Positions 1-64,000 of a stretch of 64,000 nucleotides of DNA are shown piece by piece. Within the stretch, counting starts at the first letter, position 1, and each line of letters starts with the position of its first letter. A program made the translations under genes and the position numbers. This DNA is from Falsiroseomonas oleicola (GTDB taxonomy: Bacteria; Pseudomonadota; Alphaproteobacteria; Acetobacterales; Acetobacteraceae), in the NCBI RefSeq assembly GCF_019029495.1, contig NZ_JAERQM010000004.1, forward strand, positions 354,880 through 418,879, read 5' to 3'. Below the pieces are notes generated by a model. That model saw only the letters and a program-made list of their open reading frames with translations, was not told the DNA's origin and did not search any database.

Positions 1-162
1 GATGATGGGAGGGCCGCATGGCCCGGACATCTGAATCGGCCCGGTCGGTGGTCCGATGATGGGAGGGCCGCATGGCCCGGACATCTGAATCGGCCCGGTC
101 GGTGGTCCGATGATGGGAGGGCCGCATGGCCCGGACATCTGAATCGGCCCGGCCGATGATCC
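1..162 (+). repeat. 54-bp tandem repeat, three copies, covering a start region
   Basis: Copies lie at 1-54, 55-108 and 109-162. The first two are identical and the third differs at three positions near its end. Each copy carries a GGGAGG ribosome site and an ATG (18, 72, 126). In copies 1 and 2 the frame is MARTSESARSVVR followed by TGA. In copy 3 it runs on into the thioesterase gene. The gene's initiation region is therefore triplicated. The repeat touches the window edge, so more copies may lie upstream. Confidence 0.9.
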
Positions 163-554
163 GGGACCATGTGATCCGCTGGTCGGAATGCGACCTCTAC
201 GGTCACGTGAACCACACCGCCTATCTGACACTGTTCGAGGATCTGCGGGTGGCACACTGGCAGGCGCTGACGGGCGCCGCCCTGGCACCGGACCGACCCG
301 GCCCGGTCGTGGCGCAGATCGAGGTGCGCTATCTGCGCGGCGCGCGTTTCAATGATGCGGTGGTGCTGACCTGCCGCACCATCTCCTTCCGCCGCAGCTC
401 CTATGTGCAGGATTATGCGCTGCTGCTGGATGGCGCGCCCTGCTGCACGGCCCGCGCGGTCTGCGTCGTCACCCGCCAGGACAGCGGCGAGAAGGTGCCG
501 CTGACCGAGGCATGGCGCGCCGCACTCGAAGCGCAGGGCGCCGTGGCCGCCTAG
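126..554 (+). CDS. Acyl-CoA thioesterase, YbgC/4HBT hotdog family
   Basis: This 142-residue protein is the usual length for a single hotdog domain. The segment DLYGHVNHTAYLTLFED (from Asp23) matches the YbgC/4-hydroxybenzoyl-CoA thioesterase signature, in which the Asp is catalytic and HVNH caps the hotdog helix. It probably hydrolyses acyl-CoA thioesters in the cytoplasm; the substrate cannot be told. The start at 126 has GGGAGG upstream and is the only in-frame ATG of the three repeated ones that is not closed by a stop. The gene converges with the next one, with a 1-bp gap between stop codons. Confidence 0.85.
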   Translation: MARTSESARPMIRDHVIRWSECDLYGHVNHTAYLTLFEDLRVAHWQALTGAALAPDRPGPVVAQIEVRYLRGARFNDAVVLTCRTISFRRSSYVQDYALLLDGAPCCTARAVCVVTRQDSGEKVPLTEAWRAALEAQGAVAA

Positions 555-555
555 C

Positions 556-1527
556 TCAGCGCCGCCAGGGCCGCCGCTGCCACAGCCCCTGGAGCACCGC
601 ATGGTCGGCCCGCATCATGTCGCGGTAATCCTTGCCGACCAGCGGCCGCAGCGGCAGGCCGGTGCGCTCGGCATCGGCGATCAGCGCCGGGTCGGCCAGC
701 GCTTCCCGGAATGCCGTCTCCAGCTTCACGCGGATTTCCTCCGGCAGGCCGGGCGGCGCGCCGATGCCGCGGGCGGAACCGCCGAGCACGTCGTAGCCCT
801 GTTCCTTGAAGGTCGGCACCTGGCCGGTCGGCGCCCAGCGCACCGGGCCGCCCTGCGCCAGGCAGCGGATGCGGCCCTCCCGCATCAGGCCGACGCCCTC
901 GCTCATGTTGAAGCTGCCTATGGGCAGGCTGCCGCCCAGCACATCCCGCTGCACCGGCGCGGTGCCGTTATAGGGGATGTGCAGCAGCCGCACGTCGGCA
1001 GCTTCCTCGAAGCTGAGCTGGAGCATGTGGTCGTCGGAGCCGATGCCGGCGGTGCCGACGCCGATTCCTTCCGGGTCCTTCTTCGCCGCTTCCTTCAGGT
1101 CGTCCAGCGTGCGCCAGGGGCTGTCGGCGCGCACCCAGAGGCCGCCCGGGTCGTCCACCACATTCGCGATATAGGTGAAGTCCTCCGGCCTGTAGCGGGG
1201 GGATCGCTCGATCGCCACGGCATGCATCGCGGTGTTGGTCAGCGCGCCCAGCGTGTAGCCATCCGGCGCCGCGTTGAACAAGGCCTCGAAGCCCAACTGT
1301 CCGGCGGCGCCGGGGCGGTTCACCACGGCGAAGCGTGCGCCCGGCAGGCGCGGCGTCACGAAATGCACGATGGGGCGGACCATGTTGTCCACGCCGCCGC
1401 CGGGCGGGAAGGGGACGATCACCTCGATGGCGCGGTCGGCCGGCCAGGCGGCTTTCGCGAGTCGCGGCGCGGCGAGGGTGGCGACGGAGGTCGCGGCGGC
1501 ACCCAGCAGGATGCGGCGGGTGGTCAT
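556..1527 (-). CDS. Tripartite tricarboxylate transporter substrate-binding protein (Bug family)
   Basis: This is a periplasmic solute-binding protein of 323 residues. The N-terminus MTTRRILLGAAATSVATLAA is a twin-arginine-like signal, followed by the typical Bug opening VIVPFPPGGGVDNMVRPI and the later PYNGTAPVQRDVLGG segment. Bug proteins bind carboxylates or other small organic acids for TctAB-type carriers. No tctA or tctB lies nearby, so this is an orphan binding protein, as is common in Burkholderiales and Acetobacteraceae. The start at 1527 has GGGAGGA nine bases upstream; a longer reading to 1635 lacks this support. Confidence 0.88.
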   Translation of the reverse strand: MTTRRILLGAAATSVATLAAPRLAKAAWPADRAIEVIVPFPPGGGVDNMVRPIVHFVTPRLPGARFAVVNRPGAAGQLGFEALFNAAPDGYTLGALTNTAMHAVAIERSPRYRPEDFTYIANVVDDPGGLWVRADSPWRTLDDLKEAAKKDPEGIGVGTAGIGSDDHMLQLSFEEAADVRLLHIPYNGTAPVQRDVLGGSLPIGSFNMSEGVGLMREGRIRCLAQGGPVRWAPTGQVPTFKEQGYDVLGGSARGIGAPPGLPEEIRVKLETAFREALADPALIADAERTGLPLRPLVGKDYRDMMRADHAVLQGLWQRRPWRR

Positions 1528-1739
1528 TGGATGGGGTCCTCCCGGGACGTTTCTTGCAGCATGCCGCCGGAAAGGAGACGATGCAACTGCTTGAGTTCGC
1601 AACAAAAATCGTTCTGCGTGACGAAACGTGAGCAACTCTGTGCAGCGATAGGGTATTTCGATGACACCAACAGCCAGACCGTCTTGGCCAGACGCCGCCC
1701 GATGGCGCCAAGCTGCCCGCCATCGCAGGAGAGCCCATC

Positions 1740-2243
1740 ATGCGTCGCCCCATCACCGCCCTGAGCCTGCTTCTGGCGTTGGCCGCCACGCCCTCCGTCG
1801 CCGGGGCGCCTTTTCCGTGCCAGGGCGGGCTGGGGGGCGCCGCCAGCTATCTGGTGGCCGAGCGTTTCGAGCAGGCTGTCATCGCCGATCCCCGCCCCGA
1901 GGCGCGCAGCGAATACCGCATGGTGGTGCGCAATCCGCATGACCTGCCGGCCGCCGTGATGACCGGGATCGCGCTGCGCGGCATCGTCGAGGCCCCGGCC
2001 GAGCCGGTGATCGTGCCGCCCCATGGCATCGCCTTCGTGCCGATCGGGCATTTCCCGCTCGACATGTCGCGTGGCCGCATGGCGCCGCCGATGCTGGAGG
2101 AGGTCCGGGCGGCGATGACCATCCCCTTCTGCCAGATCCTCGACCCCGGTCCGGAGACGCCCTCAGCCCAGCGCGCGGTCCCGCCGGGTGGCGTCCAGGT
2201 CGTCCGCGATGAAGCCGCGCACCACATCCACCAGCGGCTCTGA
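1740..2243 (+). CDS. Hypothetical secreted protein
   Basis: I do not recognise this 167-residue protein. It has a clear Sec signal peptide (MRRPITALSLLLALAATPSVAG), then a mature part with two cysteines (27 and 131) that could form a disulfide. The middle is rich in Pro and hydrophobic residues (VIVPPHGIAFVPIGHFPLDMSRGRM). AGGAGA lies just upstream of the ATG. Its last 81 bases overlap the 3' end of the convergent epimerase gene, so the extreme C-terminus is less certain than the rest. Cell location is probably the periplasm. Confidence 0.65.
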   Translation: MRRPITALSLLLALAATPSVAGAPFPCQGGLGGAASYLVAERFEQAVIADPRPEARSEYRMVVRNPHDLPAAVMTGIALRGIVEAPAEPVIVPPHGIAFVPIGHFPLDMSRGRMAPPMLEEVRAAMTIPFCQILDPGPETPSAQRAVPPGGVQVVRDEAAHHIHQRL

Positions 2244-3149
2244 CGGCACGAAGCCCAGGCCGGGGGCGCGGGTCGCGGCGAAGCTGGCGGGCCAGCCGGC
2301 GACGATCGCCTCGACCTCCGCATCCTCGATCCGGCGCGCCAGGGCGCGCGCCTCGGGGCCGGCGACCTCCGCCAGCGCGTCCAGGATCTGGTCGATGCTG
2401 GCCGAGACGCCCGGCGGGTTGATGCCGCGGTCACGGCCGAGCGCGGCGCTGTCCATCGCCGCCGCATGCGCCAGCCAGTCCACGGCACGCCGGGGCGAAC
2501 AGACCCAGACGCGGAAGTCCTCTGCCACCGGATAGGTCGCCTCCAGCCCCAGCAGCGGTTCCCGCACCACGGCGGAGACGAAGGAACTGGCGGCGCGATT
2601 GGGCCGCCCGGGGCGCACCATCACGGTGGGCAGGCGGATCGAGACGGCGTCCAGAAAGCCGCGCCGCGTCGCATCCGCCAGGAGCAGCTCCCCGATCGCC
2701 TTCTGGGCGCCGTAGCTGTTGGTGGGCAACTGCCGCGCGTCATCCGGCACATTCGCCGCCTGGCCGCCGTCGAAGGAGGCGACGGAGGAGGTGAAGACCA
2801 CCCGCGGTGCGGAGGGCAGCTTGCGGCAGGTGTCGATCAGCGCCTGGGTGCCGGCGATGTTCACCCGGATGCCCAGCTCGTAATCGGCCTCCGCCGCCGC
2901 GCTGACCACGGCGGCCAGATGCACCACCAGCCCGGTGCCGGCGGGAATGGCGCGGGCGAGCGTCGCCGCATCGGCAACGTCGCCGGCCAGGCAATGGACG
3001 GGGAAGGGGGCCTCCAGCGGCGCCGGCTCATGCAGGTCGAACAGCGTCAGCGCGGTGATGGGCTGGCCGCCCACGGCCCCATCCGCCGCGAAACGCGCCG
3101 CCAGCCGGCGGCCAAGGAAGCCGCCACCGCCCAGAATCGTGACCTGCAT
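2163..3149 (-). CDS. denD: NAD-dependent epimerase/dehydratase, D-erythronate dehydrogenase-like
   Basis: This is a 328-residue extended short-chain dehydrogenase. The nucleotide motif GGGGFLG is at residues 7-13, the active-site serine is in TSSVAS near 121, and the catalytic Tyr146-x3-Lys150 is in SYGAQK. The stretches RLPTVMVRPGRPNRAASSF and REPLLGLEA match the D-erythronate dehydrogenase (DenD) branch, which oxidises D-erythronate to 2-keto-D-erythronate. DenK/OtnC/OtnI-type partners are not in the window, so the pathway is not confirmed. The start at 3149 places the Rossmann motif at the N-terminus; an upstream in-frame extension has no family similarity. Confidence 0.8.
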   Translation of the reverse strand: MQVTILGGGGFLGRRLAARFAADGAVGGQPITALTLFDLHEPAPLEAPFPVHCLAGDVADAATLARAIPAGTGLVVHLAAVVSAAAEADYELGIRVNIAGTQALIDTCRKLPSAPRVVFTSSVASFDGGQAANVPDDARQLPTNSYGAQKAIGELLLADATRRGFLDAVSIRLPTVMVRPGRPNRAASSFVSAVVREPLLGLEATYPVAEDFRVWVCSPRRAVDWLAHAAAMDSAALGRDRGINPPGVSASIDQILDALAEVAGPEARALARRIEDAEVEAIVAGWPASFAATRAPGLGFVPSEPLVDVVRGFIADDLDATRRDRALG

Positions 3150-3249
3150 CAGGCTCTCCACCCCATCTTCTTCAGCGTGCAGACTGCCGCCAGACGGTCC
3201 CGGCGCCAAGCGATTGCGGTGGGCCTTCGCGCGCGCCACTCTCCGCCGC

Positions 3250-4419
3250 ATGATCCCAGACCGTCCCTCCCGCCTGCTCATCAACCGCCGCCATGGCACG
3301 CCCGGCCTGGTGGTGCTGCCCGAGGCCGGCTTCCGCCGCGCGCGGGCGGAGATCGCCGCCTGGCCAGGCTATGCGCCGACGCCGCTGCTCGACCTGGCGG
3401 AGGTGGCCGCGGCCGCCAGGGTCGGCTCGGTGCACTGGAAGGACGAGGGCGGGCGATTCGGGCTCGGCAGTTTCAAGGCGCTGGGCGGCGCCTATGCGGT
3501 GCTGCGGCTGCTGGTCACGGAACTCGCCCGCCGCGGCGTCGCCAATTCCGCCACGGCGACGGAGCTGGAGGCCGGGGCGCATCGGGACGCGGTGCGGGCC
3601 ATCACCGTCACCTGCGCGACGGACGGCAATCACGGCCGTTCCGTCGCCTGGGGCGCCCGGCGCTTCGGCGCGCGCTGCGTCATCTTCGTGCATGAGACGG
3701 TGAGCCAGGGCCGCCGCGACGCGATCGCCCAGTACGGCGCCGAGATCCGGGTGGTCCCCGGCAATTACGACGATGCGGTGCGGGAGGCCGCCCGGATGGC
3801 GGAGGCGGAGGGTTGGTTCGTCGTCTCCGACACCTCCTATGAGGGCTATACCGAGATCCCGCGCGACGTGATGCAGGGCTACCGGCTGATGGCCGATGAG
3901 GCGGCGGACCAGATGGCCGGCAAGGCCCCGACGCATGCCTTCATCCAGGGCGGGGTCGGCGGCGTGGCGGCGGCGGTGGCGATCCAGCTCCGCACCCGTT
4001 TCGGGCCGGATGTGAAGGTGGTGGTGGTGGAGCCGGAGAAGGCCGCCTGCCTGCTGGAAAGCGCCGAGGCCGGCGCCCCGGTGACGGTGGCGGGTGAACT
4101 GGACACGCTGATGGCGGGCCTGGCCTGTGGCGAGCCCAGCCTGCTCGCCTGGCAGGAGCTGGAACGGGCGGCCTTCGCCTTCATGGCGGTGCCCGATGCC
4201 AGCGCGGTGGACTGCATGCGCCTGCTCGGCCGGCGGACTCCAAAGGTGGTTGCCGGGGAAAGCGCCGTGGCCGGCCTGGCGGCGCTGCTGCTGGCGGCGC
4301 GGGACCCGATGTACCGCGCCCTGCTGGGGCTGGATGCGGAAAGCCGGGTGCTGCTGTTCGGGACGGAGGGGGCGACGGACCCGGACCTCTACGCAAGCTT
4401 GATGGCGGATGGAGGTTGA
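3250..4419 (+). CDS. dpaL: Diaminopropionate ammonia-lyase (PLP enzyme)
   Basis: This 389-residue fold-type II PLP enzyme probably converts 2,3-diaminopropionate to pyruvate and two ammonia. The Schiff-base lysine is Lys76 in GRFGLGSFKALGG. ATDGNHGRSVAWGARRFGA and the glycine-rich phosphate loop QGGVGGVAAAVA are typical of the YgeX/DpaL family. The start at 3250 gives the usual family N-terminus, although its ribosome site is weak. It is transcribed away from denD and lies just upstream of a Bug binding protein, suggesting amino-acid scavenging. Threonine-dehydratase-like enzymes are the main alternative. Confidence 0.87.
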   Translation: MIPDRPSRLLINRRHGTPGLVVLPEAGFRRARAEIAAWPGYAPTPLLDLAEVAAAARVGSVHWKDEGGRFGLGSFKALGGAYAVLRLLVTELARRGVANSATATELEAGAHRDAVRAITVTCATDGNHGRSVAWGARRFGARCVIFVHETVSQGRRDAIAQYGAEIRVVPGNYDDAVREAARMAEAEGWFVVSDTSYEGYTEIPRDVMQGYRLMADEAADQMAGKAPTHAFIQGGVGGVAAAVAIQLRTRFGPDVKVVVVEPEKAACLLESAEAGAPVTVAGELDTLMAGLACGEPSLLAWQELERAAFAFMAVPDASAVDCMRLLGRRTPKVVAGESAVAGLAALLLAARDPMYRALLGLDAESRVLLFGTEGATDPDLYASLMADGG

Positions 4420-4502
4420 CCCGGGATTGTTGCGTTGCGACATGCCGTGCATCGATGGACGACGCTAGGCGTTGTCCAAAGGCATAATTGGAGCAACGCC
4501 CT

Positions 4503-5480
4503 ATGAATCGTCGCCACCTCCTCGGCGCCGCGGCGGCCGCCCTCGCGGCCCCTTCCTTGATCTCCCCCGCCCGCGCCCAGGGCAACTGGCCATCCCAGCC
4601 GATCCGGCTCGTCGTGCCCTTCGCCGCCGGCGGCCCCACCGACATCCCGGCACGGCTTTTCGCCGAGCGGATTGGCGCCAACATGTCGCAGCGCATCGTC
4701 GTGGAAAACCGCACCGGCGCCGGCGTGCTGGTGGGGACGGAGGCCGTGGCCAAGGCCAATGACGGCCATACCTTCCTCTACACCACGGTCGCCCATGCCG
4801 TGCTGCGCGCGCTGTTCCAGCGCCTGCCCTTCGACCCGGAGGCGGATTTCGTGCCGGTCGCGCTGGTCGGCGTCATCCCGATGCTGGTCACGGTGGGCCG
4901 GAATTCCCCGATCCGCGACATGGCCGGGCTCCAGGCCGCGCTGAAGGCCGATCCGGGCGGCATGACCTATGCCTCCTCCGGCAATGGGGGCGCGCTGCAC
5001 CTGGCGACGGAGCTGATGCTGCGGTCGATGGATGCCCGTGCCCTGCATGTGCCCTATCGCGGCACCGCGGCGGCGATGCCGGATGTGCTGAACGGCACCA
5101 TTCCGCTGATCGTCGATGTCGCGACCTCGGCCCTCTCCTACGCCCAGAGCGGCGAGACCCGGGCGCTGGCGGTGATGGACCGCACCCGCCTGCCGCAATT
5201 GCCGAATGTGCCGACCACGGCGGAGGCCGGCTTCCCGGGCCTCGAGGCCTATACCTGGCACATGGTGATGGCGCCGAAGGGCACGCCCGCCAATGTCGTG
5301 CAGACGGTGAACCGGGCCTTCATGCAGGTGGCCGCGGAGGCCGCTGTGCAGCAGCGGCTGTCCGACCTCGCCATGCGACTGGTCACCGACAGCACGCCGG
5401 ACACCGCCGCCGCCTGGCTGCGTGAAGAGACGCAGAAGTGGTCCGCCGTGGTCCGCGAGGCGAATATCACCATCAACTGA
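4503..5480 (+). CDS. Bug-family (TctC) substrate-binding protein
   Basis: This is a 325-residue periplasmic binding protein. It starts with a twin-arginine-like signal (MNRRHLLGAAAAALAAPSL, cleaved near PARAQ) and then has the Bug signature [19 protein letters not shown] and the ligand-cleft segment [20 protein letters not shown] nine bases upstream supports the ATG at 4503 over the one at 4488. It is a close paralog of the next gene, with the same [18 protein letters not shown] and YTWHMV blocks in order, so the two probably arose by duplication. No membrane components are nearby. Confidence 0.9.
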   Translation: MNRRHLLGAAAAALAAPSLISPARAQGNWPSQPIRLVVPFAAGGPTDIPARLFAERIGANMSQRIVVENRTGAGVLVGTEAVAKANDGHTFLYTTVAHAVLRALFQRLPFDPEADFVPVALVGVIPMLVTVGRNSPIRDMAGLQAALKADPGGMTYASSGNGGALHLATELMLRSMDARALHVPYRGTAAAMPDVLNGTIPLIVDVATSALSYAQSGETRALAVMDRTRLPQLPNVPTTAEAGFPGLEAYTWHMVMAPKGTPANVVQTVNRAFMQVAAEAAVQQRLSDLAMRLVTDSTPDTAAAWLREETQKWSAVVREANITIN

Positions 5481-5589
5481 GTGCCGTGCCGGCCGGCGTC
5501 TTTGATTGACGCCGGCCACCTCTCTCCCCCCATCATGCGGCGTCCAGGAACGCAACGGGCGGGAAACACCGCCCGAGGGGAGAGCTTGC

Positions 5590-6588
5590 ATGACGATTCC
5601 GAATTTCGGGCGACGCCATCTTTTGGCCATTGGCACGGCTGGGCTGGCCGCACCCGCCTTGATCCGCCCTGCCATGGCGCAGCCCGCCTGGCCCAGCCAG
5701 CCTGTCCGCATGGTGGTGCCCTTCGCCGCCGGCGGCCCGACCGATGTCCCCGCCCGCCTGCTGGCGGAGGAGATGTCGAAGGCACTGCCCAACCGCATCG
5801 TGGTGGAAAACCGCACCGGCTCCGGCGTGGTGATCGGCACGGATGTGGTGGCCAAGGGGCCGCAGGACGGCTCCATGCTGCTCTACAGCACCGTCGCCCA
5901 TGCGGTGACGCGGGCGATGTTCCCGACCCTGCCCTTCGACCCCATCGCCGATTTCACGCCCGTGGCCCTGGTCGGCCAGGTGCCGGTCATCCTGCTGGTG
6001 AACAACGACTTCCCGGCCCGGACCCTGGCCGAGTTCATCGCCCAGCTCCGGGAGAATCCGGGCAAATACGACTATGCCTCCTCCGGCAATGGCGGCGCGG
6101 TGCATCTGGCGACGGAGCTGTTCCTGCATGCCGCCGGCGGGCTGCGGGTGAACCACGTGCCCTATCGCGGCTCCTCCGCCGCGCTGCCGGATGTGCTGTC
6201 GGGCCGCGTGCCGATGATCTTCGACATCGCCGCCTCCGCGCTGCCCTATGCGCGGTCGGGCCAGCTTCGCGCGCTCGGCATCAGCACGAAGGAACGCTCG
6301 CCGCTGGCGCCCGAGATCCCGACCATGATCGAGCAGGGCGTGGCGGGCTACGAGGCCTATACCTGGCACATGGTCTTCGCCCGCAGCGGCACCCCGGCGC
6401 CGGTGATCCAGGCGGTGAACCGCGCGGTGAATGCGGCGGTGAACATCCCGGCGGTGAAGGAGCGCCTGCTGAGCTTCGCCATGCAGGTGGTCAGCGACAG
6501 CACCCCCGAATCGGCCGCCGCCTATCTGCGCAGCGAGATCGCGGTGTGGGAGCCGCTGGTGCGGGCGGCCGGCATCAGGGCTGGCTGA
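5590..6588 (+). CDS. Bug-family (TctC) substrate-binding protein, paralog
   Basis: This 332-residue binding protein is the second of a tandem pair with the gene ending at 5480. The signal region [20 protein letters not shown] has the twin-arginine pattern, and [19 protein letters not shown] opens the mature domain. Differences from its neighbour in the predicted ligand-contact stretch ([14 protein letters not shown] versus YRGTAAAMPDVLNG) suggest related but not identical ligands. GGGGAG lies upstream of the ATG at 5590. A strong hairpin follows the stop codon. Confidence 0.9.
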
Positions 6589-6606
6589 AGCCCGGTGTCC
6601 TGCCCG

Positions 6607-6637
6607 CTCCGTTTGCTGCACTTCGCAGCGAACGGAG
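6607..6637. terminator. Hairpin between convergent genes
   Basis: A 13-base arm at 6607-6619 pairs with 6625-6637 around the loop ACTTC, with one G-T wobble. It sits midway between the ends of the Bug gene (6588) and the opposite-strand ABC gene (6662). It lacks a T-run, so intrinsic termination would have to be imperfect or Rho-assisted. It could serve both strands. Confidence 0.55.
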
Positions 6638-6661
6638 TGGATAAGCAGGCCACCCCAAGAC

Positions 6662-7951
6662 CTACATCCCCAGCCGGGGCAGCGCCTCAGCGACCGCCGC
6701 CTCGGCCGGGGCGATGGCCACCTGGCGCAGTCCCGGCGGGGTGCCGGGGCTGGTGGCGGCGGCGGGCTGCCACTGGCACAGCATCGGCCTGGCGCGCAGG
6801 TTCTGCCCGCGCTCGTCGAAGCGCGCGCCCCAGCCACAGGCCGTGCTGCCCTCCGCCATGTCGGTGGCCAGCACCGCGGCGCGGATGCGATCCCGGTCCG
6901 AACTGCCGGCGCGGTGCAGCGCATCCAGGAACACCTGCGCGCCGGAGAAACTGGCCAGGCCATGGCCGGAGCGCGGCTCCGCGCCATAGCGGCGCAGATA
7001 GGCCTCGGCGAAGGCGCGGGCGCCGGGGGCCACGGCCTCATTCACCGCGAAGGGCGTGAAGTCGGCGCTCATCGTGCCGCAGAGCGCGTCGCCGATGCTG
7101 CGCGCCGTCTCCGCCATGCCATAGCCGCCGGCGGTGCCGATCAGCATCAGCGGCTTCCAGTTCGCCTCCCGCATCGCGCGGAACAGCAGCGCCTCGTCGC
7201 CCGGCGCGCCGCTGTGCAGTACCACCTCCGCCTCCACCCCGCGCAGGCGCTGGACCAGGCCGTTCAGGTCGCCGGGGCGCGGCGCGTAGCCGGCCTGCTG
7301 GATCACCGCGAGGCCGCGCGCCTCGATCAGGGCGGCCTGCGCGGCGGCGATGGAATTGGCGCCCAGCGCATCCTCCTGCGCGATGGTCAGGCGCAGGGAG
7401 CTGGGATGGCGGCCGATGGCATTGGCCAGGATCTGCACGCCATCCAGCGCGACGGCGGCGAAATCCGTGGCCCGCGGCGCGGCGCGGAACACCCAGCGGA
7501 AGTTGCGCTCCATCACGGCATCGCCGATGGCGCTCAGCTCGAAATAGGGCACGCCCGCCAGCTCCGCGACCTGGGAGGCGGGCAGGGCGATCGCCGTGCC
7601 GAAGCTGCCGAAGATGGCGACGACCCGCTCATTGCCCTGGGTCAGGCGCCGCGCCTCATTGGCCGCGGCCGTCTCGTCCGGCGCGTCGGCGCGGACCAGG
7701 CGGATGGTTCGGCCGAAGACGCCACCGGCGGCGTTGCGCGCTTCCACCGCCAGTTCCAGCCCGCGATGGCATTCATCGCCGAAGGGCGCGGAAGGGCCGC
7801 TGAGGGGGAAGATCGCGCCGAGCCGCAATTCCGGCGCCTGGGCTGGTTGCGGCGTTCCCGCTGTCTGGGGCTGCGCCGTGGCGGGCGGTGCGAAGGCCCC
7901 GATCGCAGCGCCGGCCACCCCAACCAGCGCCCGGCGGCCGAAAGCCTGCAT
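6662..7951 (-). CDS. ABC transporter substrate-binding protein, branched-chain amino acid type
   Basis: This is a 429-residue periplasmic ligand-binding protein (Peripla_BP_6, LivJ-like). A twin-arginine-like signal ([17 protein letters not shown]) ends near residue 26, and a Pro/Gln/Ala-rich linker precedes [19 protein letters not shown], the usual first strand. Later blocks ([46 protein letters not shown]) fit the family. Liv permease and ATPase genes are absent. ATG codons at 7951 and 7978 are both possible. The reading frame stays open far upstream on this strand, but that part overlaps the quinone oxidoreductase and is not real. Confidence 0.85.
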
Positions 7952-8113
7952 CCTGCTTTCCCCACGAAGACACGGCATGTTCCCATGCGCCCCGGCGACC
8001 ACACAACCCCGTCCGGCGCCGGTCGCGGCCGATCGGCGGTCTTGACGCCTGCCGCCGCCGCATGGTCCCTCGGGCGCAAGAGCTGGGCCCCGGCCCGCAG
8101 CAAGGAACCCGCC

Positions 8114-9130
8114 ATGACCGACCTGCCCGCCGAGATGACCCTGATCGACCACACCGCCGGCGGCACGGGCAAGGGTGGCGGGCCGGAAGTGCTGGCGCCG
8201 GCGCGCGGCCCGGTGCCGCGCCCGGCGGCGGATGAGGTGCTGATCCGCACGGAGGTGATCGGCGTGAACCGCCCCGATGTCGCCCAGCGCAATGGCAGCT
8301 ATCCGCCGCCCCCCGGCGCCAGCCCGGTGATCGGCCTGGAATGCGCCGGAGAGGTGGTGGCCGTCGGCGCGGCGGTGACGCGCTGGAAGGTCGGCGACAA
8401 GGTCGCGGCGCTGACCAATGGCGGCGCCTATGCCGAATATTGCGTGGCACCGGAGGCCCAGACCCTGCCCTGGCCGAAGGGTTTTGATGCGCTGCATGCC
8501 GCCGCCCTGCCCGAAACCTATTTCACGGTATGGGCCAATGTCTTCGGGCATGGCCGGCTGGTGGCGGGCGAATCCATCCTGATCCACGGCGGCACCAGCG
8601 GCATCGGCGTGACGGCCATCCAGCTCGCAAAGGCGTTTGGCGCGACGGTGTATGCGACGGCGGGCAGCGCGCAAAAAGTGGCGGCCTGCCTGGAGCTCGG
8701 CGCCGATGCGGCGATCGACTACAAGGCCGAGGATTTCCAGGAGCGCATCAAGGCGCTGACCGGCGGTAAGGGCGTGGATGTGGTGCTCGACATGGTCGGC
8801 GCGCCCTATTTCACCAAGAACATCCGCAGCCTGAAGCTGGATGGGCGGCTGGTGATGATCGCCTTCCTGAACGGCCATCTGGCGGAACAGGTCGACCTGC
8901 GCCCGATCATGGTCAAGCGCCTGACCGTCACCGGCAGCACCATGCGCCCCCGCACCACGGCGCAGAAGGCGGAGATCGCCCAGGCGCTGGAGGCCAGGGT
9001 CTGGCCGCTGCTGGAACAGGGCCTGGCGCGGCCGCGCATCTTCCGCACCTTCCCCCTGGCCGAGGCGGCGGCGGCGCATGCGCTGATGGAAAGCAGCACG
9101 CATATCGGCAAGATCATGCTGACGGTGTGA
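8114..9130 (+). CDS. NAD(P)H-quinone oxidoreductase, zinc-independent MDR family
   Basis: This 338-residue protein belongs to the quinone oxidoreductase/PIG3 group of medium-chain dehydrogenases. The N-terminal GroES-like domain contains [17 protein letters not shown] and the segment [11 protein letters not shown]. The Rossmann motif [20 protein letters not shown] is at about residues 158-176. The zinc ligands of alcohol dehydrogenases are absent. It should reduce quinones or enoyl compounds with NADPH. AAGGA lies seven bases before the ATG. The following small membrane gene starts four bases after its stop, so they are probably co-transcribed. Confidence 0.9.
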
Positions 9131-9134
9131 GGAT

Positions 9135-9326
9135 GTGATCCCCTGGCTGTTCTTCGCCCTGGCGCTGCTGCTGCTGGCCCTGTCCGGGCGGATGCGCGGC
9201 CGGCTGTGGCGGCGGGGCGGGCAGGGGGCCTCGGTGCTGCTGGCGCTGGCGGCCACGCTGATCCTGGTGCGCCGCGCCGGCACCACCCTGCCGGGCTCGC
9301 GCCCGCGCCCCTGGTATTCGCCGTGA
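9135..9326 (+). CDS. Small membrane protein, unknown function
   Basis: This 63-residue protein starts at GTG immediately behind the oxidoreductase stop, so translation is probably coupled. It has two hydrophobic stretches (IPWLFFALALLLLAL, and GASVLLALAATLILV) separated by the basic loop RMRGRLWRRGG, which suggests a two-span inner-membrane hairpin. The Pro/Arg tail is short. I recognise no family. It fills the gap between two real genes in the same frame direction, which supports it as coding, but the start region lacks a strong ribosome site. Confidence 0.6.
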   Translation: MIPWLFFALALLLLALSGRMRGRLWRRGGQGASVLLALAATLILVRRAGTTLPGSRPRPWYSP

Positions 9327-9336
9327 GGACCCGCCG

Positions 9337-10686
9337 ATGAACCTGCATCGCCTGTTGCTGAAGCGCCAGGAACAGGGGCGTCCCGTGCGGGTCGCCGTGA
9401 TCGGCGCAGGCAAGTTCGGCTCCATGTTCCTGCACCAGGCGCCGCGCACGCCGGGGCTGCATGTGCTGGGCATCGCCGATCTCTCCATCCCCCGCGCCCG
9501 CGCGGCCCTGTCCCGCATCCATTGGGCGCCGGAGGCTGGCGGCGCGCCGGACGCCGCGACGGCGGCGCGGACCGGCGCCACCTGGCTGACCGAGGACGCG
9601 CTGGCACTGATCGCCGACCCCCATGTGGAGGTGGTGGTGGAGGCCACCGGCGACCCCGCCGCCGGCCTGATCCATGCCCGCCACGCCATGCGCCACGGCA
9701 AGCATGTGGTGATGGTGAATGTGGAGGCCGATGTGCTGGCCGGCCCACTTCTGGCGCGGGAGGCCGCGGCGGCCGGCGTGGTCTATTCCATGGCCTATGG
9801 CGACCAGCCGGCTTTGGTGGCGGAGCTGGTGGACACCATCCGCACCGGCGGATTTTCGGTGATCGCCGCCGGCAAGGGCACCAAATACCTGCCCGCCTAT
9901 CACGACAGCACGCCGGAGACGGTCTGGGACTTCTACGGGCTGACGGCGGAACAGGCGCGGGAGGGCGGGATGAATCCCCGCATGTTCAACTCCTTCCTCG
10001 ATGGCACGAAGTCGGGCATCGAGATGGCGGCCATCGCCAATGCCACCGGCCTGGCCCCGCCGGAGGATGGCCTGGCCTTCCCGCCCGCCGGAACCAGCCA
10101 GCTTCCCGACCTGCTGCGGCCGCATAACGAGGGCGGCACTTTGGCCCGCAAGGGCGTGGTCGAGGTGGTGTCGTCACTGACCCGGGATGGCGCCGAGATT
10201 CCGGACAATCTCCGCTGGGGCGTCTATGTCGTCTTCGAGGGGGACACCGACTACGCCCGTCGCTGCTTCGCCGAATATGGCGTGGCCACCGACAGCACCG
10301 GTCGTTATGCCGCGCTGTGGCGGCCCTATCACTTCATCGGGCTGGAGCTCGGCGTCTCCGTTGCCTCCGCCGCCCTGCGCGGCGAGCCGACGGGAAGCCC
10401 GGAAAGCTGGTCGGCGGATTGCGTCGCCATCGCCAAGCGCGACCTGGCCGCGGGCGAGGTGCTGGATGGGGAGGGTGGGGCGACCGTCTGGGGCAAGTGC
10501 ATCCCCGCCGCCCGGTCCCGCGGGCTGGGTGCCGTGCCGATTGGCCTGGCGCATGGCGTGCGACTGGCCCGGCCGGTGCGGCAGGGTGCGCTGCTGACCG
10601 AGGCGGATCTGCACCCGCCGCCGGCCGAGGGGCCGGCTGGCGTCGCCAGGGCCGTGCGTGCCGAGATGATCGCCTCGTCCCTGTAG
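9337..10686 (+). CDS. Homoserine dehydrogenase-like NAD(P) oxidoreductase with C-terminal SAF domain
   Basis: This 449-residue protein begins with a Rossmann fold (VRVAVIGAGKFGSMF), followed by a homoserine-dehydrogenase-like middle (VEATGDPAAGLIHARHAM; GKGTKYLPAYHDSTPETV). The C-terminal 90 residues look like a SAF domain (AIAKRDLAAGEVLDGEGG and GALLTEADL), the fold of sialate synthases and FlgA. Such Rossmann-SAF fusions occur beside sugar-acid catabolic genes; the reaction is not settled. AGGA lies eight bases before the ATG. It probably forms a transcript with the two preceding genes. Confidence 0.8.
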   Translation: MNLHRLLLKRQEQGRPVRVAVIGAGKFGSMFLHQAPRTPGLHVLGIADLSIPRARAALSRIHWAPEAGGAPDAATAARTGATWLTEDALALIADPHVEVVVEATGDPAAGLIHARHAMRHGKHVVMVNVEADVLAGPLLAREAAAAGVVYSMAYGDQPALVAELVDTIRTGGFSVIAAGKGTKYLPAYHDSTPETVWDFYGLTAEQAREGGMNPRMFNSFLDGTKSGIEMAAIANATGLAPPEDGLAFPPAGTSQLPDLLRPHNEGGTLARKGVVEVVSSLTRDGAEIPDNLRWGVYVVFEGDTDYARRCFAEYGVATDSTGRYAALWRPYHFIGLELGVSVASAALRGEPTGSPESWSADCVAIAKRDLAAGEVLDGEGGATVWGKCIPAARSRGLGAVPIGLAHGVRLARPVRQGALLTEADLHPPPAEGPAGVARAVRAEMIASSL

Positions 10687-10763
10687 ATAAGTGTCGAATT
10701 GCCACGTCATTCGCATGAATGCGGGCTTTTCGCGGCGCCGCCGGCACGGCTAGGTTAGCGAAC

Positions 10764-11627
10764 ATGCCCATGGCTTCCGCCTTCCGGCTGCTTTTCGCAG
10801 CCGTCATCCTTTTCGGCGGTGCCTGGCCCATCACCAAGGCCGCGCTTGCGGATGCCTCGCCACTTTGGTTTGGCCTCGGTCGATCCGCGCTCGCGGCGCT
10901 GGGGGCGGCCATACTGCTCGCCGCCCTGGGGCGGCTGCGCTTTCCGGCGGCGCAGGACCGTACGGCGGTGCTGTTCCTCGGCGTGTTCCAGCTCGGCGGC
11001 TTCTTCGCGCTGACGCATCTGGCGGTGGCGCTGGTGCCGGCAGGGCGCACCGCGGTGCTGTCCAATGTCGTGACCTATTGGCTGATCCCGCTTTCCGTCC
11101 TGCTGCTGGGGGAGAAGGTCTCCGCCGCGCGCTGGTTCGCCGCCGGGCTGGGGCTGGCGGGGGCGGGGGTGCTGATCGGGCCCTGGGCGGTGGATTGGTC
11201 GGACCACCAGGTGCTGCTCGGGCATTTCATGCTGGTCATGGCCGGCCTGCTCTGGACCATCGCCATCATCGCCTCCCGCAAATGGCCGCCGCGGACGCCG
11301 ATGTTCGACCTGCTGCCCTGGTGCTTCGGTATCGGCGCGCTGATCCTGGTGCCGCTCACTTTGCTGCTGGAGCCGGAGGGCGGCGTCGGCCTGAGTTCCT
11401 GGCCGCATCTTCTGTATATCGGGCTGTTCGCGGCGCCGATCGGCACCTGGTGCGTGATCGAGGCCGGGCGGAAGCTGCCGGGCGCGGTGGCCTCGGTGGG
11501 CTTCCTGATGGTGCCGGCCTTCGGCGTGCTGGTCTCCACCATCTGGCTCGGCGAGCCGCTGGGCTGGGATGTATTGGTGGGTGGCGGGCTGATCGTGGCC
11601 TCGGTCATCATGGCGGCACGCGGATGA
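10764..11627 (+). CDS. EamA/DMT-superfamily permease
   Basis: This inner-membrane protein has 287 residues and about ten predicted helices as two EamA repeats (the first around FGGAWPITKAALADASPLWF, the second from LGHFMLVMAGLLWTIAIIA). The family exports small metabolites or amino acids; the substrate is unknown. The start at 10764 is preferred because it opens directly into the first helix. Its stop overlaps the next gene's start in an ATGA, so the two are translationally coupled. Confidence 0.87.
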   Translation: MPMASAFRLLFAAVILFGGAWPITKAALADASPLWFGLGRSALAALGAAILLAALGRLRFPAAQDRTAVLFLGVFQLGGFFALTHLAVALVPAGRTAVLSNVVTYWLIPLSVLLLGEKVSAARWFAAGLGLAGAGVLIGPWAVDWSDHQVLLGHFMLVMAGLLWTIAIIASRKWPPRTPMFDLLPWCFGIGALILVPLTLLLEPEGGVGLSSWPHLLYIGLFAAPIGTWCVIEAGRKLPGAVASVGFLMVPAFGVLVSTIWLGEPLGWDVLVGGGLIVASVIMAARG

Positions 11628-12388
11628 AATTGAACGTCACGGAAATGGGCGAGGGTGCCCCGGTGGTTCTGCTGCACGGGCTGCTCGGCGCCGGCCAGAA
11701 TTTCGGCGCGGTGCAGAAGGCGCTGGCGGCGGATGGCTTCCGCGTGCTGGCGCTGGACCTGCGCAATCACGGCGCCTCCCCGCATGCCGAGGGCATGGGT
11801 TATGCGGATATGGCGGCGGATGTGGCGGAGACGCTGCGGGCGGAGGGTGCCTGGCCCGCCGCCATCATCGGCCATTCCATGGGCGGCAAGGTGGCGATGG
11901 CCCTGGCGCTGGCGGAAGGTGCGGGCGTGTCACGGCTGCTGGTGGCGGATATCGCCCCCGTCACCTACCCGTCGCCGCTGTTCAACGCCTATATCGCCGC
12001 GATGCGCGCGATCCCGCTGCGCCCCGGCCTGACGCGGCGGGAGGCCGATGCGGCGCTGGTCGCCGCCGTGCCCGCCGCGCCGCTGCGCGCCTTCCTGCTG
12101 CAGAACCTGGTCTTCACCAGCGACCCGCCGGCCTGGCGCATCGGGCTGGAGGCGATCGCCGCCGGCATGCCGGATATCGGTGGCTGGCCCGATCTGCCGG
12201 GGCGCTATGACGGGCCGGTGCTGGTGCTGGCCGGCGAGACCTCGGACTACGTCCAGCCGGAGCACTGGCCGATCTTCCAGCGCCTTTTCCCGGCCGCCGA
12301 ACGCGCGAAGATCGCTGCCGGCCACTGGCTGCATGCGGAGAATCCCCAGGCCTTCCTGGCAGCCGTGCGGGGTTTCCTGACGGCCTGA
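11624..12388 (+). CDS. Alpha/beta hydrolase, YbfF-like esterase
   Basis: This 254-residue cytoplasmic hydrolase has the oxyanion segment LLHGLLGAGQNF, the nucleophile elbow GHSMGG (Ser85) and a late histidine in AAGHWLHAENP (His234 or His237). The order LDLRNHGASPH and the short cap resemble the YbfF acyl-CoA/ester hydrolases. It starts inside the preceding permease gene (ATGA overlap). It ends one base from the convergent small peptide gene. Confidence 0.88.
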   Translation: MKLNVTEMGEGAPVVLLHGLLGAGQNFGAVQKALAADGFRVLALDLRNHGASPHAEGMGYADMAADVAETLRAEGAWPAAIIGHSMGGKVAMALALAEGAGVSRLLVADIAPVTYPSPLFNAYIAAMRAIPLRPGLTRREADAALVAAVPAAPLRAFLLQNLVFTSDPPAWRIGLEAIAAGMPDIGGWPDLPGRYDGPVLVLAGETSDYVQPEHWPIFQRLFPAAERAKIAAGHWLHAENPQAFLAAVRGFLTA

Positions 12389-12389
12389 G

Positions 12390-12578
12390 TCAGGACCCGC
12401 CGCGGAATCCCGGGCGGGCCTCGGGCTCCACCTCATCCCCGGAAGGCGGGCCCTCCGGCTCCTCGGTGCCGCCACTCATCCAGTCATTGTCATAGGTGAA
12501 GGAGAAGGCGACGGCGCCACCGACCACTTCGGTGAGGGCCTCGTCATCCAATGGGACGGGTGCCTTGGGGTCCGTCAT
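12390..12578 (-). CDS. Small peptide with double-glycine leader-like motif
   Basis: This 62-residue peptide begins MTDPKAPVPLDDEALTEVVGG. The pattern of an acidic helix followed by L-x2-V-x-GG resembles the leader peptides of bacteriocins and other RiPP precursors cleaved after GG by C39 peptidases. The part after GG is acidic and Gly/Pro-rich (DNDWMSGGTEEPEGPPSGDE), with no cysteines. A good ribosome site (GGGAG, about seven bases away) selects this start over the longer frame to 12686. No modification enzyme, peptidase or exporter gene is adjacent, so export or maturation is unproven. Confidence 0.65.
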   Translation of the reverse strand: MTDPKAPVPLDDEALTEVVGGAVAFSFTYDNDWMSGGTEEPEGPPSGDEVEPEARPGFRGGS

Positions 12579-12620
12579 GCCTGTGCTCCCTTCATCGATC
12601 CTGACCCGATTCAGCACATC

Positions 12621-12644
12621 TTGTGCCGTTCCGAAAAGGCACAA
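12621..12644. promoter_or_regulatory. Inverted repeat upstream of the GG-leader peptide gene
   Basis: TTGTGCC at 12621-12627 and GGCACAA at 12638-12644 form a perfect 7-base inverted repeat with a 10-base spacer, 43 bases upstream of the peptide's ATG. It lies in a short AT-richer patch. It could be an operator or a leader hairpin; no regulator can be named. Confidence 0.35.
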
Positions 12645-12682
12645 TAAACAAGATTGTCCAGCTACCGCCGGGACGGCGGCCG

Positions 12683-13732
12683 TCACCCCAGCCGGATCAA
12701 CGTGATCTCCGGCGGCACGCCGAAGCGCACCGGCAGCAGGGACGTGCCGAGCCCGCCCGAGACGATCAGGTGCTTCCCCGCCTCCTCCACATGCCCGTAG
12801 GCATAGCGATTGCCGAAGGCGGAGGGGACATAGGGCGAGAAGCCCGCCACCCGCACCTGCCCGCCATGGGTATGGCCACAGATGGTCAGCGCCACCCGAT
12901 CCGCGGGGACGGTGGGGAAGATATCCGGCTCATGGCACAGCAGGATCACCGGGTCCTGGTCCCGCACCCCGCCGAGGGTGCGTCCCAGATGGTTGGCGCC
13001 GAGGTAGCGGCCATCATCGGTCTCCCGGAACGCCCAGAGACTGCCGCTGCCGGCCAGCCAGAATCCCTGGCCGCGAAAGCCGGTCTTCACCGCCGCATTG
13101 TGCAGCACGGAGATGCCGGCTTCGGCCAGGACCCGCGCGGTGCGCGGCACGCCGCGGCGGAAGCGCTGCACCTGCGCATCCTCCCACCAGTCGTGGTTGC
13201 CGAGCACGCTGTGCACGCCATGCGGCGCGCGCAGATCCTTCAGCAGTTGCGCCGTCTCGGTCACCGGGATGCCGTGCTTCACCAGCGCGCCGCCGCCCAT
13301 GTAGTCGCCCAGCAGCACCACCAGGTCGGGCCGCAGCGCATTGGTGGCGGCGACGATCTGCGCAACGCGCTCCAGCGGCATCTGCGGTTCGCAGGCATGG
13401 ATGTCGGAGAGGGCGGCGATGGTCAGGGGTCGGCCGGCGGGCCAGTTCGGCGGATGCAGCCGGTATTCGGCGATGCCGAGGCGATAGGTCGGCTCGATCC
13501 AGAAGGCGTAGAGCCCGCCCACCGCACCGATCGCGGTCATGCCGCCCAGGGTGGTCAGCAGCGCCCGGCGCGTGGACATGGCCGGAGGTGGCGGCGGCGG
13601 CGCGGCACGGGGCGACGGCGTTAGGGGCGCCGGAGTCCGGGGCGGGGCTTCGGCGGGGGACGCTTCCGGGGCTGGAGCCCGGGGCAGTTCGGGGCGGGTC
13701 GGAACGCGCCGGCTTTCCCGCGGCAGCTTCAC
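12683..13732 (-). CDS. Metallophosphoesterase, membrane-anchored (YkuE-like)
   Basis: This calcineurin-like phosphoesterase has the metal-site motifs in order: SDIHACE, GDYMGG, GNHDWW and CGHTHGGQ. Ahead of them is a twin-arginine/anchor segment (STRRALLTTLGGMTAIGAVGG). I chose the GTG at 13732 because it overlaps the glycosylase stop (GTGA) and the 50 intervening codons keep high third-position GC. They encode a Pro/Ala-rich cytoplasmic extension. The alternative ATG at 13579 gives 298 residues with the anchor at the N-terminus. It probably acts on the outer face of the inner membrane, perhaps on lipid or nucleotide phosphoesters. Confidence 0.83.
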   Translation of the reverse strand: MKLPRESRRVPTRPELPRAPAPEASPAEAPPRTPAPLTPSPRAAPPPPPPAMSTRRALLTTLGGMTAIGAVGGLYAFWIEPTYRLGIAEYRLHPPNWPAGRPLTIAALSDIHACEPQMPLERVAQIVAATNALRPDLVVLLGDYMGGGALVKHGIPVTETAQLLKDLRAPHGVHSVLGNHDWWEDAQVQRFRRGVPRTARVLAEAGISVLHNAAVKTGFRGQGFWLAGSGSLWAFRETDDGRYLGANHLGRTLGGVRDQDPVILLCHEPDIFPTVPADRVALTICGHTHGGQVRVAGFSPYVPSAFGNRYAYGHVEEAGKHLIVSGGLGTSLLPVRFGVPPEITLIRLG

Positions 13733-14406
13733 AGGGCGGCGCCCGGCACCGCCGGCGTGGCCTTGCCGCCGGGCTTGGGCTTCAGCCGGGCGATCCGGTC
13801 GGCATCCGCGACGCGCCACAGATACCAGGCGGCGACACTCCGCCAGGGTGCCCAGGCCTCGCCGATCGCGGCGAGTTCCTTCGGCTTCGGCTGCGCCTCC
13901 AGCCCCGCGGCGACTTTCCAGCCCTCCCGCACGCCGAAATCGTCGATCGGCAGCACGTCGCGCCGGCCGAGGGTGAAGATCAGCATCATCTCCACCGTCC
14001 AGCGGCCGACGCCGCGAATCGCCACCAGCCGCTCGATCAGCGCCTCGTCCGGCAGCCGGGCGGCGGCATCGCCGGTCGGCACCAGCCCGCCCACCGCCTT
14101 CTCCGCGATGTCGCGGATCGCGGCGACCTTGTTGCCGGACAGCCCGCAGCCGCGCATCGCCTCCACCGGCGTGTCCAGCACCAAAGCAGCGGGCGGGAAG
14201 TCGTGGCCCGGATAAAGCGCGATGAAGCGGCCGAGAATCGCCTCCGCCGCGCGGCCATGCACCTGCTGGTGCGTGATCGCGCGCACCAGCGCCTCATAGG
14301 GTTCGCGCGCCGCCGCCCCCAGCGTGCAGGGGCCGATCTGGCGGATGATGCGCTTCATCACCGGGTCGCGGCGCAGATGGCGCAGCGCCGCGGCGGTGGC
14401 GATCAC
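13729..14406 (-). CDS. DNA-3-methyladenine glycosylase II (AlkA-type, HhH-GPD)
   Basis: This 225-residue base-excision repair glycosylase removes alkylated purines. The helix-hairpin-helix plus GPD region reads AIRGVGRWTVEMMLIFTLGR and then VLPIDDFGVREG, where the second Asp of IDD fits the catalytic residue. ITHQQVHGRAAEAILGRF is the usual interhelical block. It lacks the AlkA N-terminal domain, as in the compact bacterial form. The start is a GTG at 14406 overlapping the TRAP permease stop; an internal ATG lies 16 codons later. Confidence 0.88.
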   Translation of the reverse strand: MIATAAALRHLRRDPVMKRIIRQIGPCTLGAAAREPYEALVRAITHQQVHGRAAEAILGRFIALYPGHDFPPAALVLDTPVEAMRGCGLSGNKVAAIRDIAEKAVGGLVPTGDAAARLPDEALIERLVAIRGVGRWTVEMMLIFTLGRRDVLPIDDFGVREGWKVAAGLEAQPKPKELAAIGEAWAPWRSVAAWYLWRVADADRIARLKPKPGGKATPAVPGAAL

Positions 14407-15680
14407 CGGAAGACCAGCGTCGGCAGCGCCAGCACGATCCAGGGCACGTAGGTGATGAGCATCAGGCAGGCGAAGATGACGCCGATGAAGATCGGCAGGT
14501 AGCGCATCATCTTGTCCACGCTGGTGCCGGCCACCTGGGCGGCGGCGAACAGGTTCACGCCGAAGGGCGGCGTGATCATGCCCATCGCCAGGTTCACCAC
14601 CATGACGGTGCCGAAATGCACGCCATCGATGCCGAAGCGCGCCGCCGCTTCCTGCAGGATGGGGGCGAGCACGATGATGGAGGCGCTGGTCTCCACGAAC
14701 ATGCCGATCACGAACAGGAACAGGTTGACGCCCAGCAGGAACATCCCCGCGCCGTCGAAGGTGGTGACCAGCCAGGCGGCGGCGGCATCCGGCACGCCCT
14801 GCCGGTTCAGCAGCCAGGAGAACACCGCCGCGCAGGCGATGATGAACAGGATCACCGCGCTGCTGATCACCGATTTGCGGAAGATCGGGAACAGGTCGCG
14901 CCAGCCGATCTCCCGGTGCAGGAACATGCCGACCAGGATGGCATAGGCGACGGCGATGACGCTGGCCTCGGTCGGCGTGGTGATGCCGCCATAGATGCCG
15001 CCGAGCACGACGACGGGCATGAACAGCGCGAAGCCGGCCTGGCGCGTCGCCGTCAGGACGCCCAGCCTGCCCTCCCCATCCTGCTTGCCCCAGCCCTTGA
15101 GGCGGCACCAGATCAGCACGGTGGACACCAGCGCGCCGGCGATCAGGATGCCCGGGGCGATGCCGGCGATGAACAGCTCCGGAATGCTGGTCTGCGTCGT
15201 GACGCCGTAGAGGATCATCGGAATCGAGGGCGGGATCACCACGCCGAGTTCCGCCGCCGTGGCCTGCAAGGCGGCGGCGAAGGCCACCGGATAGCCGGCG
15301 CGGACCAGCGCCGGGATCATGATGGCGCCGACCGCGAAGGTGGTGGCGACGGAACTGCCGCTGATGGCGGCGAAGATCATGCAGGTGACGACACAGGTGG
15401 CGGGCAGCCCGCCCTGGATGCCGCCGACGATGGATTGCGCGAAGGCGACCAGGCGGCGGGAGATGCCGCCCACATCCATCAGGTTGCCGGCCAGGATGAA
15501 GAAGGGAATGGCTGCCAGCGGAAACTTGTCCAGCGCCACGAACAGCTGCTGGGCCGCGACGATCAGCGGGAAATTGGTGAAACCATGGATGCCGATGATG
15601 GCGGCAAGCCCGATGGCCACGGCAACCGGCACGCTGATGGCGAAGAGCACCAGCATGACCGTCAGCATCGCGCCACTCAT
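14403..15680 (-). CDS. dctM: TRAP transporter large permease (DctM)
   Basis: This 425-residue integral membrane protein is the large subunit of a tripartite ATP-independent periplasmic transporter, a Na+-driven organic-acid importer. It has about twelve hydrophobic spans and family blocks such as PFFILAGNLMDVGGISRRL, SGSSVATTFAVGAIMIPAL, PPSIPMILYGV and TPTEASVIAVAYA. Its order with dctQ (25 bp upstream) and dctP matches a standard TRAP operon. The glycosylase start overlaps its stop by 4 bp. Confidence 0.93.
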   Translation of the reverse strand: MSGAMLTVMLVLFAISVPVAVAIGLAAIIGIHGFTNFPLIVAAQQLFVALDKFPLAAIPFFILAGNLMDVGGISRRLVAFAQSIVGGIQGGLPATCVVTCMIFAAISGSSVATTFAVGAIMIPALVRAGYPVAFAAALQATAAELGVVIPPSIPMILYGVTTQTSIPELFIAGIAPGILIAGALVSTVLIWCRLKGWGKQDGEGRLGVLTATRQAGFALFMPVVVLGGIYGGITTPTEASVIAVAYAILVGMFLHREIGWRDLFPIFRKSVISSAVILFIIACAAVFSWLLNRQGVPDAAAAWLVTTFDGAGMFLLGVNLFLFVIGMFVETSASIIVLAPILQEAAARFGIDGVHFGTVMVVNLAMGMITPPFGVNLFAAAQVAGTSVDKMMRYLPIFIGVIFACLMLITYVPWIVLALPTLVFR

Positions 15681-15705
15681 GGCGCGTCATCCTTATGGTG
15701 GCCGC

Positions 15706-16302
15706 TCATGCGGCGTACTCCAGCTCGGCATCACGCCGGTCGAGGAAATGCGCGAGGGCGCCGATCATGGCGAAGACCGCGCCGACGGGGATCGCCGCAT
15801 AGCCCCAGGTCATCGAGACCTCGAGCCCCGCCATCTCCTGGAACTGCACGCGCTGCGCCATGGTCCAGCCGAACCAGAACATGATGCCCATGAGGGACAG
15901 CGAACAGGCCAGCGCTGCCGCCTCGATGGACCGGCGCAGGGCGCCGGAGGTCAGGCGGTGCGCCACGTCGATGGACACCAGCGCGCCGCCGCGCAGCGCC
16001 AGCGCCACGCCGAGATAGGCCATCCAGATCAGCGCCGTCCGCACCAGCGCCTCCGACCAGATGGAGGGTGTTTCGGTCGCAAATCGGGCAAAAACCTGCC
16101 ACAGCCCCGCCGCCGCCGCGAGGGCCAGGGCAAGGCAGGCCAGGATGGCGGCGATGCCGGTCGCCACGCGGTCCAACCGCAGCACCGCCGTCCGGATCAT
16201 CCCCCTGACGCCACCGCCGGAGCCCGCCCAGAGTGCCAGCAGGACGACGGCGAGCGTCGCCGCCCCCGTCACCTGCAATGGCACCACGTTCATCATGTTC
16301 AT
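15706..16302 (-). CDS. dctQ: TRAP transporter small permease (DctQ)
   Basis: This is the small membrane subunit that partners DctM. Four helices fit the family: VATGIAAILACLALALAAAAG, LIWMAYLGVALALRGG, LACSLSLMGIMFWFGW and AAIPVGAVFAMIGALAHFL. The start at 16302 adds an extra hydrophobic segment. The ATG at 16200 (MIRTAVLRLDRV) gives the conventional four-helix length and may be the true start. It lies between dctP and dctM on the same strand. Confidence 0.85.
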   Translation of the reverse strand: MNMMNVVPLQVTGAATLAVVLLALWAGSGGGVRGMIRTAVLRLDRVATGIAAILACLALALAAAAGLWQVFARFATETPSIWSEALVRTALIWMAYLGVALALRGGALVSIDVAHRLTSGALRRSIEAAALACSLSLMGIMFWFGWTMAQRVQFQEMAGLEVSMTWGYAAIPVGAVFAMIGALAHFLDRRDAELEYAA

Positions 16303-16360
16303 CGCGTGGATTCCGGATGCGGAAAGGGCACGGCGCGATGCCGTGCCCGACTGCGGAGTC

Positions 16361-17332
16361 TCAGTTGGCGCGCCACTCACGAATGCGGCGCAGGGTGGCG
16401 GCATCCAGCGTCCGCTCCCATTCCGCGAAGGCCGGGGCCAGGGCGGTCTGGAAGGCGGCGGTGTCGACCTCCGTCACCACCGTCATGCCGCGGCGGCGCA
16501 GCTCGGCCACGCCGGCTTCCTCATCCGCCGTGACGCGATTGCGGTTGGCGGTCTGCGCCTCGCGCGCCGCCTGCTGGAACAGCGCGCGGTCGGCCGCGTT
16601 GAAGCGCGCGACCATCGCCGGGTTGCAGATCATCACCTGCGGCGAATAGACGTGGCGCGTCATGGTGAAGTAGCGCTGCACCTGGTTGATGTTGTTCGCC
16701 ACGATGACCGAGATCGGATTCTCCTGCCCATCCACCGTGCCCTGCTGCAGGGCCGGGATGAGCTCGGAGAAGGCCATCGGCGTCGGCAGCGCGCCGAGCG
16801 TGGTGAAGGCCCGGATATGCACCTGGTTCTCCATGGTGCGGATCTTCAACCCGCGCAGGTCGGCGGGGGTGTTCACCTCGCGCCGCGAGTTCGTCAGGTT
16901 GCGGAAGCCGTTCTCGATCCAGACCACGCCGACCAGGCCGCGCGCGTTGAAGCGGTTCAGCACCTGCTGGCCGATCTCGCTGTCCAGCACGCCGCGCGCA
17001 TGGGTGGCATCGCGGAACAGGAAGGGCACGTCGAAGATGCGCACCTCCGGCACGAAATTGCCGACCGGGCCGGTGGAGGTGAAGGTGCAGTCGATGGTGC
17101 CGATCTGCACGCTCTCGACCATCTCGCGCTCATTGTCGTTGCGCTGAGTGGTGACGCTGTAGCGCCCGTTGGTCAGCCGCTCCAGCGCCGTCTTGAAGGT
17201 ATGGGCGCCGACGCCGGTATGGCTGTCGAGCGGCAGCGCGTGCTGCACGGTCAATTGCGTCTGTGCCTGCGCCGAAAAGGCGAAGGGCAGCATCAGCGCG
17301 GCGGCAAGCGCCACGCGGCGGGTCGCTTTCAT
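16361..17332 (-). CDS. dctP: TRAP transporter substrate-binding protein (DctP), copy 1
   Basis: This is a 323-residue periplasmic binding protein with a Sec signal (MKATRRVALAAALMLPFAFSAQA). Family blocks include the VPFLFRDATHARGVLDSE region, the arginine-bearing NTPADLRGLKIRTMENQVH, which contacts the ligand carboxylate in DctP proteins, and PALQQGTVDGQENP. GGGAG precedes the ATG. It lies immediately upstream of dctQM. A second DctP gene of the same length lies behind it in the same orientation. Confidence 0.92.
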   Translation of the reverse strand: MKATRRVALAAALMLPFAFSAQAQTQLTVQHALPLDSHTGVGAHTFKTALERLTNGRYSVTTQRNDNEREMVESVQIGTIDCTFTSTGPVGNFVPEVRIFDVPFLFRDATHARGVLDSEIGQQVLNRFNARGLVGVVWIENGFRNLTNSRREVNTPADLRGLKIRTMENQVHIRAFTTLGALPTPMAFSELIPALQQGTVDGQENPISVIVANNINQVQRYFTMTRHVYSPQVMICNPAMVARFNAADRALFQQAAREAQTANRNRVTADEEAGVAELRRRGMTVVTEVDTAAFQTALAPAFAEWERTLDAATLRRIREWRAN

Positions 17333-17521
17333 GGATGGACTCCCTGGAGATGAGCACCGTTGGATCGGCGCTGCATGCATAGAGCGTATAGATGCATTGC
17401 GGTGGGGGCATCAATCCCAGGCGAGGGACTGATGGATCGCGCGAGCGAAACGCCAAGGGGCGCGGCTTGCACCGCGCCCCCCCCTGTCATTGCGCCTGGC
17501 AGGCCCTCGGGCAGGTCTGCC

Positions 17522-18493
17522 TCAGTTCGCGCGCCACTCCCGGATGCGGCGCAGCAGCGCGCCATCCAGCGTGCGCTCATATTCCGTGAAGGCGGCGGCG
17601 AGCGCGGTCTGGAAGGCGGCCGCATCCACCTGCGTCACCACTGTCATGCCACGGCGGCGCAGCTCGTCCACGCCCGACTGCTCATCCGATGTGACGCGCG
17701 CGCGATTGGCGGCAGCACCGGCCTTGGCGGCTTCCATGAAGGCGGCGCGATCAGCGGCCGACATGCGCGCCAGCATCCCCGGATTGCAGATCAGGATGGC
17801 TGGCGAATAGACGTGGCCGGTCAGCGTCAGGTAGCGCTGCACCTGGTTCAGGTTGTTCGCCACGATCACCGGGATCGGATTCTCCTGCCCATCCACCGTG
17901 CCCTGCTGCAGGGCCGGCACGAGTTCGGAGAAGGCCATCGGAGTCGGCAGCGCGCCGAGGGTGGAGAAGGCGCGCATATGCACCTGGTTCTCCATGGTGC
18001 GCACCTTCAACCCGCGAATATCGGCGGGCGTGTTCACCTCGCGCCGCGAATTCGTCAGATGCCGGAAGCCGTTCTCCATCCAGACCACGCCGGCGAGGCC
18101 GCGGGCGGAGAAGCGGCCAAGCATCTGCTGGCCGATCTCGCTGTCCAGCACGCCGCGGGCATGGGCCGTGTCACGGAACAGGAAGGGCACGTCGAGGTTG
18201 CGCGTCTCCGGCACGAAGTTGCCGACCGGACCCGTCGAGGTGACGACGCATTCGATGGTGCCGATCTGCGCGCTCTCGATCGCCTCGCGCTCATTGTCGT
18301 TGCGCTGGATCACCACATTGTAGCGGCCGCCGCTGGCACGCTCGAAGGCTTCCTTCAGCGCGGTGGCGCCGGCGCCGTAATGGCTGTTTAGCGGCAGCGG
18401 ATGCTGGATGGTGATCTGGGTCTGGGCCAAAGCAGGGCCGGCCAGAGGGGCCAGGAAGGCGGCGGCCAGGGCCAGCCGGCGGGACAATGTCAT
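17522..18493 (-). CDS. dctP: TRAP transporter substrate-binding protein (DctP), copy 2
   Basis: This second DctP-type protein also has 323 residues and is alignable end to end without gaps with copy 1. Both end LRRIREWRAN. The signal peptide is MTLSRRLALAAAFLAPLAGPALA. The ligand-arginine block is NTPADIRGLKVRTMENQVH. Substitutions concentrate in the first half and in GHVYSPAILICNPGML, so its ligand may differ. It would be transcribed first in a dctP2-dctP1-dctQ-dctM order, with 189 bp between the two dctP genes. Whether both feed one permease is inference. Confidence 0.92.
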   Translation of the reverse strand: MTLSRRLALAAAFLAPLAGPALAQTQITIQHPLPLNSHYGAGATALKEAFERASGGRYNVVIQRNDNEREAIESAQIGTIECVVTSTGPVGNFVPETRNLDVPFLFRDTAHARGVLDSEIGQQMLGRFSARGLAGVVWMENGFRHLTNSRREVNTPADIRGLKVRTMENQVHMRAFSTLGALPTPMAFSELVPALQQGTVDGQENPIPVIVANNLNQVQRYLTLTGHVYSPAILICNPGMLARMSAADRAAFMEAAKAGAAANRARVTSDEQSGVDELRRRGMTVVTQVDAAAFQTALAAAFTEYERTLDGALLRRIREWRAN

Positions 18494-18612
18494 GTAGGCG
18501 TCTCTCCCCAGGACCGGGGCGCCTTCGCGGCGCCCCTTGCTGTCACAGGGTATAGGTGAAGCGGGGGCGCCGCTTCAAGCCAGGCCGCGCGGCGCCAGGC
18601 AAGGCTGGGCGA

Positions 18613-19242
18613 TCAATGCGCGGCCACATGGGGCAGGGGCAGGCCAAGCGCCAGCGCCTCATTCGCCGCCGCCGCACCCTCCCACAGCAGTTCGACGCCG
18701 ATATAGGCGATCAGCGCCAGGCCGATATAGGCAATGAACTTGTAGCGGTCGAGCATCCGCGCCAGCGCCCCGCCCAGCAGGCCCATCAGCAGGATGGAGA
18801 CGGTCAGGCCGATCACCAGCATCACCATGTTGTTGCGCGCCACGGCGGCGACGGCGAGCACATTGTCCAGGCTCATCGACACATCGGCGATGATGATCTG
18901 GCGCAGCGCCTGCATCAGGGTCTTGTCGGGCGCGGTGTGGCCGGCCTCGGCCTCCTCCGCCTCATGCCGCAGCTCCTTCCAGAAGCCCCAGGCGATATAC
19001 AGCAGCGCCGCGCCGCCGAGGAGCTCGATCCACCACAGGCCGAGCAGCCAGGTGGCGCCCAGCGAGAAGACGATGCGCAGCGCCGCCGCGGCCAGGATGC
19101 CGAACAGCACGGCGCGGCTGCGCAGCGCCGGCGGCAGGCCGGCGGCGGCCATGCCGATGACGACGGCATTGTCGCCGGACAGGATGACGTTGAGCCAGAG
19201 AATCTCCAGGAACTGCGGTCCCTGGGCCATGAGCGAATCCAT
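18613..19242 (-). CDS. TerC-family membrane protein (YjbE type)
   Basis: This 209-residue inner-membrane protein of the TerC/Alx superfamily is related to manganese exporters. The paired signature is clear: LNVILSGDNAVVIGMAA near the N-terminus and DVSMSLDNVLAVAA in the second half. Its acidic residues are the proposed metal-binding pair. Seven hydrophobic spans are visible. I could not find the yybP-ykoY manganese riboswitch that often precedes such genes. A perfect palindrome lies 74 bp upstream. Confidence 0.88.
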   Translation of the reverse strand: MDSLMAQGPQFLEILWLNVILSGDNAVVIGMAAAGLPPALRSRAVLFGILAAAALRIVFSLGATWLLGLWWIELLGGAALLYIAWGFWKELRHEAEEAEAGHTAPDKTLMQALRQIIIADVSMSLDNVLAVAAVARNNMVMLVIGLTVSILLMGLLGGALARMLDRYKFIAYIGLALIAYIGVELLWEGAAAANEALALGLPLPHVAAH

Positions 19243-19315
19243 ACCGTTCCTCCGGGCGCGGCACAGATCCTGGCCGTTTCAACCCGGTGACAGATTAGGT
19301 GCCGGAGGGCTCCCC

Positions 19316-19333
19316 GCGAAGTTTCAACTTCGC
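19316..19333. promoter_or_regulatory. Perfect palindrome upstream of terC
   Basis: GCGAAGTT and AACTTCGC (19316-19323 and 19326-19333) form an 8-base perfect inverted repeat with a 2-base centre. It lies between terC and the LysR gene and is followed by an AT-rich patch at 19348-19362 (TTATATGTATT). The short centre fits a dimeric-regulator operator better than a hairpin. The regulator is unknown. Confidence 0.4.
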
Positions 19334-19400
19334 AACGCCAGGGCCATGACTTATATGTATTGTGCGTGACAGATCGGTTACTTGCGCCGTGACATGCCTG

Positions 19401-20279
19401 TCACCCCGCCGCCTGTGCCAGCAGCCAGTCGCGGAACAGCCGAACGCCCCGATCCGCCGCCCGCCAGGGCCGGTGCACCAGGTACCAGGCGGTGCCGCGC
19501 GCCACCGGCAGCGGAAAGGGCGCCACCAGCCGCCCGGCGGCGAGGTCGTCGTCGATATAGGGCCGCACCCCCATCGCCACGCCGAGCCCATCGGCGGCGG
19601 CCTGCTGCGCCTGGCCGTAGAATTCGAAGACCGGCCCGGCGGCGGTGATGCCCGGCGCGCCGGCGGCTTCCAGCCAGCGCGGCCAGTCGCCGGGTGCATG
19701 CGCCACGCGCAGCAGGGTAGCTCGCGCCAAGCCAGCGGGGCGGCGCAGCTTCGCCGCCATGGCGGGCGCGCAGACCGGCAGCAGGTCCGCGCCGAACAGC
19801 CGGGTGGCGACAAGGTCCGGCCATTCGCCCTCGCCCATCAGGATCCCGCAGCTCCAGCGGTCGGAGAAGGGCGCGGCGATGCCGCCGGTGGTGATCCGCA
19901 CCTCCAGCCCTGGCTGCCGGCGTTGCAGGTCGGCGAGGCGGGGGATCAGCCAGCGGATGGCGAAGGTGGGACCGACCCCGACGGTCAGCGCGCCGCCGCC
20001 CGCCTCCTCCCGCACCTGTTCGGTCAGCCGTGCCAGCGCGTCGAGCAAGGGCACCAGCCCGTCGCGGTAGCGGCGGCCGGCCGCGGTCAGCTCCAGCCGG
20101 TTGGCGTGGCGGCGGAACAGCGCGACGCCCATGCGTTCCTCCAGCAGCTTCACCAGGCGGCTGACGGCCGCGGGCGTCACATGCAACTCCGCCGCCGCCT
20201 GCACGAAGCTGCCGGCGCGGGCGGCGGCTTCGAAGGCGCGGATGCCGTTCAGGAAGGGTGGGCGGGGGGCGGGTAGCAT
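19401..20279 (-). CDS. LysR-family transcriptional regulator, GcvA-like
   Basis: This 292-residue DNA-binding protein has an N-terminal winged helix (FEAAARAGSFVQAAAELHVTPAAVSRLVKLLEERMGVALF) and a type-2 periplasmic-binding-like effector domain. The long first helix and ALHV/VTPAAVS pattern are close to GcvA. It is divergent from the TauE-like exporter at 20365, with 85 bp between the starts. By the usual LysR logic it may regulate that gene. The effector is not predictable. Confidence 0.9.
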   Translation of the reverse strand: MLPAPRPPFLNGIRAFEAAARAGSFVQAAAELHVTPAAVSRLVKLLEERMGVALFRRHANRLELTAAGRRYRDGLVPLLDALARLTEQVREEAGGGALTVGVGPTFAIRWLIPRLADLQRRQPGLEVRITTGGIAAPFSDRWSCGILMGEGEWPDLVATRLFGADLLPVCAPAMAAKLRRPAGLARATLLRVAHAPGDWPRWLEAAGAPGITAAGPVFEFYGQAQQAAADGLGVAMGVRPYIDDDLAAGRLVAPFPLPVARGTAWYLVHRPWRAADRGVRLFRDWLLAQAAG

Positions 20280-20364
20280 CAGGAAAACTCATGCCAGGCT
20301 CAGCAAAGGCAGTTTGTGCGCCGTGCCCGGCGGGCGCAATCCATCCGTCAGAGGAGCCCCGCCG

Positions 20365-21108
20365 ATGACCGCCCTGACCATGCTGAGCCTCTGGACCCTG
20401 ATGGTCGCCACCTCCCTGCTCTCGGGAATCTTTGGCATGGCGGGAGGGCTGGTGCTGATCGGCGTGTTGCTGCTGCTGTTGCCGCTTCCCGTGGCGATGG
20501 CGCTGCATGCGGTGACGCAGATTGCCTCCAACGCCTGGCGCGCCGCCTTCCTGCTGCGCCATGTGCGCTGGGCGATCGTCGCCGCCTATGCGCTGGGCTG
20601 CGTCGTCGCGGTGGGGCTGTGGTCGCTGGTGCTCTTCGTGCCGGACAAGCCGCTGGCGCTGATCGCCCTCGGCCTCAGCCCCTTCCTGCTGAAGCTGCTG
20701 CCGGCCGGGTCGAAGGCCGATCCCGAGGACCCGCTGCATGGCGCCTGCTGCGGCATGGCCAGCATGTCGCTGATGCTGCTGACCGGCGTGGCGGGGCCGC
20801 TGCTCGACAGCTTTTTCCTGGGCGGCAGGCTCGACCGGCATGGCATCGTCGCCACCAAGGCGGTCTGCCAGGTGCAGGGCCATGCGATGAAGCTGCTGTA
20901 TTTCGGCGGGCTGGTGGCTGGCGCGGCGGAGCTTGACCCGGTTCTGGCCGGCGGTGCCGTCGCCGCCTCCCTGCTCGGCACCCTGCTGGCGAGGCCGCTG
21001 CTGGCGGCGCTGACGGAGGTGCAGTACCGCGCCTGGGCCGGGCGGCTGGTGGCGGGGATCGCCGCCTTCTACCTCGCGCAGGGCACCTGGCTGCTGGTCT
21101 TTCCCTGA
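20365..21108 (+). CDS. TauE/SafE-family sulfite exporter-like permease
   Basis: This 247-residue membrane protein has two hydrophobic halves, as in the TauE/SafE (DUF81) family that exports sulfite, sulfoacetate or other anions. The first helix contains SGIFGMAGGLVLIGVLLLLL, the characteristic G-rich re-entrant motif, and QIASNAWRAAFLLRHVRW follows. GAGGAG lies nine bases before the ATG. It is divergent from a LysR gene that may control it. The substrate is unknown. Confidence 0.85.
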   Translation: MTALTMLSLWTLMVATSLLSGIFGMAGGLVLIGVLLLLLPLPVAMALHAVTQIASNAWRAAFLLRHVRWAIVAAYALGCVVAVGLWSLVLFVPDKPLALIALGLSPFLLKLLPAGSKADPEDPLHGACCGMASMSLMLLTGVAGPLLDSFFLGGRLDRHGIVATKAVCQVQGHAMKLLYFGGLVAGAAELDPVLAGGAVAASLLGTLLARPLLAALTEVQYRAWAGRLVAGIAAFYLAQGTWLLVFP

Positions 21109-21119
21109 TGGAGGCCGTC

Positions 21120-21350
21120 ATGACGGACCCGAAGGAACCGCTGATCCGCGACCTGGTCGCCTGGATCGCCGATGCGCCGCGCCCCTATGCGGAGGTGATG
21201 GACATCTGGCGCACCTCCTGCCCCCGCCTGACGGTGTGGGAGGATGCGGGGGATCGCGGGTTGCTGGCCTGTGAGACGCGGGACGGCGCGCTCTGGGTTG
21301 TGGCGACGCCAGCCGGGCGCGCAGAGGTCAACTCAGCCACGCCACCATGA
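21120..21350 (+). CDS. Conserved small hypothetical protein
   Basis: This is a 76-residue soluble protein of unknown function. The centre reads YAEVMDIWRTSCPRLTVWEDA and the next part LACETRDGALWVVATPAGR, a compact alpha-then-beta composition that resembles short conserved alphaproteobacterial hypotheticals. GGAGG six bases upstream selects the ATG at 21120 over the one at 21108 that overlaps the exporter stop. It is probably co-transcribed with the exporter. Its 3' end overlaps the convergent lactate permease by 23 bp. Confidence 0.7.
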   Translation: MTDPKEPLIRDLVAWIADAPRPYAEVMDIWRTSCPRLTVWEDAGDRGLLACETRDGALWVVATPAGRAEVNSATPP

Positions 21351-22731
21351 CCCACCCCAGCACCACCACGCCCAGCATGGAGGGCAGCAGCAGCCGCCAG
21401 ATCTGCGCCGGCCGCGCGCCATCGGCCAGCAGCCCGCAGATCATCGCGGTGCCGGCGAAGGACATGCCCGCCCCCGCGGCACCCGCGAAATTGTGCAAGG
21501 CCGGCGCCAGCAACGGCGGCAGCCCCGCCGCCTGGCCGAGCGCCGCCTGCACCGGCATCAGCGCGGCGTTCGAGCCGACATTGCTGCCGGTGACGATGCC
21601 CGAGGCCAGCCCCAGCACCGGCACGGCATAGGGGGCGAGCGGTCCCAGCCCCTCCGCCGCCGCGCCGGCCAGCGCCCCGGCCATGCCGGACCCCGCCATC
21701 CAGCGCGCCAGCACGACATAAAGCAGCATGGCCAGCGCCGGCCGCAGCGCGCGGTGCAAGGCGGCGCGGCTGCGCGGCGCGGCGCCCGCGCGGCCGATCA
21801 GCAGCGCGCCGGAGACCACCCACAGCACCACCGCCACATGGGTGATGGGAAAGCCCGGCAGGTCGGCATAGGGCGCCCATTCGGGCGCGCCGGACCAGCT
21901 TCGCGCCAGCAACAGACAGAAGGTCAGCAGCAGATAGGGCGCCATGGCCCGCCCGGCGCGCGCCCAGCCTTGCACGCCACGCGGCGGGTCCAGCCGCCAC
22001 AGCGTGAAGAGCAGCGGCAGGCCGGTGGCCAGGATGCCCGCGACCTCGAAGGGAAACAGCGCGTGGGAGGCCAGCAGGATCGCCGACATCGCGGCCAGCA
22101 GCGCCATCTGCGCCGCCTTCTCCCGCCCCGGCACGGCGATGCCGGCCGCGGCGCAAAGCCGCCACAGCACCGGCCCCATCAGCAGCAGCCAGGCGGCGTT
22201 GGGCCAGGCGGTCAGCGCCGCGACATCCTGCGCCGGCAGCCCCGTCAGCGCCGCGCCGAGCGAGGTGCCCGGGCCGAGGCCGCCCCAGGGCACCAGGGTC
22301 AGCGACAGCAGCGCCATGGCGCCGGCCGGCGCACCGCGCAGCCCCATGCCGCGAATGGCGGACAGGGCGAAGACCGCGCCCACCGCGAAGCCGGTGACGC
22401 TTTCCATGAAGCCACCCATCAGCAGGGCGGCGACGAAGATGCGGCGCGGATCGGGTGCCCCGCCCGGCGTCGCTGTCGTCGAGGCACGGTCGGAGACGGC
22501 GGCGTGGAACAGCAGCCCGCCCATCAGCACGGTGATGGGTTTCAGCGCCAGGAAAAGGCCGCGCAGCGTTTCCTCGGACAGGAAGGGCAGGGCCGGCCCC
22601 TCCAGCGTCGCGACCACCGCCGGCAGGGCGGCGACCAGCGCGGCCAGCACCGCCGGCACCGGCCCGGCGCGACCCGAGAGCAGCAGCGCCACCAGCAGCA
22701 GCAGCGGCGCCGCCTGCAACAGCAGCATCAT
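21328..22731 (-). CDS. L-lactate permease family transporter
   Basis: This 467-residue membrane protein has about twelve hydrophobic segments and belongs to the LctP/LldP family of lactate/glycolate importers. GGFMESVTGFAVGAVF, LTLVPWGGLGPGTSLGAAL and a glycine/asparagine-rich late block (GLASGIVTGSNVGSNAALM) fit family patterns. It is shorter than E. coli LldP (551 residues), as in a compact subfamily, so the lactate assignment is by family only. It converges with the small hypothetical gene. Confidence 0.85.
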   Translation of the reverse strand: MMLLLQAAPLLLLVALLLSGRAGPVPAVLAALVAALPAVVATLEGPALPFLSEETLRGLFLALKPITVLMGGLLFHAAVSDRASTTATPGGAPDPRRIFVAALLMGGFMESVTGFAVGAVFALSAIRGMGLRGAPAGAMALLSLTLVPWGGLGPGTSLGAALTGLPAQDVAALTAWPNAAWLLLMGPVLWRLCAAAGIAVPGREKAAQMALLAAMSAILLASHALFPFEVAGILATGLPLLFTLWRLDPPRGVQGWARAGRAMAPYLLLTFCLLLARSWSGAPEWAPYADLPGFPITHVAVVLWVVSGALLIGRAGAAPRSRAALHRALRPALAMLLYVVLARWMAGSGMAGALAGAAAEGLGPLAPYAVPVLGLASGIVTGSNVGSNAALMPVQAALGQAAGLPPLLAPALHNFAGAAGAGMSFAGTAMICGLLADGARPAQIWRLLLPSMLGVVVLGWVMVAWLS

Positions 22732-22778
22732 GCGGTGATCCTTGTCGCAGGGGTCCGGCCGGGGCAGGCTGCGGCGCC

Positions 22779-23198
22779 ATGCAGCCCCCGCTCTACGCCG
22801 CCTATGGCAGCAATCTCGACCATGCCCGGATGACGGAACGCTGCCCCGGGGCGGCGCCGGCCGGCGCGCTGCTGCTGCCCGGCTGGCGCCTGGTGCTGCG
22901 CCGCTTCGCCGATATCGAGCCGGAGCCGGGGGCGCTGCTGCCGATTGGCCTCTGGCGCATCACCCCGCGCCACCTGCGGGCGCTGGATCGATTCGAGGGC
23001 ACGGCGCTCGGCGTCTATGAGCGGCTGAAGCTGCCGCTGCCGGATGGGGGCGAGGCCTGGATCTATGTCGGGCGGCGGCTGAAGCCGGGGCCGCCGGCGG
23101 GCTGGTATGTCGGGCATCTGCGCCGGGGCTATCGTGAATTCGGGCTGGCGGACTCGCCGCTGGAGGCGGCGCTGGCGGAATCGGGCTTCGTGGTTTGA
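22779..23198 (+). CDS. Gamma-glutamylcyclotransferase-like protein
   Basis: This 139-residue protein has the AIG2/GGCT fold. YAAYGSNLDHARMTERCPGA at residues 6-25 contains the YGSNL substrate loop, and the expected catalytic Glu is in LDRFEGTALGVY. WRITPRHLRALDRFEG matches the family core. It may cleave gamma-glutamylamines or related amides. It starts 47 bp from the divergent lactate permease, and its end overlaps the EamA gene by 70 bp on the opposite strand. Confidence 0.83.
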   Translation: MQPPLYAAYGSNLDHARMTERCPGAAPAGALLLPGWRLVLRRFADIEPEPGALLPIGLWRITPRHLRALDRFEGTALGVYERLKLPLPDGGEAWIYVGRRLKPGPPAGWYVGHLRRGYREFGLADSPLEAALAESGFVV

Positions 23199-24100
23199 AG
23201 CGGTAGCGCGGCCTGGGCATTCACCGCCAGCGGCGCGGCGCGGCGGCGCGCCACCTGCGCCTCCCGCCGCGTGATGTAGATGGCGGAACCGACGATCAGC
23301 GCGGCGCCGACGCCGAGCCAGATGTCCGGCACCTCCCGGAACAGCAGCACGCCCGTGGCGGCGGCGAAGACCAGGCGGATATAGGAGATCGGCGCGATGA
23401 CGCTGGCATCGACCATGCGCAGCGCATTGATCCAGAGATGCATGCCGAGCGGCCCGCAGACGCCGCACAGGATCAGCAGCCCGAAATTTCCCCAGCCCGG
23501 CCAGGCGAGCGTCGGCAGTGCGGCCGGCACGGCGACGGCCACCGCGACCACGCCGATCCAGAACATGATGGTGCCCGTGCGCTCCGTCCGCGCCAGGGTC
23601 TTGGTGGTCAGCACGATCATCGCGCCCATCAGCGCCGAGGCGAGGGCCGCCGCCAGCGGCCAGTCCAGCGCCACCGCCCCGGCATCGCCGGGGCGGATGA
23701 TGGCGACGACGCCGGCAAAGCCGACCAGCGTCGCGCTCCAGCGCCGCCAGCGCACCTTCTCGCCCAGCACCGGCCCGGCCAGCGCAGTGACGAACAGCAC
23801 GGAGGTGAAGGACAGCACGGTCGCCGTGGCCAGCGGCAGGCCGGTGAAGGCCAGGTAGTAGGTGTACCAGGACACGACAGACAGCACGCCGCGGAACAGC
23901 TGCATCGGCAGCGCCTTGGTGCGCGGCAGCGTCGGGTCCCGCGCCAAGGCCGGCAGGGTCCAGGCGATCTGGCCGAGGGCGCGGGCCAGCACCAGGGTGG
24001 CCAGCGGCACACCCTCCATCGCCTTCACCAGCGTGGTCTCCAGGTTGAAGACGAAGCCGGCGGCGACGGAAAGCAGCGCGGCCTTGGCGAATGGGCTCAT
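23129..24100 (-). CDS. EamA/DMT-superfamily permease
   Basis: This 323-residue inner-membrane protein has ten helices in two EamA repeats; examples are KAALLSVAAGFVFNLETTLVK at the start and ASVIAPISYIRLVFAAATGVLLF in the second half. It resembles the next gene upstream (24288-25142) in order and motifs (WYTYYLAFTGLPLATATVLS versus WGLYYYSFTRLDMATGTVLS), so the two are probably duplicates. The C-terminal 40 residues are soluble and Ala/Ser-rich. The substrate is unknown. Confidence 0.87.
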   Translation of the reverse strand: MSPFAKAALLSVAAGFVFNLETTLVKAMEGVPLATLVLARALGQIAWTLPALARDPTLPRTKALPMQLFRGVLSVVSWYTYYLAFTGLPLATATVLSFTSVLFVTALAGPVLGEKVRWRRWSATLVGFAGVVAIIRPGDAGAVALDWPLAAALASALMGAMIVLTTKTLARTERTGTIMFWIGVVAVAVAVPAALPTLAWPGWGNFGLLILCGVCGPLGMHLWINALRMVDASVIAPISYIRLVFAAATGVLLFREVPDIWLGVGAALIVGSAIYITRREAQVARRRAAPLAVNAQAALPLQTTKPDSASAASSGESASPNSR

Positions 24101-24130
24101 CCGATGCCGCGCCTCAAGGGGCTGCCCTGC

Positions 24131-24273
24131 GGCCGGCGTCCCGCGCCGGCCGAGCGGCCGAATGGCCGCCGCCGCTTATGCGTCATGCCGAAGGCATGCC
24201 TTCGGCATGACGAAGCCAAGGAAGCCGGAGGCTTCCGCCCGGCGTATGAGGGGCTCCGAAGCATTTCGGAGCA
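24131..24273 (-). repeat. Multi-hairpin structured element, copy A
   Basis: Read on the minus strand, this has hairpins at 24253-24272 (GCTCCGAA arm), 24220-24236 (GGAAGCC/GGCTTCC around a 3-base loop), 24181-24212 (a perfect 32-base palindrome), 24154-24169 (GCGGCC arms around a 4-base loop) and 24131-24151 (GGCCGGCG arm). Linkers CCCTCATACGCCGGGCG, CTTGGCTTCG and GCATAAGCGGCGG recur in copy B at 51725-51847, while the stems differ with compensated pairs. The element begins 15 bp past the end of the EamA gene at 24288. Confidence 0.8.
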
Positions 24274-24287
24274 CTTGGAAAGGACAC

Positions 24288-25142
24288 TCATCGGCGGCGG
24301 GCTTCCGCCACGGTGATGACGACGGCGCCGGTCATGATGATGGCGGCGCCGATCCAGCCGAACAGGTCCGGCACCTCGTTGAACAGGATCCAGCCCGCGG
24401 CGGTCACCACCACCAGGCGCAGATACTGGAAGGGGGCGATGGCGCTGGCCTCGCCATGGCGCAGCGCCTCCGTCACCATGAAGATGATGCCCGGCATCAC
24501 GGTGGCGACCACCAGCAGCAGCCCCATCTCCACCAGCCCGAGCGGCACCCAGGCCATGACGGCCAGCGGCAGCACGCCGAGGCTGGTGAAGACGCCGACC
24601 CAGGCCAGCACCGTCAGCGTGCTGTCGGTACGTGTCAGGCTGCGGGAGGACAGCGTGATGCCGCACCAGGCGATGGCGGCGACGATGGCCGCCGTCGCGC
24701 CCAGCGCATCCACCTCCGCCCCCGGCCGCAGCATCACGGCCACGCCGAGCAGGCCGGCGATGGTGCCGAACCAGCGCCAGCGATCCACCCGCTCCCCCAA
24801 TATCGGCGCGGCGAGCAGGGTGGTGAACATGACATTGGTGAAGGACAGCACCGTGCCCGTCGCCATGTCGAGCCGGGTGAAGGAATAGTAGTAGAGCCCC
24901 CAGCAGATGAGGGAGGACGCGCCGCGCAGCATGTGCATCGGCAGCCGCTTCGTGCGGAACACCGCCACACCGCTGGTCGCGATGCGCGGCGAAACCCACA
25001 GCAACTGCCCGAGGGCGCGGGCGAAAAGCTGCACCTCCACCGGGATGCCGCGCGCGGTCATCCATCGGATCATCAGCACCTCCGCCGCGAACAGCACGGC
25101 CGCCGCCGACATCAGGGCCGCGCCCTTCAGGTTGCCACTCAT
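24288..25142 (-). CDS. EamA/DMT-superfamily permease
   Basis: This is a ten-helix permease of about 284 residues. It opens LKGAALMSAAAVLFAAEVLMI and has the paired-repeat pattern (second repeat near GATAAIVAAIAWCGITLSSRS). It resembles the downstream EamA gene at 23129-24100 and may be a duplicate. The start at 25142 is chosen because the helix begins at once; ATG at 25154 is also possible, and neither has a clear ribosome site. A structured multi-hairpin element follows its stop. It is divergent from the ketopantoate-reductase-like gene. Confidence 0.85.
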   Translation of the reverse strand: MSGNLKGAALMSAAAVLFAAEVLMIRWMTARGIPVEVQLFARALGQLLWVSPRIATSGVAVFRTKRLPMHMLRGASSLICWGLYYYSFTRLDMATGTVLSFTNVMFTTLLAAPILGERVDRWRWFGTIAGLLGVAVMLRPGAEVDALGATAAIVAAIAWCGITLSSRSLTRTDSTLTVLAWVGVFTSLGVLPLAVMAWVPLGLVEMGLLLVVATVMPGIIFMVTEALRHGEASAIAPFQYLRLVVVTAAGWILFNEVPDLFGWIGAAIIMTGAVVITVAEARRR

Positions 25143-25231
25143 CCCGGGGAACATTGACGCGGCGCTGGTCCTCTCTAGCCTGGGATGCAGGGTGGTCAGG
25201 CCGCGCCGCGCCGCGCAAGGGCGCCGGGCGC

Positions 25232-26314
25232 ATGGCCGGCATGGCAATGGAGGGACTGGGCTTGGCAGGCAGGGATGGGGCGCGGGAGGCGGTGGATCAT
25301 GGGCCGATCCTGATCTGGGGCGCGGGCGCCATCGGCGGCACGGTCGGCGCCCATCTGGTGCGCGCCCGCCACGCGGTGGTGTTCTGCGACGTCGTGCCCG
25401 ACCATGTCGCCGCCATCGCCGATCCGGCGCGCGGGCTGGTGATCGAGGGGCCGGTCGCGCAGATGAAGGTCAGCGCCCCGGCCTCGCTGCCAGGTGATGT
25501 GAAGGGCGTGTTCCGCCGCATCTTCCTGGCCGTGAAGACCCACGACACGGAAGCTGCCTGCCGCCAGTTGCTGCCGCATCTGGCCGAGGATGGCTATGTG
25601 CTGTCGCTTCAGAACGGCTTGTGCGAGCGGGTGATCGCGGAGGTCTGCGGTGCGCATCGCACCATGGGCGCCTTCGTCAATTTCGGCGCCGACTGGATCG
25701 AGCCCGGCCGCATCCTCTACGGCAATCGCGGCGCCGTGGTGGTGGGGGAGCTGGATGGCGCGACCACGCCACGCGTCCAGGCGCTGCACGCGCTGCTGGC
25801 CGCGACCTTCGAGCCGGATGCGGTGCTGACCCCCAATATCTGGGGCTATCTCTGGGGCAAGCTGGCCTATTCCAGCCTGCTCTATGCCCAGGGCCTGGCC
25901 GAGAAGGGCATCGCCGACACGCTGGCGCGCAGCGAACTGCTGCCGCTGGTCCGCGCTCTCTGCGGCGAGGTCATCGCCGTGGCCCGCGCCGAAGGCGTGA
26001 CGCCCCTCGGCTTCAACGGATTCGATCCGGCGGCTTTCGGCCCGGGCGGAACGGAAGACGCGGCGCGCGCCTCCATGATCGCGATGGAGGCCTTCAATCG
26101 CCCCAACGCAAAGACCCATTCGGGCATCTGGCGTGACCTCTGGGTGCGGCATCGTGCGACGCCCGCCGATGCGCAGATCGGCGCCGTGCCGCCGATTGGC
26201 CGCGCGCATGGCCTGGCCTGCCCGACGCTGGAGCGGCTGATCGCCATGATCCATGAATGCGAGCGCGGCGAACGCCCTATGGCGGATTCGAACCTGACGG
26301 AGCTGATGGCATGA
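25232..26314 (+). CDS. Ketopantoate reductase family (ApbA/PanE-like) oxidoreductase
   Basis: This protein of about 360 residues has an N-terminal Rossmann motif ILIWGAGAIGGTVGAHLVRA, LAVKTHDTEAACRQL and SLQNGLCERVIAE, which follow the PanE order, and a helical C-terminal domain beginning WGYLWGKLAYSSLLYAQG. PanE makes pantoate with NADPH, but this subgroup is broad, and the lack of panB/panC neighbours leaves the substrate open. ATG codons at 25232, 25241 and 25247 are all plausible. Its stop overlaps the SDR start (ATGA), so the pair probably acts in one pathway. Confidence 0.83.
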   Translation: MAGMAMEGLGLAGRDGAREAVDHGPILIWGAGAIGGTVGAHLVRARHAVVFCDVVPDHVAAIADPARGLVIEGPVAQMKVSAPASLPGDVKGVFRRIFLAVKTHDTEAACRQLLPHLAEDGYVLSLQNGLCERVIAEVCGAHRTMGAFVNFGADWIEPGRILYGNRGAVVVGELDGATTPRVQALHALLAATFEPDAVLTPNIWGYLWGKLAYSSLLYAQGLAEKGIADTLARSELLPLVRALCGEVIAVARAEGVTPLGFNGFDPAAFGPGGTEDAARASMIAMEAFNRPNAKTHSGIWRDLWVRHRATPADAQIGAVPPIGRAHGLACPTLERLIAMIHECERGERPMADSNLTELMA

Positions 26315-27069
26315 ACATCCGATATGACGGCGTGGTGGTGGCGGTGACCGGCGCCGGCCATGGCTATGGCCGCGCCATCGCCCGCGGTTTTGCCGGCCTC
26401 GGTGCCAAGGTCTTCGCCTGCGACCTGTCGGCCGATGAGCTGAAGGAAACAGCGGAAACCGAGGGCAGCATCACCACCGCCGCCTTCGACCTGACCGCCA
26501 AGGGCGCCGCCGCCGGCTGGATCGCCGATATCGAGAAGGCCACCGGCCAGCCCATCGGCGTGCTGGTCTGCAATGCCGGCGGTGTGCGCGGCCAGGTGAT
26601 GCGCCCGATCGAGGAAGTGCCGGAGGAGGACTGGCACGCGATCTTCGACATCAACACCCACGCCGCCTTCAACCTGGCCAAGGCCGCCGCACCCGGCATG
26701 AAGAAGGCGAAGGCGGGCCGCATCGTCACCATCAGCAGCGGCGCCGGGCTGAAGGCCAGCCTGACGGGCATCCAGGCCTATTGCAGTTCCAAGCACGCGC
26801 TGGTCGGGCTGACCCGCCAGTTGTCCCGCGAATTCGGCCCCTTCGGCATCACGGTGAATTCGGTCGCGCCGGGCTTCGCCCTGTCCAACCCCGCATCGAT
26901 CAAGCAGTTCGAGAGCTATGGGGCGGAAGGCCAGAAGGCGATGCTCGGCCGCATCGCCATGCGCAGGCTGGGCGAGCCGGAGGATATGGCCAATGCCGTG
27001 CTGTTCTTCGCCTCGCCCTTCGCAAGCTGGGTGACGGGGCAGATCCTGCAGGTGGATGGCGGGAGCTAG
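26311..27069 (+). CDS. Short-chain dehydrogenase/reductase (SDR)
   Basis: This 252-residue classical SDR has the cofactor motif TGAGHGYGRAIARG, the NAG motif in LVCNAGG, the active-site Ser in TISSGAG, and Tyr-x3-Lys in AYCSSKHAL. The C-terminus ends in FASPFASWVTGQILQVDGGS, the usual family ending. The overlap with the preceding reductase gene indicates translational coupling. The substrate is likely a hydroxy- or keto-acid, but this cannot be read from the sequence. It converges with a small secreted-protein gene. Confidence 0.92.
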   Translation: MNIRYDGVVVAVTGAGHGYGRAIARGFAGLGAKVFACDLSADELKETAETEGSITTAAFDLTAKGAAAGWIADIEKATGQPIGVLVCNAGGVRGQVMRPIEEVPEEDWHAIFDINTHAAFNLAKAAAPGMKKAKAGRIVTISSGAGLKASLTGIQAYCSSKHALVGLTRQLSREFGPFGITVNSVAPGFALSNPASIKQFESYGAEGQKAMLGRIAMRRLGEPEDMANAVLFFASPFASWVTGQILQVDGGS

Positions 27070-27070
27070 G

Positions 27071-27352
27071 TCAGCGCGGCGCCTGGGTCTGGCGGGCCCG
27101 CTGCTGCTGTTGCCGGGCACGCTGCTCGGCCCGCCGCCGCGCCTCCGCCTCCCGCGCCTGCTGCCGCAGCCGCTGGGTGCGGGTCTGCGGCGGGGCGCCG
27201 GGCTGGGTGGGGGTGTGCAGGTCCTGCCGCATGTCCCAGTTCTGGCCATGCAGCGCCCCGGCATTGGGGCCGGAGGCTGCCGAGCCTTGCGCCAGCGCCA
27301 GGGTCGGAAGCCCCAGCGCCAGTGTCATCGTCCAGATCGCCATGTGCCGCAT
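27071..27352 (-). CDS. Small secreted protein with Arg/Gln-rich coiled-coil tail
   Basis: This protein has 93 residues. A signal peptide (MRHMAIWTMTLALGLPTLALA) is followed by a short Gly/Asn segment. The tail (RTQRLRQQAREAEARRRAEQ) is almost all Arg, Gln, Ala and Glu and should form a long basic helix. I recognise no family. Its stop is one base from the convergent SDR stop. The upstream sequence is locally AT-rich and contains an inverted repeat at 27364-27379. Confidence 0.65.
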   Translation of the reverse strand: MRHMAIWTMTLALGLPTLALAQGSAASGPNAGALHGQNWDMRQDLHTPTQPGAPPQTRTQRLRQQAREAEARRRAEQRARQQQQRARQTQAPR

Positions 27353-27363
27353 TGTCCGGGTCC

Positions 27364-27379
27364 CTCATTTGTTAATGAG
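27364..27379. promoter_or_regulatory. Short inverted repeat in an AT-rich gap
   Basis: CTCATT and AATGAG flank the four bases TGTT, 12 bases upstream of the small secreted-protein start. The surrounding 27360-27411 is the least GC-rich stretch for several kilobases and probably holds that gene's promoter. I cannot assign -35 and -10 boxes with confidence. Confidence 0.3.
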
Positions 27380-27411
27380 AGAATAGCCAAAAACGCGACG
27401 TTTCGTGAATC

Positions 27412-28572
27412 TCAAGAAAGACGTGACAGCAGCCCGGCGAAGAGCCTGGCGCGCGGCACCAGGCTGCCCACGGCGATGTGTTCGTCCAGCGTATGCGCCC
27501 CGGCCCCCGCCACGCCGAGGCCATCCAGGGTCGGAATGCCCATCGCGCCGGTGAAATTGCCGTCCGAGCCGCCGCCCGAGGATTGCGGCGGAATCGCGAA
27601 GCCGAGCCGTTCGGCGATGCCGCGCGCCACCTCATACAGCGCCATGGTGCCCGCATCCGGCTCCCAGACCGGGCGGGTCACGCCGCGCGTCACTTCCAGC
27701 GCCACATCCGGCGCGGCGGGCTTCAGCGCCAGCATGCGTTCCACGCCGGCATCGAGGTCCGCCTGCCGCTTGGCCATGGAGAGAACCTCGGCGTCGCAAT
27801 GCGTCGCCACGCAATTCACCCATTGCCCGCCATGGATCACGCCGGCGGAGAAGGTGCAGTCCTCCGTCGTCATCGCCTCGATCGCCAGCACCTGGCGGCA
27901 CATTTCCCGGATCGCGGAGCGGCCCTCGCCCAGCGTCGATCCGGCATGGCTCGGCCGGCCCGTGCTGCGCAGGTTGAAGCGCGCGATGGCGTAGCGCCCG
28001 GTCACCACGCCGCCATCGGGCCGCGCCGGTTCCGGCACCAGCACGTAGCGGGCGCGCCGCGCCTCCGCCTCGATCAGGTCGCGGGTGGAGGGGCTGCCCA
28101 CCTCCTCATCCGGCGTCAGCAGGAAGGTGACGGGCAGGGGGGTCGGCAGGCCGGCGCGCAGGATCTGGCGCATGGCCTCCACCGCCAGGAAGGTGCCGCC
28201 CTTCATGTCGAAGATGCCGGGGCCGCGGCAGGTGCCCCCCTCCCGCTTCCAGGGCAGCTTCTTCAGTGTCCCGACCGGGTGGACGGTATCGAGATGGGCG
28301 AGGACCAGGATGCCTGGCGTCGTGTCCCCGGCGGGGTGCGGGAAGCGGGCGCGGACGCAATCGCCGAAACCCATGCGGCCGGCGATTCGCTCCACCCGCG
28401 CGCCCAGCAGCGCCAGGTCGCGCCCGGCCAGGTCCATCATGCGGTTCACCGCCGCCGCGTCGAAGGTGGGGCTCTCGCATTCCACCCAGGGCCGCAGACC
28501 CTCCAGCATCGCCTCCATCTCGAAGGGCAGGTCCAGCGCGGGCAGAGGGGCGGCGGGCAGCGAGGCATCCAT
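27412..28572 (-). CDS. M20-family metallopeptidase, carboxypeptidase G2-like
   Basis: This 386-residue zinc peptidase has the M20 metal and catalytic residues in order: VLAHLDTVHPVG (His and Asp), the bridging Asp in GIFDMKGG, the Glu pair in LTPDEEVGS, and the late His in AHTLDEHIAVGSL. The dimerisation domain sits between, at about TGRYAIARFNLRSTGRPSHAG. CPG2-like enzymes remove C-terminal glutamate, for example from folates; ArgE/DapE-type deacylases are the alternative. GGAG lies ten bases before the ATG. The gene is divergent from the TauD-like gene. Confidence 0.87.
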   Translation of the reverse strand: MDASLPAAPLPALDLPFEMEAMLEGLRPWVECESPTFDAAAVNRMMDLAGRDLALLGARVERIAGRMGFGDCVRARFPHPAGDTTPGILVLAHLDTVHPVGTLKKLPWKREGGTCRGPGIFDMKGGTFLAVEAMRQILRAGLPTPLPVTFLLTPDEEVGSPSTRDLIEAEARRARYVLVPEPARPDGGVVTGRYAIARFNLRSTGRPSHAGSTLGEGRSAIREMCRQVLAIEAMTTEDCTFSAGVIHGGQWVNCVATHCDAEVLSMAKRQADLDAGVERMLALKPAAPDVALEVTRGVTRPVWEPDAGTMALYEVARGIAERLGFAIPPQSSGGGSDGNFTGAMGIPTLDGLGVAGAGAHTLDEHIAVGSLVPRARLFAGLLSRLS

Positions 28573-28668
28573 GGCGCAGGGTCTCCGGCAAGGGGTGGCA
28601 GCCTGGGGGCAGGGGGCACAACAAGGCAAGATGTGGCGCCGGCCGGCTTTGCTGTAATGTGCCCGGCG

Positions 28669-29712
28669 ATGAGTGACATGCCCCTGCCGCCCCAGGCCGC
28701 TTCCCCCCTCGTGCCGCCTCGCTTGCGGCTGGTGCCCCAGGCCGGCCAGGCCGCCTGGCGCGCCGCCGACCTGCGCCATTCCGACTGGATGATTCCACTC
28801 GGCGCGGAGGATCTGGCGGAGCTGGAACAGGCGCTGACCGCGCTCGGTGGCCGCGCGCCCGCCACCGCGGCGGAGGCGCCGCTGCCGCGTCTCGGCGCCG
28901 TGCTGCGCGGCGCGGCGACGCGCCTCGACACCGGCCGCGGCTTCGTGCTGCTGCGCGGCCTGACGCTGGAGCGGCTGGGGGAGGCGCTGGCGGAGCCGCT
29001 GCTGGCGGCCATCGGCATCCATCTCGGCCGACCCCTGCCGGGGGAGGGCGGGGCGGTGCAGCGTTTGCACAGCGCTGCCGGCGGCGCGCTGCGCTGGCGC
29101 TTCCATGCCGATGCGGCGGATGTCGTGGCGCTGCTGGTGCTGCGCCAGCCGCCGGATGTGGACCCCGCCATGCTGGTCGCCGCCGCCACGGTGCACAATG
29201 AAATGATGAAGCGCGACCGCGCCGCGCTGGAAGTGCTGCACCGGCCCTTGCCGCATGCCGCGCCGGGCGGGGTGGTGCTGAACCTGCCGGTGTTCAGCAG
29301 CGCCTCCGGCGCCTTCATTGGCCGCTATGCCCGCGATTCGATCGATGCGGCCCAGCGCATGCCGGAAACGCCCCGGCTGACCGCCGCGCAGATGCAGGCG
29401 CTCGACCTGCTGGACAGCATCTGCGCCGAGCCGGGCCTGGCACTGCGCATCGATGTGCGGCCGGGTGACGTGCTGCTGTTCAATCCGCTTCAGGTCTGGA
29501 AGCGCCGGGCGGAGGGCATTGCCGAGGTGGCCGCGGAGACGTCGGCGGGCGACGTCATGCTGCCCGACGCGGAGGCGCCCCCCACGCCGCCTCCGCCGGG
29601 GACGCGGGAGGCGCTGCGCCTGCTGCTGCTGACCGAAACCTCCCGCGCCCTGCCGGAGGGGCTGCTGGCGCTCAGCGGTGGTCCCGTCGCCGGCACCATG
29701 ATCGGGGGCTGA
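28669..29712 (+). CDS. TauD/TfdA-like protein with an incomplete metal site
   Basis: This protein of 347 residues resembles 2-oxoglutarate/Fe(II) dioxygenases of the TauD family. GGALRWRFHADAADVVALL carries the expected His-x-Asp, and ATVHNEMMKRDRAALEVL and LPVFSSASGAFIGRYARD follow the family order. Where TauD proteins have the distal His of an NN-x4-LHxR segment, this one reads LLFNPLQVWKRRAEG, with Trp in place of His. The third iron ligand is therefore apparently lost. It may be a non-catalytic or altered enzyme. It is transcribed 4 bp upstream of the racemase-like gene. Confidence 0.72.
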   Translation: MSDMPLPPQAASPLVPPRLRLVPQAGQAAWRAADLRHSDWMIPLGAEDLAELEQALTALGGRAPATAAEAPLPRLGAVLRGAATRLDTGRGFVLLRGLTLERLGEALAEPLLAAIGIHLGRPLPGEGGAVQRLHSAAGGALRWRFHADAADVVALLVLRQPPDVDPAMLVAAATVHNEMMKRDRAALEVLHRPLPHAAPGGVVLNLPVFSSASGAFIGRYARDSIDAAQRMPETPRLTAAQMQALDLLDSICAEPGLALRIDVRPGDVLLFNPLQVWKRRAEGIAEVAAETSAGDVMLPDAEAPPTPPPPGTREALRLLLLTETSRALPEGLLALSGGPVAGTMIGG

Positions 29713-29716
29713 GGCC

Positions 29717-30448
29717 ATGCGCATCCTGGTGGTCAACGCCAATACGACCCTGGCGATCACGGAGGCCTGCGTCCTCGCCGCCCAGGCGGCCGCCGCGCCG
29801 GGCACGGAGATCCTCGGCGCCACGCCCGAATTCGGCCCCTCCGTCATCTCGACGCGGGCGGAGAATGCCATCGCCGCCCATGCGCTGCTGGCGACCCTGG
29901 CCGAGCATGCGGGCGCCGTGGATGCGGCCATCCTGGCGGTCAGCCACGACACGGCGCTGGACGCGGCACGCCAGCTCATGCCCTGCCCGGTGATCGGCAT
30001 GACGGAGGCGGCCTGCCTGACCGCCTGCCTGCTCGGCGGCAGTTTCGGCGTGCTGACCCTCGGCCAGGCGCGACCCTATGAGGAGCTGGTGGCGCGGCAC
30101 GGGCTGACGGCGCGCTGCGCGGAGGTGGTGGGCCTGCCGCTGACGCCGCAGCAGGCCATCGCCAATCCGGATGGCGCCGCCGGCCAGGTGCTGGCGGCGG
30201 CGGAGGCGATGGCGGCGCGCTGCGATTCGGTGGTGCTGGCCGGCGCCGCCCTGGCCGGCATGGCGGTGCAGTTGCAGGATCGTTCGCCCGTGCCGCTGCT
30301 GGATGGCATCACCTGCGCGGTGAAGCTGGCCGAGGCGCTGGTCGCCCAGCGCCTGCCGAAGCCTCGCACCGGCAGCTATGCCGCGCCGAGCGGCCGCACC
30401 GGCATCGGCCTGTCCCCGGCGCTGGAACGGCTGCTGCGCGGGGGTTGA
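29717..30448 (+). CDS. Asp/Glu/hydantoin racemase-like protein lacking both cysteines
   Basis: This 243-residue protein has the HyuE/Asp-Glu racemase fold: RILVVNANTTLAITEACV opens it, and GSFGVLTLGQARPYEELV is the second-lobe start. Family enzymes use two cysteines, one in an ACFxDPGLDA block and one in LGCAGMA. Here those blocks read AVSHDTALDAAR and LAGAALAGMA, so both are absent. Racemase chemistry by the usual two-thiol mechanism is unlikely; a decarboxylase, isomerase or binding role is possible. Start and TauD-like stop are 4 bp apart, so they form one unit. Confidence 0.75.
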   Translation: MRILVVNANTTLAITEACVLAAQAAAAPGTEILGATPEFGPSVISTRAENAIAAHALLATLAEHAGAVDAAILAVSHDTALDAARQLMPCPVIGMTEAACLTACLLGGSFGVLTLGQARPYEELVARHGLTARCAEVVGLPLTPQQAIANPDGAAGQVLAAAEAMAARCDSVVLAGAALAGMAVQLQDRSPVPLLDGITCAVKLAEALVAQRLPKPRTGSYAAPSGRTGIGLSPALERLLRGG

Positions 30449-30451
30449 CGT

Positions 30452-31591
30452 CTACGGCACCGGTCGCGGCGTCTCGAAAGCCGCGCCGCGATCGGCATCC
30501 AGCCTGGGTGCGCCACAAGGCGGCAGCGGGCGGGTGCCGTCGAAGCTGATCGGCAGGGCGACCACGGCGAAATCCTCGCCCGGCGGCGTCGCCAGCATCT
30601 CCATCGCCTGGGCCTGGGGCTCGGCGAGCATCTCCTCGATGGTGTTGATCGGCGCGCAGGGCACGCCGGCCTCCACCAGCAGGCCGAGCCATTCCACGCG
30701 GCGGCGTCTGCGCATGATCTCCCGGATCATCGGCAACAACGCGTGCTGGTTTGCCAGGCGGTCGCGGTTGGTGACAAAGCGCCCGTCCGTAATCCACTCG
30801 GCATGGCCGAGGACCCCGCAGAATTTCCCGAACAGCCGGTCATTGCCGCAGCAGACCAGCAGCGGTGAGTCCGACGCGTCGAAGGCCTCATAGGGCACGA
30901 AGCCGGGATGGCCGGAGGCATGCCGCACCGGCTGCTCGCCCTGGTTCACCAAGGCGGAAACCTTCTGGTTGGCCCAGGCGAAGGCGGTTTCGAACAGGGA
31001 TGTGTTGATGACGCAGCCGCGCCCGGTGCGCGCGCGCTGCTGCAGGGCGGCGAGCGCGCCGATCACCGTCCACATGCCGGTGCCCTGGTCCACCACGCTG
31101 GCGCCCATCCGCACCGGCTTGCCGCCCGGCTCACCCGTGATGGAGGACAGCCCGCCAAAGGCCTGCAACAGCGGCTCGTAGCCCGGCTGGTCCTTCATCG
31201 GCCCGCGATGGCCGAAGGCCCCCATCTCGCAATAGATCAGGCGCGGGTGGCGCGCCGTGGTCTCCGCGCCGCCGAGGCCCAGCGATTCCGGCACGCCGGG
31301 GCGCATGTTGTGGACCAGGATATCGGCCTGTTCGAGCAGCGCATGCAGCACCGCCACCCCCTCCGCCGATTTGAGGTCCAGCGCCACGCTGCGCTTGCCG
31401 CGGTTGAATTCGTGAAACACCAGCGCATCGCCGCGGCGGAAATCACGGCCCATCTGCCGCGCATCATCGCCGCCCTGCGGCTTTTCCACCTTGATCACTT
31501 CGGCGCCGAGATCGGACAGGACCGCGCCCGCATAGGGGCCCGCAAAGACCTGGCCGATCTCGACCACCTTCACACCATCGAGAGGCTTCAC
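30452..31591 (-). CDS. CaiB/BaiF-family CoA transferase
   Basis: This 379-residue class III CoA transferase moves CoA between carboxylic acids. LDGVKVVEIGQVFAGPYAGA is the family opening, ALDLKSAEGVAVLHALLEQAD the typical second block, and the catalytic Asp fits GASVVDQGTGM. VPCAPINTIEEMLAEPQ closes the domain. Its start overlaps the stop of the HMG-CoA-lyase-like gene (ATGA), so the two are coupled. Activation of an organic acid to the acyl-CoA cleaved by the lyase is the simplest inference. Confidence 0.92.
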   Translation of the reverse strand: MKPLDGVKVVEIGQVFAGPYAGAVLSDLGAEVIKVEKPQGGDDARQMGRDFRRGDALVFHEFNRGKRSVALDLKSAEGVAVLHALLEQADILVHNMRPGVPESLGLGGAETTARHPRLIYCEMGAFGHRGPMKDQPGYEPLLQAFGGLSSITGEPGGKPVRMGASVVDQGTGMWTVIGALAALQQRARTGRGCVINTSLFETAFAWANQKVSALVNQGEQPVRHASGHPGFVPYEAFDASDSPLLVCCGNDRLFGKFCGVLGHAEWITDGRFVTNRDRLANQHALLPMIREIMRRRRRVEWLGLLVEAGVPCAPINTIEEMLAEPQAQAMEMLATPPGEDFAVVALPISFDGTRPLPPCGAPRLDADRGAAFETPRPVP

Positions 31592-32559
31592 GCCGCCACG
31601 TCCCGCTTCGTCCGGTACTTCGCCAGCGATCCCGCATGCATCACGCGGCCGTTCAACCGGCGGCCGATCAGGCGTTCCGCCATCCGCGCGCAGTCCACCA
31701 GCGCCTCCAGGTCGATGCCGGTCTCGATGCCGAGTTCGTGGCAGAGGAAGACCAGGTCCTCGGTGCAGACATTCCCCGCCGCGCCGGCATCGCCATGGCC
31801 GGCGAAGGGGCAGCCGCCGAGGCCGGCGACGCTGCTGTCGAACAGGTCCACGCCCATCTCCAGCGCCGCCATGACATTGGCGGTGCCGAGGCCGCGCGTG
31901 TCGTGCAGATGCAGGCCGATGCGCACCTCGGGCAGCGCCTCCCGCACCATGCCGACCAGCCGCCGCGTCTGGTCCGGATTGCCCCAGCCCATGGTGTCCG
32001 CCAGGAAGATCTGAGGCAGTTTCTCGCCCCGCTCGGCGCAGATGTCGTGGGCGTAGCGCGCCAGTTCCACCACGCGCGCGGGCGGAATATCGCCCTCATA
32101 ATTGCAGCCGAAGGCGGCCATGATGATCGCGTATTCGGGCTTCACGCCCGCCGCCGCATAGAGGTCGAGCCAACCCTTCTGGCGTTCCGCCATCTCCGCC
32201 GCCGAGCAGCGGTTGTTGCGCTGGGCGAAGGCGTCGGAGGCGTAGAGCGAAATCTTGCCCGACAGGTCCACATGCCCCGTGGCCCGGGCGCGTTCGAAAC
32301 CCTGCTCGTTCAGCCAGAGCCCCGCATATTGCACGCCCGGCTTCTTGCGGATGGCGGCGAAGAATTCGGCGCTGTCGGCCATCTGCGGCACATGCTTCGG
32401 GCTGACGAAGCTGGCCACCTGGATGTGGTGCAGCCCGGTCTCGGCCAGCGCCTCCACCAGCTTCACCCGCTCCGCCAGCGGGAAGATGGTCTTCTCGATC
32501 TGGAAGCCCTCGCGCGGGCCTTCCTCGCGGAACTCGACCCGTTTCGGCCGGTCGGACAT
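31588..32559 (-). CDS. HMG-CoA lyase-like aldolase
   Basis: This is a 323-residue TIM-barrel aldolase of the HMGL family. Kept features are the arginine of GPREGFQ, SFVSPKHVPQMAD, the His-x-His of GLHLHDTRGLG and the cysteine loop GLGGCPFAG. Departures from true HMG-CoA lyase are the metal Asp after that Arg (here Glu) and the Glu of the SFVSPK strand (here Gln in HHIQVASF). It may therefore cleave a different 3-hydroxyacyl-CoA. It lies between fahA and the CoA transferase gene. Confidence 0.82.
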   Translation of the reverse strand: MSDRPKRVEFREEGPREGFQIEKTIFPLAERVKLVEALAETGLHHIQVASFVSPKHVPQMADSAEFFAAIRKKPGVQYAGLWLNEQGFERARATGHVDLSGKISLYASDAFAQRNNRCSAAEMAERQKGWLDLYAAAGVKPEYAIIMAAFGCNYEGDIPPARVVELARYAHDICAERGEKLPQIFLADTMGWGNPDQTRRLVGMVREALPEVRIGLHLHDTRGLGTANVMAALEMGVDLFDSSVAGLGGCPFAGHGDAGAAGNVCTEDLVFLCHELGIETGIDLEALVDCARMAERLIGRRLNGRVMHAGSLAKYRTKRDVAA

Positions 32560-32574
32560 GTTCGATTCCTTCCC

Positions 32575-33858
32575 TCAGGGCGCGGCGAGGATGGTGCCGG
32601 TGCAATCGCCGAAGCCGATGGTCGCAAAACCGGCGCGATGGGCGCGGGCGCGCAGCGTGATGGTGTCGCCATCCTCCAGGAAACGGCGGGTGGCGCCGGA
32701 TGGCAAGGTGACGGGCTTGCGGCCGCCGGCGGTGATCTCCAGCAGCGAGCCGTAGCCGGCTTCGGTGGAGATGGTGCCCGTGCCGAACAGGTCGCCGGGT
32801 TGCAGATTGCAGCCGCCGCAGGCGTGATGCGCCACCAACTGCGCCGGGGTCCAGTACAGCCCGCGCGCATCGCTGGTGGACAGGCGATGGGGTGCCTCGC
32901 CCGGAAGGGTCAGCCAGACCTCCAGCTCCAGCGCCAGCGCGCCCTCCGCCTGGTCATGATCGTCCCACAGATAATCCATCGGCCGCGGATCGCCTTCGGG
33001 CCGCGCCGGCTGCGCCACCCGGAAGGGCGCCAGCGCCTCCGGCGTGATGACCCAGGGGCTGATGGTCGAGCAAAAATTCTTGGCCAGGAAGGGGCCGAGG
33101 GGCTGGTATTCCCAGCCCTGGATGTCGCGCGCCGACCAGTCGTTCAGCAGGCAGTAGCCGGCGATGTGGTCGGCGGCCTCGGCGATGGGGATGGGTGTGC
33201 CCAGCGCATTGCCGGGGCCGATCCAGATGCCAAGCTCCAGCTCGAAATCGAGGTTTCGGCTCGGCCCGAAGCTGGGCGTGGCCTCCGCCGCTGGCTTGCG
33301 CTGGCCGTTCGGACGGCGTAGCGCGGTGCCGGAGGGCACGATGGAGCTGGCGCGGCCGTGATAGCCGATCGGCACATGCTTGTAGTTCGGCATCAGCGGC
33401 TGGTCCGGGCGGAACAGTGCGCCGACATTGGTGGCGTGCTGGATGCCGGCGTAGAAATCCGTGTAGTCGCCGATGCGCGACGGCAGGTGCAGCGTGCAGT
33501 CGGCGGCGCGGTGCAGCACCGGCCCCAGCTCCGCCGCGGCCGGGGAATCCTCGGCCAGTAGTGCCGAAAGCTCCGCCCGTAAGGCCTGCCGCGCTGCCGC
33601 GCCGAGGGCGAAGAAGCCGTTCAGCCGGCAATCGCGCGTCGCTGCCACCGCCTCCGCCGCGCCGCCGCCCAGCAGGGGCGCGACGGCGGGCAGGTCGAGG
33701 ATGCGGTCGCCGATGGCCACCCCCGCGCGGCGCGCCCCGCCCGGCGGGGCGAAGACACCCAGCGGCAGGTTCTGGATCGGGAAATCCGCATGGCCATTGG
33801 CCGAGGCGACGAAGCTGCGCCGCGCCGGATCGTGGGTGTCGTCGAGCATCCAGATCAC
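32575..33858 (-). CDS. fahA: Fumarylacetoacetase
   Basis: This 427-residue enzyme performs the last step of tyrosine/homogentisate degradation, fumarylacetoacetate to fumarate and acetoacetate. The N-terminal SH3-like part is followed by the catalytic FAH domain. [19 protein letters not shown] holds the catalytic His, [14 protein letters not shown] the metal acids, and [19 protein letters not shown] and [17 protein letters not shown] are characteristic. The GTG at 33858 overlaps the hmgA stop (GTGA); an ATG at 33849 is an alternative. Confidence 0.95.
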
Positions 33859-35192
33859 CGCCGCGTCGGATCGAATTTCTTGAGGAGGCCCGACCAGCAG
33901 GCCTCGTAATCCGGCTGCCGTTGCGCCACGCCGGCGGCATAGGCCGTGACCCGCTGCGGCAGCCGCGTCTCCAGCATGAAGGCCATGGTGTTCGCCAGCT
34001 TGTGCGGCGCGAGTTCAATCGTGCTGGCCTTCTCGAAGGCCTCCGCATCCGGCCCATGCGGCAGCATGCAGTTGTGCAGGCTGAACCCGCCGGGCACGAA
34101 ACCCTGCGGCTTGGCGTCGTACTGGCCGAGGATCAGGCCCATGAATTCGCTCATCAGGTTCATGTGGTACCAGGGTGGGCGGAAGGTGTTCTCCGCCACC
34201 ATCCAGCGCTCCGGGAACAGCACGAAGTCGATGTTCGCCGTGCCCGGCGTTTCGGAGGGCGCCGTCATCACCGTGAAGATCGAAGGATCCGCATGGTCGA
34301 AGAGCAGCGGCCCGACCGGGGAAAACCGGGAAAGATCGTATTTGTAGGGCGCGTAGTTGCCGTGCCAGGCCACCACATCCAGCGGCGAATGCCCGATCTC
34401 CGCCTGCCAGAGCTGCCCGCCCCATTTGACGACGACCAGCTGCGGCCGCTCCACGTCTTCGTAGGCCGCGACGGGCGACAAAAAGTCGCGCTGGTTGGCG
34501 AGGCAATTGGCGCCGATCGGGCCGCGCTCGGGCAGGGTGAAGGCGCCGCCGTAATTCTCGCAGACATAGGCCCGCGCCGGTTCGTCGTGGATCAACTCCA
34601 CCCGGAATTTTGCGCCGCGCGGCATCACCGCGACCTCGCCGGGGGCCGCATCGATCACGCCGAATTCGGTGCGGAACCGGAGCGCGCCCTGTTGGGGGAT
34701 CACCAGCATCTCGGCGTCGGAGTTCCAGAAGGTCTCGTCCACCATGCTGCGGGTGACCAGCGCGATGCTGGCGGCCATGCCGGTTTGTCCCGAGATGTCG
34801 CCGCAGGTGGTGATGGTGCGCATCCCGGTCAGGAAGGTTTCCCCGGCCTCGGGAATCGGCAGCGGGTCCCAGCGCAGCGGCTGGATCGGCAGGCCACTTT
34901 CCTCCGCACAGGGCGCGCTGCGCCACAGCCCGGCATCGCGCGGCGCGAAGCGGCCGATATGGGCTACGGTGGGGCGGATGCGATACAGCCAGGACCGCGC
35001 ATTGCTGGCCCGTGGTGCGGTGAAGGGGCTGCCCGACAGTTGTTCGGCATAGAGCCCATAGGCGCAGCGCTGCGGCGAATTGCGCCCGACGGGCAGCGCG
35101 CCAGGCAGTGCCTCTGTCTCGAAGCCATTGCCGAAGCCGGACATGTAGCCGGCATTGGCGGCGACCAGCGTCTGTTGCGGCGTGATATCCAT
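33855..35192 (-). CDS. hmgA: Homogentisate 1,2-dioxygenase
   Basis: This 445-residue ring-opening dioxygenase converts homogentisate to maleylacetoacetate. [19 protein letters not shown] is the family N-terminus, and [20 protein letters not shown] and [20 protein letters not shown] carry the iron-ligand region. GGGAGG six bases before the ATG at 35192 fixes the start. fahA follows directly; a maleylacetoacetate isomerase gene is not in the window. The 114-bp gap to the divergent thiolase-like gene probably holds promoters for both directions. Confidence 0.96.
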
Positions 35193-35306
35193 GCTCGCCT
35201 CCCTCGATGGCGGCAGCATAGCGGCATCCACGCGGCTTGGGGATGCTGGACGCGCGGCGCCGGGGGCGGCAGGTTGCCCCCCGAACAACGCGAGGAACCA
35301 CCCCCG

Positions 35307-36479
35307 ATGAGCCTCCGCGGCCGCGCCTGTATCGTCGGCGCCTATGAACACCCGACCCGCAAGGCGGAGGACAAATCCGTCGCGCAGCTGCATGCGGAGG
35401 TCGCCTTCGGCGCGCTCCAGGATGCCGGGCTGAGCAAGGACGACATCGACGGCTATTTCTGCGCCGGCGACGCCCCCGGCATGGGGCCGCTGGCCATGGC
35501 GGATTATCTCGGCCTCGACCGGCTGAGCCATGTCGATTCGACCGATATCGGCGGCAGTTCCTACCTCGCCCATGTCGCCCATGCGGCGGCGGCCATCGCG
35601 CTGGGCCGCTGCAACATCGCCCTGATCACGCTCGCCGGCCGGCCACGCAGCGAAGGCATGGCGACCGGCACCGGGGCGCGGGCACAGAACGCACAGGTGC
35701 CGGATGACCCCTTCGAGATCCCGATGGGCCGCACCGTCGCCGGCAGCTACGCCATGTGCGCGATGCGCCACATGCATGAATTCGGCACCACCAGCGAGGA
35801 TCTCGCCTGGATCAAGGTGGCCGCCAGCCATCACGCCCAGCACAACCCCCACGCCATGCTGAAGAAGGTTGTGACGGTGGAGGAGGTGGTGAATTCGCCT
35901 TTGGTGGCGGACCCGCTGCATCGCCTCGATTGCTGCGTCATCAGCGATGGCGGCGGCGCGCTGATTGTGGCTCGGCCCGAGATCGCCAGGTCCCTGAAGC
36001 GGCCGGTCATCGCGGTGCGCGGCACGGGCGAGGCGATAAAGGGTCAGTTCGGCGGCTACCCGGACCTCACCTTCTCCGGCGCCCGCTTCTCCGGCGCCCG
36101 CGCCTTCGCGGAAGCCGGCGTGACGCCCGCCGATATCCGCTACGCCAGCATCTATGACAGCTTCACCATCACCGTGCTCATCCAGCTGGAAGACCTCGGC
36201 TTCTGCGCGAAGGGCGACGGAGGAAGGTTCGTGCGCGACGGCAACCTGATCTCAGGTGTGGGCAAGCTGCCCTTCAACACCGATGGCGGCGGGCTCTGCA
36301 ACAACCACCCTGCCAATCGCGGCGGCATGACCAAGGTGATCGAGGCGGTGCGTCAGTTGCGCGGCGAAGCGCACCCCGCCGTGCAGGTCGCCGATTGCGG
36401 CCTGGCGCTGGCGCATGGCACGGGCGGGCTGCTCGGCCATCGGCACGGCAGCGCCACGCTGATCCTGGAAAGGGAGTGA
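35307..36479 (+). CDS. Thiolase-superfamily protein (SCP2/Ltp2-like) without nucleophile Cys
   Basis: This 390-residue protein has the thiolase fold, with [20 protein letters not shown] at the start and a C-terminal [20 protein letters not shown] segment. Where thiolases have the acyl-enzyme Cys, this one reads [19 protein letters not shown], with no Cys. Such Cys-less proteins paired with a DUF35 protein act as retro-aldolases in steroid side-chain loss (Ltp2-ChsH2), so an aldolase on a hydroxyacyl-CoA is plausible. The retained tyrosine in [19 protein letters not shown] fits that group. GAGGAA precedes the ATG. Confidence 0.8.
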
Positions 36480-36484
36480 GGGCC

Positions 36485-36883
36485 ATGGCTGAACGCATCT
36501 ACGCCGCGCCCATCGTCGATCCGAGCATGAAGCCGGTCTGGGACGCCGCGGCCGAAGGCAGGCTGCTGATCGGGCTGTGCAAGGATACCGGCCGGCATTT
36601 CTATTATCCGCGCGGGGCCTCGCCCTTCACCCTTTCGCCGAATGTCGAGGTGGTGCAGGCCACCGGGCGCGGCACCATCTACAGCTACACGGTGATGCGC
36701 GTCGCCCAGCCCTATGCCTGCGCCTATGTCGAGCTGGAGGAAGGGCCGCGCCTCTTCACCAACATCGTCGATTGCGCCTTCGAGGAGATCCGCATCGGCA
36801 TGAAGGTGCGGGTGGTGTTCCGCCCGACCCAGGACGCGGAAGGCGCCGCCGGCGCCCCCGTGCCGATGTTCGCGCCGGCCTGA
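36485..36883 (+). CDS. OB-fold/DUF35 partner of the thiolase-like protein
   Basis: This 132-residue protein starts 5 bp after the thiolase-like gene. It has the Zn-ribbon/OB-fold DUF35 layout: GRLLIGLCKDTGRHFYYPRG is the ribbon region, and GRGTIYSYTVMRVAQPYACAYVELEEG begins the OB fold. The ribbon keeps a single Cys, so the zinc site is largely lost. Its likely role is to bind acyl-CoA and complete the active complex with the upstream subunit. A hairpin overlaps its stop codon. Confidence 0.85.
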   Translation: MAERIYAAPIVDPSMKPVWDAAAEGRLLIGLCKDTGRHFYYPRGASPFTLSPNVEVVQATGRGTIYSYTVMRVAQPYACAYVELEEGPRLFTNIVDCAFEEIRIGMKVRVVFRPTQDAEGAAGAPVPMFAPA

Positions 36884-36894
36884 TCCGTCAGGCC
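36877..36894. terminator. Convergent terminator hairpin
   Basis: GGCCTGA at 36877-36883 pairs with TCAGGCC at 36888-36894 around TCCG. The left arm contains the DUF35 stop codon and the right arm begins with the opposite-strand reductase stop, so the hairpin is built from both gene ends. No T-run follows. Confidence 0.5.
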
Positions 36895-37532
36895 GCCGGA
36901 GCCGCCTGGCGGGACGTGCCCGCCAGGGTCCGAGCGAGATTGGCGGCGTTCAGCGGCACGCAATAGGCCGGCCGGCCGCGTTCGAACCGCCAGCCTTCCG
37001 ACAGCACGCCGGCATCCAGCGCATCGAAGCCGAAGGCATCGACCAGCCCCACCACCAGCGCCTTGGCCGACGCATCATCGCCGGCGAGGGGCAGGGCGCG
37101 CCGGTCCGGCGCCCCGGCCGGCCGGCCATCGCGTTCCAGGTCGGTCATGGTGATGGCGTTGAAGGCCTTCACGATGCGCGAGCCCGGCAGATGCCGCGCC
37201 AACATCTCGCTGGTCGTGGTCGCGCCGCGATCCAGCGCCTCGATGCCGCCATCGCGTTCCGGATAGTAGTTGTTGGTGTCGATCACGACCTTCCCGGCCA
37301 GGGGCGCCGCGGGCACCGCGCTATAGGCCGAGAGCGGCACCGCCACCACGACGATATCGCCGAAACCCGCCGCCTGCTCGACCGTGCCGATCTCGCAGCC
37401 AATCGCGGAGGGCAGGCTGAACAGGCTCCGCGGCCCGCGCGAATTGCTGAGCATCACCTGATGCCCCGCCGCCACCGCCAGCCGGCCGATGGCCCGCCCG
37501 ACGAAACCCGCCCCGATCACGCCGATCTTCAT
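36888..37532 (-). CDS. NADPH-dependent F420-reductase-like oxidoreductase
   Basis: This 214-residue Rossmann protein (MKIGVIGAGFVGRAIGRLA, LSNSRGPRSL) belongs to the NADP-oxidoreductase/F420-dependent family. SEMLARHLPGSRIVKAFNAI and PLAGDDASAKALVVGLVDAFGFDALDAG are the usual later blocks. It probably reduces a flavin or F420-like cofactor or a small carbonyl substrate with NADPH. GGAG upstream of the ATG supports the start at 37532; the longer frame to 37790 overlaps the LysR gene. It is divergent from that LysR gene, which may control it. Confidence 0.85.
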   Translation of the reverse strand: MKIGVIGAGFVGRAIGRLAVAAGHQVMLSNSRGPRSLFSLPSAIGCEIGTVEQAAGFGDIVVVAVPLSAYSAVPAAPLAGKVVIDTNNYYPERDGGIEALDRGATTTSEMLARHLPGSRIVKAFNAITMTDLERDGRPAGAPDRRALPLAGDDASAKALVVGLVDAFGFDALDAGVLSEGWRFERGRPAYCVPLNAANLARTLAGTSRQAAPAA

Positions 37533-37573
37533 CGCCTTGCTCCTGTATCCATGGAGAGCCGGGCTTAATCCCC

Positions 37574-37588
37574 TATCGTTCGGCGATA
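37574..37588. promoter_or_regulatory. Putative LysR-type operator between divergent genes
   Basis: TATCG-N5-CGATA forms an inverted repeat that includes a T-N11-A core (37576 and 37588), as in LysR-family boxes. It lies in the 100-bp gap between the F420-reductase-like gene and the LysR gene, next to an AT-rich patch with possible -10 sequences. Binding by the adjacent LysR protein is inference. Confidence 0.45.
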
Positions 37589-37632
37589 AATTGTGAAAAA
37601 TAATCGACACTCCCAACCAATAGGAGGCAATT

Positions 37633-38526
37633 ATCGACCGCCTCACCAGCATGGGCGTCTTCGTGAAGGCAGCTGATCTGGGGTCCTTCGCCGCCGCGGC
37701 GGAGGCCCTGGGCCTGTCGCCGCAGATGGTGGCGAAGCATGTCGTGTTCCTGGAGGACCGCCTGGGCACCACCCTGCTGCACCGGACCACCCGCCGGCAG
37801 AGCCTGACCGATATCGGCCGCGCCTATTACGACCGCTGCCGGCATCTGTTGCTGGAGGCCGAGGCGGCGGAGGCCCTGGCGCAGGAGATGCGCAGCCAGC
37901 CCAAGGGCGTGCTGCGGGTGAATGCGCCGATGACCTTCGGCGCCTTCAGCCTGGCCCCCTTCGTGACCCGCTACCTGGCGCGGCATCCCGAGATGCAGAT
38001 CGACCTGACCCTGAACGACCGCTTCGTCGATCCGCTGGAGGAGGGTTTCGAGGTGATGCTGCGCATCGGTGAGGTGCAGGATGCGGCGCTGGTGGCGCAT
38101 CCGCTCGCGCCCTACCGGCTGATCGCCTGCGCCGCCCCTTCCTATCTCGCAGCACGCGGCGTGCCCGAGACGCCGGAGGAATTGGAGCAGCATGACTGCC
38201 TTGCATATGCCTATTGGTCGCCCTCCATCCCCTGCCGCTGGGTATTCACCCGGGATGGCAAGCGCGTGGAAGTGCGCGCGACCGGCCGGCTGCGCAGCAA
38301 TGACTGGAAGACGCTGCTTCAGGCGGCAATCGCGGGCTATGGCGTGACGCTGGGGCCGGAGGATGTGCTCGCCTCCGAGATCGCGGCGGGCCGCCTGGTC
38401 CGGGTGCTGCCGGATCATGAGGGCCCGACGCGGCCGATGCATGTGCTCTACGCCGCCGGACGCCGGCCGACAGTCAAGGTGCGCAGCTTCGTCGATGCGG
38501 TGATCGAGGCCTTCGGGGTCAGGTAG
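37633..38526 (+). CDS. LysR-family transcriptional regulator with non-ATG start
   Basis: This LysR regulator has about 297 residues; the winged helix FVKAADLGSFAAAAEALGLS and PQMVAKHVVFLEDRLGTTLL are typical. The conserved LysR opening DRLTSMGVFV precedes the first ATG (37651). AGGAGG at 37622-37627 lies five bases before an ATC at 37633 and two before an ATT at 37630. I infer initiation at ATC or ATT; if not, ATG 37651 gives 291 residues and a clipped first helix with a poorly spaced ribosome site. It likely controls the divergent oxidoreductase gene. Confidence 0.85.
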   Translation: MDRLTSMGVFVKAADLGSFAAAAEALGLSPQMVAKHVVFLEDRLGTTLLHRTTRRQSLTDIGRAYYDRCRHLLLEAEAAEALAQEMRSQPKGVLRVNAPMTFGAFSLAPFVTRYLARHPEMQIDLTLNDRFVDPLEEGFEVMLRIGEVQDAALVAHPLAPYRLIACAAPSYLAARGVPETPEELEQHDCLAYAYWSPSIPCRWVFTRDGKRVEVRATGRLRSNDWKTLLQAAIAGYGVTLGPEDVLASEIAAGRLVRVLPDHEGPTRPMHVLYAAGRRPTVKVRSFVDAVIEAFGVR

Positions 38527-38553
38527 CCCACCCGACCGGCAGGCCCGCCCGCC

Positions 38554-38877
38554 TCAGCGGCAGACGCGCCGGTCGACCATGCGGTAGCGCACGCGGCCGA
38601 AGCGGTCGCGATAGGCGACGCGGCGGCGCTCCGTCCAGCAGCGGCGACGGCGGGGGCCACGGCCGGGGCGCGGGCGGCCGGGCGGCGGGCCCCATTGCAC
38701 CTCCTGCATCAGCGCATCGACCTCCTCCTCCCGCGCCAGAGCCGGCTCCGCGGCAGGCTGCGGCTCGGGGGTGACAGCGGGGCGGATGACCGGGGTAGCG
38801 GCCTGGGCGGCGACGCCCCCGAGCGTGGCGGCGAGAGCGCCGGCAAGTCCGGCGAAGAGAAAGCGGCGGCGTTCCAT
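38554..38877 (-). CDS. Secreted basic protein with twin-arginine signal
   Basis: This protein has 107 residues. MERRRFLFAGLAGALAATLGG is a Tat-type signal, followed by a Pro/Ala-rich spacer. The C-terminal part is arginine-rich (GRPRPGRGPRRRRCWTERRR) and ends in a short Tyr/Arg motif repeated as RVAYRDRFGRVRYRMVDRR, with two cysteines. Similar alphaproteobacterial proteins are often labelled hypothetical or protamine-like. The AGGGAAG region before the ATG at 38877 supports the start. I assign no function. Confidence 0.65.
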   Translation of the reverse strand: MERRRFLFAGLAGALAATLGGVAAQAATPVIRPAVTPEPQPAAEPALAREEEVDALMQEVQWGPPPGRPRPGRGPRRRRCWTERRRVAYRDRFGRVRYRMVDRRVCR

Positions 38878-38979
38878 CTGAGTCTTCCCTTCTGGGTTGG
38901 GATACTCAGTAAACGCGCCAATCATGGCCGGATGCAGTCCGAACCCGGCTTAATTTGCGCCAGACTGCAACAGTCGATT

Positions 38980-39912
38980 TCAGTTGAACAGTGAACTGAC
39001 CGAGCTTTCCTCGCTGATTCGCTTCATCGCCTCGGCGAGCAGGGGGGCGATGGTCAACTGCTTGATGTTGCGGGAAATGCGTACCGCCTCCGTGGCCAGG
39101 ATGCTGTCCGTCACCACCATATGCTCGATCCGGGCCGCGCCCACGCGGGCCACGGCGCCGCCGGAGAAGACACCATGCGTCACATAGACGCTGGCGGATT
39201 TGGCGCCGTTCTTCAGCAACGCCTCCGCCGCATTCACCAGCGTGCCGCCCGAATCGACGATGTCATCGACCAGGATGCAGTCGCGGCCCTCGACCTCGCC
39301 GATCACGTTCATCACCTCGGAGACGCCGGCCCGCGGGCGGCGCTTGTCGATGATGGCGAGGTCGGTGTGGATGCGCGCGGCGATGGCGCGCGCCCGGACC
39401 ACGCCGCCGACATCGGGGGAGACGACCATCAGGTCGCGGCCGGCGAAACGTTCCTGGATGTCGCGGGCGAACAGGGGGGCGGCGAACAGGTTGTCCACCG
39501 GCACGTCGAAGAAGCCCTGGATCTGGCCCGCATGCAGATCCATCGTCAGCACACGATGCGCGCCGGCCTCGACGATCAGGTTGGCCACCAGCTTGGCCGA
39601 GATGGGCGTGCGGCTGCCGGATTTCCGGTCCTGCCGCGCATAGCCGAAATAGGGGATCACCGCCGTGATGCGCCGCGCGCTGGCGCGCCGCAGCGCGTCC
39701 AGCATGATGAGCAGCTCCATCAGGTTGTCATTCGCGGGGTAGCTCGTGGACTGCACCACGAAGACATCCTCGCCCCGGACATTCTCATGGATCTCGCAGA
39801 AGATTTCCATGTCGGCGAAGCGGCGGACCGAGGCCTGGGTCAGCGCGATGCCGAGCGCCGCGGCCACCGCCTCGGCCAGGGGGCGGTTGCTGTTGCAGGC
39901 GATGATCTTCAT
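38980..39912 (-). CDS. prs: Ribose-phosphate pyrophosphokinase (PRPP synthetase)
   Basis: This 310-residue enzyme makes PRPP from ribose-5-phosphate and ATP for nucleotide, His and Trp synthesis. [21 protein letters not shown] opens it, [20 protein letters not shown] binds nucleotide, [15 protein letters not shown] is the Mg-binding region, and [14 protein letters not shown] is the PRPP loop. The start at 39912 matches the family N-terminus. It stands alone, with a terminator-like hairpin from the upstream lipoprotein gene before it. Confidence 0.97.
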
Positions 39913-39965
39913 GACGAGCGCGAACCCCGGGGGGAAGGAGTGCGAGAAAGGCGAGTGCGGCCGTG

Positions 39966-39991
39966 GCAGAAAGCCCGCCTCCGACGGGCGG
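39966..39991 (-). terminator. Probable intrinsic terminator of the lipoprotein gene
   Basis: On the minus strand GCCCG and CGGGC (39973-39977 and 39985-39989) pair around seven bases, followed by TTTCT. It sits about 75 bp downstream of the lipoprotein stop and upstream of prs, so it would separate their transcription. Confidence 0.5.
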
Positions 39992-40065
39992 CTTGGTAGC
40001 AACGTGACGGTAAAGTGTCCATCACCGGCGGATGACGGCCGCGCATGGCGGCCCTGTGCCGCGCC

Positions 40066-41001
40066 TCAGCGCCCAGGGGCGGGCGGTGTGGCGGCGGCTG
40101 GCGTGGCGCCGGTTGTGGCCGCAGGGGCGGGAAAGCCGCCGGCATTGGTCACCACATCGCGGATGCCGCCCGAGGCCTCCTGCGCCACCACGAAGGCGAC
40201 ATCGCCCCAGAGGCCCGCCAGCGTGCCCGCCGGAACCTCGTTCAATTGCAGCACCCGGCCCAGCTCCTCCCCATCGCGGCGGGAGACGATCCAGACGATC
40301 TCGACGCGCTGCACCCCGCGGCCGGAGGGCACCACCGAAACCTCGCCCAGCACCGCGAATTGCGCACCCTCCGCCTCCTCCTGCACCTGGAAGCCGAAGC
40401 CGGCCAGGTTGTCGCGCATGCGGGCGGTCAGGCTGCGATTGCCGTCGCCGGGGGCGCCGCGCACCGGCAGCAGCCGCAGCACCGGGGCGCCGCCGCCGGA
40501 GGCGCGCTCATCCCCCGTGCGGCGCTGCGCATCGATGCGGCCGATCAGGTCGGCGAGCCGCGGGGCTGTCTGGCCGGCGACCTCGGCATGCAGCGGTCCG
40601 CCGCCCTCCGCCCAGGCGCGCGCCGGCACCGGCTGGCCGACCAGGTTGCCCAGGGCGCGGCCATCCGCGTCGCGCAGGGCGAAGCGGGGCAGCACCAGCT
40701 CGCCATCCCGCTCCGCCGTCATCAGCAACTGCCAATCCAGCGGCAGAGGGTTGCCGGCGACGGCGGGGATTTCCTGGGCCACCAGTGCTCCGGCCATGGC
40801 CTGTGAGAGGCTGGCGGAATCGGCGTCGGTCAGCAGCAACTGCCGGGAATCGGGCACCGCCACGCGGTAGCCTGGCGGCAGGCGCAGCCTTCGGGCCACG
40901 GCGCCGGGCCGGCCACGAAACGGCTGCGGCAACCCGCCACAGGCCGCCAGCGCCAGCGGCGCCAGCAGCAGCAACCCTCGGCGACGGCTATGCGAAGACA
41001 C
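40066..41001 (-). CDS. Putative lipoprotein of unknown function
   Basis: This 311-residue protein has a lipobox (LLLLAPLALAACGG), so it is probably anchored in a membrane after cleavage at the Cys. The body has the repeated pattern PGYRVAVPDSRQLLLTDADS and GDGNRSLTARMRDNLAGFGF, resembling periplasmic lipoproteins of the CsgG/LpoB type, but I cannot assign a family. The tail is low-complexity Pro/Ala/Thr. Its start is a GTG at 41001 that overlaps the upstream 22-residue ORF by 14 bp, so translation may depend on that ORF. Confidence 0.75.
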   Translation of the reverse strand: MSSHSRRRGLLLLAPLALAACGGLPQPFRGRPGAVARRLRLPPGYRVAVPDSRQLLLTDADSASLSQAMAGALVAQEIPAVAGNPLPLDWQLLMTAERDGELVLPRFALRDADGRALGNLVGQPVPARAWAEGGGPLHAEVAGQTAPRLADLIGRIDAQRRTGDERASGGGAPVLRLLPVRGAPGDGNRSLTARMRDNLAGFGFQVQEEAEGAQFAVLGEVSVVPSGRGVQRVEIVWIVSRRDGEELGRVLQLNEVPAGTLAGLWGDVAFVVAQEASGGIRDVVTNAGGFPAPAATTGATPAAATPPAPGR

Positions 41002-41056
41002 AGGAAGCCATCAGGGTCACCACCATCAGTACCAGGAACATGATCACGTAGGGCAT
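40988..41056 (-). CDS. 22-residue membrane peptide (candidate microprotein)
   Basis: This short ORF starts with ATG four bases after the pgeF stop and ends inside the lipoprotein gene. Nearly all residues are hydrophobic (VIMFLVLMVVTLMASCVF), enough for one transmembrane helix. A GGGTGAG sequence just before the ATG can act as a ribosome site. Position, spacing and overlap suggest either a real microprotein or a coupling leader for the lipoprotein. It is too short for statistical support. Confidence 0.45.
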   Translation of the reverse strand: MPYVIMFLVLMVVTLMASCVFA

Positions 41057-41060
41057 CGGC

Positions 41061-41819
41061 TCACCCGGGCAAAGCGAGGGCGGAAAGCTGGTGTCCGATC
41101 GGCCCGCCGCCAGCCAGGGTACGCCGGCGATGGCTGAAGAATTTTTCCTCCAAGGCCAGCGTGTCCTGGAACAGCGCGTCGGCCCGGCCGATGCCGGTCG
41201 CGGCGAGGCGCGCGACGCAATAGCCGGCCAGGTCGAACTGCCAGCGATCCTCGCGCTGGCCGGGGGTGAAGAAGCGGGCGTCGGTGCCGGATCGCGCCAG
41301 CACGGCATCCCGCAGGTCGGGGCCGACCTCATAGCTCGCCTGGCCGATGCAGGGGCCGACCACGGCGGCCATATCGGCCCGGGTTGCCCCCAGGCTTTCC
41401 ATCGCCTCGACCGTGGCTTCCAGAACGCCGGCCACGGCGCCGCGCCAGCCGGCATGGGCGGCGCCGATGACGCCGGCGCGGAGGTCGGCGAAGAGCACGG
41501 GCGCGCAATCGGCGGTCAGCACGCCGATCGCCTGGCCGGGGCGGTTCGTCACCAGCGCATCCGCCGTGGGGCGGGTGTCATCGGTCCAGGGGGTGCGGGC
41601 ATCGGCCACCGCCACGCCATGCACCTGCACCAGCCCGAGCACGGCCTCGGCACCCAGCACCTGGGCGCAGGCGGCGCGGTTGCGGCGCACCGCCTCCGGA
41701 TCATCCTGGCCGGAGAGGGAGCAGTTCAGCGCGGCATAGGGGCCGGAGGAGACGCCGCCCTGCCGGGTGAAGAAGCCATGCGGCACGGCCAGGCCCGCCG
41801 TGAGGAAGCCGGGGGTCAT
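41061..41819 (-). CDS. pgeF: Peptidoglycan editing factor PgeF (YfiH/polyphenol oxidase family)
   Basis: This 252-residue protein is of the DUF152/laccase-like family, known to remove misincorporated serine from peptidoglycan precursors. The metal-site blocks are present: GLVQVHGVAV, TADCAPVLFAD, GAAHAGWRGAVAGVLE and VVGPCIGQASYEVG. It begins with the usual PHGFFTRQGGVSSGPYAALN. The start overlaps the stop of the methyltransferase gene (ATGA). Confidence 0.9.
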   Translation of the reverse strand: MTPGFLTAGLAVPHGFFTRQGGVSSGPYAALNCSLSGQDDPEAVRRNRAACAQVLGAEAVLGLVQVHGVAVADARTPWTDDTRPTADALVTNRPGQAIGVLTADCAPVLFADLRAGVIGAAHAGWRGAVAGVLEATVEAMESLGATRADMAAVVGPCIGQASYEVGPDLRDAVLARSGTDARFFTPGQREDRWQFDLAGYCVARLAATGIGRADALFQDTLALEEKFFSHRRRTLAGGGPIGHQLSALALPG

Positions 41820-42814
41820 GAGGGGTCGAATCCGGGAAGGGGAGGTAGGGCAGGGTCGCAGACCGCCAACACCTTGAACAGCCGGCCCATGCCCTCCGCC
41901 GCCACCAGCCGCTCCGCCCCCGACAGGATCTCCCGGGCGAGGCGCGGGCGGCCATGGGCCAGCATGGCGGCGCGGGACATCAGGCCAAGGCGTTGCAGGA
42001 ACAGCCCCTGCGGCAGCGGCCCCTGCGCGGCGGCGCCCGCGGCGCGGGCCGTGCGGGCCATTGCGGCGAAGTCGACATGGGCGGTCAGGTCGGCGGTGCC
42101 CGGATCGGCCAGCGGATCGAGCCCTGTCGCCTGGCCGCGCACCGCCTGAAGGCTGTCGCCGAAGCCGGATTCGGCCGGCCCGTAGTCGAGGAACAGCGCC
42201 GCGCCGCCCTGGGCGGCCAGCCGGGTGGCGAGGGCTGCCATCACGGCCTGCGCCGCTTCCCCGACCTCGCAAACAGCACCATCGGGTGCCTCGGCGGGAA
42301 GGGGGTGGTCGGTTGGGACTTCGACAAATTGCCCGTCCCGGACATGCCGCTCCATCCAGGCTGGGCCGCGCCGGATGAATTGCCGGATCGGCAGCGCATC
42401 CAGGAATTCATTGCCGAGCAGCAGCATCGGCCCCGGCGGCAGACTGGCCAGGTCGTCATGCCAGCCCTCCACCGCCGGCCCCAGCATTCGGCCCTGCGCC
42501 TCGCGCAAGCTGGAAGAAATCTCGACCAGGTGCAGCCGCAGCGCGGCGCGGAAGGGGGCGGCGACATCGCCCACGGCGCGCAGCGCATCGGCCATCAGCG
42601 TGCCGCGCCCGGGCCCGGCCTCCACCAGCAGCACCGGGTCCGGGCGGCCCATCTGGTCCCAGGCGATGGCGGCCCAGAGGCCCAGCACCTCGCCAAAGGC
42701 CTGGGAGATTTCCGGCGCCGTGGTGAAGTCGCCCGCCCGGCCGAAGGGGGTCGCCGGCCGGGCGTAATAGGCCGCGACCGCCCGCGCCATGAAACGGTCG
42801 AGCCTCTCGCTCAT
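41816..42814 (-). CDS. SAM-dependent methyltransferase, MidA/NDUFAF7 family
   Basis: This 332-residue methyltransferase is related to the mitochondrial complex I factor NDUFAF7. [22 protein letters not shown] and the glycine-rich [20 protein letters not shown] (SAM motif) are diagnostic. [23 protein letters not shown] is the usual second block. In bacteria it may modify arginine on a respiratory-complex subunit. It is linked by ATGA overlaps to lgt upstream and pgeF downstream, a common alphaproteobacterial order. Confidence 0.9.
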
Positions 42815-43602
42815 GCCGGGCGGCGCGCCCGCAGCATCAGCACGGCGCCCACCAGCATCATCGGCAGCGACAGCAACTGCCCCATGGTGGTGCCGGCGAG
42901 CAGGAAGCCGAGATGCGCATCCGGCTGGCGGAAGAACTCCCCGATGAAGCGCGCCAGCCCGTAGAAGGCCAGGAAGGCGCCCGTCACGAAGCCCTCCCTC
43001 TCACGCAGCGCCGGGATGCGGACCAGGATGTTCAGGATGATGAACAGCACCACCCCCTCCATCGCCGCCTGATAGAGCTGGCTGGGGTGCCGTGGCTCCG
43101 GCCCGCCGGTCGGGAAGACCATGGCCCAGGGCACGTCGCTGACGCGGCCCCAGAGCTCCCCATTCACGAAATTCGCCAACCGTCCGAGCCCAAGCCCGAT
43201 CGGCACCGCCGGCGCGATGCGGTCCCCGAAGCGCAGTGCCGGCAGCCCCTGGCGGCGGCAGAACCACAGCGCGGCGAGGATGACGCCGAGCATGCCGCCA
43301 TGGAAGGACATGCCCCCCTGCCAGACATACAGCGCCTCCCACGGCGCGGTGATGTAGTAGCCGGGGCGGTAGAACAGCACATAGCCCAGCCGCCCGCCGA
43401 GGATGATGCCGAGCGTCGCCCAGGTGATGAAGTCATCGAGCTGTTCGCGCGTCGCCGCCACCGGCGCCAGGGCGATCAGCCGGCGCGCCAGCATCCAGCC
43501 CAGGACGATGCCGACGATATAGGCCAGCGCGTACCAGCGCAGGGCGAAGGGGCCGATCTCGATCAGCACCGGGTCGATGACGGGGAAGGCGATCACGAAC
43601 AT
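42811..43602 (-). CDS. lgt: Prolipoprotein diacylglyceryl transferase
   Basis: This 263-residue inner-membrane enzyme transfers diacylglycerol to the lipobox cysteine of prolipoproteins. About seven helices are visible. The Lgt signature is [20 protein letters not shown], and the HGG motif is in [24 protein letters not shown] is the other conserved segment. It provides the first step of lipoprotein maturation for the several lipoproteins in this window. The start at 43602 opens directly into the first helix. Confidence 0.96.
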
Positions 43603-43611
43603 CTTTCCGGG

Positions 43612-44592
43612 TCACCTATGCGGGTCAGGGTTCAACAGGAAGTCCCGCACATAGCGGCCGACGCCGTCTTCCAGCGTCGTCGGCGCCCGGTCGAAGCCCG
43701 CCGCGCGCAGCTTCCCCATCGGGGCTTCCGTGAAATACTGGTATTTTCCGCGCAGGTCCGGCGGCATGTCGATGAATGCGATGCGGTCGTTCTGGCCCAG
43801 CCCGGCGAACATCGCCCGCACCAGGTCCAGGAAACTGCGCGCCTGGCCGGAGCCGATGTTGAACAGCCCGCTGACCTTCGGATGGTCGAGCAGCCAGAGC
43901 ATCGCCGCGACGCAGTCATCGACATGCACGAAGTCGCGCATCTGCGCGCCGTCCGCCACATCCGGCCGGTCGGAGCGGAACAGCCGGGCCGGCTCGCCGC
44001 GCTGCACTTCGTTGAACTTGTGAAACACCACGCTGGCCATGCGGCCCTTGTGGTATTCGTTCGGCCCATAGACGTTGAAGAAGCGCAGCCCGGCCCATTG
44101 CGGCGGGGCGGGATAGCCGCGCGCCAGCATCGCCGCGACACGCCGGTCGAAGGCCAGCTTTGACCAGCCATACAGGTTCAGCGGTCGCAGCGCCGCCAGT
44201 GCCGCCGCGCTGTCATCATCCGCGAAGCCCAGCGCGCCATCGCCATAGGTGGCGGCGGAGGAGGCGTAGATGAACGGAATGGCCCGTCGCGCGCATTCCG
44301 CCCAGAGCGCCAGCGGCAGGGTCAGGTTGGTGGCGGCCACCAGATCGCCATCGGTCGCCGTGGTCGCGCTGATCGCACCCATATGCAGCACGGCGGAGAC
44401 CTTCGGCTGGCTCGCCCAGAAATCCGCCAGCGCTTCCGGCGGCAGCACCCCGGCGATGCCGTGCTTCGCCAGGTTGCGCCACTTCACCCCTTCGCGCAGC
44501 CGGTCCACCACCAGAACCTCCGCCCCCCGGTCACAGAGTGCGGCGACCAGGTTGGACCCGATGAAACCGGCGCCGCCGGTCACGACATACAT
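43612..44592 (-). CDS. hldD: ADP-L-glycero-D-manno-heptose 6-epimerase
   Basis: This 326-residue extended SDR epimerises the heptose precursor of LPS inner core. MYVVTGGAGFIGSNLVAAL holds the cofactor motif, the Ser is in IYASSAATYG, and Tyr-x3-Lys is in LYGWSKLAFD. GLRFFNVYGPNEYHKGRMAS is characteristic of HldD/RfaD. The other heptose genes are not adjacent. It diverges from ubiK, with 105 bp between starts, a gap rich in hairpins (44613-44633 and 44645-44662). Confidence 0.94.
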   Translation of the reverse strand: MYVVTGGAGFIGSNLVAALCDRGAEVLVVDRLREGVKWRNLAKHGIAGVLPPEALADFWASQPKVSAVLHMGAISATTATDGDLVAATNLTLPLALWAECARRAIPFIYASSAATYGDGALGFADDDSAAALAALRPLNLYGWSKLAFDRRVAAMLARGYPAPPQWAGLRFFNVYGPNEYHKGRMASVVFHKFNEVQRGEPARLFRSDRPDVADGAQMRDFVHVDDCVAAMLWLLDHPKVSGLFNIGSGQARSFLDLVRAMFAGLGQNDRIAFIDMPPDLRGKYQYFTEAPMGKLRAAGFDRAPTTLEDGVGRYVRDFLLNPDPHR

Positions 44593-44697
44593 CGGTGGTT
44601 GTCCCTTCGTGCCGCGGCGCTTATCTCGCCGCGACCGGGGTATAGGCCGCGGCGTCGCGGCCGGACAAGGCACGGACAGATCAGGCAGGAGGTCGTG

Positions 44698-45099
44698 ATG
44701 ACCAGTGAAACCGGACCCGGCGGCATGGGCGGCAGCGGCACGGGTGGGGGCACCAGCGGCGGCCCCGGCGGGGGGGCGGGTGGCGGACCCTTCGGCGGGC
44801 AGGGGCCGAAGCGCGGCCTGTTCGACGACCTCGCGGGCATGGCCGGCGGCGCGTTTTCCGTCCTGGCCGGCGCGCGGGCGGAGGCGGAGGCGATGGGCCG
44901 CGCGCAACTCGACGCCATGGTGCAGCGGCTGGACCTGGTGAAGCGCGAGGATCTCGACGCCGCCCTGGAAGTGGCGCGCCGGGCGCGCGAGCAGGCCGAG
45001 GCGCTGGAGACCCGCGTCGCGGCGCTGGAGGCGAAGCTGACGGCGGCGGACACGGCACCGCCGGCCAACGATCCCGGCCTCGCGGCGGATGGCGGCTGA
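44698..45099 (+). CDS. ubiK: UbiK-family accessory factor (YqiC-like)
   Basis: This protein has 133 residues. A long Gly/Thr/Ser-rich start is followed by RGLFDDLAGMAGGAFSVLAG and a C-terminal coiled coil (VKREDLDAALEVARRAREQA and EALETRVAALEAKL). This is the membrane-fusogenic BMFP/UbiK family, needed for efficient ubiquinone synthesis. AGGAGG five bases before the ATG fixes the start. The glycine-rich head, about 40 residues, is longer than in E. coli UbiK. Its neighbourhood with ybjN and proC is a recurring alphaproteobacterial arrangement. Confidence 0.87.
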   Translation: MTSETGPGGMGGSGTGGGTSGGPGGGAGGGPFGGQGPKRGLFDDLAGMAGGAFSVLAGARAEAEAMGRAQLDAMVQRLDLVKREDLDAALEVARRAREQAEALETRVAALEAKLTAADTAPPANDPGLAADGG

Positions 45100-45265
45100 G
45101 TCGCATCCGGTTTCGCCGACTCGGCCGGCAAGTCCTTGAGCCGGTCATCAAAGCGGCGCTTGCGGTGCCATTTCGCACCTGCGTAGTCTACCCGTAGTGG
45201 CGATTCGGGCGGCCCCCTCCCACCATCAGGGGGGTGGCGCCCGGACGGGCGAAGGAGGTGCCGCG

Positions 45266-45772
45266 ATGTCCGCTTACGTCGGATACGAGGAACGCGACCG
45301 GTCCGCGAACCCCCTCGATGTGCTGGAACAGATCGTGACGGCCAATGAATGGGCCTTCGATCGGCGCTCGGACAGCGAGATGGCGGCCGAGGCACCCGGC
45401 AAATGGTGCGACTACGGGCTGTATTTTTCCTGGTCGCAGGAAATCAGCGCCATGCACTTCTCCTGCAGCTTCGACATGAAGGTGCCCCCCGGCAAGCGGG
45501 AGAAGCTGTTCGAACTGCTGGCCCTGGCCAATGAGAAGCTCTGGATCGGCCATTTCGGCCTGGACAGCGACGATGGCATGCCGGTGTTCCGCCACGCCGT
45601 GCTGCTGCGCGGTGCGCCGGGCGCCTCCGCCGAGAGCCTGGAGGATATGGTGGATATCGCGCTGACCGAGTGTGAGCGCTTCTTCCCGGCCTTCCAGTTC
45701 GTCCTCTGGGGCGGCAAGCCGCCGGCGGAGGCCCTGCAGGCGGCCATGTTGGATTGTGTCGGCGAGGCCTGA
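45266..45772 (+). CDS. YbjN-domain protein
   Basis: This 168-residue protein is of the YbjN family, a chaperone-like alpha/beta fold. NPLDVLEQIVTANEWAFDRR opens it, and WCDYGLYFSWSQEISAMHFS and FVLWGGKPPAEALQAAMLD are the conserved ends. AGGAGG sits seven bases before the ATG at 45266; an upstream in-frame start has no support. It is probably transcribed with the following proC, 55 bp away. Its precise role is unknown. Confidence 0.88.
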   Translation: MSAYVGYEERDRSANPLDVLEQIVTANEWAFDRRSDSEMAAEAPGKWCDYGLYFSWSQEISAMHFSCSFDMKVPPGKREKLFELLALANEKLWIGHFGLDSDDGMPVFRHAVLLRGAPGASAESLEDMVDIALTECERFFPAFQFVLWGGKPPAEALQAAMLDCVGEA

Positions 45773-45827
45773 TGGGCTTCGCGACGCCGGCTTGCCAAAC
45801 CGCGTCCTGGCGGCAAGGCTCGCCGTC

Positions 45828-46628
45828 ATGACCGAAACGCTCCCTCCTTTGCTTCTCATCGGCTGCGGCAAGATGGGCGGCGCCATGCTGGCCGGCTGGC
45901 GCGAACGCGGCCTGGGCGAGACCCTGGTGGTGGACCCCTTCGCCACCGGGCCGATCCCCGGCGCCACCCTGCTGCGCGACGCGGCCGAGATCCCGGCGGG
46001 CTTCGCCCCCGCCGCCGTGGTGCTGGCGACCAAGCCGCAGGAGGCCCCGGCCAGCCTGCCGACCTATGCCCGCTTCGCCGGCTCGGCGGTGTTCGTCTCC
46101 ATCATGGCCGGCAAGACGGTGGGCTTCATGCAGGGGCTGCTGGGGCAGGGGGCGGCGGTCGTCCGCGCCATGCCGAATACCCCGGCCGCCGTGCGCCAGG
46201 GCTTTACCGTCGCCTTCGCCGGCCCGGGCGTTTCCCCCAGCCAGCGCGGCCTGGCCGACACGCTGCTGGCCGCGACCGGGGAGGTCGACTGGGTGGCGGA
46301 GGAGGGGTTGCTCGACCCCGTCACCGCCGTCTCCGGCGGCGGCCCCGCCTATGTCTTCCTGCTGGCCGAGTTGCTGGAGGCCGCGGCGGTGGAACAGGGC
46401 ATCCCGGCCGACCTCGCCCGCCGCATGGCGCGCGCCACCGTCGCGGGGTCCGGCGCGCTGCTGGCGGCGAGCACGGAGGATGCGGCGCAGCTCCGCAAGA
46501 ACGTCACCAGCCCGAAGGGCACCACCGAACGGGCCTTGGCCGTGCTGATGGCGCAGCAGGCCTGGCCGGACAGCATTTCCAAGGCGATCGCCGCCGCCAC
46601 GGCGCGATCGCGTGAGCTTGCCGGGTAA
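45828..46628 (+). CDS. proC: Pyrroline-5-carboxylate reductase
   Basis: This 266-residue enzyme makes proline from pyrroline-5-carboxylate with NAD(P)H. LLIGCGKMGGAMLAGW is the Rossmann motif, VLATKPQE the strand-4 block, VRAMPNTPAAVRQGFT the conserved loop, and TAVSGGGPAYVFLLAELLEAA with LRKNVTSPKGTTERAL the C-terminal signature. AAGG precedes the ATG. It follows the ybjN gene and may share its transcript. Confidence 0.95.
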   Translation: MTETLPPLLLIGCGKMGGAMLAGWRERGLGETLVVDPFATGPIPGATLLRDAAEIPAGFAPAAVVLATKPQEAPASLPTYARFAGSAVFVSIMAGKTVGFMQGLLGQGAAVVRAMPNTPAAVRQGFTVAFAGPGVSPSQRGLADTLLAATGEVDWVAEEGLLDPVTAVSGGGPAYVFLLAELLEAAAVEQGIPADLARRMARATVAGSGALLAASTEDAAQLRKNVTSPKGTTERALAVLMAQQAWPDSISKAIAAATARSRELAG

Positions 46629-46679
46629 ATCCGCATCCCCCCCATTGGCGTCGGGCGCCCGCGCCCCCAACATCCAGGC

Positions 46680-47276
46680 ATGGACGCTTCCGACTCCAGG
46701 CTGCTGGATGCCCTTTTCGCCGTGATCGCCGAGCATGGCTGGCGCGGTGTGACGCCCGGCCGGCTCTCCGCCCTGTCCGGCATCCCAACCCGCGAGCTGG
46801 TGCGCCGCTTTCCCTCCCGCCTCGACCTGCTGCGTTTGCATGGGGAGGCGGTGGCTTCGCATGTGGCGGCGGAGACGGTGCCGGGGCAGGGCGGCACGCC
46901 GCGTGACCGGGTGTTCGATGTGCTGATGCGCGGCGTCGATGCCCTGGTGCCGCACCGCGCCGGCATGCTGCGGCTGATCGCCGATATGCGTCGTGACGGC
47001 GTGCTGGCCGCGGCGCTGTTCCCGATCCTGCAGCGCAGCATGTCCCGGATGCTGGAGGCGGCGGAGCTGGACGCCAGCGGCCTTCAGGGGCGGCTGCGCG
47101 CGGCCGGGCTGGTCGGTGTCTGGCTGATGACGATCCGGGCCTGGGAAAAGGATGAGAGTGTCGATCTCGGCACCACCATGGCGGCGCTGGACCGGGCACT
47201 CGACCGGGCGGAGCAGACCGCCCGCAGCCTCAACATCGACCCTGGCGACCTGGCGCTGCCGCCGGCCGAGGCCTGA
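46680..47276 (+). CDS. TetR-like regulator
   Basis: This 198-residue protein has an N-terminal helix-turn-helix (LLDALFAVIAEHGWRGVTPGRLSALSGIPTRELVRRFPS) with the TetR spacing, and a helical ligand domain with a distal FPILQRSMSRMLEAAELD. The HTH is atypical at the turn (IPTRELVRRF). It may control the following phasin gene, though no operator was identified. A COQ9-like assignment is possible because the C-terminal domain resembles that fold in length and composition; I prefer TetR. Confidence 0.7.
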   Translation: MDASDSRLLDALFAVIAEHGWRGVTPGRLSALSGIPTRELVRRFPSRLDLLRLHGEAVASHVAAETVPGQGGTPRDRVFDVLMRGVDALVPHRAGMLRLIADMRRDGVLAAALFPILQRSMSRMLEAAELDASGLQGRLRAAGLVGVWLMTIRAWEKDESVDLGTTMAALDRALDRAEQTARSLNIDPGDLALPPAEA

Positions 47277-47420
47277 CGGCCGGCCGGGTTTCACCCTGCG
47301 GGACGCGGTCCTGGGTATCCCGCATGTTTTTTGTGCAGTGCATCATTCGCCGCCTTCTCCCGCCATCGGCGCCCGGCTAAACACTCTTTCATTCTTCCCC
47401 CCTTCGAGGAGCCTGACGCG

Positions 47421-47852
47421 ATGTCCGACCGCTTTGGCATGAAGCCCGACGAGATGATGCGCATGCTGTCCGAATTCCGCCTGCCCGCCATGCCGGATAT
47501 GTCCGGCCTGGCCGAGGCGCAGCGCCGGAACCTGGAGGCCCTGTCCAATGCCAACCGCGTGGCCCTGGAAGGCGCGCAGGCCGTGGGGCGCCGGCATATG
47601 GAAATCCTCCAGGCCTCGATGGCGGAGATGACGGATGCGATCCGTGCGATGTCCGGCACCGAAAGCCCGCAGGTCCGCGCGGCCAAGCAGGCCGAGATGC
47701 TGAAGTCCGCCTATGAGCGCGCGGTGGCGAACATGAAGGAGGTCGCCGACCTCATCCAGAACTCCAATTCCGAGGCGCTGGGCGTGCTGAACAAGCGCTT
47801 CACGGAAGCCATGGACGAGGTGAAGACCCTGGTCGCCCAGCAGAAGGGCTGA
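47421..47852 (+). CDS. Phasin-family protein
   Basis: This 143-residue amphipathic helical protein has the phasin pattern: NLEALSNANRVALEGAQAVG and VANMKEVADLIQNSNSEALG are the repeated heptad-like helices that coat polyhydroxyalkanoate granules. GAGGAG lies nine bases upstream of the ATG. The gap before it (47277-47420) contains TTTTTTGTGCAGTGCATC, an AT-richer stretch that could hold the promoter and a PhaR-like site. It converges with the histidine kinase gene across a terminator hairpin. Confidence 0.85.
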   Translation: MSDRFGMKPDEMMRMLSEFRLPAMPDMSGLAEAQRRNLEALSNANRVALEGAQAVGRRHMEILQASMAEMTDAIRAMSGTESPQVRAAKQAEMLKSAYERAVANMKEVADLIQNSNSEALGVLNKRFTEAMDEVKTLVAQQKG

Positions 47853-47857
47853 TTTTG

Positions 47858-47877
47858 GGGGGGCGGGCGCGCCCCCC
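47858..47877. terminator. G-rich hairpin between convergent genes
   Basis: GGGGGGCG (47858-47865) pairs with CGCCCCCC (47870-47877) around GGCG, between the phasin stop and the histidine-kinase stop at 47879. Its position and 8-base GC stem suit a bidirectional terminator; the only T-run (TTTT) lies before the stem on the plus strand. Confidence 0.6.
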
Positions 47878-47878
47878 G

Positions 47879-49285
47879 CTAAACTGGCAGCCGGATGCGG
47901 GCCCGCAGCCCACCGAGCGGGCTCGCCTCCAGCACGATGTCGCCGCCATGCGACCGCGCGATGTCGCGCGCAATGGCCAGGCCGAGCCCGGTTCCGCCGG
48001 CCGAGAGGGTGGCGAAAGGCCGAAAAGCCTCCTCCCGCAACTCTTCCGGAATGCCGGGGCCGTCATCATCCACGGTGACCTGCGCCCAGGCGATGCCGTC
48101 GCCGCGCGGAATCTCGGCGACGCCAATATCGATGCGCCGCGCATGCTTGCGCGCATTGTCGATCAGATTGGCGAGGCAGCGCCGCAGCGCATCCGGCCGC
48201 AAGGGCAGCACGAGGCTTTCCGGTACCCGCACCAGGACCTGCGCCCCATCACGCGGTGACTTTCGCGCCACCTCGCTGACCAGCGCGGCAAGGTCGGTCG
48301 GCTGGGTCTGCTCCTGCGCCTCGCCGCGCGCGAAAGCGAGGTAGACGGCGATCATCCGCTCCATCTCCTCCACATCTTCCGTCAGCGCGGCGACATCCGC
48401 CTCCGTTTCCGGCGCATGCGGCAGCATGGCCAAGGCCAGCCGCATGCGGGTCAGCGGGGTGCGCAGGTCGTGGCTGATGCCGGCCAGCATATCCGTGCGC
48501 TGGCCGATGAAGCGACGGATGCGGTCCTGCATGCGGTTGAAGGCGCTGGCCGCCTGGCGCACCTCGCTCGCGCCCTCCGGCTTCATCTGCCCGATATCAC
48601 GCCCCAGCCCGAAGGCCTCCGCCGCGCCCGCCAGCCGGCGGATGGCGCGCACCTGGTTCTTCATGAACAGCGCCGCCACGCCGAACAGCAGCAGGGAGGA
48701 GCCGACAAGCCAGATGAAGAACAAATACAGCGTGCCGGTGAACAGCCTTTTGCGCGGCGCCTCCACATGCAGCACGCCATCGGGCAGTTGGATGCGGATG
48801 ATGACGCTGCGCCGGTCGGACTGCCAATCGGCATCGAAGGGCCGCCGCACCCGCTCCGCCATCGCATGCGCCAGGTCATCCTCCAGCGGCAGCAGGGGCA
48901 GGGAGGCGGCGCGATCCGGCGTGGCGCCGAGGCTGGCCCCGCCCTCGAAGGCCAGGCCGAGATCCAGGCGCCAGGAGGCGTCGCGGAACAGCCAGGCCCG
49001 GTCGGCCGGGTCGGGCATGCGCTGCATGATCTCGATGACCATGCCGATCTCGCCCGCCACGCCGCCGGCCAGGCGGCGGGAGATGACGTCGAGGTGGTTG
49101 CCGTAGAACAGTTGCAGGGCGACCCCCTGCAGGATCAGCAGCGGCAGCAGGATGATCAGCAGCGACCGGCCGAGCAGGCCACGCGGCAGCAACGGGCGCA
49201 GCCCCTGGCCGAAGGCACGCACCGGTCGCGCCGGCTTCGCCACCGGCTGTTCCGCGGGCGTCGCGGGCGCCGGGATGTCGCTCAT
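47879..49285 (-). CDS. Membrane sensor histidine kinase (EnvZ-like)
   Basis: This 468-residue kinase has transmembrane helices at about residues 41-60 and 183-206, with a periplasmic sensor between them and a HAMP segment after. The phosphorylated His is His272 in GISHDLRTPLTRMRLALAML. CLANLIDNARKHA is the N box, VDDDGPGIPEE the G1 box, and GGTGLGLAIARDIARSHGG the G2 region. The cytoplasmic N-terminus is 40 residues long and Pro/Ala-rich. Its start overlaps the response-regulator stop (ATGA), so the pair is coupled. Confidence 0.93.
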   Translation of the reverse strand: MSDIPAPATPAEQPVAKPARPVRAFGQGLRPLLPRGLLGRSLLIILLPLLILQGVALQLFYGNHLDVISRRLAGGVAGEIGMVIEIMQRMPDPADRAWLFRDASWRLDLGLAFEGGASLGATPDRAASLPLLPLEDDLAHAMAERVRRPFDADWQSDRRSVIIRIQLPDGVLHVEAPRKRLFTGTLYLFFIWLVGSSLLLFGVAALFMKNQVRAIRRLAGAAEAFGLGRDIGQMKPEGASEVRQAASAFNRMQDRIRRFIGQRTDMLAGISHDLRTPLTRMRLALAMLPHAPETEADVAALTEDVEEMERMIAVYLAFARGEAQEQTQPTDLAALVSEVARKSPRDGAQVLVRVPESLVLPLRPDALRRCLANLIDNARKHARRIDIGVAEIPRGDGIAWAQVTVDDDGPGIPEELREEAFRPFATLSAGGTGLGLAIARDIARSHGGDIVLEASPLGGLRARIRLPV

Positions 49286-49989
49286 GGGCCCGGCCGCAGC
49301 ACATAGCCGCGATGGCGCACCGTCTGCACGAAGCGCGGCTCACGCGGATCGGGCTCGATCTTGCGGCGCAGGCGGGTCACCTGGACGTCGATGGCACGCT
49401 CCCCGGCCTCCGGCGTGCCCAGCGCCTCGGCGATCTCCTCCCGGCTCAGCACGTCATTCGGGCGCCGGGCGAGGGCCAGCAGCAGCGACTGTTCGCCGCC
49501 GGTCAGCCGCACCACGCCTTCCGGTCCGCGCAATTCCGCCCGCTGCGGGTCGAACCAGCGCAGACCGAGCTGCACCGGGCCGCCGGACAGGTCCGCCACG
49601 GGCGGCGGCGCGGCGCGGCGCAGGATGGTGCGGATGCGCAGCGCCAGCTCGCGCGGGTCGAAGGGCTTGGCGAGGTAGTCATCGACGCCGTGTTCGAAGC
49701 CGATGACGCGATCATCCGGCGCACCGCGTGCGGTCAGCATCAGGATCGGCACGTCCTGCCCCTCCCGCCGCAGGCTTTCGGTCAGTTCCAGGCCGCTTTC
49801 GCCGGGCATCATCACATCCAGCACCATCAGATCGAAGCTGACCGAGGCCAGGGCGTGGCGGGCGGCGGCGGCATCCGCCGCGGCGGTGATCCGGAAGCCC
49901 TGCTCGGTCAGGAAGCGCTGGAGCAGGGCGCGCAGCCGGGCATCGTCATCGACGACGAGAAGATGCGGTGCATCGGCGCTGAGCGTCAT
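49282..49989 (-). CDS. OmpR-family response regulator
   Basis: This 235-residue regulator has an N-terminal receiver: acidic pocket in LLVVDDDARLR, phospho-acceptor Asp58 in LMVLDVMMPGESG, and Lys108 in DYLAKPFDPREL. A C-terminal winged helix follows (VLSREEIAEALGTPEAGERAIDVQVTRLRRKIE), ending RFVQTVRHRGYVL. It is the partner of the downstream kinase and overlaps the MarR gene upstream (ATGA). The output genes are unknown. Confidence 0.95.
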   Translation of the reverse strand: MTLSADAPHLLVVDDDARLRALLQRFLTEQGFRITAAADAAAARHALASVSFDLMVLDVMMPGESGLELTESLRREGQDVPILMLTARGAPDDRVIGFEHGVDDYLAKPFDPRELALRIRTILRRAAPPPVADLSGGPVQLGLRWFDPQRAELRGPEGVVRLTGGEQSLLLALARRPNDVLSREEIAEALGTPEAGERAIDVQVTRLRRKIEPDPREPRFVQTVRHRGYVLRPGP

Positions 49990-50552
49990 CGTGCGGCCTC
50001 CGGCCCTGGCCCCGCTTCCAGCCGCGCCAGGGCAGTGCGGGCATCTTCCCCCATCAGGCCGCGCATGACGCGCCGAAAACCCTCCACGGCCTGGGGGCCG
50101 GCCTCGCGATAGGCGCGCATCACCGTGTCCCGCTGCCGTTCGAACAGGCTGCGCTCCAGCGCCGCGCCCTTCTCGGTCAGGGTCAGCAGGCGCTGGCGGC
50201 GGTCGCTGCGGCCCGGGCTCTGGGTGACGAAGCCTTCCTCCACCAGCGGGGTCAGCACCCGGCCGAGCGACTGCTTGGTGATGCCGAGGATGCCGAGCAG
50301 GTCGCCCACGGTGATTCCCGGCTGGCGGCCGACGAAATGCAGCACCCGGTGATGCGCCCGGCCCATGTCGAGCCCGGCGAGCAGCGCATCGGCGCCGGCG
50401 GTGAAGTCGCGATAGCCGAAGAACAGCAGGTCCTGCGCCAGGCGCAGCTCCTCCTCCCGCAGGAACAGAAGGTTGCGGCCGGCGCGGTCTTCCTCCCGCG
50501 CCGGGGACGGGCGGGGTCGGGTGGGGGCCGAGATGTCAGGTTCTGGCGGCAT
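49986..50552 (-). CDS. MarR-family transcriptional regulator
   Basis: This 188-residue winged-helix regulator has the recognition region GRAHHRVLHFVGRQPGITVGDLLGILGITKQSLGRVLTPLVEEGFV, followed by the wing SPGRSDRRQRLLTLTEKGAA. A 40-residue N-terminal extension precedes it. It starts the operon marR-ompR-kinase, all joined by ATGA overlaps. An unusual combination of a ligand-sensing repressor with a two-component pair suggests that the three act on one response. Confidence 0.88.
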   Translation of the reverse strand: MPPEPDISAPTRPRPSPAREEDRAGRNLLFLREEELRLAQDLLFFGYRDFTAGADALLAGLDMGRAHHRVLHFVGRQPGITVGDLLGILGITKQSLGRVLTPLVEEGFVTQSPGRSDRRQRLLTLTEKGAALERSLFERQRDTVMRAYREAGPQAVEGFRRVMRGLMGEDARTALARLEAGPGPEAAR

Positions 50553-50606
50553 GGCCGATACGCGTTCCCATGAGCTTCCGATCCCCGACAGATGCGCCGG
50601 TGGCCT

Positions 50607-50625
50607 TGGTGGGTCGTGCCCACCA
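50607..50625. promoter_or_regulatory. Hairpin in a divergent gap
   Basis: TGGTGGG (50607-50613) pairs with CCCACCA (50619-50625) around five bases, inside the 215-bp gap between the marR and GNAT starts. It may be a leader hairpin or operator. I saw no other clear signal in this gap apart from CGATATAGGG near 50647, which could be part of a promoter. Confidence 0.35.
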
Positions 50626-50767
50626 TCGCGCTATGCGTCTTCCCCCGATATAGGGCACGGGCGCGGGAACGAGTAGCGATCAGCGATCCTGATGCGCGAT
50701 ACCGCCCACAGGAGAATGTTGGACAGATGCCGCCCATGCCCTTCGACCGCCGGCAGGCCCGCCGCCC

Positions 50768-51295
50768 ATGCCGCTGACGCTGCGCACGGCGCGGGTCGGC
50801 GATGTGGCGCGGATCAGCAAGCTGCATGCCGACCTCTGGCGCGACTCCCGCGCCGCCTTCTTCGACGCCGAATTCATCGAGGACCCGCTGGAAGCCGCGA
50901 TGGTGGCGCAGTGGCAGGAGTTGCTGCGCGGCCGCAAGCGCCCCGGCCAGGTGGTGGTGGCGATGACCGGCCATCAGTTGGAAGGCTTCGCCAATGCGGT
51001 GCTGGCGGCCGGCACGGCGCAGATCGACCATCTGGAGGTGCGGGAGAAGATGCGTGGGCGCGGCATCGGCCGGTCGCTGCTCGGCCTGCTGGCGCAGCGG
51101 ATGCGGCAGGATGGCGCGCGGGCCGCGACGCTCGCGGTGCCGGCGGGGGCGGAGGGGCTGGCCCGATTCGCCAAGCGCTTCGGCGGCATATTGGGGCCGG
51201 TGGTGGAGCGGGAGCGGGTTGGACACCCCATGCCGGAGCGCAGCATCGCCTGGGCCGATATCAACCGCCTGATCGGCGCCTGCGCGACGTCTTGA
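50768..51295 (+). CDS. GNAT-family N-acetyltransferase
   Basis: This 175-residue acetyltransferase has the acetyl-CoA loop RGRGIGRSLLGLLAQRM preceded by the strand DHLEVREKM. It opens PLTLRTARVGDVARISKLHADLW, the usual GNAT start. It probably acetylates an amine of a metabolite or protein; the substrate cannot be deduced. The ATG at 50768 has only a moderate ribosome site. It diverges from the marR operon. Confidence 0.85.
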   Translation: MPLTLRTARVGDVARISKLHADLWRDSRAAFFDAEFIEDPLEAAMVAQWQELLRGRKRPGQVVVAMTGHQLEGFANAVLAAGTAQIDHLEVREKMRGRGIGRSLLGLLAQRMRQDGARAATLAVPAGAEGLARFAKRFGGILGPVVERERVGHPMPERSIAWADINRLIGACATS

Positions 51296-51363
51296 AAACG
51301 TCGCTTGCGACCGGCGAGCCCGATCGCCTAAGGTCGGGCCTCTGGAACAAAACAGGCACAAAC

Positions 51364-51717
51364 ATGACGACCAGGGAAATCGCGGAGGCCTTCGCCGCGC
51401 TGTGCAAGGCCGACCAGCATGAGGAAGCCGGCGACCGTTTCTGGGCCGACGACGTGGTGAGCCGGGAGGCCATGGAAGGCCCAATGGCGGAACTCCGCGG
51501 CAAGGCGGCGGTGAAGGGCAAGGGCGAGTGGTGGTACGCCAACCACGAGATCCATTCCGCCACCACGGAAGGCCCCTTCGTGCATGGCGACCAGTTCGCC
51601 CTGCGCTTCGAGATGGACATCACGGTGAAGGAAACCGGCCAGCGCATCCAGATGGCCGAGATCGGCCTCTACACGGTCAAGGATGGCAAGGTGGTGGAGG
51701 AACGCTTCTTCTACTGA
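51364..51717 (+). CDS. NTF2/SnoaL-like protein
   Basis: This 117-residue protein has a cone-shaped alpha+beta fold of the SnoaL/NTF2 type: REIAEAFAALCKADQHEEAG, FWADDVVSREAMEGPMAE, FALRFEMDITVKETGQRI and GLYTVKDGKVVEERFFY match the helix-strand order. Members bind or isomerise small hydrophobic ligands, but many are uncharacterised. The stop is followed after 7 bp by the hairpin element at 51725. Confidence 0.85.
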   Translation: MTTREIAEAFAALCKADQHEEAGDRFWADDVVSREAMEGPMAELRGKAAVKGKGEWWYANHEIHSATTEGPFVHGDQFALRFEMDITVKETGQRIQMAEIGLYTVKDGKVVEERFFY

Positions 51718-51724
51718 TACTAAC

Positions 51725-51847
51725 GGCCTGAAACGCTGACACGTTTCAGGCCCCTCAGACGCCGGGCGCAAACCTCCGGTTTGCTTGGCTTCGCCGCATA
51801 AGCGGCGGGCCGCATTCGCGGCCTCGGACCGGTCAAGCGACCGGTCC
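51725..51847 (+). repeat. Multi-hairpin structured element, copy B
   Basis: Read on the plus strand, hairpins lie at 51725-51752 (GGCCTGAAACG arm), 51768-51784 (GCAAACC/GGTTTGC around TCC), 51793-51806 (GCCGC-ATAA-GCGGC), 51808-51823 (GGCCGC-ATTC-GCGGCC) and 51826-51847 (GGACCGGTC arm). Linkers match copy A at 24131-24273. The last hairpin overlaps the 3' end of the opposite-strand membrane gene and supplies its stop codon. It begins within 9 bp of the NTF2-like gene's stop. Confidence 0.8.
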
Positions 51848-53185
51848 GCTGGTATGCGCCTCGGCTCGTCGCGGAATCGCCACCAGCGCGACGGCCAGCG
51901 GCAGCAGCCAGATGATCCGCGCCTGGTAGCGGTGGTGCGGCTTGGACAATGCCCCGGCGACGGCGGCATTGGCCAGCAGCGCCACCAGCACGAAGCCGAG
52001 CAAAGCGAGCCGCTGCCGGTCCCCGGCCCGCGCCGCCCGCCAGCCCAGCCACAGCGCCGCCACCAGCGCCACGGCGAGGACCGGCAGATGCGGCGAGAGC
52101 CAGGGCGCGGCCAGCGCCGGCAAGGCGCCGCGCATCTGCGCCCCGGTATCGAATTGCGCCAGCTCCTCCGCCGGGAAGTGGCCGGCAATGGCGCGGCGGG
52201 CGGAGGCGGTGAGGTGGTCCGGCACCAGCGTGTCGCCCACCCGCATCAGACCGAGCTGGGTCATCATGTTGCGCAGGCCGGCGAGGGCGACCTCCGTTGG
52301 GTAGGCCGCCAGCGTCGCGGAAATGATCTCCCGCGCCTCCGCCGCGCCGCGCATGGCGCCCATCGGGCGGAGCTGTCCATCGGCCTCCCGGTTCAGCGGG
52401 CTGGTCTCGTCCCAGAGGAAGGTATCGCTGTCCATCGGCAGGCGGTCGGTGAAGGCGCAGAGGTGCCAGCTGGCCCCAGGGCAGCGATCCCGCAGCAGGG
52501 CGGCCGCCGGCCCATCCGCCTGCAGCCGCGCCAGCAGGAAGGCGGCGCCATGCGGCGAGAGGGTGAAGCGGCCGAAGGCCACATGGTTGGCCGTGCAGAG
52601 CAGCAGCACCGCCAGCGCCACCGGCAGCGCCGCCCGCAACACCGGCCCGAACCTCCAGGTCAGGAGCAGGATCAGCGCCAGCAGCGACAGGGCCATCGGC
52701 AGGTGCGACAGGTGGACGGCGATCGCCAGCACCGTGATCCCGCCCACCCACAGGCTCTGCCCCAGGCGCAGCCTGCCGAAGGCCAGCAGGAACAGCCCCA
52801 GCGGCACCAGCCCGGTCAGCGCATCCGGCATCAGCGTCGCCAGGAACCAGGGCGCCGAGCTCAGCAGCCCCAGCCCGGCGCAGACCAGCAGATGCCAGCC
52901 CGGATGCGGCCGGCCGCGCAGCGCGCCCTGGGTCAGCCAGATGAGATGCGAGGCCAGCACCCCCTGCACCAGCATCGGCGCCCAGAGCGAGCGCTGCCAA
53001 TGGAACAGGTGCAGGAAGGGGCCATAGGCCTGGGTCTTGTCCCAGGGCACTTCGGGCTGGGTCGTGTGCAGCAGGTAGGACACAGTGTCGATGAAGACCA
53101 GCGGATAGCCATTCAGCCAGGCCGGCCAGACCAGCAGCGGCGCGCCCGCCAGCACGGCCAGCAGCGCGATCAGCCGCGCCATCAC
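51833..53185 (-). CDS. Multi-pass membrane protein, paralog 1 (GT-C-like, unrecognised)
   Basis: This 450-residue protein has about ten hydrophobic segments. It opens LIALLAVLAGAPLLVWPAWLNGYPLVFIDTVSYLLH, in which an Asp after the first helix (IDTVSYL) resembles the first-loop acid of GT-C glycosyltransferases. Shared signatures with the next gene are RLQADGPAAALLRDRCPG, LPMDSDTFLWD and LSKPHHRYQARIIWLLP. I cannot name it; a polyprenyl-sugar-dependent transferase or flippase is possible. The start is a GTG that overlaps the paralog's stop (GTGA). Confidence 0.7.
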   Translation of the reverse strand: MMARLIALLAVLAGAPLLVWPAWLNGYPLVFIDTVSYLLHTTQPEVPWDKTQAYGPFLHLFHWQRSLWAPMLVQGVLASHLIWLTQGALRGRPHPGWHLLVCAGLGLLSSAPWFLATLMPDALTGLVPLGLFLLAFGRLRLGQSLWVGGITVLAIAVHLSHLPMALSLLALILLLTWRFGPVLRAALPVALAVLLLCTANHVAFGRFTLSPHGAAFLLARLQADGPAAALLRDRCPGASWHLCAFTDRLPMDSDTFLWDETSPLNREADGQLRPMGAMRGAAEAREIISATLAAYPTEVALAGLRNMMTQLGLMRVGDTLVPDHLTASARRAIAGHFPAEELAQFDTGAQMRGALPALAAPWLSPHLPVLAVALVAALWLGWRAARAGDRQRLALLGFVLVALLANAAVAGALSKPHHRYQARIIWLLPLAVALVAIPRRAEAHTSGPVA

Positions 53186-54552
53186 GACACGTCCGCGCGG
53201 CCGGCATCCTCCGGCCGCGCACGCGGCAGCAGGGCCAGCCCTGCGACGACCGGCATCAGCCAGAGGATCCGCGCCTCATAGCGCAGATGCGGCTTGGACA
53301 GGCCGCCGGTCGCCAGCGCATTGGCCGAGACGCCGACCAGCACCCCCACCACCAGCCCGATCCGCCGCCGATCCCCCAGGCCGCGCCACCAGGCCAGCAG
53401 CGCCAGCACCGCGCCCGCCAGCAGCACCGGGGCATGCGGCCAGAGGAAGGGCGCGGCGGCCTGTGGCAGCAGCCCGCGCGGCTGCAGGGCGGCGTCATAG
53501 GCGGCGAGCTCGCGTGCCGGAAACGCCTCGGCGATGCGGGGGCGCACGGCGGCTTCCAGATGGGTCGCCACCAGGGTGTCGCCCACCGTCGCCAGCACCA
53601 CCTGCCGCAGCGCGTTGCGCGCCGTGCTCCAGGCCACCTCCAGCGGATAGGCGCTCAGTGTCTCCGCCACGATCACCCGCGCTTCGTCGGAGAGCAGCGC
53701 GCCGCCGAGGAAGCGCGCCGTGCCGTCCGGGGTGCGGTTCACGGGGCTGTCCGAGTCCCAGAGGAAGGCGTCGCTGTCCATCGGCAGGCGCTCGGCGAAG
53801 GCGCAGAGATACCAGCCGGCCTCCGGGCAGCGCGCCTGGATCAGTGCCGCCGCCGGACCATCGGCCTGCAAGCGGGCAAGGGCGAAGGTGGCGCCGTGCG
53901 GGGACAGGCTGGCGCGCCCGTGCCCCCAGAGATTGGTGCCGAGCAGCAGCAGCACGGCCAGGACCAGCGGCGCCGCGACCCGCAGCGCCGGCCCGGCCCG
54001 CCGCGCCACCAGCAGCACGAAGACCAGCAGTGCGAAGGCCAACGGCAGGTGGGACAGATGGGTGGCAATGCCGGCGGTGGCCAGCAGGCCGAGCCAGATC
54101 GCCTCGGCCCGGCGTAGCGACTCGCGGGCAAAACCCAGCAGCAGCAGGGCCAGCAGCAGGATCGGCGCGAAGACATCCGGCATCAGCAGGGCGATGGTGA
54201 AGGGGGCCGTGGTCAGCAGCGCCGCCCCGGCACAGGCCGCCAGGTGCCAGCCCGGCGCCGCATCCCCCCGCAGCGCCCGCTGCATCAGCCAGATCAGATG
54301 CGACAGGCACAGCCCCTGCGCCAGCAAAGGTCCCCAGAGGCTGATCCGCCCATGGAAAAGCTGGATCAGCGGCCCGTAGACATGCGGCTTGTCCCAGATC
54401 ACCAGCGGGCCCGAAGGGGGCGGCGCGGTCTGGTGCAGGAAGGCGCCGGTATCGCTGAAGACCAGCGGATAGCCGTTGAGGAAGGCCGGCCAGACCAGCA
54501 GCAGCCCGCCGCCCAGAAGCGCTGCGATGATCGCCGCGAGGCGGAGGATCAA
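53182..54552 (-). CDS. Multi-pass membrane protein, paralog 2 (GT-C-like, unrecognised)
   Basis: This 456-residue paralog of the next gene downstream has the same order of signatures: WPAFLNGYPLVFSDTGAFLH, RLQADGPAAALIQARCPEAG, LPMDSDAFLWDSDSPVNR and LSKPHLRYEARILWLMP. The region between first loop and centre is more divergent. It starts with TTG at 54552, overlapping the moaE stop (TTGA). The two paralogs are therefore coupled to each other and to the molybdopterin genes, but no functional link to molybdopterin is evident. Confidence 0.7.
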   Translation of the reverse strand: MILRLAAIIAALLGGGLLLVWPAFLNGYPLVFSDTGAFLHQTAPPPSGPLVIWDKPHVYGPLIQLFHGRISLWGPLLAQGLCLSHLIWLMQRALRGDAAPGWHLAACAGAALLTTAPFTIALLMPDVFAPILLLALLLLGFARESLRRAEAIWLGLLATAGIATHLSHLPLAFALLVFVLLVARRAGPALRVAAPLVLAVLLLLGTNLWGHGRASLSPHGATFALARLQADGPAAALIQARCPEAGWYLCAFAERLPMDSDAFLWDSDSPVNRTPDGTARFLGGALLSDEARVIVAETLSAYPLEVAWSTARNALRQVVLATVGDTLVATHLEAAVRPRIAEAFPARELAAYDAALQPRGLLPQAAAPFLWPHAPVLLAGAVLALLAWWRGLGDRRRIGLVVGVLVGVSANALATGGLSKPHLRYEARILWLMPVVAGLALLPRARPEDAGRADVS

Positions 54553-55010
54553 GCCCCCGACGCCCAGCGGGCGGCCGCCGCGTCGTCGCTGGCCTTGGCC
54601 TCGACCCAGCGTTCCCGCCCATCGGCGAATTCCTCCCGCTTCCAGAAAGGGGCGGAGGTCTTCAGCCAGTCGATCAGGAAGGCGCAGGCCTCCAGCGCGG
54701 CGGCGCGGTGGGCGGAGGCGGTGAGCACCAGCACGATGGGCGCGCCCGGCACCAGCCGGCCGACGCGGTGGATCACGGTGCAGCCGGTCAGCGGCCAGCG
54801 CGCCCAGGCCTCGGCGGCGATCTTCTCAAGCGCCCGCTCGGTCATGCCGGGATAATGTTCCAGCACCAGCGCCGCCAGCCCGTCATCGGCGCGGCACAGG
54901 CCGACGAAGCTCGCCAGGCCGCCGATATCGGTCCGTCCCTGGCTCAGCGCGGCCGATTCGGCGCCGAGGTCGAAGGGCGCTTCCTGCACCCGGATGTCGG
55001 GACCGGCCAT
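54549..55010 (-). CDS. moaE: Molybdopterin synthase catalytic subunit
   Basis: This 153-residue large subunit of molybdopterin synthase inserts sulfur into precursor Z with MoaD. ASFVGLCRADDGLAALVLEHYPGM and WPLTGCTVIHRVGRLVPG are family blocks, and FLIDWLKTSAPFWKREEF holds the conserved Lys of the active site. It follows moaD by 1 bp in the standard order. The C-terminus adds about ten residues to the usual length. Confidence 0.93.
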   Translation of the reverse strand: MAGPDIRVQEAPFDLGAESAALSQGRTDIGGLASFVGLCRADDGLAALVLEHYPGMTERALEKIAAEAWARWPLTGCTVIHRVGRLVPGAPIVLVLTASAHRAAALEACAFLIDWLKTSAPFWKREEFADGRERWVEAKASDDAAAARWASGA

Positions 55011-55011
55011 G

Positions 55012-55263
55012 TCAGCCCCCGGTCACGGGCGGGAAGAATGCGACCTCGTCGCCCGCTGCCACCGCCTGGTCGGGCTTGGCGAAATCCTGGTTCACCGCGG
55101 CGCGGATCTGGCGCGGATCGGCGAAGGCGGCGGCATGGCCGGGGCTGCGGGTGGCGAGGAAGGCGACCAGCCCCGCCACATCCCGCACATCCTCCGGCAG
55201 CCCGATCTCCTCCTCGGCCAGACCGACTTTTTGGCGCACCCAGGCGAAATAGAGGAGCTTCAA
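55012..55263 (-). CDS. moaD: Molybdopterin synthase sulfur carrier subunit
   Basis: This 83-residue ubiquitin-like protein ends in GG (FFPPVTGG), the C-terminus that becomes a thiocarboxylate. MKLLYFAWVRQKVGLAEEEI and AAVNQDFAKPDQAVAAGDEV are typical MoaD segments. It delivers sulfur to MoaE, encoded immediately downstream. The start at 55263 gives the family length. Confidence 0.93.
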   Translation of the reverse strand: MKLLYFAWVRQKVGLAEEEIGLPEDVRDVAGLVAFLATRSPGHAAAFADPRQIRAAVNQDFAKPDQAVAAGDEVAFFPPVTGG

Positions 55264-55277
55264 GCCGGCAGATCCTC

Positions 55278-55943
55278 TCAGTTCGGCACCACCCGCGTGC
55301 TGGTGCGGCCATCCGGCCCGATCCAGGTCTCCACATTGCCGTCGCGGATCACCGCGCCGCCGCCCTGCGGCCCGGTATAGCCCTGAACGCGCGGCGTGCC
55401 GCCGGTGCCGGTGACCTGGCCGCCGGAGGGTGTGGTCATCGATCGTCCCTCCAGCCGCGCGCCCGGCGGGCTATAGGCGCCCGCCGGTGCGGCGGTGGCC
55501 GGGCTGCGCGGGAATTCACCCGGCGCGCCGAGCGCCCCCGGCGGCGTCGAGGAACCGCGCCGCACGCCCGGCGTCGGCACCGGGGAGGAGGCGGGCGGCG
55601 CGCCGTCGATCAGGCTGGGGCGGTAGCTGGGGATATTGCGCATCGCCTCATCCGGCCCGCCCATCATGGTCGGCCGGGCGGCTTCCTGGCCCGGCCAGAC
55701 ATCGCCGGATTCCGGCACCAGCGGTTCCACCGCCGGATTGCCGCCGCGCACGCGCTGGATGGTCAGGCTGTCGCCGGTGACGACGTTGGCCGAGCCCATG
55801 AAGGGCGAGCGGATGCGCTCCCAGCCCGCCGAAAGCGTGCTGCCGATGCCGCTGCCGGAACAGCCGGCCAGCAGGGTCAGCGCCAGGAGCGGCGCGCAAT
55901 TCGCGGCGCGGCGGAGGGTTGGGCGGTAACGTTCGGCGGCCAT
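55278..55943 (-). CDS. Putative lipoprotein, Pro/Gly-rich
   Basis: This is a 221-residue protein with a lipobox (LLALTLLAGCSGSG). After the Cys the sequence is low-complexity Pro, Gly, Ser and Thr (PPGARLEGRSMTTPSGGQVT), with the short motif VVTGDSLTIQRVRGGNPAVE. No domain is recognisable. The ATG at 55943 is chosen because it places the lipobox 28 residues in. It lies 14 bp upstream of moaD and may be transcribed with it. Confidence 0.7.
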   Translation of the reverse strand: MAAERYRPTLRRAANCAPLLALTLLAGCSGSGIGSTLSAGWERIRSPFMGSANVVTGDSLTIQRVRGGNPAVEPLVPESGDVWPGQEAARPTMMGGPDEAMRNIPSYRPSLIDGAPPASSPVPTPGVRRGSSTPPGALGAPGEFPRSPATAAPAGAYSPPGARLEGRSMTTPSGGQVTGTGGTPRVQGYTGPQGGGAVIRDGNVETWIGPDGRTSTRVVPN

Positions 55944-56020
55944 GTCGGCTCCCGTATTCGCGAGGTTCGGGCAGAAGATGCGCCGCAGCATGGCACGTCT
56001 CAAGGGTGTAGCGGAGTCTG

Positions 56021-56638
56021 TCACGGCAAGGTCCGGGCTGGCGCCGACTCTGCCGGCGGCGGGATGCTGGCACGGCTGACATGGCGAAGCCCGGCCTGAA
56101 GATAGTCCCAACCCGTTACCAAGGTCAGTATCGCCGCGGCCAGCAGCATCACTTCCCCGATCAGGGAAACCGGCAGCCAGGACAGCCAGATGACGGAGGC
56201 GCCGCTGTCGCCGGCCAGTAGCGCGCCGAGCGCCCCCATCTGGAAGCCGGTCTTCCATTTGGCGAGGCTGGTCACCGGCAGGCCGATCTTCAGCCCGGCC
56301 AGATACTCGCGCAGGCCGGAAACCAGGATCTCCCGCAGCAGGATGACAATTGCGGGAAACAGCCCGAAATCGCTCAAGCCCCCGGTGCCGGCCAGCAGCA
56401 TCAGCGCCGCGCCGACCAGCAGCTTGTCGGCGATCGGGTCCAGCATGCGGCCGAAATCGCTGATCTGCTGGCGCGACCGCGCCAGCTTGCCATCGAAATA
56501 ATCGGTGATCGCCGCAGCCGAGAAGACGGCGCAGGCGGCCAGATTGCTCCAGTCATGGCCGAGCGTGGCCAGCACGACCAGCAAAGGGATCGCCGCGATG
56601 CGCGACAGGGTCAGGAGGTTGGGGAGGTCGGTCGGCAC
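56021..56638 (-). CDS. pgsA: CDP-diacylglycerol-glycerol-3-phosphate 3-phosphatidyltransferase
   Basis: This 205-residue inner-membrane enzyme makes phosphatidylglycerol phosphate. The CDP-alcohol phosphatidyltransferase motif is intact: DYFDGKLARSRQQISDFGRM, then LDPIADK. The LPNLLTLSRIAAIPLLVVLA opening is standard for PgsA. I use a GTG at 56638; the reading frame remains open upstream without family similarity. Being next to uvrC matches a common bacterial arrangement. Confidence 0.93.
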   Translation of the reverse strand: MPTDLPNLLTLSRIAAIPLLVVLATLGHDWSNLAACAVFSAAAITDYFDGKLARSRQQISDFGRMLDPIADKLLVGAALMLLAGTGGLSDFGLFPAIVILLREILVSGLREYLAGLKIGLPVTSLAKWKTGFQMGALGALLAGDSGASVIWLSWLPVSLIGEVMLLAAAILTLVTGWDYLQAGLRHVSRASIPPPAESAPARTLP

Positions 56639-56663
56639 ATGGTCATCCGGGGTTGGTCTCGGC

Positions 56664-58598
56664 TCAGCCTTCCGCCACTCTACCCGGCCCTGCGCCCGGG
56701 TGGAAATGGCCATGGATGCGGCGCGCCACGGTCGGGCCGATCCCGGGCGCATTCTCCAGGTCGGTCAGCGCCGCATTGCGCACGCCGCGCGCCGAGCCGA
56801 AATGGTTCAGCAGCTTGCGCTTCAGCGCGGCACCGACGCCGGGCACGTCATCCAGTTCCGACCGCACCAGGGATTTCGACCGCCCGGTGCGGTGGGTCGC
56901 GATGGCGAAGCGATGCGCCTCGTCGCGCAGGCGTTGCAGATAATACAGCACGGCATCGCGCGGCGGGAGCTGGATGGGGTCCCGGCCTGATTGATGAAAC
57001 CATTCGCGCCCGGCATCGCGATCCGGCCCCTTGGACATCGCGACCAGGGGCAGGTCGTCCACGCCCAGCTCCGCCAGGATCGCCCGCGCCGCCGAAAGCT
57101 GGCCGGCGCCGCCGTCGATCAGCACCAGGTCGGGCCAGGCCTCGCTTTCCCGCCCGGGGTCCTCCTTCAGGGCGCGGCCGAAGCGACGCTCGAACACCTC
57201 CCGCATCATCGCAAAGTCGTCACCGCCACGCGGCGCGGCGGCAGGCGTCACGCCAGGGGCGCCGCGAATGGCGTATTTGCGATAGGCCGATTTCAGGAAG
57301 CCGGAGGGGCCGGCGGCGATCATCACGCCATAGGCGTTGGTGCCCATGATATGGCTGTTGTCATAGACCTCCACCCGCTCCGGCGGCGCGGGAAGGTCGA
57401 AGATGCGGGCGACGCCGGCCAGCAGGTCGGCCTGGGCGGCGCCTTCCGCCATGCGGCGCTCGATGGCTTCCCGCGCATTGGTCGCGGCATGTTCCACCGC
57501 GCCGCGCTTCTCACCACGCTGCGGCCGGTGGATTTCCACCTTGCGCCCGGCCTTGAGCGTCAGCGCCTCCGCCAGCAGCGCGCAGTCGCGCGGCTCATGG
57601 CTGACCAGCACCAGGGGAGGCGGCGGCAGGTCGTCGTAGAGCTGGGCGAGGAAGGCGCCCAGCACCTCCTCCGGCGTCTGCTCCGCCTTGGCGTGGGACA
57701 GGAAGAAGGGCCGATTGCCGTTGTTGCGACCGCCGCGGAAGAAGAAGACCTGCACGCAGGACTGCCCGGCCATCTGGTGCAGCGCCACCACATCGGCGTC
57801 GTTCACGCCGTCCAGGTTGATCCGGTCGCTGCCCTGGATGTGGGTCAGGCCGCGGATGCGGTCGCGCAGGCTGGCGGCCCGTTCGAATTCCAGGCGCTCC
57901 GCCGCTTCCTCCATCTCCGTGGCCAGCTTGCGTTGCAGGGAAGGAATCCCGCCGCCCAGGAAATCCTTCGCCTGGCGCACCAGCGCCGCATAGTCCTCCC
58001 GGCTGATGCGCTCGACGCAGGGGGCGGAGCAGCGCTTGATCTGGTGCAGCAGGCAGGGGCGGGTGCGGCTGTCGAAGACGGTGTCGCGGCAGGTGCGCAG
58101 CAGGAACACCTTCTGCAGCGCCGTCAGGGTCTGGTTCACCGCCCAGGCGCTGGCGAAGGGACCCCAGTAGCTGGCGCCCTTGCGGCGTTCCCCGCGATGC
58201 TTGGCGATCTGCGGCCAGGGATGGTCCTCCGTCATCACCAGCCAGGGATAGGACTTGTCATCCCGCAGCACGATGTTGAACCGGGGCCGCAACTTCTTGA
58301 TGAGGTTGGCTTCCAGCAGCAGCGCCTCGGCCTCGCTGCCGGTGGTCACCACCTCCATCGCCCGGGTCTCGAAGACCATGCGCCGCAGCCGCTCCGGCAG
58401 GCGGGGCAGTTGGGTATAGGCGGCCACCCGCCGCTTCAGGCTGCGCGCCTTGCCGACATACAGCGCGTCGCCCTTGGCATCGAGCATGCGATAGACGCCC
58501 GGCGCCAGCGGCAGGGTTTCCAGCGCCCGTTCGATCACCGCCAGGCCGCTAGGCGGGGGCGTGGATTCGGGCGGTTCGGAGGGGGTCGTCTCGGTCAT
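56664..58598 (-). CDS. uvrC: Excinuclease ABC subunit C
   Basis: This 644-residue nuclease makes the two incisions in nucleotide excision repair with UvrA and UvrB. The GIY-YIG domain is near the start ([32 protein letters not shown]), the UVR segment contains [19 protein letters not shown], and the RNase-H-like and helix-hairpin-helix parts end in [21 protein letters not shown] and [13 protein letters not shown]. The start at 58598 has no clear ribosome site but fits the family N-terminus. It is followed by pgsA. Confidence 0.96.
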
Positions 58599-58946
58599 CG
58601 TGATGCTCGGAGGGGGCGGAGAGGTGCTGCTGGACAGGACCGCGTTCCCAAATGATTTTTCCACCAAACATGTGGATAAGTCTGTGGGTCAACTGGCGGG
58701 AAACCCCGGCGAATGGCCGTCATCCGCCAGTCACAAGAGCTTGCCCGCTTTTTGGGCGTTTTTTCTAAGTCATTGTTTTTTATGAAATCTAATGTTCCAA
58801 GACATAGATTCTGGGGGTCAAGCGGAACTTCGCGGTTGACAGGCAAAGAGCGCTCTCGAAGGCGTGACCACAGTGGAAAAGTTATGCGGCCGCCTCCGGG
58901 TCAGGCACTTTGCCGGTGACATAGGCTGCTTCCGGCGGGGCCGGTC
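58599..58946. other. 348-bp gene-free region with a DnaA box and AT-rich tract
   Basis: This gap between folB and uvrC has no convincing ORF. It holds a perfect DnaA box, TTATCCACA on the minus strand (58671-58679), and weaker boxes at 58657-58665 (TTTTCCACC), 58683-58691 (complement of TGACCCACA) and 58872-58880 (complement of TTTTCCACT). An AT-rich tract at 58741-58808 has two T-runs, and an inverted repeat has arms ACTGGCGG/CCGCCAGT at 58692-58699 and 58724-58731. It may be a replication origin, a DnaA-controlled promoter, or simply the uvrC promoter. Confidence 0.5.
58743..58764 (+). terminator. Weak plus-strand terminator-like hairpin
   Basis: GCCC at 58743-58746 pairs with GGGC at 58754-58757 and is followed by a run of six Ts. 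The stem is only four bases. No plus-strand gene precedes it, so it may end an antisense or non-coding transcript, or be part of an AT-rich tract with no termination role. Confidence 0.3.
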
Positions 58947-59369
58947 TCAGCCTTCGGCGATATGGGTCGCGCGGGTCCGTTCCACCACCACGCCCACCGT
59001 CTCGACATCCGGGAAGGCATCGGGCTTTTCCACCGTGACCCGGGCGCGCTGCACCCGGTCATCGGCCAGCGCGGCCATGGCGACCTTCTCCGCCAGCGTC
59101 TCCACCAGCAGCACATGCCCCTCCGCCACCGTCGCGCGCGCCGTCTCCACCAGCCGGGCGTAGTCCACCACGCGGCGAAAATCATCCGGCCCGATGGCGG
59201 CGGGCGCCGAATCGTCGCGCACCACCAGCTCCACGCTCAGCACGATGCGCTGGGGCGCCGCCTTTTCATGCGGATGGATGCCCAGCCGCGCCAGCAGGTC
59301 CATGCGCCGCAGGAACACCACGCGGTAGCCGCGCTCGGCATCGGGCGCATAGAGGGGGGCGTGAATCAT
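58947..59369 (-). CDS. folB: Dihydroneopterin aldolase family protein
   Basis: This 140-residue protein has the tunnelling-fold FolB pattern: YRVVFLRRMDLLARLGIHPHEKAAPQRIVLSVEL, where the strand and HPHEK replace the more usual GxxGVxxxE opening, and RRVVDYARLVETARATVAEG carries a conserved Tyr. It probably makes 6-hydroxymethyl-dihydropterin or epimerises dihydroneopterin. The start overlaps the stop of the upstream SDR gene (ATGA), which strongly suggests pterin metabolism for both. Confidence 0.87.
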   Translation of the reverse strand: MIHAPLYAPDAERGYRVVFLRRMDLLARLGIHPHEKAAPQRIVLSVELVVRDDSAPAAIGPDDFRRVVDYARLVETARATVAEGHVLLVETLAEKVAMAALADDRVQRARVTVEKPDAFPDVETVGVVVERTRATHIAEG

Positions 59370-60157
59370 TCGTCGATCTCCGTGGCACCCGCCAGCGGCG
59401 TTGGCGCCCATTGCAGATGCTGCCCGCCATCGAGCGCGAGCATCTGCCCGGTCATGGCGGGCAGCGACAGGATGGCGAGCAAAGCGCGCGCGACCTCCGC
59501 CGGCCCGGTGCCGTGGCGCAGCGGCACGGAGGCGCATTGCCGGTCGAACTGCGCCTGCGTCTGCCGCGGGGAGGGCATGGCCGGCCCGGGGCCGATGGCA
59601 TTGACGCGAATGCGCGGCGCCAGCGCCAGGGCCAGCGTCTGGGTCAGCGTCCAGAGCCCGGCCTTGGAGACGGTATAGGACATGAAATGCGGCGTCAGCG
59701 ACCAGACCCGCTGGTCCAGCAGGTTGACGATGACCCCCTCCGCCTGGTCGGGAAGGGCACGGGCCATGGCCTGGGACAGCACGAAGGGGGCGCGCAGATT
59801 GGCCTCGATATGCCGGTCCCAGCTTTCCCGGGTCGCGTCGTGCCATTCGTCGCGTTCGAAGGTGGAGGCGTTGTTCACCAGCACGCCGATCGGCCCCAGG
59901 GCGGCGCTCGCCAGGCCGAGCAGCGGCGCCACCTCCGCCTCCCGCGCCAGGTCGGCGCGCAGGGCGACGGCGCGGCGGCCGAGCGCTTCGATCCGGCCGA
60001 CTGTCTCCGCCGCCTCCGCCGCGCTGCCGCCGAAATGGATCGCCACGTCGAAGCCGGCCTCGGCCAGGGCCAGCGCCATCGCCTGGCCGAGCCTCCTGGC
60101 CCCGCCGGTGACCAGGGCCGCGCGGGGAATCGCTTCGGGGATGAGGGAGGGGATCAT
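59366..60157 (-). CDS. SDR oxidoreductase, FolM/pteridine-reductase-like
   Basis: This 263-residue classical SDR has ALVTGGARRLGQAMALALAE for the cofactor, VLVNNASTFERDEWHD with the NNAS motif, and SYTVSKAGLWTLTQTLALAL with Tyr-x3-Lys. The basic residues RRLGQ after the glycine motif and ASTF resemble FolM and trypanosomatid PTR1, which reduce dihydromonapterin, dihydrobiopterin or dihydrofolate. The overlap with folB supports a pterin substrate. Where SDRs have an active-site Ser this has VNLLDQR with Asp, as in PTR1-like enzymes. Confidence 0.82.
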   Translation of the reverse strand: MIPSLIPEAIPRAALVTGGARRLGQAMALALAEAGFDVAIHFGGSAAEAAETVGRIEALGRRAVALRADLAREAEVAPLLGLASAALGPIGVLVNNASTFERDEWHDATRESWDRHIEANLRAPFVLSQAMARALPDQAEGVIVNLLDQRVWSLTPHFMSYTVSKAGLWTLTQTLALALAPRIRVNAIGPGPAMPSPRQTQAQFDRQCASVPLRHGTGPAEVARALLAILSLPAMTGQMLALDGGQHLQWAPTPLAGATEIDE

Positions 60158-60252
60158 GCGCGGCGGGAGATAGCGGGCGCCGCGCCACCCGCCAATGCTT
60201 GACCGCCAGCATGCGCGCGCCTTCCCTGGGCGCATGCGTGGGGGAAGCGACG

Positions 60253-60594
60253 ATGCGGATGGCTTTGGCGGTGATGGCGCTGCTGGGCACGGCGCCGGCC
60301 CTGGCGCAGGGGGTTCCCGGACTCGGCCGTACTGCGCCTTCCATTCCGGGGCTGCTGGCGCCCCAAGGGACGCAGCAGGAGACACCGCAGCAGAAGCGCG
60401 AATTCTGCCAGCGAATCGCCACCGCCGCCGGGCGCTGCGCCATCGGAGGTGGTCTTTCGGCGGTGGCGGTCAGTTCCTGCCTGATGCAGGGCCTGCCCCC
60501 GCAGGATCAGTTGCGGGTGGCGCAGGCCGCGCAATCCGCCCGGGGCAGTGTTTCCGGCCTGCTGTCGGAATGCGGGATCGGCTTCGGGCGGTGA
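60253..60594 (+). CDS. Small secreted four-cysteine protein
   Basis: This 113-residue protein has a signal peptide (MRMALAVMALLGTAPALAQG), a Pro/Gly-rich spacer and a compact C-terminal part with four cysteines (FCQRIATAAGRCAIGGG, SSCLMQG, SECGIGFG) that could form two disulfides. I recognise no family. GGGGAAG precedes the ATG. It is coupled to the next membrane gene through a GTGA overlap at its stop. Confidence 0.68.
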   Translation: MRMALAVMALLGTAPALAQGVPGLGRTAPSIPGLLAPQGTQQETPQQKREFCQRIATAAGRCAIGGGLSAVAVSSCLMQGLPPQDQLRVAQAAQSARGSVSGLLSECGIGFGR

Positions 60595-61055
60595 CCGCGC
60601 TGTACCGCAACAGCCGTTTCCGGCGGGTGCGCGGGCTGCAATACGGCGCCTGGCTGGCCGCGCTGGCCGCGCTGGCCTTCGCCCTCGGCGCCCTGGCGCT
60701 GCCCCATATCTGGCCGGAGGGCGACGCGCTGGCCCTGGCCATCCTGGCGCCGATCCTGGCCGCCATCGCCCTGGGACTGGAGCTGTATCGCAGCCTCTAC
60801 GTCACCGCGATCGACGCGATGGCGGAGGGGATCCGGGTGGAGACGCTGGCCTTTTGGGGCCGCCGCCCGCACCTGCTGCCCTGGATCAGCGTCACGGGCC
60901 AGGCCAGGGCCTTTGTCGCCCGTGGCACCGTTTCCACCGCCATCACCCTGCGCCCGCCGGGCGCCCGTCTGCCGTTCCTGATCGACACGACGGCGGATGC
61001 CTTCGACCCTGCCGCGCTGCGCCGGCTGGCACGCCGCCACCAGCCGCGCGGCTGA
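60591..61055 (+). CDS. Two-helix membrane protein of unknown function
   Basis: This 154-residue protein has two N-terminal hydrophobic stretches (LAALAALAFALGALALPHIW and ALAILAPILAAIALGLELYR), and a soluble C-terminal half (IRVETLAFWGRRPHLLPWIS, then VSTAITLRPPGARLPFLIDT) of PH-like beta composition. It resembles small PH-domain-like membrane proteins but I cannot name it. The GTG at 60591 overlaps the upstream stop; an ATG at 60570 is in the same frame. Confidence 0.7.
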   Translation: MTALYRNSRFRRVRGLQYGAWLAALAALAFALGALALPHIWPEGDALALAILAPILAAIALGLELYRSLYVTAIDAMAEGIRVETLAFWGRRPHLLPWISVTGQARAFVARGTVSTAITLRPPGARLPFLIDTTADAFDPAALRRLARRHQPRG

Positions 61056-61058
61056 GCC

Positions 61059-61301
61059 TTACCGGCGCCTGCCGCCGCCACCGGTCAGCGCGCCCACCGC
61101 GGCGCCACCGGCACCGCCGATCAGCGCGCCCGTCACGGCGGAGCCGCCGGTCAGCGCACCCACCGCCGCGCCGCCCGCCGCGCCGATCGCGCCGCCGGAG
61201 AGCGCACGCTGCTCGCGCCGCGACATCCCGTCACAGGCCGCGAGGGGGATGATGAGAGCGCTGGCCAGCGCCAACCGGACCAGACCACGAGTTGCCCGCA
61301 T
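61059..61301 (-). CDS. Glycine-zipper lipoprotein
   Basis: This 80-residue lipoprotein has the lipobox ALIIPLAACDG. Its mature part is a glycine zipper (GGAIGAAGGAAVGALTGGSA and GGAGGAAVGALTGG) of the 17-kDa surface-antigen/Slp-like type that can insert into or span the outer membrane. It ends with three arginines. The start at 61301 fits the signal peptide. It converges with the membrane gene ending at 61055. Confidence 0.78.
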   Translation of the reverse strand: MRATRGLVRLALASALIIPLAACDGMSRREQRALSGGAIGAAGGAAVGALTGGSAVTGALIGGAGGAAVGALTGGGGRRR

Positions 61302-61411
61302 GAGGGTGTTCCTCCGTCAGTTGCACTGCGGGGAATAAGCCGCCCGGCTGAGGCGCCCATGCGGCGGCGCCTGCCTTGTCTCCGCCACAGCCGATCAAGC
61401 GCGCGTGAGCC

Positions 61412-63619
<2,208 letters not shown>

Positions 63620-63689
63620 GGCGCCGCGAATGTGGGCGCTTCCCCTCCCGAGTGGTAGTGGGAGCCGGGCGCCACAGGACAAAGCAGCA

Positions 63690-64000
63690 TGGGTATCGAG
63701 ATCGAGCGCAAGTTCCTGGTGACGGGGCAGGGGTGGCGCGCGGCGGTGGCCGGCCCGGGCGTGCCGATGCGCCAGGGCTACCTTTCGGCGCCGGGCAAAG
63801 GCGCGCCCGTGGTGCGGGTGCGCATCGCCGGGCCGCGCGGCTTCCTGACCATCAAGGGGCCGGGCGGGCTGGTGCGGGCGGAATTCGAATATGAAGTGCC
63901 GGTCGCCGAGGCCGAATCGATGCTGGCGCTTTGCCTGACGCCGCCTTTGGCCAAGACCCGCCACGAGGTACCGCATGCCGGCCACCTCTGGACCGTCGAT
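63690..64000 (+). CDS. CYTH-domain triphosphatase-like protein, truncated by window edge
   Basis: The first 103 residues of a CYTH protein are present; the rest runs past the window. [11 protein letters not shown] contains the ExExK signature (Glu4, Glu6, Lys8) and [22 protein letters not shown] the paired basic strands that bind triphosphate. Family members hydrolyse inorganic triphosphate or thiamine triphosphate. It is divergent from uvrB, with 70 bp between the starts. Confidence 0.85.

What the first reader, a model, noticed from the sequence alone, without database searches (positions are those of the whole stretch)
24131..24273. Multi-hairpin element with compensated stems (copy A, paired with 51725-51847)
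Read away from the gene it follows, this element and the one at 51725-51847 have the same order: hairpin, linker CCCTCAKACGCCGGGCG, hairpin with a TCC loop, linker CTTGGCTTCG, GCATAAGCGGCGG, hairpin with an ATTC loop, CTCGG, hairpin. Linkers and loops are almost identical while the stems differ. In the TCC-loop stem the arms GGAAGCC/GGCTTCC here become GCAAACC/GGTTTGC (in element orientation), with both changed positions compensated. That pattern implies selection on RNA or cruciform structure, not simple duplication. Each copy starts just past a gene's stop. I know no named family that it matches.
Basis: seen in the sequence. Interest (0 to 1): 0.85.

Follow-up and report, generated by a model that had tools for sequence, protein, structure and literature searches.

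The report
Hairpin-packed mobile repeat at gene ends
The element is one copy of a scattered, probably mobile repeat made of several hairpins, found in two orders of bacteria, that often sits in or beside the stop codon of a gene and whose hairpin arms change sequence together so that they still pair.

Summary
They belong to a dispersed family: at least 119 matches in the host genome, matches in 14 of 14 congeners, and the same linkers with different stems in Sphingomonadales. Stems covary (97.0% of 1353 cells paired in 84 own copies; score 0.449 against 0.090 shuffled). Own copies show as few G-T as A-C mismatches and no strand preference between tandem genes, so an RNA read on one strand is not favoured. 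Of 13 own copies whose syntenic place in one congener was inspected, 10 have no core there, one a largely intact orthologue, one a decayed remnant, one a different fragment. Copies with terminal repeats have 3-bp flanks, mostly TNA, identical in 11 of 29 (3.9 expected, p=0.00013), often a stop codon. The host has no RAYT transposase, no Rfam family reached threshold, and both copies lack a terminator-like site. Best reading: a non-autonomous MITE/BIME-like mobile palindromic element. Its transposase, and why its hairpins are kept, remain unknown.

The parts
24288..24290 (.). Left 3-bp flank TCA = stop codon TGA of the upstream EamA gene (24288-25247, minus)
   Evidence: sequence; EamA
24100..24287 (-). 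DNA of copy A inserted between the two EamA genes (188 bp)
   Evidence: genes overlap or abut in several relatives; G002 empty site
24253..24272 (-). Copy A hairpin H0
   Evidence: fold
24236..24252 (-). Linker 1 CCCTCATACGCCGGGCG; its last G pairs into H1
24220..24236 (-). Copy A hairpin H1 (GGAAGCC-TCC-GGCTTCC)
   Evidence: covariation
24211..24219 (-). Linker 2 TTGGCTTCG
24182..24211 (-).
24169..24181 (-). GCATAAGCGGCGG, 3' part of H2 (5' arm missing in copy A)
24154..24169 (-). Copy A hairpin H3 (ATTC loop)
24131..24151 (-). Copy A hairpin H4
24097..24099 (.). Right 3-bp flank TCA; with T24100 it forms the ATGA start of the downstream EamA gene (23129-24100, minus)
   Evidence: sequence
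51715..51717 (+). Stop codon TGA of a SnoaL-like gene = left flank of copy B (right flank is TGC, 51855-51857)
51718..51854 (+). Copy B, whole element with terminal repeats TACTAACGG (51718-51726) and CCGCTGGTA (51846-51854)
51725..51752 (+). Copy B hairpin H0
51768..51784 (+). Copy B hairpin H1 (GCAAACC-TCC-GGTTTGC)
51792..51807 (+). Copy B hairpin H2 (CGCCGC-ATAA-GCGGCG)
51808..51823 (+). Copy B hairpin H3 (ATTC loop)
51826..51847 (+). Copy B hairpin H4

Best explanation
This is a non-autonomous mobile DNA element of the MITE/BIME kind: no gene, short terminal repeats (TACCARCGG...CCGYTGGTA in the best-preserved subfamily) and a conserved interior of fixed linkers and four variable hairpins. 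It is moved in trans by an unidentified transposase that joins it to a 3-bp TNA target. Because TGA and TAA are TNA, a copy landing in a stop codon duplicates it; in an ATGA stop/start overlap, the repeat plus the terminal A of the element leaves both genes readable, so such insertions survive. Shown: dispersal, empty and occupied syntenic places, flank repeats in a subfamily, compensated stems with fixed linkers. Inferred: movement itself, the trans-acting transposase, the filtering of insertions by selection, and that arms stay complementary because the hairpin works as DNA or because arms are rewritten from each other during replication. Transcribed copies may also act as 3' mRNA hairpins; that is not shown.
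For: At least 119 own matches and matches in 14 of 14 congeners searched. Of 13 own copies inspected against G002, 10 have no core at the syntenic place (by eye; the core model reports one core in those 13 intervals, the C23:529732 orthologue). Three-base flanks identical in 11 of 29 copies with both terminal repeats (3.9 expected, p=0.00013); N agrees in 11 of 17 TNA/TNA pairs, with A, C, G and T all represented. Single places: C25:275802 TCA twice against once in G002, copy A TCA twice against once, C23:503430 TTA twice against TCA once. In 8 of 29 the left terminal repeat directly follows a predicted gene's stop codon; in 16 of 112 copies a stop codon begins exactly 7 bases after the model's end, which is where the right terminal repeat ends in copies that have it. 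Convergent gene pairs enriched (51 of 110 against 60 of 412 adjacent pairs, p=1.5e-11), divergent depleted (5 of 110 against 60 of 412, p=0.003). No strand preference in tandem pairs, 27 and 27. Covariation. TNA with a 3-bp direct repeat is the stated habit of the IS1031 group (PMC12016507, one passage).
Against: No transposase with matching ends was found: of 2 PF01609 loci in the host, L255 lacks such ends and L256 shows a different inverted repeat; 28 of 66 PF01609 matches of relatives were scanned without a clear partner; other transposase families except Y1 were not searched. 18 of 29 flank pairs are not identical (a few of these rows rest on doubtful end matches). At C28:992, C28:172851 and C23:511293 no clear TNA repeat is seen. 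66 of 112 copies lack recognisable terminal repeats. A start codon followed by A is not significantly enriched at copies (18 of 33 against 173 of 412, p=0.20), so use of ATGA overlaps rests on single cases. Two of 13 places hold an orthologue or remnant in G002, so some copies are old.
Confidence: 0.66

Rival explanations
1. A cis-acting structured RNA at the 3' end of transcripts (stabiliser, RNase III substrate or Rho-related signal) that is kept by selection on the host; dispersal is secondary.
For: 105 of 110 copies classed as convergent, tandem or divergent have at least one gene 3' end beside them; stems covary strongly; core linkers recur in Sphingomonadales; an apparent orthologue downstream of tRNA-Leu has its last stem replaced by another complementary stem. 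Petrillo et al. 2006 report a preference of stem-loops for convergent spacers and argue for RNA function (PMC1590033, Discussion section read).
Against: Orientation 27 to 27 in tandem pairs; both strands fold about equally; G-T not in excess over A-C in own copies, 15 to 8 in relatives; 10 of 13 inspected places without a core in a congener.
Confidence: 0.21
2. REP/BIME repeats spread by a RAYT (Y1) transposase.
For: High-copy intergenic palindromes with covarying arms; close inverted pairs in Croceicoccus; tandem units.
Against: No Y1_Tnp match in the host and in 27 of 32 handles searched (two pairs are the same genome, so 26 of 30 distinct), while 5 of 14 control genomes ring; no core within the 7 loci that hold the Y1 genes; no GT(A/G)G head seen before H1-H4 in the alignments; 3-bp flank repeats.
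Confidence: 0.05
3. An intrinsic transcription terminator module.
For: GC-rich hairpins beside gene ends; in Sphingomonadales a T-rich tract often precedes the core.
Against: 0 terminator-like sites at either copy; a T-run after the last hairpin in 4 of 112 copies and an A-run before the core (antisense terminator) in 1 of 112.
Confidence: 0.04
4. Ordinary duplication or chance hairpins in GC-rich DNA.
For: The core matches are about 67-85% GC.
Against: 119 matches, linkers shared by two orders, compensated stems.
Confidence: 0.01

Closest known systems
MITEs mobilised by IS5-family (IS1031-group) elements
   Same: Short, no gene, terminal inverted repeats, 3-bp TNA direct repeats; the IS1031 group prefers TNA (PMC12016507, one passage)
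   Different: Terminal repeats TACCARCGG differ from the ISLrh end GAACCTGTC quoted there; interior is a conserved series of covarying hairpins; 66 of 112 copies lack clear terminal repeats; no partner found
REP sequences and BIMEs with RAYT transposases
   Same: Intergenic high-copy palindromes, inverted pairs and tandem units in some genomes, arms preserved by complementary change (PMC2817692, passages)
   Different: No RAYT in the host and in 27 of 32 handles searched, no GT(A/G)G head seen, four hairpins with long fixed linkers, TNA flanks in a subfamily
RIME, NEMIS, ERIC-like and other multi-hairpin intergenic repeats
   Same: Small, intergenic, hairpin-forming (recalled; NEMIS and ERIC are also named in the Discussion of PMC1590033)
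   Different: Sequences and order of parts were not compared here; that they differ is recalled

Membership tests
IS1031-type MITE | 3-bp TNA direct repeats | tested here: met
   11 of 29 identical, p=0.00013; TNA in 23 left and 19 right flanks of 29; shown for the terminal-repeat subfamily only
IS1031-type MITE | Terminal inverted repeats shared with an autonomous IS | tested here: inconclusive
   Terminal repeats present; no partner among 2 host and 28 of 66 relatives' PF01609 matches
IS1031-type MITE | Empty sites in relatives | tested here: met
   10 of 13 inspected copies without a core at the syntenic place in G002
REP/BIME-RAYT | RAYT (Y1_Tnp) gene in the genome, flanked by the repeats | tested here: not met
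   0 in host; 27 of 32 handles without; no core in the 7 Y1 loci, which reach about 1.5 kb to each side where the contig allows
REP/BIME-RAYT | GT(A/G)G head before the palindrome | tested here: not met
   by inspection of the alignments (H1-H4); feature from PMC2817692 passages
Known Rfam RNA family | Match above gathering score | tested here: not met
   0 in the window; best at copy A 22.9 bits against a gathering score of 45; none reaches gathering at copy B
Structured cis-acting RNA | Strand-specific covariation and G-U tolerance | tested here: inconclusive
   own copies G-T 9, A-C 11 of 1353; relatives 15 and 8 of 1873; 27/27 orientation; copies read from either strand could hide a preference
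Structured cis-acting RNA | Transcribed with an effect on mRNA | not testable with these tools
   no expression data
Intrinsic terminator | GC hairpin followed by a T-run | tested here: not met

The most novel reading that the evidence does not exclude
A new kind of mobile palindromic element that slips into stop codons and ATGA overlaps by duplicating TNA, so that it invades operons without breaking genes, and whose hairpin arms are rewritten together (by template switching or a hairpin DNA intermediate), so that stems turn over completely while linkers stay fixed across two bacterial orders.
Probability: 0.3. Interest if true: 0.75.

Novelty: new variant of a known kind. Interest (0 to 1): 0.55.

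Why it matters
It gives a clear natural case in which hairpin stems change while staying complementary and their linkers stay fixed, in many copies per genome and in two orders. That makes it possible to test whether arms are kept paired by selection or by a mutational copying process. It also shows how a repeat could enter tightly packed operons at little cost, by landing in stop codons, and it would add an annotation for a repeat for which I found no name.

Tried and rejected
Tried and rejected: RAYT origin; a PF01609 partner with TACCA ends, where the L280 transposase locus carries GATACCAACG but inside a longer inverted repeat, judged coincidence; P as an independent mobile palindrome (3 of 3 occurrences in 458 kb of one contig lie beside a core); enrichment of ATGA starts (not significant); plasmids (copy B as query, no match at 1e-5); gene context of Sphingomonadales copies (23 loci: 14 scored, 9 at an edge; the gene model was trained on the host, too weak to use). 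Literature: search listings, plus passages of four papers, a search inside a fifth with little of use (PMC10969869), and one section; nothing that I saw names this element. Whether RepRanger's REPs include it was not determined.

Limits: own-copy counts are lower bounds (150 of 17000 first-look candidates scored). Context covers 112 of 119 matches. One search mapped 14 copies to G002 on both sides; 13 were printed and C23:494772 was not; two of the 13 share one place. Classing these places was by eye; one search agrees for the core, but does not see the decayed remnant at C30:72273 or the fragment at copy B. Background gene pairs are all adjacent pairs; with gaps of 100 or more they are 81 tandem, 37 divergent, 21 convergent, which leaves the direction of both effects the same. 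Alignments A3 and A4 were fitted to the model structure and lean towards it; A2 was aligned without structure, but the structure tested came from its consensus. Cells are not independent events. Gene calls are from my own codon model, not a published gene finder.

Full report
What is there. Copy A (minus strand, whole insertion 24100-24287) and copy B (plus strand, 51718-51854) share the order H0, CCCTCA-NN-CGCCGGGCG, H1, TTGGCTTCG, H2, H3, CTC, H4. Copy A carries a 30-nt perfect palindrome P in place of the 5' arm of H2. P-type palindromes occur 33 times in 25 of 112 own copies, in two slots; in copy A it differs from the common form by six bases at three symmetrical places and is still a perfect palindrome.

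Copies. BLASTN with copies A and B gave 46 and 45 matches in the host genome. A covariance model from 29 insert-free copies gave 119 at E up to 0.001, with 150 of 17000 candidates scored. It matched 14 of 14 other genomes of the genus (17 to 85 each), 0 of 8 genomes of other genera of the family, and 3 of 16 of other families of the class. A second model over the core matched 37 of 385 genomes drawn from the class, the host included, with stricter filters and 12 candidates scored per genome at most. A pattern search in named genomes gave 34 stretches: 8 labelled Falsiroseomonas, Roseomonas or Acetobacteraceae, 23 Sphingomonadales (Croceicoccus, Qipengyuania, Erythrobacter, Blastomonas and uncultured ones), and 3 from one MAG labelled Proteobacteria (lineages of Croceicoccus and Blastomonas marina checked, the others recalled). 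The pattern fixes the two linkers and H2; H1, the CCCTCA end, H3 and what follows are not fixed by it, and there CCCTCA recurs in nearly every row and the stems are again complementary. Eight genomes of such loci held 2 to 58 core matches. In two Croceicoccus genomes several are close inverted pairs. One genome of the genus list (G005) has element places that coincide with those of Roseomonas (Falsiroseomonas) ponticola, so the host is most likely Falsiroseomonas; this is an inference.

Structure. On 55 sequences of host, relatives and Sphingomonadales 97.8% of 918 cells pair, 184 cells are changed on both sides and none on one side only; covariation score 0.414 against 0.088 shuffled and at most 0.067 when slid. 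Two of its five measures (pairs with a change on both sides, further pair types) do not exceed the shuffles there. On 84 own copies: 97.0% of 1353 cells, 260 changed on both sides, score 0.449 against 0.090. On 116 distinct sequences of relatives: 94.0% of 1873 cells, 392 changed on both sides, 0.483 against 0.122. Cells with a change on one side number 5 and 10. Mismatches of the G-T and A-C kinds number 9 and 11 (own) and 15 and 8 (relatives). A structure kept as RNA on one strand should favour G-T; own copies do not show it, and 15 to 8 is weak. Copies can be read from either strand, so this does not exclude RNA function. The scarcity of one-sided states beside 652 two-sided cells suggests that both arms change nearly together; cells are not independent events.

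Place. Of 112 copies with context, 51 lie between convergent genes, 27 and 27 between tandem genes in the same or opposite orientation, 5 between divergent genes, and 2 overlap a predicted gene. In 458 kb of one contig the adjacent gene pairs are 292 tandem, 60 convergent, 60 divergent; convergent enrichment p=1.5e-11, divergent depletion p=0.003.

Insertion. In 29 copies with both terminal repeats the three flanking bases agree in 11 (3.9 expected by shuffling, p=0.00013) and have the form TNA in 23 left and 19 right flanks; among 17 TNA/TNA pairs N agrees in 11, with all four bases represented; in 8 of 29 the left repeat directly follows a predicted stop codon. In 16 of 112 copies a stop codon begins exactly 7 bases after the model's end, where the right terminal repeat ends in copies that have it. 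Copy A separates two EamA genes that overlap or abut in several relatives. TCA stands on both sides in the host and once in G002; it is the upstream gene's stop on one side and, with the next base of the insert, the downstream gene's ATGA start on the other. The shared flank there may be longer (TCATC). At C25:275802 TCA stands twice in the host and once in G002. At C23:503430 the host has TTA twice and G002 TCA once, at the stop codon of the convergent gene. Copy B follows the TGA stop of a SnoaL-like gene; its right flank is TGC. G001 and G008 have no element there, and G002 has a different, partial element after the same stop.

Comparison with G002. One search mapped 14 of 112 copies to G002 on both sides. 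Of the 13 printed, 10 have no core, 1 has the partial element (copy B), 1 a decayed remnant (C30:72273) and 1 a largely intact apparent orthologue (C23:529732, after tRNA-Leu). In that orthologue the H4 stem is replaced by an unrelated complementary stem, H2 is a longer palindrome and H3 is shortened. A model search of the same 1.2 Mb of G002 gave 5 cores at E up to 0.01, one of them this orthologue and none in the other 12 places. Against the reading: C28:992, C28:172851 and C23:511293 show no clear repeat, and 18 of 29 flank pairs differ.

Mechanism. A DDE transposase of the IS5/IS1031 kind is the best guess, because that group prefers TNA and makes 3-bp repeats (PMC12016507, one passage read). 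No partner with matching ends was found among 2 host and 28 of 66 relatives' PF01609 matches. RAYT is absent from the host and from 27 of 32 handles searched, and no core lies at the 7 Y1 loci found. The two window copies hold no terminator-like site and few copies have a T-run in the right place; no Rfam family reached its threshold in the window, and in seven Sphingomonadales and MAG loci no listed Rfam match lies on a core found there. The function of the hairpins is open: hairpin DNA or arm rewriting is preferred to single-strand RNA on the symmetry evidence, at modest confidence.

Known or new. Nunvar et al. describe REP arms kept complementary in RAYT systems (PMC2817692, passages). Petrillo et al. 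describe stem-loops near stop codons and in convergent spacers (PMC1590033, passages and Discussion). RepRanger lists an Erythrobacter and a Lichenicola genome with REPs (PMC12306157, passages). Four core strings were not found in the PMC library text. I place it as a new variant of a known kind. After checking against the calls I lowered the main reading slightly (0.68 to 0.66) and raised the RNA rival (0.20 to 0.21), because the strand test is inconclusive and only PF01609 and Y1 were searched for a partner.

Noticed in passing
window 24182-24211; C25:464696 and C25:464755 of the host genome: Accessory palindrome P sits in two fixed slots of the element (33 instances in 25 of 112 copies), sometimes both; in slot 2 it replaces the 5' arm of H2.
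   Followed up: partly
L358, L350, L372, L354, L359, L369: In two Croceicoccus genomes cores come in close inverted pairs, the second copy often a diverged variant.
   Followed up: partly
L311 2474-2772 and 5944-6013: Three tandem units about 115 bp apart with equal core scores, and a fourth further on, in a MAG labelled Proteobacteria.
   Followed up: no
L288, L303, L313 and others, just before CCCTCA: A T-rich tract such as TTTTTTGTTTT precedes the core in 12 of the 14 Sphingomonadales loci printed (my reading); in L303 it follows a hairpin and a tmRNA match below gathering score.
   Followed up: no
C25:322269, C25:275802, C12:360222 of the host genome: When a start codon faces the 5' end of a copy, TGAGGG (reverse of CCCTCA) stands a few bases upstream of the start, like a ribosome-binding site; not tested statistically.
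   Followed up: no
L280, about 1326-2820: A transposase ORF of 516 aa between long inverted repeats, one of which contains GATACCAACG.
   Followed up: partly
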